From positions 1 to 24,807 of the IMG/VR virus record IMGVR_UViG_3300004278_000017: DNA of 24,807 nt; one strand, written 5' to 3'. Positions within the stretch are counted from its first letter, which is position 1, and every line of letters starts with the position of its first letter. The notes below the pieces were generated by a model. The model was given only the letters and a program-made list of their open reading frames with translations, searched no databases and was not told the origin of the DNA. Of this stretch, positions 1 to 24,807 are shown in pieces. The position numbers and the translations under genes were made by a program. Source of the DNA: a virus.

Positions 1-1
1 T

Positions 2-2797
2 GTCGGTTCCGCTGAAGGTGCAGCTCGTATAGTTGGTGGTAGCGATATCTCACAACAATCTTACGATAGAGCAAAGACAGACTTAGCGATTAAGCATGCG
101 TTCCTGAAGTTTGTCAGCGATGTTAAAGTGTTTATAGATGGTTCACCTCTTACGCAACCGCCTGAAGTGTCATTCGAAGAATATGCAAAACGCATACAAG
201 ATGACACAGACTGGAGAGAAGCAAAATTAGCTGACCTCCGCGAAATGTTTAAAGATACCACAGGCCGAAGAGAAGCACAATTAGCTGACCTCCGCGAAAT
301 GTTTACGGGTGTGTGGGCTATGTTTAGTGACTCTCCACAAACAGCTGAAGAGTCGTTGATGCTCGCTGAGAGAGAGTTAGTCTCAGTGAACACGGCTCTA
401 ACGACAGCTACAGATGATAATAGAGATACTCTGGAGCGGACTGCGAGCAGCTTGACAAGCAGTATCGCAGCATTGAAAAGTGTCATCAACGCTGCTAGAG
501 TTGAGCGCCGCGAAGATGCTGCAGCTGGCGCCAATATGTATGAGAAACTCGGCAACTTTCTCACACCTGCCTGGTTTGACACACAATATCGAGAGCAGGG
601 TAAAGTCATTGCAGATGCTGTACTCGAGACCGGTATAGCGCGATCAAAAGCTATCGTCGAGTTTGTGGAAAGGGACATTTGGGGTGACCGAAGTAAAAAA
701 CCTATAGAGAGAGCTTCAGGTGGCCCTGTTTGGGGCTCCGGAACAGCCACTAGTGACTCCATACCTGCGCTGCTGTCCAACGGCGAATATGTGATCAACG
801 CCGAATCGACGAAAAGACATAGGGGTGTGCTGGAAGCTATTAATAGTAAAAAGCCGACAGGGATTATGGGATTTTCTGAAGGGGGTCTCATCGCTAAAGG
901 CTCTGACGGTCCCGTTAAAGGTGATAATACGATTTTAGGCTTTATAAGCCGAGGCTTTGAAGCTTTGACTGATCGTCATGAATTCGCTGAAGCTATAGGT
1001 CTACGATTCCAAGAACTAAAGATCCGACTAGAACGTAGCTGGATTCCAGGCACTAAGGCTGCCGGCGATGGTTTTAACGATATAGGTCAAGAATTAGGAG
1101 ACCCATTGAGGCATGCGTGGGCTTCAGCTGCTGTTACCTTAAACTACGGCGAAGATTTTGCATTGATTGTGGGTGACCTGCACGAGCTCGACAACATGTT
1201 AGGTCCTGAAAATTTAAACTTCTTAGATCTACTTAGTGGCCTCGAGATCACTGAATCCAATCGTCAAGACTTTATAAATAACGCAGTGGGCCGAAAAGTC
1301 GGCAAGTCCTCTGGAGATGTTGTGTCTGCTTGGGACCAAATTGTGGGTCTTTTGCAGGATGATTTGTACTCAGGCAACATGAATAACTTCATGGTAGGTC
1401 ATTGGGGTTCGACTCGTGGTGACTTACCTGAAGGCGACCAGAGACTTTACGCGATAAACTCGTTGGAACGACTCAAACAGCACCCAGTGCTTAGACACCA
1501 CCTCAGCAAATATGCCGACGGAGGTCTCGCTTCAATGGGGCGCGACGGTGATTCAATGCTGGCCCACATCAATCCCGCTGAGGCCGACTTGTTGAAAGCC
1601 TTCGGAGGCTCCGGAACGGTTAACCCTCGGACAGGTCTGAGAGAGTTCAGCAACCTTGAATTGGGTAAGGACTTGAAGGACGAGACAGAGAAATCTGTGG
1701 AGGTCACTGAAACTCTCCTTGAGAAGATAATTGCTATGTTCAAAGAACTCTTCGCTGAACTCAAAAAGGGTTTTAAAGGTGTATTCGGAGACTCCGACGA
1801 CGATACTACAAAAGTTAAAACTTTCAGCAAAAGCGTAGAAGCTTCAAAGATACCTTGGGCCCAAACCAATATAAACTACAATAGTGTGGTGGATCAGTTG
1901 GAGGATCGCACCGTCAAGTCTTTCGAGAACTTCTCGATGGCAGACTTGGATAGAGTGAATAATCTCTTCGACAGAATAGGCGAGTGGAAAACGACCTTGA
2001 CCGATGAGACTGCTTCGGTGGCCAGCAAGTCCAGAGCGAAAGAGCAGATCAAGACACTGTTCGGTGAGGTGGATAAGATCAGCGAGATGTACGTCGCATT
2101 AGGGGACGCTGAATGGATGTCAAACGTGGAGAATCCAGCTTTCGTCAAGATCGGTGAAGAGTTCGCCGAAGGTGTGGAGTCTGACTTTAAAACAGGACTA
2201 TCCTCGCTGCTCCACGGAAAATCCGACTTTAAAGAGTTTACGACCGGCATCCTCGACAACTTCACGAGTAACATCATCGACACCTTCGTGGGTGGCTTCA
2301 CCGACTCCCTTTTCAAAAGTTCGAGTCTGGACGAAGGAATGGAGAGCTTAGGTTCAGGTCTGGCAAGTTGGAGTAGCTCCTTGTTTGACGGCATCGACAT
2401 CAGCAGTATATTCAAAAGCAGTTGGGGTTGGGTGAAGGGTCTCTTCTCTGGGTATGCGGACGGTGGTTACGTCTCAGGGCCGGGAACGGGTACGAGCGAC
2501 TCGATTCCAGCGAGACTCAGCGACGGTGAGTTCGTCGTCAATGCGGCGGCCACCAGAGCGAATTTAGGGATGCTTCAAGCTATCAACAGCGGCAGTATGC
2601 GCAGGTTCGCTGTGGGTGGTTTGGCCACAAATCTGGCACCTGTGAACACGAATGCAAGTGTCCCTCAATCCACCGTAGTCAACTTAAACATAACAGGTGA
2701 CGTCAGTCGCCAAACCAAGAAGGAGATTTATTCTATGGCCCCACAAATAGCTTCAATGGTCGAAGGTAACTTCAGAGAAAGGAGAGTGATGCGATGA
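2..2797 (+). CDS. Tail tape measure protein, C-terminal part (5' end outside window)
   Basis: The frame is open from the first bases of the window, so the 931 visible residues are the C-terminal part of a longer protein; the GTG at 128 need not be a start. Tape measure proteins fill the tail tube and set tail length. Supporting features are the great length, a helical charged stretch at about 330-520, and glycine-rich segments carrying the phrase TSDSIPALLSNGEYVIN (from 719) and its near copy TSDSIPARLSDGEFVVN (from 2462), a motif I recognise from tape measure proteins; a degenerate third copy starts near 1520. An 18-codon unit is duplicated in tandem at 200-307. The gene lies directly before tail-tip genes, the normal siphovirus order, and its stop overlaps the next start (ATGATG). 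The family call is strong; the role of the glycine-rich segments is not known to me. Confidence 0.88.
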   Translation, partial: VGSAEGAARIVGGSDISQQSYDRAKTDLAIKHAFLKFVSDVKVFIDGSPLTQPPEVSFEEYAKRIQDDTDWREAKLADLREMFKDTTGRREAQLADLREMFTGVWAMFSDSPQTAEESLMLAERELVSVNTALTTATDDNRDTLERTASSLTSSIAALKSVINAARVERREDAAAGANMYEKLGNFLTPAWFDTQYREQGKVIADAVLETGIARSKAIVEFVERDIWGDRSKKPIERASGGPVWGSGTATSDSIPALLSNGEYVINAESTKRHRGVLEAINSKKPTGIMGFSEGGLIAKGSDGPVKGDNTILGFISRGFEALTDRHEFAEAIGLRFQELKIRLERSWIPGTKAAGDGFNDIGQELGDPLRHAWASAAVTLNYGEDFALIVGDLHELDNMLGPENLNFLDLLSGLEITESNRQDFINNAVGRKVGKSSGDVVSAWDQIVGLLQDDLYSGNMNNFMVGHWGSTRGDLPEGDQRLYAINSLERLKQHPVLRHHLSKYADGGLASMGRDGDSMLAHINPAEADLLKAFGGSGTVNPRTGLREFSNLELGKDLKDETEKSVEVTETLLEKIIAMFKELFAELKKGFKGVFGDSDDDTTKVKTFSKSVEASKIPWAQTNINYNSVVDQLEDRTVKSFENFSMADLDRVNNLFDRIGEWKTTLTDETASVASKSRAKEQIKTLFGEVDKISEMYVALGDAEWMSNVENPAFVKIGEEFAEGVESDFKTGLSSLLHGKSDFKEFTTGILDNFTSNIIDTFVGGFTDSLFKSSSLDEGMESLGSGLASWSSSLFDGIDISSIFKSSWGWVKGLFSGYADGGYVSGPGTGTSDSIPARLSDGEFVVNAAATRANLGMLQAINSGSMRRFAVGGLATNLAPVNTNASVPQSTVVNLNITGDVSRQTKKEIYSMAPQIASMVEGNFRERRVMR
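200..307 (+). repeat. Tandem 54-bp duplication inside the tape measure gene
   Basis: Two adjacent in-frame units of 54 bp, 200-253 and 254-307. Over 36 bp (215-250 versus 269-304) they differ at one base; the first 15 bp of each unit are more diverged. The encoded 18-residue unit shares REAKLADLREMF / REAQLADLREMF. Each is amphipathic and probably helical. Confidence 0.9.
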
Positions 2798-3399
2798 TGT
2801 TTTTGGATAAGTACCCGTATGTAACACCTTTAGAGATAAACTCCAATGAGCCGTTCATAGTGTCGGAGTCTTTGAATCTGCAGAGACGGCACATCAAAGA
2901 CGGCTCACAGCGATTTGAGTTTTCGATAACACTGATGGGTGGTTTCGGTGAAGACCTCATGGCTGACCTGATGACCAATTGGATGACTTATGGGATGGAC
3001 ACACCTTTCGAGATCGATTGCCCACAGCACTTCAGCACAGAGAAAGCCATCAGTGGCTCCACTGTGACCGTGTCGGTGGACGCGTCAGCTGGTGAAACCG
3101 AACTGACTCTGTTGTCGGTCTCCAGTTTCAACATTCCGTCTGGAAGGTTGGTCAGTCTGGGTGAGGACAAGAAACTCTATGCTGTGGTTTCGCACACTGC
3201 ACCGGAGTACGTCGGCTCCCAGTTCGTTTCCACTCTGCAACTCTCGTCGGGTTTGGTGGCGACGGTGCTCGCGAATTCCGAGTTGGTGTACAGAGACGTC
3301 AAAGCTAAAGTGCTGAACGAACCAGAGAATGCATCGTTCAAGTACAGCTCAGGTGTATTACAACAAGCCGGTTTGAGATTTGTGGAGTATTTGACATAA
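2794..3399 (+). CDS. Small tail-tip (minor tail) protein
   Basis: A 201-residue protein immediately after the tape measure gene. The start is ATG 2794 or the adjacent ATG 2797, with SD AAAGGAG at 2778-2784; 2794 overlaps the previous stop. There is no signal peptide or membrane segment. The sequence looks like a beta-rich structural protein with many alternating Val/Thr/Ser stretches (about residues 80-200). An N-terminal part (about 35-75) has a phrase (FEFSITLMGG) of the kind seen in small tail proteins between the tape measure and tip protein. It stands where lambda has M or L, or where other siphoviruses have the distal tail protein. Function is inferred mainly from position; the exact counterpart is uncertain. 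Confidence 0.65.
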   Translation: MMFLDKYPYVTPLEINSNEPFIVSESLNLQRRHIKDGSQRFEFSITLMGGFGEDLMADLMTNWMTYGMDTPFEIDCPQHFSTEKAISGSTVTVSVDASAGETELTLLSVSSFNIPSGRLVSLGEDKKLYAVVSHTAPEYVGSQFVSTLQLSSGLVATVLANSELVYRDVKAKVLNEPENASFKYSSGVLQQAGLRFVEYLT

Positions 3400-3950
3400 T
3401 GTTGACTTTAGATCTGGACCTCGTCGGTGTCCTCAACAACCGAAGCACTTCCTACTTCCTCCTGCTCAAATTCGCATTCAATTCAGGTACCGTTGGTGTG
3501 ACCAACGCACCCAGAGATGTGACTCACGATGGATTGACTTACTCTGCCTCAGGTGGTTTGAAGTCGCTCACACCTCCCAAAGCTGAAGCTGGTGTATCCA
3601 GAGACATTTTCGGTGTAAACTTAACCGATGTTGATTTCGCTTTCAGAGACTTGCTGGATTCGGAGCCCACCGGTGTGCCTGTGGAAGTCATATCCAGATT
3701 TGAAACAACGGCGGGCGATCGTGATCTCAAGATATACACAGGAACCGTCAGCAGCTTCTCCACCGAAATAGAGAGTGATGAACATCTCATCAGCGTGCAG
3801 TGTGTGGGTCCCATAACCAAGCTTCAGCAGGTGACGAATCGTGTCACGACTGATGCCAGTCAGCAAGCAGCCCATCCAGGAGACACATCTATGAGTAAGT
3901 CGTTCGACACAGAAAATGAGGCAGAGATTAAGTGGGGTGGTAACTCATGA
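3399..3950 (+). CDS. Tail-tip assembly protein, DUF2163-like
   Basis: A 183-residue protein whose start overlaps the previous stop (TAATG), as in a tightly coupled tail operon. The N-terminal part (about residues 20-75), with a phrase like DGLTYSASGGLK followed by a region describing surface/derivative-like beta strands, resembles the N-terminal domain of DUF2163 / phage BR0599-type proteins, found between tape measure and tip protein in siphoviruses and gene transfer agents. It is shorter than typical DUF2163 proteins (about 270 residues as I recall), and no cysteine peptidase follows. Its likely role is as a structural piece of the tail tip joining the tube to the hub. The family assignment is from recall of motif style, not a search. 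Confidence 0.55.
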   Translation: MLTLDLDLVGVLNNRSTSYFLLLKFAFNSGTVGVTNAPRDVTHDGLTYSASGGLKSLTPPKAEAGVSRDIFGVNLTDVDFAFRDLLDSEPTGVPVEVISRFETTAGDRDLKIYTGTVSSFSTEIESDEHLISVQCVGPITKLQQVTNRVTTDASQQAAHPGDTSMSKSFDTENEAEIKWGGNS

Positions 3951-6664
3951 TACATATAAATTACATCTTCAGGTTCTCACCTGTGTACACCATAGTGAAG
4001 TGGTTCTCGTACCCACTGTACACCTCTTGGATTTTCTCAGCCATTATGACGGTCGGATCTTTCCTTTACCAACGAAAGAGACAGAAAGAAATGGAGGCGA
4101 AGCAACGTCAAGCCGCTGAAGCCGCCAAAGACAGAGCCGCCACCAAATTGGTCCGTGTGTCGGGTTCCAACCAACCGATACTGATCGCGTATGGTTACAA
4201 CAGAGTGGGAGGGACCAACGTCTTCACAGATGTCTCTTCCAGTTTTTCTTCTGCTGCAGCCAACGCCAACGAGGAGATCTTCGGAAGCCTGAGTAGTTTC
4301 TCGGGGAGTAAGAACGAGACGCTGATCACTCAGGCTGTGATATGTGCCGATGAAGTGGACGACATTGTGTGGGTCGAGATCAACGATGAAGATCACGACA
4401 ACTCAGACTACGGGGGTTGGGCTAAGCTCTACATCAACAAGAAGGGCGGTTTGATCTCCAACTCTTCGACGTTGTCCAGAGAAGCCTCAGCGGTGTTCAA
4501 CGATGTTTGTTACTCCACAAGTTTCTTCAGAATGAACAGAGATGAACCTCAATTCAGCGGCAAGCCTTCGACAAGCTTCTATCTTAAAGGGCGCAAGATA
4601 CGGACATTCGACGGCTCTGGCGTATTGAGCACAACAGCAACATTCTCAAACAACGCCATAGAAGTGCTGCTCGACTACTTCACAGAGCAACCTTTCGGTC
4701 CTAAAATCTCCGACACCGAGTTAGACTTGACAACTTTCGCGACGGCGGCCGCTCTCTCAGGAGAGGCTCCCAGAGGCTCTGTTGCCGTGAATGGTAAGGT
4801 GTACGACAAAGCAGGTGTGAGCTCCAGATCGTTGCTGAGACACGAGTTTAACGGAGTCTTGAAGCCAGACTCGGATCATGTGGCTAACATAGAGAGTATC
4901 TTAGAGGGTGTGCCTGGGTTGATCATCTACAGAAGCATCGAGGGTCAGTTGAAGGTGTCCTTACCTGACACATCTTTAACTGAAGCCTCAGCATCCGTCG
5001 GAGAAGTCACAGACTCGCTACTCGGTTCCGACATCGACTATCAAATACCAGACACGAATGACAAACTTAACGCGGTGAGTCTGTCTTATGTGAACAGCGG
5101 AAAAGATTTCGCGGAAGATACCTACGAGTTTGATTCGTCGAGCCTTCTGGCTAACGATCACGGCATAAAGTTATCTTCCTCAGTATCCCCTGCAGGTGTC
5201 TCCAACGTCTACCAAGCTGAGGCGATAGCTAAAGCGACGGTCAACGAGTCCAGACTGGCCTCCTTCACCTTCACAATCAACTTAGGTAGCTTGGGTAACG
5301 GCCGAAGCTCTCTAGAGCTGGAGCCCGGTGATGTGATCCACCTGAACAGTCATCGAAACAAGATAGACACGTACGTACGTATAAGTGCCATCGACATAAC
5401 GCCCGACATGGCGTTGAAGATCGACGCGTTGGCGTACACAGCTGAAGCTTACGAGTTCAACTCGGTGGAGGTTGAGACACCGCAACTCAGAACCTCTGTG
5501 GATATGTCAGTCACTCCACCCTCCAATGTGGACATAGAGAGTATCACAGATCCAGATTCCTTGTATAACACAATAAAGGTGACTTGGACAGATGCTGATG
5601 ATGTGCAGGTGTACGAGTACTTAGTGCAAGCAGGGACTGTACAGGCCGACGCTTCCATCGTGTGGGGTACAGCTGGTGTGGTTCCTTTCGGCACGGAGAT
5701 ATTCGAGCATTTCCCCAATCAAGTTGCGACCTATAAGTACCGAGTTAGAGGCAGGACGCGTCTCGGGCGTATGTCTCCTTGGGTGACTTCGGCTTCAGGT
5801 GGCTACATCGGTAAGCAGCAGATTCTGGGCGGTTTCTCCATTCAGGTATCTCGATCGAATTTCATGGTGAAGAAGTCGCTGGCCGACGGAACCATCACAC
5901 CCACATCTGACACCTCAGAGATTCAATTATGGTCAGGTGGTGTTCTGTCGACATTGAGCACAGGTGCAGGTGATGTCCTCGCGGGTGAGTGGCGGATAAC
6001 CTCCGCTGCTTCCGGTGACGTGGACGGGGTGGCTTGGTCTTCCGTACTCACTTCAGACAAGGCAACATACACCCTCAACTTCTCAGCGGCTTTGACCTCG
6101 GCCATAGTTCCTGTGACTCTTGTGTATAATGGAACGATCGATGGATTGCCGTTGGGTGATGCTGGTTTGTCCACCTTCGAGAAGAGTTTTTATGTGGAAG
6201 CCTTGTCGGACGGTGTGATGGGTGAAGATGGCGCGGCCGGTGTGCGCGGAGCAGGTTGGCACAGATTCGTGACGCTCAATACACAAGTTGAGTTGGATGC
6301 ACTGACCTCTGGAGCTTTGTCGATTGAATTCCAAAACGGTTTTGGTTCAGCTCCCGTAGCTTTCGACAGAATGATTCTTTCGGGTATCGACGGTGCTGTC
6401 AAGGCTTGGGTGTTTGATGGAAGCACTTGGAGCAGCCAAGCTGAATTTATAGATGGTAACTTGCTGGTGGCAGGTACAGTGAACGCCGACTCTTTGAGTG
6501 TGGTCAACACCGCCAGTGGATTTCAAGCATCTATAGATGAGAACGGTTTAGTGCTCAGAAGTGCGGACGCAGGTAACGCGCGACTGGAGATCCTTGAGAA
6601 CGTCATAAAAGTCTTCGACGACAATAATGTCCTGAGAGTCAAGATAGGAGACCTGTCTGCGTAA
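3947..6664 (+). CDS. Tail tip / central hub-fibre protein, lambda J-like
   Basis: A 905-residue protein starting at ATG 3947, overlapping the previous stop by 4 bases, with GGGGTGG just upstream as a possible SD. Residues about 13-41 form a hydrophobic stretch followed by a basic, Gln/Glu/Ala-rich helix, as in the N-termini of J-like hubs. The next approximately 450 residues look like the hub (tail protein) domains, including a phrase of the type 'NNAIEVLLDYFTEQPFGPKI' that matches the J-family region where a Tyr-Gly segment precedes a helix. A fibronectin type III-like domain spans about 520-620. Four Gly-X-Y triplets (about 756-767) form a short collagen-like link. The end (ENVIKVFDDNNVLRVKIGDL) is typical of J-family C-termini. 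It probably contacts the host receptor, so it would determine host range. It is last in the tail operon and followed at once by a terminator. Confidence 0.82.
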   Translation: MIHINYIFRFSPVYTIVKWFSYPLYTSWIFSAIMTVGSFLYQRKRQKEMEAKQRQAAEAAKDRAATKLVRVSGSNQPILIAYGYNRVGGTNVFTDVSSSFSSAAANANEEIFGSLSSFSGSKNETLITQAVICADEVDDIVWVEINDEDHDNSDYGGWAKLYINKKGGLISNSSTLSREASAVFNDVCYSTSFFRMNRDEPQFSGKPSTSFYLKGRKIRTFDGSGVLSTTATFSNNAIEVLLDYFTEQPFGPKISDTELDLTTFATAAALSGEAPRGSVAVNGKVYDKAGVSSRSLLRHEFNGVLKPDSDHVANIESILEGVPGLIIYRSIEGQLKVSLPDTSLTEASASVGEVTDSLLGSDIDYQIPDTNDKLNAVSLSYVNSGKDFAEDTYEFDSSSLLANDHGIKLSSSVSPAGVSNVYQAEAIAKATVNESRLASFTFTINLGSLGNGRSSLELEPGDVIHLNSHRNKIDTYVRISAIDITPDMALKIDALAYTAEAYEFNSVEVETPQLRTSVDMSVTPPSNVDIESITDPDSLYNTIKVTWTDADDVQVYEYLVQAGTVQADASIVWGTAGVVPFGTEIFEHFPNQVATYKYRVRGRTRLGRMSPWVTSASGGYIGKQQILGGFSIQVSRSNFMVKKSLADGTITPTSDTSEIQLWSGGVLSTLSTGAGDVLAGEWRITSAASGDVDGVAWSSVLTSDKATYTLNFSAALTSAIVPVTLVYNGTIDGLPLGDAGLSTFEKSFYVEALSDGVMGEDGAAGVRGAGWHRFVTLNTQVELDALTSGALSIEFQNGFGSAPVAFDRMILSGIDGAVKAWVFDGSTWSSQAEFIDGNLLVAGTVNADSLSVVNTASGFQASIDENGLVLRSADAGNARLEILENVIKVFDDNNVLRVKIGDLSA

Positions 6665-6676
6665 CTAGTATTAATT

Positions 6677-6704
6677 AAAAGCCCCTCACAATCGAGGGGC
6701 TTTT
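6677..6704 (+). terminator. Rho-independent terminator after the tail operon
   Basis: A perfect 11-bp stem AAAAGCCCCTC / GAGGGGCTTTT with a 6-base loop (6688-6693) and a run of T. It begins 13 bases after the tip-protein stop. Because the stem is A-rich on one side and T-rich on the other, it could also work on the opposite strand, but no gene points that way. Confidence 0.93.
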
Positions 6705-6712
6705 AAACGCAA
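6701..6712 (+). repeat. Post-terminator motif TTTTAAACGCAA, copy 1
   Basis: The 12-mer, plus the preceding C, is found identically after three terminators in this window (also 19618-19629 and 22570-22581). It begins in the T-run and continues eight bases past it. Function unknown. Confidence 0.85.
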
Positions 6713-6740
6713 AACGGTGTAAATGAAACTGCGGAAATAT

Positions 6741-6760
6741 CGGTATCTTATATAGAAGAG
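6741..6760 (+). promoter_or_regulatory. Candidate phage RNA polymerase promoter, SP6-like start region
   Basis: The bases TATAGAAGAG at 6751-6760 equal the start region of the phage SP6 promoter as I remember it (transcription from the G). Upstream, CGGTATCTTA keeps only a partial likeness (GGT, with one extra base of spacing). It lies between a terminator and the first gene of the small cassette, where a promoter is needed, and no good sigma-70 -35 box is visible. It is a single instance and therefore weak. Confidence 0.3.
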
Positions 6761-6801
6761 ATCAAAGGGATCACTTCACAACCTGAAAAAGGATTTACGA
6801 C

Positions 6802-7122
6802 ATGAAAAAATTAGCAATTGTTTTGCTGGCTGTCTCATTGTTTGTTGCGTTCATGCAACAGTCTATTGCTTCCGAAGGGTTCGCTCTTATGACCTTTGAC
6901 GAAGTGGTACTCACGTTCCAAGAGATCTCCGAACCTCTTGACGAATACACGACTGCGTATATGGAGTCCAGAGTGCGATTTGTCGCGTGTGACACAGGAG
7001 CTAAAGAGGTGTTAGATTCGCTTGGTATGTCAGCTATATGGCTTTACAGCTTCAGTGATGGTACGTCCATCACAATAGCCACTGACAAGCTCTCTTGTGG
7101 GAAAGATGGAGAGTGGACATAG
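6802..7122 (+). CDS. Exported small protein with a cysteine pair (paralog A)
   Basis: A 106-residue protein starting at ATG 6802, with SD AAAAAGGA at 6785-6792. Residues 1-24 are a textbook signal peptide (MKKL, hydrophobic core, then SIAS as a likely cleavage site), so the mature protein should be periplasmic or secreted. It has two cysteines, Cys63 and Cys99, that could form a disulphide. The segment between them aligns without gaps to the next gene's product, which has the same 36-residue cysteine spacing and a shared DGTS. I do not recognise the family. It is the first gene of a cassette fenced by terminators, so it is separately controlled from tail and replication genes. Possible roles, all speculative: superinfection exclusion, envelope modification or help in lysis. 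Confidence 0.85.
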   Translation: MKKLAIVLLAVSLFVAFMQQSIASEGFALMTFDEVVLTFQEISEPLDEYTTAYMESRVRFVACDTGAKEVLDSLGMSAIWLYSFSDGTSITIATDKLSCGKDGEWT

Positions 7123-7168
7123 AAGTGATCAGTTCGATCGCTTTGTAATTTTAAGAAGGAGTTACTGT

Positions 7169-7426
7169 ATGCATAATAAAGTATTGGTGTTGGTCTTGGG
7201 TTGTATGCTTACGTTGCCGGCATCTGCAAAAGACACGCTCAACGTAGTGATAAGTGTACCAGCGGGGGACTTACAGAGAGCCACACAGGCTCTGAAGACG
7301 AATGCCTGCTTTTTTAATACAAAGCAGATAATCAATCTCTTGGTGGACGAGGTCGTATACTCGATAACCTCAGAGGATGGTACATCCGTAGAAGTCTATT
7401 TAACTGAATTGATTTGTGAACTATAA
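7169..7426 (+). CDS. Exported small protein with a cysteine pair (paralog B)
   Basis: An 85-residue protein. ATG 7169 is chosen over earlier in-frame starts because of SD AAGAAGGAG at 7153-7161. The N-terminus has a short hydrophobic core followed by LPASA-KD, a good signal peptidase I site. A possible lipobox (VLGC, Cys12) leaves open that it is a lipoprotein. Cys47 and Cys83 are 36 residues apart, exactly as in the gene before it, and the 37-residue span between and including them shares Lys, Leu, the DGTS block and the cysteines (9 identical positions). Its unknown function should be close to that of its neighbour. Expression is likely coupled to 6802, 46 bases away. Confidence 0.82.
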   Translation: MHNKVLVLVLGCMLTLPASAKDTLNVVISVPAGDLQRATQALKTNACFFNTKQIINLLVDEVVYSITSEDGTSVEVYLTELICEL

Positions 7427-7438
7427 AAAGGAAATATT

Positions 7439-7738
7439 ATGTCGAATAAAAAGCGTGGGTTCGGTAAGAAGCGTGTGACTGGCAGAAAGCGTAAACCTAA
7501 AAAAGAGTCTGAGCTAATAGAGTGGTCGTACTCTACACCTACTCTCAATTTCAAGAAAGCTGAGACGCGTGTTCGTCAGTCTGCAGCTTACTTGAAAGTG
7601 GGTGAATTGGTGGGAGAAGTCTCAACATCATTAGCCTCTATGGATAAGGCTTCGCGACTTGCCTTTATAATAAAGTCGTATTATTTTAGATATCTTCTAA
7701 GAAAACTGAATAAATTAGAGAGGTCTATAACTACTTAA
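7439..7738 (+). CDS. Very basic small protein, unknown function
   Basis: A 99-residue protein starting at ATG 7439, with SD AAAAAGGA at 7425-7432. The leader AAGGAAATATTAT is shared with the gene at 21941. The first 24 residues are about half Lys/Arg, after which the protein continues with predicted helices (about 45-95). The basic tail suggests binding to nucleic acid or to acidic phospholipid, but no domain is recognisable. It is the third gene of the terminator-bounded cassette and has no signal peptide, unlike the two genes before it. Confidence 0.75.
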   Translation: MSNKKRGFGKKRVTGRKRKPKKESELIEWSYSTPTLNFKKAETRVRQSAAYLKVGELVGEVSTSLASMDKASRLAFIIKSYYFRYLLRKLNKLERSITT

Positions 7739-7748
7739 GGGGTTGACT

Positions 7749-7880
7749 ATGTGGCATGTAATATTATACGAAGTATTGGAGCACTTGAAAGTGCCCATAG
7801 CTATAGCATTATATGCAATATTGTTGGCCGTTGTCGGGGCGATGACAATCCCCGTTCTTTCGTGGCTACTACATCTATGA
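7749..7880 (+). CDS. 43-residue membrane protein
   Basis: An ORF starting at ATG 7749, with SD AAGGGG at 7737-7742 and spacing of 6 bases. The product begins MWHVILYEVLEHLKVP and then has one long hydrophobic stretch (about residues 16-42) ending in LLHL, so it is almost entirely a membrane segment with a short N-terminal amphipathic head. The stop at 7880 runs directly into a terminator, making it the last gene of the cassette. Small size and a single span would suit a regulator of membrane function or a holin-like/antiholin peptide, but no lytic enzyme lies nearby, so I do not assign one. A frame one step away (GTG 7751) is also open but lacks its own SD and reads through the terminator. 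Confidence 0.7.
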   Translation: MWHVILYEVLEHLKVPIAIALYAILLAVVGAMTIPVLSWLLHL

Positions 7881-7885
7881 ATTTC

Positions 7886-7907
7886 CCCCTCCTTCGGGAG
7901 GGGTTTT
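7886..7907 (+). terminator. Rho-independent terminator with UUCG tetraloop
   Basis: Stem CCCCTCC (7886-7892) / GGAGGGG (7897-7903) capped by TTCG, i.e. a c(UUCG)g tetraloop, then TTTT. It separates the small cassette from the replication region. Confidence 0.92.
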
Positions 7908-7942
7908 ACTTTCAACCTGAATTTTTTCCGAGATTATAGCAG

Positions 7943-8068
7943 ATGACTCAAGGGTGCGACAATCTTATACCTCCCTGCTTCAGCAAATCAGAGCGAGTGT
8001 TCTTAGAAATAGCGTACAGGCAACCGATAACGGAGACTTTCAAAAACCGTATTGATAACCCCTGTTGA
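7943..8068 (+). CDS. Possible 41-residue protein
   Basis: An ORF from ATG 7943 to TGA 8066-8068. The product has a central phrase SKSERVFLEIAYRQPITE that reads like a small helical, possibly helix-turn-helix, segment, and cysteines at residues 5, 12 and 41. Against it: no convincing SD, and the terminator just upstream means it would need its own promoter. It could also be chance. It is listed because the region is otherwise gene-free and the composition looks protein-like. Confidence 0.3.
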   Translation: MTQGCDNLIPPCFSKSERVFLEIAYRQPITETFKNRIDNPC

Positions 8069-8094
8069 TTTAACCCTGAGCCCTTCCCTATATA
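8065..8094 (+). promoter_or_regulatory. Probable host sigma-70-type promoter for the phage RNA polymerase gene
   Basis: TTGATT (8065-8070), an 18-base spacer, and TATATA (8089-8094). In T7-like phages the polymerase gene must be read by host RNA polymerase, so a host-type promoter is expected here. The match is good but not perfect (-35 TTGACA, -10 TATAAT). Confidence 0.5.
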
Positions 8095-8123
8095 TGATCT
8101 ATGATTTACAAAAGATCATATAT
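8090..8123. promoter_or_regulatory. 11-bp inverted repeat, possible operator
   Basis: ATATATGATCT (8090-8100) and AGATCATATAT (8113-8123) are perfect inverted copies around a 12-base spacer. The left arm covers the putative -10 box. This geometry suits a repressor dimer or a hairpin in the 5' leader of the polymerase message. Confidence 0.55.
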
Positions 8124-8176
8124 CGGGCAGTTGCCCAGATGTGCCTTCCACAATAATTGTAACTGGAGGTTATGAG

Positions 8177-10375
8177 ATGAGAAGTAAATTAAAAAGATCC
8201 TTAAAAAGGAGGATTGATCTAGAGATAAGCGGCAACCACAAGATCAATTTCTTAAAGCAAGTCGATGTGGATAAGATATTGGATGAGGCCATAATCCCTG
8301 TCGCATACCTATACACAAGAGATCTGCGAGGTGAGTCTGATATCTACTTTATAGATCTGGTGTCCGCCATGGGCGCCAGAGCTATGAAGATCTGTGGACA
8401 ATCCAAGAACACAGTGACCGCCGTGCGCTTGGGGAGTTTCTTGCTGTACTCTTTGGAAGAGATGGAGTTGATGGCGGCTTACAAGGGTTCAAACACGCGA
8501 AGCAGACATGCTTGCTACAAAATAGAAGTCACCAATGATCGAGCCATCACCAAGCTGTGGAAAAATTTGAAGTTGGAGCCGAACGGTAAACTGCCGAGTA
8601 GTGAACCTTATGATGCGTGGTCTTGCGGTAGACACTCGTCGGGTATGCCTCTCATAAAGTCACTGCACCCCAATCTTCTGGACGAGATGTACATAAAGAC
8701 TCAACCCAAAGTGTTTGGTCTGGTCAACAAGCTTCAAGAGATTGGCTGGAACATAAATAAAGACATACTGGAGTTGCAGATATGGGCTTTCGAATACGAA
8801 GAAGAAGCGTTCTCAGGTGTGTGGAGAGCTCCTTCCAGTCAGGCCAAAGACTCCAAATTGAGAGAGTCTGAAGCTATTCTCAACATGGCCCAGAGATTTG
8901 AAGATAGCGAGTTTTACCACTTATACTCTTATGACTTCAGAGGTCGTGTGTATCCCACAACAGCTTACTTACACGAGCAGGGACATGACCAATCCAAAGG
9001 TCTGTTGCTGAGAGCGAGCCGCCAAAAGATAAGTGAGAGAGGTCTCTATTGGCTCTTGATAAATATGGCGAACTTATGGGGCGGTGACACAGGTGATGGG
9101 CGAAAGACCGACAAGATCCACTTAGACGACAGGGCTCAATGGTCTTTAGATAATGAAGACAGCTTCGTCAAGTACGCCGCCGACCCGCGTGTGAATAAAG
9201 GTTGGATGGTGGCTGACAAGCCTTGGCAATTCTTAGCCAACTGTATCGAGCTGTGCAAATTCAGGGAAGATCCTGAGTATGCTTCAGGTCTGTTAGTGTG
9301 GATAGACGGCTCCAATAATGGAGCCCAGCACCTCTGTGCACTCTCCAAAGATGAAACTACTGCACCGTACGTGAATCTGACCAAGACTGAAGAACCTGGA
9401 GATCTCTACCGCTTCGTTTCCGATACTGTGTGGGCTTCGGTCGACAAAGATCTTATGGAGCTGGAAGACAGAGAAGAGACGGAGATCTTCGTGGACCGAG
9501 CTATCGCCGTGAAGAAGTCAATTCGCGACTCTGAGCCTCGAAGTGAAGAACGGAAACGCTACGCAGAAGAGCTCAAAGTCCTGAAGGCCTCCAACAAACA
9601 CTTACTGGATCAAGCGATGCCGGTGTTTTGGAGCAGGATCACGCATCAAGGAGACCGACGTAAGATATGTAAGCGAGGAGTTATGACTCTCCCATACGGG
9701 GGTACGCCTTACGGTCTAGGTGAGCAGATCATAAAAGACGCGTCTAAACATGGAATCGAGATTTTGAACTACATGGAGCACAGATGGGGTGCTTGGTTGG
9801 GTAGGCTCATATACAGCAGTTGTGGTTCAGCGTTGAAGCGACCTATGCAACTGCTCAAGAAGTTCGAAGAGGCCGGTAAGCTGGCTGAAGAGGACGGCAG
9901 ATTCTTGGAGTGGACCTCACAGGCAACTGGGTTTCCTTGTGTGCAATATTACATACACGGAAATGTCAGAAAGGTCTGGGCACAATATGGTGAACCCTCC
10001 GGTCCCAAGAAGAGCACAGGCTACTACGAGAACACACTACAGTTGAGTGTGAGCTGTCTGGAGGAGCCTGTTATGAGCCCCAAGAAGCAGGCACAAGGCG
10101 CTGCACCTAACATCATACATAGTTTGGATGCTGCCCATCTCTCCCTAGTCGTCAATGCTTGCGACTTCCCTGTGACGACTGTTCATGATTCTTTTGGCTG
10201 TCTGCCTGAAGATATGGATGATCTGTACAATGAAACTCGTACGCAGTTCGCCACACTGTATATGGGCGATCCTTTGGGAAGTCTAATGCGTGAGACAGGT
10301 CAGACTCTTGAAGGTCTAGATTTGGGCACATTCAGCATATTCGAGGTTTTGGAATCGGAGTACGCATTCTCATGA
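8177..10375 (+). CDS. T7-like single-subunit DNA-directed RNA polymerase
   Basis: A 732-residue protein. The start is ATG 8177 with SD TGGAGGT (8164-8170); a GTG 12 codons earlier has no SD. It transcribes phage genes from phage promoters. Catalytic motifs are clear: motif A WIDGSNNGAQH with Asp377 (T7 Asp537), motif B KRGVMTLPYG with Lys499 and Tyr507 (T7 Lys631, Tyr639), and motif C VHDSFG with Asp671 (T7 Asp812). The C-terminus YAFS resembles the T7 FAFA foot. The region before motif A is about 160 residues shorter than in T7, so the promoter-binding N-terminal domain must be reduced, while the part after it is of normal size. It is the first gene of the replication block, behind a host-type promoter and an inverted repeat. 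The next gene starts within its stop. Confidence 0.97.
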   Translation: MRSKLKRSLKRRIDLEISGNHKINFLKQVDVDKILDEAIIPVAYLYTRDLRGESDIYFIDLVSAMGARAMKICGQSKNTVTAVRLGSFLLYSLEEMELMAAYKGSNTRSRHACYKIEVTNDRAITKLWKNLKLEPNGKLPSSEPYDAWSCGRHSSGMPLIKSLHPNLLDEMYIKTQPKVFGLVNKLQEIGWNINKDILELQIWAFEYEEEAFSGVWRAPSSQAKDSKLRESEAILNMAQRFEDSEFYHLYSYDFRGRVYPTTAYLHEQGHDQSKGLLLRASRQKISERGLYWLLINMANLWGGDTGDGRKTDKIHLDDRAQWSLDNEDSFVKYAADPRVNKGWMVADKPWQFLANCIELCKFREDPEYASGLLVWIDGSNNGAQHLCALSKDETTAPYVNLTKTEEPGDLYRFVSDTVWASVDKDLMELEDREETEIFVDRAIAVKKSIRDSEPRSEERKRYAEELKVLKASNKHLLDQAMPVFWSRITHQGDRRKICKRGVMTLPYGGTPYGLGEQIIKDASKHGIEILNYMEHRWGAWLGRLIYSSCGSALKRPMQLLKKFEEAGKLAEEDGRFLEWTSQATGFPCVQYYIHGNVRKVWAQYGEPSGPKKSTGYYENTLQLSVSCLEEPVMSPKKQAQGAAPNIIHSLDAAHLSLVVNACDFPVTTVHDSFGCLPEDMDDLYNETRTQFATLYMGDPLGSLMRETGQTLEGLDLGTFSIFEVLESEYAFS

Positions 10376-10659
10376 ACGGATACAGAAGATTGAGAGATAT
10401 ACCTGGCCAAGCGATTGTGGAGTGGTATGAGGCAGTGGGTGCTGATGATGACACAGATCTCTTTGTTGACTTCGGAGGTTTGTGTAAGATACTGGATGAC
10501 TCGAAAGAGTTGCCCAGAGATGTGGCGTTTGAGTACGTCGAAGATGTGAACGGATGGATCGCACTTGTCAGTGTGACCAACAACGCGGGTGGCGATGTTT
10601 ATTTCGTACCCGCAAAATTAAATGATGAAATTATTATGGAGATAAAGAAGAATGTCTGA
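10372..10659 (+). CDS. Small acidic protein, unknown
   Basis: A 95-residue protein starting at ATG 10372, overlapping the polymerase stop by 4 bases (ATGA), so probably translated by coupling. It is acidic with no signal peptide or membrane segment and a predicted mixed alpha/beta fold. It sits between the RNA polymerase and SSB, a region where T7 carries small host-takeover genes such as gene 2, but no sequence likeness to gp2 is evident. Function unknown. Confidence 0.8.
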   Translation: MNGYRRLRDIPGQAIVEWYEAVGADDDTDLFVDFGGLCKILDDSKELPRDVAFEYVEDVNGWIALVSVTNNAGGDVYFVPAKLNDEIIMEIKKNV

Positions 10660-11179
10660 TACTAAAAAGATGGGCGAGATTATGGTTACTGGGTGTGAAT
10701 TTCATTACGCGACGCTTGTGACACCTGAAGCGTTTAAGCCAGGTGAGATGCCAGCTTGGAGCATTCAAGTGAGAACATACGACAAAGATGAGAGGACTGT
10801 CTGGAAAAACCTCGGCTTGAATGTGAAAATCGAAGAGCCTGAAGAAGGCCCTTTGTTTTACAAATTCAATGTCTACAAGAAGCTTCGGAACTCCAAAGAC
10901 GTTGAACAGCCAGCTCCAGAAGTGCTCGGTTCGAAGTTGGAGCCTATTGATGCCAGCCGTGTCGGCAACGGTTCGAAGGGAAACTTGATTCTCTTTTGGT
11001 ATATAAATGATGGTAAGAAATACTTCCAGTTACGCAAAGTTCAAATCACTGAGTGGGTGGACTATAAGTACGAGCGCGAAGAAGCTATGATGTTCGAAGC
11101 TCTCGACGACGACACAGTGGTTGTAGAGGTAGAAGATACCGGTGGGGAAGCCCTAGGCGATGATGAGATTCCGTTTTGA
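10652..11179 (+). CDS. Single-stranded DNA-binding protein, T7 gp2.5-like
   Basis: A 175-residue protein starting at ATG 10652, with TGGAGA at 10637-10642, overlapping the previous gene by 8 bases. It coats single-stranded DNA at the fork and tunes polymerase and helicase. Evidence: size, a beta-rich OB-fold-like body (about 8-140) with a phrase typical of phage gp2.5-type proteins (FKPGEMPAWSIQVRTYDKD), and a strongly acidic tail from about residue 150 ending GDDEIPF. The end matches the DDDIPF tip of E. coli SSB rather than the simple acidic-Phe end of T7 gp2.5. It lies between the RNA and DNA polymerase genes, as in T7-like phages. The exact fold is not proved by sequence alone. Confidence 0.85.
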   Translation: MSDTKKMGEIMVTGCEFHYATLVTPEAFKPGEMPAWSIQVRTYDKDERTVWKNLGLNVKIEEPEEGPLFYKFNVYKKLRNSKDVEQPAPEVLGSKLEPIDASRVGNGSKGNLILFWYINDGKKYFQLRKVQITEWVDYKYEREEAMMFEALDDDTVVVEVEDTGGEALGDDEIPF

Positions 11180-11688
11180 GATACGTCTATGATTTGATGT
11201 CCGACGACCGCGTTTTGGAGACCACAACTGACGTACGAGAGGTCACTTCCGAAGAGTGGTTGATGGACGGTGTGGTTCGTATAACCGACAACATAACGAA
11301 AGAGGAGCAAATGATATTCACTATGGATGCATTGGAGGCTCATATAGCCGCTTCCGAACGCTCTTTCCAATGGGTCAACAAAGAAGAGAGACTGTCTGAC
11401 TGGTCGGAGGAGCACGCCGACGCGATCAAGTCGGCGGTGGACCCCGACCACTATAAAGGTTTTGTGGGTGACTCACAATGGCTGGAAGTTATGCAGGATG
11501 TTATTCCAGATATCGACAGCGCAGTGTTGATGCAAGTGTACAAATACTTGGCCAGGAATGGGAAGAAAGATGACAGTAGACAAGAGCTGTTGAAGGCTCT
11601 ATTCTACTTGAAATTCCTGACCGCTCGAACTGTCGCTGGACGGAACATAGACATAGCTGAGGTGGACACATTGTTAAAGGAGGTCTAG
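11176..11688 (+). CDS. DUF3310-domain protein (phage nucleotide kinase-like)
   Basis: A 170-residue protein. The likely start is TTG 11176, overlapping the SSB stop by 4 bases (TTGA); ATG 11197 is an in-frame alternative, and neither has a clear SD. The second half matches the DUF3310 pattern: DPDHYKG (89-95), WLEVMQDVI (102-110), then YKYLARNGKK (122-131) and a helix LLKALFYLKFL (138-148). Proteins with this domain are often labelled nucleotide kinase, but to my knowledge the activity is not established. The N-terminal 80 residues are acidic and not part of the domain. Its place in the replication operon suggests a role in nucleotide metabolism or replication. Confidence 0.8.
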   Translation: MRYVYDLMSDDRVLETTTDVREVTSEEWLMDGVVRITDNITKEEQMIFTMDALEAHIAASERSFQWVNKEERLSDWSEEHADAIKSAVDPDHYKGFVGDSQWLEVMQDVIPDIDSAVLMQVYKYLARNGKKDDSRQELLKALFYLKFLTARTVAGRNIDIAEVDTLLKEV

Positions 11689-11689
11689 A

Positions 11690-13615
11690 ATGAAGACTTT
11701 GGTGTTTGATATTGAGAGTGACGACCTCTTAGAGGGTTGCACCAAGATGCATGTACTATACACAAAAGACTCCACCACCAATGAGAAGAAGTATTGGTTG
11801 GAGAATGACTTGGGGTGGCAGGCTGAGTTGAATTCAGCTGACGCCATCGTGGGTCACAACATAGTCGCCTTCGACTTACCGGCTCTTAAGAAGTTGTTCA
11901 ATTGGGAACCCGATAAGTCTGTGAAGGTCTACGACACGCTCATCCTTTCATATGTCCTGGACTACAGGCGATTCGGGAAAGGTGGTCACAGTCTAGATGC
12001 TTGGGGAAATCAATTAGGTCTATTGAAGATTGATTTCAATGATTACAGTAAGTTCACGCAGGAGATGTTAGTGTACTGTGAGCGTGATGTAGACTTGAAC
12101 CTGTTGGTCTTCAAAAAGCTGATGACCGAGCTCAGGATACAGTCACCTAAAGCACCCTACTTGAAGACGTACATCAAGGCCGAGCATTATATGTCCAAAT
12201 GGGCGTCCGAAGCTGAGTTGAACGGCTGGCCGTTCGCTTACGATGATGCTGTTGCCTTGTTTGATGAGATGACAAGGAAGATGGCCTCCACCACAGCTAA
12301 GTTAGAATCTAAGCTAGGTATCAAGTCTGTGATTAAGGATCGGGTGCCTGGTAAGACTGAGGGTGAGGTCAAGAGACCTAAGTGGGTGAAGAAGGGTTGT
12401 TATGATCACCACACAGCTAAGTGGTTCGATGTGGATCCTTGGAGCGGTTACGTCGGCGAGTTGCGGCCTATCGATGGACCTTTCTGTCGTGTGGAGTTTG
12501 CAGATTTGAAACTCAGCTCACCTGCGGATGTCAAAATCTTTCTATACAGGCAAGGGTGGAAACCCACCGAGTGGAATTATAAGAAGGACAGCGACGGTAA
12601 GTTCTTGAAGGAGAAGAGAAAACGTGTCAAATCCAGTCCCAAGATCGATACAGCTTCTCTAGAACTGTTGGGAGGTGATGGTGCGTTGTATAAAGAGTAT
12701 GTGAGCATCTCATCTCGCCACGCGATTCTTAAGACTTGGTTGGCTGAAGCTAAATTGCAGAAGGATGGGACTTACAGACTTGTGGGACAATGCTTTATGA
12801 TAGGCACTCCCAGTATGAGGGCGCGTCATAAGACAATCGCCAACATACCTTCTGTGGATTCGTTATATGGTCCCGAAGTCAGATCGCTGTTCACGGCGAA
12901 AGAGGGCTACACTATGGTGGGTGTGGACTCTGCAGGTAATCAGGCCAGGGCTTTGGCACACTACATTAACGATGATGAGTTCACGGATGTGATCCTCAAT
13001 AAAGACATCCACATCTACAATGCGGGTAAAATGATCGAGGCTCTGGACAGCATGCTAATTCGCCACGACTTCACGCCCAAGAATCTGAGGAGTAGAAGTA
13101 AGCGCGTGTTCTATGCCACATTGTTCGGTGGCTCAGGTGCTAAGCTTTGGAGCTATCTGTTCGGAGTTGAGGACGCAGACAGAGGGAATGTGTTCAAGGC
13201 AGAATTCTTGAAAGCCATTCCCGGATTCTCAGGTCTTATGAAGCGGTTGGAAGATACTTGGGATAGGACTAAAAGCTTCACCAACAAAGGCGAAGGTTAC
13301 ATTCCCTCTTTAGCTGGCAACAAGATATACGTCGACAGTAAACATAAACTCCTCGTGTATTTACTACAAGCTGTGGAGAAGATAACTTGTTCAGCTTCTG
13401 GAATGGTCATGATGGATAATTTGGAGGCTGAAGGCATACCTTATGAGCCTTTGATCTTCTATCATGACGAGTTGGACTTCATGGTTCCCGATGCGTATGC
13501 TGAGAGAGCCTCTGAAATAGGTGCTGAAGCTTTTATGTCCGGCCCGAAGCTGGTGGGTGTTGAGATAATGGATGGTGACGGAAAAATAGGACACACTTGG
13601 TTGGATGTCCATTAA
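11690..13615 (+). CDS. Family A DNA polymerase with 3'-5' exonuclease, T7 gp5-like
   Basis: A 641-residue protein starting at ATG 11690 with strong SD AAGGAGG (11677-11683). Exonuclease motifs: FDIES with Asp7/Glu9, VGHNIVAFDLPAL near 54-66, and YCERD with Tyr129/Asp133. Polymerase motifs: A VGVDSAGNQAR with Asp413, B with Lys471 and Tyr475, and C YHDEL with Asp593/Glu594. The A-to-C distance of 180 residues matches T7 (Asp475-Asp654). A basic loop with a Trp/Cys/His-rich part (about 220-270) sits where T7 has its thioredoxin-binding loop, so a host processivity partner is possible. Tyr475 corresponds to T7 Tyr526; the position of T7 Tyr530 is Phe479. It replicates the phage genome with the helicase-primase (15960) and SSB (10652). 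It is 63 residues shorter than T7 gp5, mostly in the exonuclease half. Confidence 0.97.
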   Translation: MKTLVFDIESDDLLEGCTKMHVLYTKDSTTNEKKYWLENDLGWQAELNSADAIVGHNIVAFDLPALKKLFNWEPDKSVKVYDTLILSYVLDYRRFGKGGHSLDAWGNQLGLLKIDFNDYSKFTQEMLVYCERDVDLNLLVFKKLMTELRIQSPKAPYLKTYIKAEHYMSKWASEAELNGWPFAYDDAVALFDEMTRKMASTTAKLESKLGIKSVIKDRVPGKTEGEVKRPKWVKKGCYDHHTAKWFDVDPWSGYVGELRPIDGPFCRVEFADLKLSSPADVKIFLYRQGWKPTEWNYKKDSDGKFLKEKRKRVKSSPKIDTASLELLGGDGALYKEYVSISSRHAILKTWLAEAKLQKDGTYRLVGQCFMIGTPSMRARHKTIANIPSVDSLYGPEVRSLFTAKEGYTMVGVDSAGNQARALAHYINDDEFTDVILNKDIHIYNAGKMIEALDSMLIRHDFTPKNLRSRSKRVFYATLFGGSGAKLWSYLFGVEDADRGNVFKAEFLKAIPGFSGLMKRLEDTWDRTKSFTNKGEGYIPSLAGNKIYVDSKHKLLVYLLQAVEKITCSASGMVMMDNLEAEGIPYEPLIFYHDELDFMVPDAYAERASEIGAEAFMSGPKLVGVEIMDGDGKIGHTWLDVH

Positions 13616-13626
13616 CAGGAGAGTTT

Positions 13627-14148
13627 ATGCAAGCAAAAGAGATGGTGGATGTGTTTCGTAGAGGCTTCGCGGTGAAGCGTTGCCATACGTACCCAATACA
13701 TGGTGAATACTCTGTAGGTTCCCATACGGTTAATATGCTGGTGATCGGTCGATACCTTTCGTACGCGAACGGGGTGTTGACTCCTTGGCATGAGATACTC
13801 ATACACGACATTCCTGAGCAGTACACAGGAGATCTGCAGACACACGTCAAGCGTGATAATCCAGAGCTTAAGAAGATCATGACAGACGTGGAGGACACTT
13901 GGTTCGAACGTCTGGGTTTTGACGAGGCCAGCTATAAGCTGGAAGGTCTCAACAAGAAGATCGTGAAGGCAGCTGACTTGCTTGAGTTCTTCGCCTTCTG
14001 CATAGATCAGAAGCAGTTGGGTAACAACATAGATGAGCAAGCCGTTAAGTGTGTAGAGTACCTCGAGCCACTATACGATGATGTGTTGGGTGTGAAAGAG
14101 TTGACTGAAGGTTTTCAGGAGACTTATGATGCAGTGGGCCGAGCTTAG
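13627..14148 (+). CDS. HD-domain phosphohydrolase, YfbR-like 5'-nucleotidase
   Basis: A 173-residue protein. ATG 13627 is chosen for SD AGGAG at 13617-13621; an in-frame GTG 10 codons earlier overlaps the polymerase gene. Metal-binding HD residues are in order: His33 (SVGSHT), His60-Asp61 (ILIHDIPE) and Asp117 (KAADLLEFF), with spacing like E. coli YfbR (His33, His68-Asp69, Asp137). YfbR dephosphorylates deoxynucleoside monophosphates, so this enzyme could adjust dNMP pools from degraded host DNA or remove unwanted nucleotides. The neighbours (polymerase before, exonuclease after, reductase further on) fit nucleotide metabolism. Substrate cannot be read from the sequence. Confidence 0.87.
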   Translation: MQAKEMVDVFRRGFAVKRCHTYPIHGEYSVGSHTVNMLVIGRYLSYANGVLTPWHEILIHDIPEQYTGDLQTHVKRDNPELKKIMTDVEDTWFERLGFDEASYKLEGLNKKIVKAADLLEFFAFCIDQKQLGNNIDEQAVKCVEYLEPLYDDVLGVKELTEGFQETYDAVGRA

Positions 14149-14188
14149 GTTCCCCGCTATAAACTTATTAACGATATGGAGATACGAT

Positions 14189-14380
14189 ATGCTAAAATGT
14201 GAACATACGATGTGCAACAATCATAACAGTAATCATGACACGCAGGATTTGAGCAACTGTCATTACAACACGTGCACTGCGACACCTGCACAGTTGGAAA
14301 GTTACGAACCGAAAGAACTCAAGTTGGACATTCGAGATGGCGTAGGCGTGAGTTCTGATGCGGAGCTCACTCTTGAATGA
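14189..14380 (+). CDS. Small Cys/His-rich protein, possible zinc binder
   Basis: A 63-residue protein. ATG 14189 is chosen because of TGGAGA at 14177-14182; an in-frame ATG at 14126 lies inside the previous gene. The N-terminal 29 residues carry Cys4-x4-Cys9 and Cys24-x4-Cys29 with several Asn and His between, a layout that could bind one zinc ion. The C-terminal half is acidic. The family is unknown to me. It overlaps a second, even smaller ORF with the same C-x4-C pairs in another frame (14358-14525). Both sit between the HD enzyme and the exonuclease. Confidence 0.68.
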   Translation: MLKCEHTMCNNHNSNHDTQDLSNCHYNTCTATPAQLESYEPKELKLDIRDGVGVSSDAELTLE

Positions 14381-14525
14381 GTGCCACTACAGGTGGTGCA
14401 TACATCGCTCACTGACCGAGCCTTTGTGTGAACTACAATTCTGCGAGGCGAATGACGAGGAATTGAAACTTTTTGAAAGTAAACGGAAAAAGGAGTTACG
14501 AGATGCAAGTGCTGATAGACGGTGA
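14358..14525 (+). CDS. Probable 55-residue C-x4-C mini-protein overlapping both neighbours
   Basis: An ORF from ATG 14358 to TGA 14523-14525, overlapping the end of the gene at 14189 and the first 23 bases of the exonuclease gene. The product has Cys9-x4-Cys14 and Cys24-x4-Cys29 (ECHYRWCI, LCELQFCEAN) and then a charged helix rich in Glu and Lys. Support: it fills an otherwise empty gap of 122 bases in a compact genome, and it repeats the unusual C-x4-C pairs of its neighbour, with the phrase CHY in both. Against: only a weak SD (AGGCG near 14344). It may be translated by coupling, or joined to the upstream frame by a +1 shift. It may bind zinc. Confidence 0.5.
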   Translation: MRSSLLNECHYRWCIHRSLTEPLCELQFCEANDEELKLFESKRKKELRDASADRR

Positions 14526-15315
14526 CGTTGTGTGCTACTACGCATGCAAGCCGAGGGTGGCCAAGAGTAACCGCCCAGAGTTGGTTGTGACCTCGTTAGA
14601 CGACGAGGGTGTCGTTGTTCCCCCAGAGTACACAGAAGAGGATGACGCGGAATACCTGGAGGAGTGTTGGGCTTATGTGGAAGATATAATCGCTGAGATA
14701 CAGTTGAACACTTTCTCAGATTCGTACAAGATGGCTGTGAAGGGTGAGGGTAACTTTCGTGAAGATGTGTTCGAAGACTACAAACATCATCGCAGACGAC
14801 AACCCAACCCACTGGCACCTTTTGTGAAAGCTCTGAGATTGCGAATGGTGGAGCGCGAGATGGCTGTTCCAGCTGACAATATGGAAGCCGACGACTATTT
14901 ACGGATTTGGGCTGAGGGTCATCGAAGGAAAGACAAACCTTTCGTGATAGCCTCCATAGATAAAGATTTGAAATGTATAGTCGGACCATATTACAACATA
15001 AAGAAGAAGACGCTGGAGCACATAGATGTGGCCGCAGCCAGACATCTCTACTATGCTCAGCTGCTGTCGGGTGACCCTGTAGACAATATAAAAGGGCTAT
15101 GGAAGGTTGGTCCGGTGAACGCTGAAAAGATGGTTGAAGGTTGCGAGACACACGAAGAGTATCAAGAAGCTGTGGTGTCCAACTATCTAGCAGTGGAAGA
15201 GGATAACTGGTTGGTGCACCTACAACTGACAGGCCGCCTGATTTATTTGCTCAAGTCGTTGGATGATAAGTTCGACGCCACTAAGTGGCCACTAGTTCAG
15301 GAGTTGATGGAATGA
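14503..15315 (+). CDS. 5'-3' exonuclease, T7 gp6 / FEN-like
   Basis: A 270-residue protein starting at ATG 14503 with SD AAAAGGAG (14487-14494). FEN-family acidic residues are visible: IDGD (Asp6, Asp8), MEADD (Glu128, Asp130, Asp131), SIDKD (Asp153, Asp155) and GDPVDN (Asp191, Asp194), the last followed by the helix-hairpin-type DNA-binding segment IKGLWKVGPVNAEK. T7 gp6 (300 residues) removes RNA primers and degrades host DNA to feed phage synthesis; the same roles fit here given the ligase, polymerase and nucleotide enzymes nearby. A charged insert of about 30 residues (about 25-60) precedes the usual core. The end overlaps the next start (ATGA). Confidence 0.92.
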   Translation: MQVLIDGDVVCYYACKPRVAKSNRPELVVTSLDDEGVVVPPEYTEEDDAEYLEECWAYVEDIIAEIQLNTFSDSYKMAVKGEGNFREDVFEDYKHHRRRQPNPLAPFVKALRLRMVEREMAVPADNMEADDYLRIWAEGHRRKDKPFVIASIDKDLKCIVGPYYNIKKKTLEHIDVAAARHLYYAQLLSGDPVDNIKGLWKVGPVNAEKMVEGCETHEEYQEAVVSNYLAVEEDNWLVHLQLTGRLIYLLKSLDDKFDATKWPLVQELME

Positions 15316-15782
15316 AGCACATAAAAGTACCAAAGACAGGTAAGGTGATCAAGGCTAATCACAATGGCCATTGGTCTTTCTCGGAAAAGATGGACCCAGA
15401 CAAATATATGGGGTTCATCTACCTTGTTCGAGATAACTATTTAAATAGATTCTATTTAGGTAAGAAGCTGTATAGAGGGCAGAGAGGTAAAGCGAAAGGC
15501 GTTGAGAGTAACTGGAAGAAGTATATGTCATCTTCCAATCTTTTAAAAGAGATGTTTGAAGCCAGACCTCTGGATGAGTTCGAGTTGATTTGTGTGGAAC
15601 AATACAAGACCAAGTCTGGTCTGAGTTGGGCAGAGACGTGGACACTGTGTTTCGTCGAAGCTCCCACAACTGAACAATGGTACAACACACGTGTCGAGAA
15701 GATAGCTTGGAATGTGAAAGAGGCCATCACGGAACGACACCGTGAACGGCTACATGGGATAATTAATGGAGAAGTATTTTGA
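15312..15782 (+). CDS. GIY-YIG-like endonuclease
   Basis: A 156-residue protein starting at ATG 15312, overlapping the previous stop, with AGGAG at 15299-15303. The GIY-YIG signature appears as GFIYLV (34-39) and FYLGKK (47-52). It is followed by the phrase SNWKKYMSSS (67-75), common in stand-alone phage GIY-YIG nucleases often annotated SegE-like, and by a likely catalytic Glu108 in LSWAETW. It cuts DNA; in this place, between exonuclease and primase genes, it may replace the T7 gp3 endonuclease that resolves junctions and helps break down host DNA. A homing function is less likely because it sits in frame-coupled order with no sign of intron or duplication. Substrate is inferred. Confidence 0.75.
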   Translation: MKHIKVPKTGKVIKANHNGHWSFSEKMDPDKYMGFIYLVRDNYLNRFYLGKKLYRGQRGKAKGVESNWKKYMSSSNLLKEMFEARPLDEFELICVEQYKTKSGLSWAETWTLCFVEAPTTEQWYNTRVEKIAWNVKEAITERHRERLHGIINGEVF

Positions 15783-15997
15783 AGATTTTTGGAAGGATTT
15801 TAATATTTATAAGTTTTGCTGTTTTGGCCGTCGGTGGTTGGCAAGTGTACAAGATGGGGTTCGCGAGTAGCGCAGACTACCTCCTGTTCGGGGCGGTGTT
15901 GGCGTTATTTGGTGAGGTCATCTCAAAAATATCTGAAGAAGTAGACGAAGGAGTAGACGATGGGCGTAATAAAGAAGAAGAACAATCCGTGTCCTAA
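15779..15997 (+). CDS. Small two-span membrane protein
   Basis: A 72-residue protein starting at TTG 15779 (TTGA overlap with the previous stop), with SD TGGAGAAG at 15767-15774. Two hydrophobic segments, about residues 4-25 and 31-51, are joined by a short basic/polar turn, followed by an acidic, Glu-rich tail (52-72). The shape is that of a small hairpin membrane protein such as a class II holin, but its place between endonuclease and primase makes that uncertain. The last 38 bases overlap the primase-helicase gene in another frame. Function unknown. Confidence 0.7.
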   Translation: MKIFGRILIFISFAVLAVGGWQVYKMGFASSADYLLFGAVLALFGEVISKISEEVDEGVDDGRNKEEEQSVS

Positions 15998-17618
15998 ATG
16001 TGCAAGCTCGGACGCCTTGCAAATTTATGAAGATGGTACAGGCTACTGTTTCTCCTGTAGAGCTTGGTTCCCCAAGACCGATGGGCCCACCGAAACTGTT
16101 CGAGAGAAATCGATGGTTGTTCACGAAAATATAAGTGACTATAGACACAGTGCCTTCAGCAAGAGAGGCATCACCCGCGAGATAAACAAGTTTTACGGCG
16201 TTAGAGCGGCTTTCGATGAGACAGGACACATCGAAGCTCATTACTATCCGTATGAGGGAGGCTTCAAGAAGCGGTTACTGCCTAAGACTTTCACGGCTCT
16301 GGGTAAGCTGGGCGGTTTGTTCGGGCAAGCGTTGTTTGCTGAAGGCGGTAAGCGTGTCGTCATTTGTGAAGGCGAGATAGACACCTTGACTGTAGCGCAA
16401 GCGGGTTACGATAACTACAAGAAGCACTATCCAGTCGTCGGTGTGGCGAGTAGCTCCAACTTGAAACCTGTATTAGCAGCACGCGCGTGGCTTCGCACTT
16501 TTGAAGAAGTTGTCATATTCTTCGACAACGATGAGGCTGGTGAAAAAGCCACAAAAGATGTCGTGAAGATCGTGGGTCATGACAAGGCGCGGGTGGTCTC
16601 GATCTCACTGAATGACGCGAATGAGCTGTTCTTAAAAGAAGGTGGCAAAGAAGTGATGCGTGCTGTTTGGAACGCTCAAGATTATCTACCTGGCGGTGTC
16701 TTGAAGAAGGAAGAGTTGTGGGATGCCTTAGAAAACTACAACAAAATAGAGTCTGTGGCATATCCTGCTTGCCTCTCAGGCGTGAACTCCAAAACCAAAG
16801 GTATGCGTATGGGTGAGATCACTCTTTTTGTATCGGGGACAGGCACAGGGAAGAGCTCGATAATTCGTGAGATTATGGTACACGTCCTCAGAGAGGTGGA
16901 GGACACGAAGATAGGTGTGGTCTCGCTGGAAGAAGCACCAGCTGAAACTGCGCGTAAGTTAGCTGGCTTGGCTTTGGATAAGAACCCTTCATATGAAGAA
17001 ATATCTTTGGAGGACTTACGCGTGGGTTTCGATGAGATTTTTGGAGGTGATCGAGTTCTGTTGTTGGATCATCAAGGCTCCATCAATGACAGCTCTATAA
17101 TGGATAAGCTGGAGTATATGGCGTTGGCCGGTGCAAAATACCTATTCATAGATCACATCACCATACTGGTGTCTGAGGGTGCGGGAAATTTGAGAGGCTT
17201 GGAAGCGCAGGATCGCGTCATGAATGATCTACTTCGATTGGTCAAGAAGCACAATGTGTGGATCGGTTTGGTGTCTCATCTCAGAAAAGTTCCAGGTGGT
17301 TTGGGTAAGACTTTCGAACAAGGTAAGCTGCCTACGCTCGATGATATTCGTGGTTCTGGGTCAATCAAGCAGATATCCTTCGACGTCATCGGATTCTCCC
17401 GAAATATGGAAGCTGAAGACGAGGTAGAGCGAAACCATATCTCCATGAGTGTTTTGAAAAGTCGGTACACAGGCCTCACCGGACCGGTGAACGGTGCCAC
17501 GTATGAGCTAGCCACCGGTAGACTGTTTAGTGAGGATGGTGAAGTCTCGTTTAAGAAGCTACCCACTGAGACTGAGAAGGTGGCGTTTGTCGCTGTGGAT
17601 GATGAAGATGTATTTTAA
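15960..17618 (+). CDS. Bifunctional DNA primase-helicase, T7 gp4-like
   Basis: A 552-residue protein starting at ATG 15960 with SD AAGGAG (15948-15953), overlapping the previous gene by 38 bases. It unwinds the fork and primes lagging-strand synthesis. Domains in order: zinc ribbon Cys11, Cys14, Cys30, Cys33 with the same spacing as T7 gp4; TOPRIM primase with ICEGEID (Glu137) and FFDNDEAG; and a RecA-like helicase with Walker A GTGTGKSS (Lys298), Walker B YLFIDHI, the VSHLRK motif and a DNA-binding loop region DDIRGSGSIKQ. The C-terminus is acidic and ends DDEDVF, resembling the T7 gp4 tail that docks on the polymerase. No separate helicase or primase gene is seen, so this protein probably does both jobs. 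Confidence 0.97.
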   Translation: MGVIKKKNNPCPKCASSDALQIYEDGTGYCFSCRAWFPKTDGPTETVREKSMVVHENISDYRHSAFSKRGITREINKFYGVRAAFDETGHIEAHYYPYEGGFKKRLLPKTFTALGKLGGLFGQALFAEGGKRVVICEGEIDTLTVAQAGYDNYKKHYPVVGVASSSNLKPVLAARAWLRTFEEVVIFFDNDEAGEKATKDVVKIVGHDKARVVSISLNDANELFLKEGGKEVMRAVWNAQDYLPGGVLKKEELWDALENYNKIESVAYPACLSGVNSKTKGMRMGEITLFVSGTGTGKSSIIREIMVHVLREVEDTKIGVVSLEEAPAETARKLAGLALDKNPSYEEISLEDLRVGFDEIFGGDRVLLLDHQGSINDSSIMDKLEYMALAGAKYLFIDHITILVSEGAGNLRGLEAQDRVMNDLLRLVKKHNVWIGLVSHLRKVPGGLGKTFEQGKLPTLDDIRGSGSIKQISFDVIGFSRNMEAEDEVERNHISMSVLKSRYTGLTGPVNGATYELATGRLFSEDGEVSFKKLPTETEKVAFVAVDDEDVF

Positions 17619-17646
17619 CTAACTTACGAAATGGAGATACACATAT

Positions 17647-19581
17647 ATGATGACATTTGAAGATTTACCCGAAGTGGACACCCCTTGGAGTTCTGTGGGC
17701 TACCTAACTTACAAACGCACCTACGCGCGTAAGCTGGATGACGCGGGTGGTGTCGACTGTCCCACTGAAGACTTTGAAGACACTGTACTTCGTGTGGTGA
17801 ACGCGTGCGACGAACAGTTGAACTGCGGATTCACAGAGGCAGAAGAGGTACGTCTGGCGAAACACCTCTTGAGTTTGAAAGGCTCAGTTGCGGGGCGTTT
17901 CCTTTGGCAGCTAGGTACAGGTACTGTGGAGCAGCTAGGTCTGGCGAGTCTGCAGAACTGCGCGTTCACGACTGTGGATCATCCGATCAAGCCGTTCATT
18001 TGGACGATGGATATGCTGGCGTTGGGCTCCGGTGTTGGCTACAACATCCAAAGACAGTACGTGGACAAGATCCCTCCAGTCAAGAAGTGGTTCACCGCAC
18101 CCACTCGTTTCGACGACGGAGGCGCGGATTTCATTATTCCAGACTCTCGAGAGGGTTGGGTCAGATTATTAGGTAAGACATTGAAGGCGGCCTTCATGAG
18201 TCAATCAGCTGAAAAAGGCTCTTTCACATTCTCCACACAGGTGATACGAGGCAAGGGTGAGCCTATTAAAGGTTTCGGCGGAACCGCAAGTGGTCCTCAC
18301 GAGCTTGTGTGGGGGATACAGAAAATCTCTGAGTTGTTGATGAAGCGTGCGGGTAAGAAGATTAGACCTATAGATGCTCTGGATATGATGAACATCATCG
18401 GCTACATCATCGTCGCAGGGAACGTAAGAAGATCAGCACAGATTGCTTTGGGTGATCCAGACGACATAGAGTTCTTGTTGGCTAAGCGTTGGGATCTCGG
18501 CGACATTCCGAGTTACCGTGCAATGAGTAACAACAGTGTAGTCTGTGACGATATAGATGATCTCCACGATTACTTCTGGCAGGGCTACGAGGGTAAAGGT
18601 GAACCTTACGGACTCATCAATTTAGGTTTGTCACGCTCTTGTGGCAGACTAGGCGAGACCGAGTATAAAGATCCAGAAGTTGAAGGCTACAATCCGTGTG
18701 CTGAGCAGTCGTTGGCGAATGCGGAGACCTGCTGTCTAGCTGAAGTCTTCCTACCCAACATAGAGTCCAAAGAGGAGCTGATGGATGTGGTGACTCTGCT
18801 GTACCGCGTGAACAAGCACTCATTGTTGTTGAAGTCACACCAACCAGACACGCAGGCTGTAGTTCACAAGAACATGCGTATGGGTATTGGAATGACGGGA
18901 ATCTTGCAAGCAACGCCGGAGCAGAATAGTTGGTTGAACGAGACATATGAGTACTTACGTAGCTACGACGAGAAATATTCTGAAGCTCACGGAATACCGA
19001 CCAGTATCAAGCTGACGACTGTGAAACCCAGCGGAACTCTATCTCTACTTCCTGGAGTAACTCCGGGCATCCATCCTGCGTATAGTCGTTATATGTATCG
19101 ACGCATCAGGATCGCCAGTGATCACAAGCTGGTTCAAGTCTGTAAGGATCATGGATACCCTGTCGAGTTCGTCAAAGACTTCGAAGGTAACGACGAGCAT
19201 CACACAGTGGTTGTGACTTTCCCGTTCAAGTATCCAGAGGGTACGAAACTGGCTTCTGAGATGACGGCTATAGACCAACTCAATGAAGTTAGGCGAATGC
19301 AAAGGGAGTGGAGTGACAATTCCGTGAGCTGTACAGTGTATTATCGAAAGGAAGAGATACCGGCGATTAAGAAGTACTTGAGACGATACTACAAAGATGC
19401 TATGAAGACTGTGTCTTTCTTATTACACTCTGAGCATGGGTTCGCGCAAGCACCTTATGAAGAGATAACGAAAGCACAATACGATGAATTGGTTGAGACG
19501 ACCTCACTGATCACAACAATAGACACCGCTGAGTTTGAAGGTGGTGATGAGTGTGCCGGTGGAGCTTGTCCAGTCAAATAG
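17647..19581 (+). CDS. Adenosylcobalamin-dependent (class II) monomeric ribonucleotide reductase
   Basis: A 644-residue protein; ATG 17647 and 17650 are adjacent, with TGGAGA at 17633-17638. It converts ribonucleotides, probably triphosphates, to deoxyribonucleotides with coenzyme B12. Key residues map onto Lactobacillus leichmannii RTPR as I know it: Cys105 (Cys119), Asn349-x-Cys351-x-Glu353 in NPCAEQ (thiyl Cys408, Glu410), Cys362 (Cys419, again 11 after the thiyl Cys), and the C-terminal CAGGACPVK with Cys636 and Cys641 (Cys731, Cys736) that passes electrons from thioredoxin. It is about 95 residues shorter than RTPR but keeps every catalytic cysteine. No thioredoxin gene or cobalamin riboswitch is seen nearby, so B12 and reductant must come from the host. 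It is the last gene of the main replication operon. Confidence 0.95.
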   Translation: MMTFEDLPEVDTPWSSVGYLTYKRTYARKLDDAGGVDCPTEDFEDTVLRVVNACDEQLNCGFTEAEEVRLAKHLLSLKGSVAGRFLWQLGTGTVEQLGLASLQNCAFTTVDHPIKPFIWTMDMLALGSGVGYNIQRQYVDKIPPVKKWFTAPTRFDDGGADFIIPDSREGWVRLLGKTLKAAFMSQSAEKGSFTFSTQVIRGKGEPIKGFGGTASGPHELVWGIQKISELLMKRAGKKIRPIDALDMMNIIGYIIVAGNVRRSAQIALGDPDDIEFLLAKRWDLGDIPSYRAMSNNSVVCDDIDDLHDYFWQGYEGKGEPYGLINLGLSRSCGRLGETEYKDPEVEGYNPCAEQSLANAETCCLAEVFLPNIESKEELMDVVTLLYRVNKHSLLLKSHQPDTQAVVHKNMRMGIGMTGILQATPEQNSWLNETYEYLRSYDEKYSEAHGIPTSIKLTTVKPSGTLSLLPGVTPGIHPAYSRYMYRRIRIASDHKLVQVCKDHGYPVEFVKDFEGNDEHHTVVVTFPFKYPEGTKLASEMTAIDQLNEVRRMQREWSDNSVSCTVYYRKEEIPAIKKYLRRYYKDAMKTVSFLLHSEHGFAQAPYEEITKAQYDELVETTSLITTIDTAEFEGGDECAGGACPVK

Positions 19582-19589
19582 TTAACATG

Positions 19590-19621
19590 AAAGACCGAAG
19601 ACTTACAAGCTTCGGTCTTTT
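19590..19621 (+). terminator. Rho-independent terminator after the reductase gene
   Basis: A perfect 11-bp stem AAAGACCGAAG (19590-19600) / CTTCGGTCTTT (19610-19620) with a 9-base loop and a T-run. Confidence 0.9.
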
Positions 19622-19629
19622 AAACGCAA
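19618..19629 (+). repeat. Post-terminator motif TTTTAAACGCAA, copy 2
   Basis: Identical to copies at 6701 and 22570, including the preceding C. Here it runs directly into the SD (ATGGAGA) of the gene at 19644. Confidence 0.85.
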
Positions 19630-19643
19630 ATGGAGAATTTTGA

Positions 19644-19949
19644 ATGTATTTTATGGTTAAGAAGGATTTATTGTACACACCTTCAGGTAGTCCAATGACA
19701 CTGAAAGTCAGATATACCCTCTCAGAAAAAGAGGCTTTGGGTGTCCTTACACAGTGGCACAGCGAAAAGAGTGTGCATGAAGAGGTTACATTAAGAGTGA
19801 TCAGTGAACCTGTGAAGGCGTTGACAGGCACTATCTTCGGTCTCTCAGTGTTTCCTGAGCAGGATGAGTTAGAAGAGTTTATGGAACGAGAAGCAGACAT
19901 CTTGGATGAGTTGCGGGACAGTTTAATTACGGAGAGTGATCATGGCTGA
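19644..19949 (+). CDS. Unknown protein, 101 residues
   Basis: ATG 19644 with SD TGGAGA (19631-19636). The N-terminal 65 residues look like alternating beta strands, the C-terminal 30 are a strongly acidic helix (EQDELEEFMEREADILDE). No signal peptide, membrane segment or known motif. It is the first gene of the operon that ends with DNA ligase, and its stop overlaps the next start by 8 bases. Function unknown. Confidence 0.78.
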   Translation: MYFMVKKDLLYTPSGSPMTLKVRYTLSEKEALGVLTQWHSEKSVHEEVTLRVISEPVKALTGTIFGLSVFPEQDELEEFMEREADILDELRDSLITESDHG

Positions 19950-20331
19950 ATTTAATGAGCAATCTAGGACGTTGGTGGATGTTTGGGATATCGACGATAT
20001 CCTTCTGCATCTAGATGATGATGGACGTCTGGGTCTGCCCAACCAAGCATGCGCCGATGTCCTCAAACAAATGGCTGAAGACTACGACGCGAATGATGGT
20101 TTGAACTACAGCAGCGTCGATGCTGCTTGGCTTCAAGTGCAGAAGTCGAGGACGAAGCGGAGATACATCGTGGACGTCTCGCCCATGCTGGTGGATACCT
20201 ACAGTGAAGAAGAAGCTCGTGCCATAGCGTTGGATCACTTCCACACAGATGCACGAAACCCATCTTCAAACATCTTCGACGTGGGTTTGGCGCCTGTCTC
20301 TGTTTCTGTGGATGAGGATGCGCAACTATGA
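19942..20331 (+). CDS. Unknown small phage protein with a DANxGxN-type motif
   Basis: A 129-residue protein. ATG 19942 is chosen because SD GGAG (19931-19934) is well spaced for it, while GTG 19936 is too close. The first half has a pattern I recognise from many small uncharacterised phage proteins, VWDIDDILLHL followed by a helix and YDANDGLNYSSVDAAW, probably a compact helical fold. The second half has YSEEEARAIALDHF and an acidic end. It overlaps both the gene before it and, by 4 bases, the ligase gene after it. Function unknown. Confidence 0.78.
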   Translation: MAEFNEQSRTLVDVWDIDDILLHLDDDGRLGLPNQACADVLKQMAEDYDANDGLNYSSVDAAWLQVQKSRTKRRYIVDVSPMLVDTYSEEEARAIALDHFHTDARNPSSNIFDVGLAPVSVSVDEDAQL

Positions 20332-21608
20332 ACAGTGATGAGATTTACGAGTTACTCGAAGTTGTGGGAAGCGAAGACAGTAAGAATGTCAAGATCGAGC
20401 TGCTCAAAGAGTTTATGCAAGATGGAGATTTTGAGCGTGTGCTTAAGTACGCCTACAATCCATTCAAACGCTTCTACATGCAACGTCTAAAACCTCTGAG
20501 GGCTGGAGCCTCCGGTGAGTTCTCAGAGCAAACTTGGAATGTGTTGGACCGTCTGAGTTCCAGAGACCTGTCAGGTTATGAAGCTGTTGGAGTGTGCAAC
20601 GACACAATGTCGGCCCTTAGCGAGGCTTCTGAGTCGCTGTTCTTGAGAATCCTTAAGAAAGATTTGAGAGCGGGATTCAGTGCCAAGAGCATCAATAAGG
20701 CTAAACGAGGCACAGTGCCTGTAGCTCCTTACATGCGTGCCAGTCTCCCCAATCGAGGTACCTTGAAAGACTTTGATTGGTCCGCCGGTGTGTATTCTCA
20801 GGAGAAATTGGATGGCTCTTTCGCCAGTGTGATCAAAGATAAGAAATCCGTTTCGGTGTTCACAAGAACCGGTAAACAATATCCCCACAACTTGGCAGAA
20901 TACTTAGACATTGAGATGCCACAAGGTCAACACATACACGGCGAGCTGCTGATCGGTGATGGCGACGAAGTGTTGGACCGTAAGACAGGCAACGGGATTC
21001 TCAACAGTATCATGCAGGGCGGTGATCTGGATGGCGATCGCACGATACTCTTCGTTGCGTGGGATATGGTCTACAGTACGACAGTCGAGGACAACGCACC
21101 GTCTGAGTATTACAGCGAACGGTTCGCGAGGCTCGGTGATGAGACAGATTGTGCTGTGGTTGCGAGTAAGTTGGTGTATTCCATGGAAGAGGCGATGAAG
21201 CATTATGACACTGTGGTCGCGAATGGGGGTGAGGGCACGATCCTCAAAACACCCACAATGTTGTGGAAAAATCACACAAGCCCTCATCAGGTCAAACTCA
21301 AGCAAGAGAATGAAGCCGATCTGGTGGTGCTTGGCTTGAATGAAGGGACGGGTAAGAACGCGGAGACTTTCGGCTCTCTGTTGTGTGCGACTGCCGACGG
21401 TGATATGGAAGTGAGTGTCAGCGGTTTCACAGATTCTCAACGCGTGGAAATATCCAAGAGCGTGGATGAGTGGATCGGTGAGATAATCGCCGTCCGCTAC
21501 AACGAGAAGATAACTGACAGAAACGGCAATAACTCACTGTTCCTCCCAAGGTTTGTTGAGAGACGCACAGATAAGACAGTGGCGGACACTTGGGACGCTT
21601 TGGCGTGA
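20328..21608 (+). CDS. ATP-dependent DNA ligase
   Basis: A 426-residue protein starting at ATG 20328, overlapping the previous stop (ATGA). It seals nicks between Okazaki fragments and in recombination. Motif I is EKLDG with Lys160 as the AMP-accepting lysine; a phrase VFTRTGKQYP follows. Motif III is HGELLIG, motif IV NGGEGTILKTP and motif V HQVKLKQENEADLVV, leading into a C-terminal OB domain. The N-terminal 150 residues are helical, as in T4-type ligases. In motif I the usual Arg two after DG (KxDGxR) is Phe (KLDGSF), a variant I believe exists in some phage ligases. It is the last gene before a 330-base gene-free stretch. Confidence 0.93.
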   Translation: MNSDEIYELLEVVGSEDSKNVKIELLKEFMQDGDFERVLKYAYNPFKRFYMQRLKPLRAGASGEFSEQTWNVLDRLSSRDLSGYEAVGVCNDTMSALSEASESLFLRILKKDLRAGFSAKSINKAKRGTVPVAPYMRASLPNRGTLKDFDWSAGVYSQEKLDGSFASVIKDKKSVSVFTRTGKQYPHNLAEYLDIEMPQGQHIHGELLIGDGDEVLDRKTGNGILNSIMQGGDLDGDRTILFVAWDMVYSTTVEDNAPSEYYSERFARLGDETDCAVVASKLVYSMEEAMKHYDTVVANGGEGTILKTPTMLWKNHTSPHQVKLKQENEADLVVLGLNEGTGKNAETFGSLLCATADGDMEVSVSGFTDSQRVEISKSVDEWIGEIIAVRYNEKITDRNGNNSLFLPRFVERRTDKTVADTWDALA

Positions 21609-21940
21609 TGACCGTTTAAAGTTTCTACTGGAAGAACGACAGTAAGAGTTCTGAGTAGATTGAGGCTATCCCGAAGTAAAACAACCAACCTCTCGCGGCG
21701 TTTGAGCCGATCTTCAGAAACCCGTGACTTCACCTCACCCGAACTCGACGCGTGTCGGAGGCGGTGTGTGAGGAGACCTCACGGCCATTTTTGAACGAGA
21801 GTGGAGGTTGCGAATTGAAGGCGTTGAAAGCCTTGTTGAATTAATGAAGCAAAGCGAGAAAGCGGAGCTTCGAAAATGAAAAATCGAGCCTATAAGAGGT
21901 ATCGAAAAAATGATATGCATATACATAAGGAAATATTATA
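21609..21940. other. Gene-free stretch rich in inverted repeats
   Basis: There is no convincing ORF on either strand. Inverted repeats: GTTTCT (21621-21626) plus GAAGA (21631-21635) against TCTTC (21711-21715) plus AGAAAC (21716-21721), enclosing about 75 bases; CCTCAC (21733-21738) against GTGAGG (21768-21773) enclosing CGAC-GCGT-GTCG (21746-21757); and AAGGC/GCCTT near 21819-21835. The last 40 bases are A/T-rich and lead to the SD of the next gene. It could be a noncoding RNA, a long 5' leader, an origin or the remains of a gene. No tRNA shape is seen. Confidence 0.55.
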
Positions 21941-22498
21941 ATGGAAGATCTAAAACAAGTATTCACAACTCCAGACGGCCAAATCTTCGAGACTCGCGTG
22001 GAAGCGCAAACTCATCTACGCCTACCTAAGGTTAAGGAAGCGTTGGATGCTTTAACAGAAGGCAATGAAGATTTGTCAAACTGGCTTGTGGAGAACAAAG
22101 ACACACTTGTGGACCTTTTCGACGTAGGCACAATCCGTCGTGTGTCTAAGACAGAGAAGAACAAACTCCGCAAGGCTTTAGACTACCTAGTTGAGCAGGA
22201 CGATACAAAGGCTAAATTTGTGACGGAGAACGCTGAGGCTATCTTCGAAACTTTCCGATATCCTACTCAAAAGCGTCTAACATCTGACGAGAAGGATGAG
22301 GCCATCGCTACTAAGTTGAACGAGATGACAGAAGGTAATGAAGATGTGTCGTCTTGGGTGGCGACACATCGTGAAGATGTCCTAAAAGCGTATGACGCAG
22401 GTAAACCTAAGCGTGAAGTGTCTCCAAAGGCACAAGCGGCGTTGGCGGCTTACCGTGAGAAACAAGCGGCTGACAAAGCGGCTAGAGAAGCAGCATAG
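21941..22498 (+). CDS. Triple-repeat helical protein, unknown
   Basis: A 185-residue protein starting at ATG 21941 with SD AAGG in the leader AAGGAAATATTAT, which is shared with the gene at 7439. After an N-terminal segment (TPDGQIFETRVEAQTHL) come three tandem repeats of about 45 residues, roughly 30-74, 75-119 and 120-165. Each has a helix, a phrase like LTEGNEDLSNWLVENKD, an aromatic turn and a basic strand like RRVSKTEK. The second copy is most diverged. The C-terminus is Ala/Lys-rich and helical. Highly charged, no membrane segment. The strong SD and its own leader suggest high expression. It is followed by a terminator, so it may be transcribed alone. Function unknown. Confidence 0.85.
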   Translation: MEDLKQVFTTPDGQIFETRVEAQTHLRLPKVKEALDALTEGNEDLSNWLVENKDTLVDLFDVGTIRRVSKTEKNKLRKALDYLVEQDDTKAKFVTENAEAIFETFRYPTQKRLTSDEKDEAIATKLNEMTEGNEDVSSWVATHREDVLKAYDAGKPKREVSPKAQAALAAYREKQAADKAAREAA

Positions 22499-22537
22499 TT
22501 GAGAGTGTCAGATAATAATAACAAGTACTGACAATTT

Positions 22538-22573
22538 GCCTCGTAGATTCTGAAAAGAGTTTGCGGGGCTTTT
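22538..22573 (+). terminator. Rho-independent terminator with GAAA tetraloop
   Basis: Left arm 22538-22551 (starts GCCTCGTAG) pairs along its full 14 bases with 22556-22569 (ends GCGGGGC), counting G-T wobbles, around a GAAA loop, then TTTT. A 6-bp inverted repeat TGTCAG/CTGACA (22506-22533) lies just upstream. Confidence 0.82.
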
Positions 22574-22581
22574 AAACGCAA
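22570..22581 (+). repeat. Post-terminator motif TTTTAAACGCAA, copy 3
   Basis: Identical to the copies at 6701 and 19618, including the preceding C, and again followed by a TGGAGA SD. Confidence 0.85.
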
Positions 22582-22598
22582 TTTGGAGATTTTATTAT

Positions 22599-22961
22599 AT
22601 GAGGTTATCACATCTAGTGCCATTCTTGGTGGACGATGTCCGTACAGTACTAGTCACTTTCGACAAGTCATCGCGGAGTTACACCTACAAGACGAATTTG
22701 GATTTGTCTGCAGGTGATTTGGTGATTGTCACAACCGGTAAGAGTTACGGAGTGGGTGAAATAGAAGAGATTCACGATGTACCTAAGTTAGACAAAGGTG
22801 CCAAATACGAATATGGTTGGGTCGTGGCGGAACTGAATCCGTTGTTGGAAGAGCACGAGAGTTTGAAGTTGAGAGAGCGTGAGTTTTTGGACTCATTGAA
22901 AGAGGTGAAAGGTAAGACCGTCAAAGTGTTGAGAGCTGAGTACGGTGTGACTAAAATTTGA
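22599..22961 (+). CDS. Unknown protein, 120 residues
   Basis: ATG 22599 with TGGAGA at 22584-22589. The first 80 residues look like a small beta barrel, with the phrase LDLSAGDLVIVTTGKSYGVGEI resembling the N-terminal fold of PriA-type or other SH3-like domains, where a short barrel is followed by a 'valid/gateway' strand; that is only a resemblance. The C-terminal 40 residues are a charged helix. First of the run of small genes that fills the rest of the window. Confidence 0.78.
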   Translation: MRLSHLVPFLVDDVRTVLVTFDKSSRSYTYKTNLDLSAGDLVIVTTGKSYGVGEIEEIHDVPKLDKGAKYEYGWVVAELNPLLEEHESLKLREREFLDSLKEVKGKTVKVLRAEYGVTKI

Positions 22962-22972
22962 AGGAGTTGAAG

Positions 22973-23179
22973 ATGGAAAATGTTTACGGAAAGTTGGCTT
23001 ATAAGTTCGGTGGTGTCAAGCTTGAATTACGCGTCGAGAAATCTGCGGCCGGTTATTATTTAGGTTGTTCAGATAAGGATGGACCGGTATCGAGAGAATC
23101 CTCTCAGTACTTCGAGTGTCGCGAGGATGCAGAGCGTGCCTTAATGTCCGGTGCTTGGACACAGAGAGAGAGTCCCTGA
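22973..23179 (+). CDS. Unknown small protein, 68 residues
   Basis: ATG 22973 with SD AAGGAG (22961-22966); an earlier in-frame TTG lies inside that SD region and is rejected. Beta-rich with a Cys at residue 32 and another near 48. No signal or membrane segment. The stop overlaps the next start by one base. Function unknown. Confidence 0.7.
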   Translation: MENVYGKLAYKFGGVKLELRVEKSAAGYYLGCSDKDGPVSRESSQYFECREDAERALMSGAWTQRESP

Positions 23180-23403
23180 TGATCGTCATCATCAGGCCAG
23201 CATACACACCTCGAGGTTTCGCTGTGAGGTACTCAGTGGAGATCCGCCGATCCCTCAAAGGCCGGTTGGTTAAGTATGTACCGACAGGTGAGGACGACGA
23301 CTGGCTACAAGTTGCGGCGAAAAGTGAAGCTTTGGAGTGGTGTGGTTTGCTCAAATGCAACTATGTGATTCTGAACGAGAAAGGCGAAATTGTTGTGGGT
23401 TAA
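23179..23403 (+). CDS. Unknown small protein, 74 residues
   Basis: ATG 23179, sharing a base with the previous stop (TGATG); longer in-frame starts lie inside the previous gene. N-terminal hydrophobic-basic strand (MIVIIRPAYTPRGF), then a basic segment and a helix with WCGLLKCNYVIL. Function unknown; supported by tight packing with its neighbours. Confidence 0.68.
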   Translation: MIVIIRPAYTPRGFAVRYSVEIRRSLKGRLVKYVPTGEDDDWLQVAAKSEALEWCGLLKCNYVILNEKGEIVVG

Positions 23404-23419
23404 AAACAAGGAAAATTTT

Positions 23420-23620
23420 ATGCAAAATTGTAATATTAGTGTAAGCCGAGGCGGTGACTTGTACTTCAACCTCACCGATCAAGATACCGGTGAGGCAGAG
23501 CAGGTACTCCGTTTGGCCCGAGATGGCGATGTCTACAACCTCCACAGTCGCACAAGTGGTGTCAGCAAATGTGCGTTGCGAGCTGTGCTGATGGACATCA
23601 TCTGTGAGTTGGAAGAATGA
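23420..23620 (+). CDS. Unknown small protein, 66 residues
   Basis: ATG 23420 with SD AAGGAAA (23408-23414); an in-frame ATG 10 codons earlier lies in the previous gene. Begins MQNCNISVSRGGDLYFNLTD, a beta-hairpin-like start, and ends in an acidic helix CALRAVLMDIICELEE. Its stop overlaps the next start (ATGA). Function unknown. Confidence 0.7.
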   Translation: MQNCNISVSRGGDLYFNLTDQDTGEAEQVLRLARDGDVYNLHSRTSGVSKCALRAVLMDIICELEE

Positions 23621-23829
23621 GGATCGCCGAGTTCTTGAAGTTGGTGAATCGCGAGAGAAGAAAAGGCGATTGGTACTTCTTCGAAGAAGAGGTCAACGGA
23701 TCCACAGTCTATTTGAAAGGTTACGGGACTTGGGTACAGCGGTTGACTTATAAGTCTGTTGTGGATGGTTCCACAATGGGAATGTTGGTCGGTGAGTTCA
23801 ATGAGTATCTACGCAAGAGGCTGAGTTGA
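23617..23829 (+). CDS. Unknown small basic protein, 70 residues
   Basis: ATG 23617, overlapping the previous stop by 4 bases. Begins with a helix MRIAEFLKLVNRERRKGDW and continues with two beta-like stretches containing GYGTWVQRLTYKS. Basic overall with several aromatics, so nucleic acid binding is possible but not shown. Function unknown. Confidence 0.7.
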   Translation: MRIAEFLKLVNRERRKGDWYFFEEEVNGSTVYLKGYGTWVQRLTYKSVVDGSTMGMLVGEFNEYLRKRLS

Positions 23830-24095
23830 TGAAGTACACTTGCAGCACCTGTAACTACTCCAAGGCGATTAAGCCTCCCATAAAAGGACTGGAAGAATTC
23901 ATGTTATGCCTCTATGAGCTACCTTTCTGGGTGGACGATATGGTGGAGCTGAATGAAGTCAAAGGAGATTATTCTGGGTGTCTGTGTTGGACCGACAAAG
24001 CCGTTAAGCAGAAGACAGCGTTGGTGACCTTGGTGCGAGAAGAACGCGTCGTCAAGAATAGTGTCGCCGACATAAAGATAGGGGTTAAGCACTGA
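23829..24095 (+). CDS. Small zinc-ribbon-like protein, 88 residues
   Basis: ATG 23829, sharing a base with the previous stop. CSTC (Cys5, Cys8) and CLC (Cys51, Cys53) could form a zinc site, with Cys27 between. The rest is mixed and basic at the end. Function unknown. One of several small Cys-pair proteins in this phage (14189, 14358, 24664). Confidence 0.7.
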   Translation: MKYTCSTCNYSKAIKPPIKGLEEFMLCLYELPFWVDDMVELNEVKGDYSGCLCWTDKAVKQKTALVTLVREERVVKNSVADIKIGVKH

Positions 24096-24265
24096 TGGTG
24101 ATCACATTAAACAGAGACACAAAACTATGTGAGATGGTTAAGTACGCCAGAGAGTTGAATGGCCGCTTACTGTCTTGGGAAGGTAGACTGTACTTGTACA
24201 CGAATTCAGGTCACACGGTGGAGATCAGAACGAACAAAGGAGACGAATCATGGATGCATTGTTGA
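24095..24265 (+). CDS. Unknown small protein, 56 residues
   Basis: ORF from ATG 24095 (sharing a base with the previous stop) to TGA 24263-24265. The product (MVITLNRDTKLCEMVKYARE...) reads as a helix followed by a beta hairpin LLSWEGRLYLYTNSG and ends WMHC. The end overlaps the next gene by 16 bases. Function unknown. Confidence 0.62.
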   Translation: MVITLNRDTKLCEMVKYARELNGRLLSWEGRLYLYTNSGHTVEIRTNKGDESWMHC

Positions 24266-24372
24266 TATTTTTATTGGTGGCCATTCCGTTGAACATAGCC
24301 TACTTGGTGGGTCACTGGAAAGGCTCTCGTGATGAAGCGGATCGATGGAAATTGCTGGGAAAACGAAAATGA
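24250..24372 (+). CDS. 40-residue single-span membrane protein
   Basis: ATG 24250 with SD AAAGGAG (24236-24242) at ideal distance. Residues 3-20 are hydrophobic (ALLIFLLVAIPLNIAYLV), the rest is charged and basic (WKGSRDEADRWKLLGKRK), so it should sit in the inner membrane with its C-terminus in the cytoplasm. The stop overlaps the next start (ATGA). Function unknown. Confidence 0.7.
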   Translation: MDALLIFLLVAIPLNIAYLVGHWKGSRDEADRWKLLGKRK

Positions 24373-24662
24373 CCGTCAAAGCGAATGACAAGTACACACC
24401 GAACTGTGTGGAGGCTTTGACGGTTAACGGTCTGAAATTTCGATCGAAAAACCAAGCCTGCTTTTACTACAGTGTGAGTTGGTCAGCCGTGGCCAGCAGA
24501 ATGAAGAGAGGTGAGTCGTTGGAGACCGCAATTATAGCGTTGCGGGCTCGAAAGGGTCTCAATATGTTGAATTCGAGCCACATGGCTTTGATCTGTTCAA
24601 AGAGCTGGGGTTGTGACGAAAGCACAATTCTCGCTAAACTAACACAAGGAAGGAGAGTTTGA
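24369..24662 (+). CDS. Small protein with helix-turn-helix-like repeats
   Basis: A 97-residue protein. ATG 24369 is chosen for its 4-base overlap with the previous stop; an in-frame ATG 8 codons earlier lacks an SD. Residues about 24-56 (FRSKNQACFYYSVSWSAVAS, then RMKRGESLETAI) match the helix-turn-helix pattern that accompanies many phage nucleases and also stands alone. A diverged second copy seems to follow (about 68-95, HMALICSKSWGCDESTILAK). It probably binds DNA. No nuclease domain is attached. Confidence 0.72.
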   Translation: MTVKANDKYTPNCVEALTVNGLKFRSKNQACFYYSVSWSAVASRMKRGESLETAIIALRARKGLNMLNSSHMALICSKSWGCDESTILAKLTQGRRV

Positions 24663-24663
24663 G

Positions 24664-24807
24664 ATGGAAGTATCCCCACTTATGAAATGCGACACCTGCG
24701 GTAGGCACTCGCATCTGCAAGAAGGCCTGTGCATAGCTTGCACAACCAAGTATAAACCGGTCAGTCTGACCAGTAAACTATGGCAGAGTAAAACCGAGAT
24801 GAGTATT
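24664..24807 (+). CDS. Zinc-ribbon-like small protein (3' end outside window)
   Basis: ATG 24664 with SD AAGGAG upstream (24649-24656). The 48 visible residues carry CDTC (Cys9, Cys12) and CIAC (Cys23, Cys26), a C-x2-C-x10-C-x2-C zinc site, with His15 and His17 in the loop. The frame is open to the end of the window, so length and any further domain are unknown. Confidence 0.68.
   Translation, partial: MEVSPLMKCDTCGRHSHLQEGLCIACTTKYKPVSLTSKLWQSKTEMSI

What the first reader, a model, noticed from the sequence alone, without database searches (positions are those of the whole stretch)
6802..7426. Two adjacent exported proteins are probable paralogs with identical cysteine spacing
Both products begin with a signal peptide and carry two cysteines in the mature part. 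Cys63-Cys99 in the first and Cys47-Cys83 in the second are each exactly 36 residues apart, and the 37-residue span aligns with no gap: nine identical positions including a DGTS block, plus several conservative ones. This suggests a tandem duplication and a disulphide-linked fold exported to the periplasm. The pair lies in a cassette closed by terminators on both sides, outside the tail and replication operons, a setting typical of accessory genes. I recognise no known family. A two-component envelope system (exclusion, receptor masking, lysis control) is speculation.
Basis: partly seen in the sequence, partly recalled or inferred. Interest (0 to 1): 0.68.

Follow-up and report, generated by a model that had tools for sequence, protein, structure and literature searches.

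The report
Twin exported phage proteins, function unknown
A tailed phage carries two neighbouring small genes, probably copies of one ancestor, whose products are likely sent to the space between the bacterium's membranes; they resemble nothing in the databases searched and most plausibly stop a second phage from infecting the same cell, but no function has been shown.

Summary
Two signal-peptide proteins (6802-7122, 106 aa; 7169-7426, 85 aa) each carry two mature cysteines exactly 36 residues apart, with nine identities in 37 ungapped positions and a shared DGTS. Paralogy is likely but not proven: with the cysteines held fixed, 6 of 400,000 shuffles score as well, yet the plain BLASTP score is only the second best of 435 protein pairs in the window. 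No relative was found in any collection searched, so conservation cannot be tested. The pair lies in a four-gene cassette between two terminators, directly downstream of the tail-tip J gene and upstream of a T7-type RNA polymerase. In 11 of 36 related phages that upstream slot holds other small exported proteins; the equivalent stretch downstream never does. Low-confidence models share helix(Cys)-helix-hairpin(DGTS)-Cys. The nearest solved folds are AspS-family secretin pilotins (Z about 5), whose disulphide spans 37 residues; sequence tests do not support membership. Best reading: periplasmic superinfection-exclusion proteins working like Llp/Cor/Rtp45 but not lipoproteins (confidence about 0.4). 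Lysis control is the main rival, because relatives can carry endolysins in the same slot.

The parts
6802..7122 (+). exported protein 1 (106 aa); signal peptide about residues 1-23, mature Cys63 and Cys99
6988..7098 (+). Cys63-Cys99 core of protein 1 (DGTS at 7057-7068)
7122..7144 (+). stem-loop between the two genes, weak terminator or attenuator (9 pairs, z -3.4)
7169..7426 (+). exported protein 2 (85 aa); signal peptide about residues 1-20 (ASA/KD), mature Cys47 and Cys83
7307..7417 (+). Cys47-Cys83 core of protein 2 (DGTS at 7376-7387)
7439..7738 (+). 99-aa basic protein of the same cassette; no family match. A small basic or hydrophilic ORF occupies a similar place in several relatives, without detectable sequence similarity
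7749..7880 (+). 43-aa protein with one predicted membrane span; short single-span ORFs lie just upstream of the polymerase in many relatives, without detectable sequence similarity
6675..6706 (+). intrinsic terminator after the J gene, upstream border of the cassette
   Evidence: -21.2 kcal/mol, z -7.2
7886..7903 (+). intrinsic terminator, downstream border of the cassette
3947..6664 (+). J-like tail-tip protein, upstream neighbour
8174..10375 (+). T7-type RNA polymerase, downstream neighbour (start at ATG 8174 with a ribosome-binding site preferred over GTG 8141)

Best explanation
The two genes encode small soluble periplasmic proteins that probably arose by tandem duplication. Each folds into a compact domain: a helix ending in the first Cys, a second helix, a beta hairpin turning at DGTS, and the second Cys closing a disulphide. 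They are made inside the infected cell from a separate transcription unit next to the tail-tip (receptor-recognition) gene, and most likely act as superinfection-exclusion factors: from the periplasm they bind the phage's outer-membrane receptor or its partner and lock it in a form the tail tip cannot use. This is how Llp (on FhuA) and Rtp45 (on LptDE) work, except that these two are probably not lipid-anchored. Shown: the genes, the Cys spacing, the cassette borders, the position, and the absence of relatives in the collections searched. Inferred: export and cleavage, the disulphide, the fold, paralogy. Not shown: receptor binding or exclusion.
For: Position directly downstream of the J-like gene, the place T5 llp takes next to its receptor-binding gene (PMC9586334). 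Small size, signal peptide and one Cys pair, as in Llp (Cys11-Cys58) and Rtp45 (Cys30-Cys38, PMC12685063). Own unit between terminators. No virion or enzyme family match. No relative in the collections searched, as expected of fast-changing receptor-directed factors, though also of any orphan gene. In 11 of 36 non-redundant polymerase relatives, small ORFs that pass a crude signal-peptide test lie in the 2.5 kb upstream of the polymerase, against none in the 2.5 kb downstream (Fisher p about 4e-4).
Against: No similarity to any family of PHROGs or PADLOC at a meaningful E-value. Llp, Cor and Rtp45 are lipoproteins; here protein 1 has no lipobox and the only N-terminal Cys of protein 2 is at position 12, outside the usual 15-35. 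The same slot in some relatives holds endolysins, so it may be a lysis region. Two paralogous exclusion proteins in one phage would be unusual. Host and receptor are unknown. The 11 of 36 count rests on a crude predictor and some of its hits may be membrane proteins.
Confidence: 0.4

Rival explanations
1. Lysis control: the pair are periplasmic regulators of lysis (RI-like antiholins or endolysin inhibitors/activators) in a cassette that also holds a short single-span protein, possibly a small holin.
For: In several relatives the stretch upstream of the polymerase holds predicted lysis genes, e.g. an endolysin-type cell-wall hydrolase in L032 (PHROG endolysin E 9e-19) and look-alikes in L065, L081, L087 and others. 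The cassette ends with a 43-aa single-span protein. T4 RI is a disulphide-bearing periplasmic lysis regulator (own knowledge).
Against: No endolysin, holin or spanin family match for any cassette protein. Short single-span ORFs stand next to the polymerase even where lysis genes lie elsewhere or are not seen. The Cys spacing differs from RI.
Confidence: 0.25
2. Spackle-like inhibition: the pair bind and inhibit the cell-wall-degrading tail enzyme of incoming phage, so that exclusion acts at DNA entry and not at the receptor.
For: T4 gp61.3 is a 97-aa exported phage protein with a 22-residue signal and one Cys pair (Cys29-Cys81) that blocks the gp5 lysozyme (PMC7650644).
Against: Spackle is all-helical, while both models here contain a beta hairpin (low confidence). 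No tail lysozyme was identified in the window.
Confidence: 0.12
3. Pilotin mimic: the pair have the AspS/PA3611 fold and act on a secretin used as phage receptor, or on another outer-membrane multimer.
For: Best solved folds for the protein 2 model are EpsS 6i2v (Z 5.2; Foldseek prob 0.90, TM 0.59) and AspS 4ftf (Z 5.1; prob 0.72), with 5zdh and PA3611 3npd lower in the list. AspS has a disulphide Cys74-Cys111 (PMC3542185) and all 46 family members fetched keep a 37-residue spacing. A global profile alignment puts both Cys in register. The lytic phage VP2 uses the secretin EpsD as receptor (PMC8101328).
Against: Z 5 from a model of pLDDT 60 is within the range of common arrangements. The protein 1 model gives nothing. 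Sequence tests are at shuffle level (z 1.0 and 1.5 against at least 5.7 for true members; hhalign E 0.73). The spacing is 36, not 37. PF16549 does not match.
Confidence: 0.12
4. The two proteins are not paralogues: two unrelated small exported proteins that resemble each other by chance, each with its own role.
For: The BLASTP score is only the second best of 435 window pairs; 26% identity over 38 residues; no family to anchor either.
Against: Exact Cys register plus ungapped core: 6 of 400,000 anchored shuffles. Adjacent genes, both with signal peptides; same predicted element order.
Confidence: 0.11

Closest known systems
T5 Llp, T1-type Cor and Rtp45 superinfection-exclusion lipoproteins
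   Same: small exported phage proteins with one disulphide; T5 llp lies adjacent and downstream of the receptor-binding gene
   Different: those are lipoproteins with other Cys spacings (Llp 47, Rtp45 8); no sequence similarity found; here two copies
AspS (T2SSS_2, PF16549) and PA3611 secretin-pilotin fold
   Same: predicted order helix(Cys)-helix-strand-strand-Cys and nearly equal Cys spacing (36 against 37); PA3611 is also described as periplasmic and not a lipoprotein
   Different: no profile or sequence support; N-terminal helix 1 and strands 1-2 absent; low-confidence model only; bacterial, not phage, proteins
T4 Spackle gp61.3
   Same: about 100-aa exported phage protein with a single Cys pair acting in the periplasm
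   Different: all-helical fold, Cys spacing 52, single copy

Membership tests
AspS / T2SSS_2 pilotin (PF16549) | match to the family profile | tested here: not met
   No Pfam match up to E 10, none in the window record; own profile and anchored scores at shuffle level
AspS / T2SSS_2 pilotin (PF16549) | Cys pair 37 residues apart (kept in all 46 members fetched) | tested here: not met
   36 in both proteins, one residue short
AspS / T2SSS_2 pilotin (PF16549) | AspS fold | tested here: inconclusive
   protein 2 Z 5.1-5.2 from a pLDDT-60 model; protein 1 no match in the list
AspS / T2SSS_2 pilotin (PF16549) | lipoprotein signal peptide | tested here: not met
   no lipobox Cys at 15-35 in either protein; PA3611, the structural homologue, also lacks it
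AspS / T2SSS_2 pilotin (PF16549) | binds the secretin S-domain | not testable with these tools
   needs binding assays
Llp/Cor/Rtp45 exclusion lipoproteins | gene next to the receptor-binding tail gene | tested here: met
   137 bp after the end of the J-like gene, same strand; that J binds the receptor here is assumed
Llp/Cor/Rtp45 exclusion lipoproteins | lipid anchor | tested here: not met
   protein 1 none; protein 2 only C12 inside a short signal peptide
Llp/Cor/Rtp45 exclusion lipoproteins | one intramolecular disulphide | tested here: inconclusive
   two mature Cys in each protein; bond not demonstrated
Llp/Cor/Rtp45 exclusion lipoproteins | sequence similarity to the family | tested here: inconclusive
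   no PHROGs family better than E 0.23; the families were not compared one to one
Llp/Cor/Rtp45 exclusion lipoproteins | blocks superinfection | not testable with these tools
   needs phage plating
T4 Spackle | all-helical fold | tested here: inconclusive
   both models contain a beta hairpin, but at low confidence
T4 RI antiholin | periplasmic domain that binds the holin | not tested
   no holin identified in the window

The most novel reading that the evidence does not exclude
A duplicated, phage-encoded miniature of the bacterial secretin-pilotin fold (AspS/PA3611 type) that binds an outer-membrane secretin from the periplasm and switches it off as a phage receptor: a non-lipoprotein kind of superinfection exclusion aimed at a secretion channel.
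Probability: 0.1. Interest if true: 0.75.

Novelty: new variant of a known kind. Interest (0 to 1): 0.38.

Why it matters
If the pair are exclusion factors, they would widen a group known from a few coliphage lipoproteins to soluble, duplicated proteins, and the host receptor could be found by pull-down. The slot between the tail-tip gene and the polymerase in this group of phages looks like a place where unrelated exported proteins are swapped, a source of untested envelope-acting proteins. If the pilotin-like fold is right, a phage has taken up a secretin-handling fold.

Tried and rejected
Searches for relatives of either protein, all negative: viral contigs, phage records (14, 15, 43, 44), whole records of the closest relatives (36, 37), all ORFs of about 100 fetched loci (68, 73; best E 0.14), species genomes (86), Pfam, PHROGs, PADLOC, NCBIfam, PDB sequences. 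PHROG 17571 (E 0.23) and ZapA (E 0.1) for protein 2 are chance level and were set aside. Viral structure library: protein 2 has two unnamed hits at prob 0.99 but E 0.02, not interpretable; protein 1 nothing. AspS membership by sequence was tried three ways and failed. Known exclusion folds (Llp, Rtp45, Spackle) did not appear among the fold-search rows, which excludes nothing. The T5 record was not held, so Llp could not be compared directly. Reading protein 2 as a lipoprotein (C12) was considered and judged unlikely: only 11 residues precede the Cys and a good type I site (ASA/KD) follows. Repeat searches for a phage promoter shared by the cassette found only a motif after terminators.

Full report
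CHECK. Both reading frames exist at the given coordinates, follow good ribosome-binding sites and begin with signal peptides. Protein 1 (106 aa) has Cys63 and Cys99, protein 2 (85 aa) Cys47 and Cys83, each 36 apart. The 37-residue spans align without a gap, 9 identities including DGTS. BLASTP of the two gives E 8e-4, shuffles 1.5e-4 to 3e-4, Cys-anchored shuffles 6 of 400,000. Against this, in an all-against-all comparison of 30 window proteins the pair ranks second of 435. Paralogy is therefore likely, resting on adjacency, shared export signal and exact cysteine register together, and I put it at about 0.85.

SURROUNDINGS. The window is a 24.8-kb record of a tailed phage with tape-measure, distal tail and J-like genes, then a T7-type RNA polymerase, DNA polymerase, primase-helicase, ribonucleotide reductase and ligase. 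Between J and the polymerase lies a cassette of four genes: the pair, a 99-aa basic protein and a 43-aa protein with one membrane span. Strong terminators close it on both sides (6675-6706; 7886-7903), and a weaker stem-loop (7122-7144) separates the two exported genes and could lower expression of the second. Its G+C (0.40-0.46) is lower than that of J (0.51) or the polymerase (0.48).

RELATIVES. No relative of either protein was found anywhere. The neighbourhood was therefore followed through its conserved genes: 80 polymerase relatives, 41-53% identical apart from L002, which is the same phage or a near-identical one. In 11 of 36 non-redundant relatives, small ORFs that pass a crude signal-peptide test lie within 2.5 kb upstream of the polymerase, and in none within 2.5 kb downstream (p about 4e-4). 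They are not similar to the pair. Four of them, about 100-115 aa with two cysteines about 58-65 apart (L032, L039, L043, L065), look like another exported family. Some relatives also have endolysin-type hydrolases there. The place is thus one for exported and lysis-related genes, and the actual proteins change.

FOLD. AlphaFold2 with only the pair as alignment gives low confidence (mean pLDDT 60 and 53). Protein 2: strand 23-30, helix 35-48 ending at Cys47, helix 51-58, strands 61-68 and 73-77 around DGTS, then Cys83. Protein 1: helix 48-64 with Cys63, helix 67-74, strands 79-83 and 89-93, then Cys99. The order agrees, but the models are not independent. For protein 2 the best solved structures are the AspS-family secretin pilotins EpsS 6i2v (Z 5.2, rmsd 3.6, 69 residues) and AspS 4ftf (Z 5.1, rmsd 4.7, 68 residues); Foldseek gives them the highest TM-scores of its list, prob 0.90 and 0.72, though E-values of 0.45 and 1.1. 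AspS has a conserved disulphide Cys74-Cys111 between helix 2 and the C-terminal helix, shared with PA3611, a periplasmic protein without a lipobox (PMC3542185). I fetched 46 family members: all keep the 37 spacing. The resemblance in topology and spacing is notable, but the sequence tests fail: profile score with Cys-fixed shuffles p 0.11 and 0.34, anchored alignment z 1.5 and 1.0 against 5.7 or more for true members, hhalign E 0.73. Protein 1 gives no such match. I do not file the pair under this family.

MECHANISM. The anatomy (signal peptide, one Cys pair, gene next to the tail-tip gene, own transcription unit, lineage-specific sequence) fits periplasmic superinfection exclusion best. T5 Llp lies next to its receptor-binding gene, carries Cys11-Cys58 and jams FhuA from the periplasm (PMC9586334). 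Rtp45 (Cys30-Cys38) does so with LptDE (PMC12685063). Both are lipoproteins; this pair very probably is not. T4 Spackle is a soluble exported exclusion protein with one Cys pair (PMC7650644), so lack of a lipid anchor is no bar. A secretin can be a receptor of a lytic phage (VP2 on EpsD, PMC8101328), which makes a pilotin-like blocker conceivable. Lysis control is the main rival because of the gene slot. None of these functions is shown.

VERDICT. A correct observation of a probable tandem pair of orphan exported phage proteins. Its closest functional parallel is known exclusion proteins; membership in any family is not established.

Noticed in passing
window 6694-6713, 19612-19630, 22561-22580: Three places end a G+C-rich stretch (hairpins at least at the first two) with the same tail, CTTTTAAACGCAAA or near it, directly before the next gene; perhaps a terminator or promoter element of this phage's own polymerase.
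   Followed up: partly
window 8086-8127: Inverted repeat ATATATGATC...GATCATATAT just upstream of the RNA polymerase gene (z -4.3), a candidate operator or regulatory hairpin.
   Followed up: partly
L015 1086-4193, L091 9565-12512, L094 10001-12971, L093 10001-12766, L098 3154-6124: RNA polymerase genes of relatives are split by inserts of roughly 0.5-0.8 kb, several at the conserved MTLPYGG motif and several holding an ORF that looks like an HNH endonuclease: probable self-splicing introns.
   Followed up: partly
L032 8764-9108, L039 671-1018, L043 8597-8899, L065 7984-8301: A different exported family with two cysteines about 58-65 residues apart, about 1-1.4 kb upstream of the polymerase in relatives; no clear PHROG match.
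   Followed up: partly
window 7749-7880; L013 200-328; L014 1982-2101; L028 4785-4937: Short proteins with one membrane span stand directly before the polymerase gene in many relatives, conserved in place but not detectably in sequence.
   Followed up: partly
window 198-305: A 54-base direct tandem repeat (89% identical) inside the tape-measure gene.
   Followed up: no
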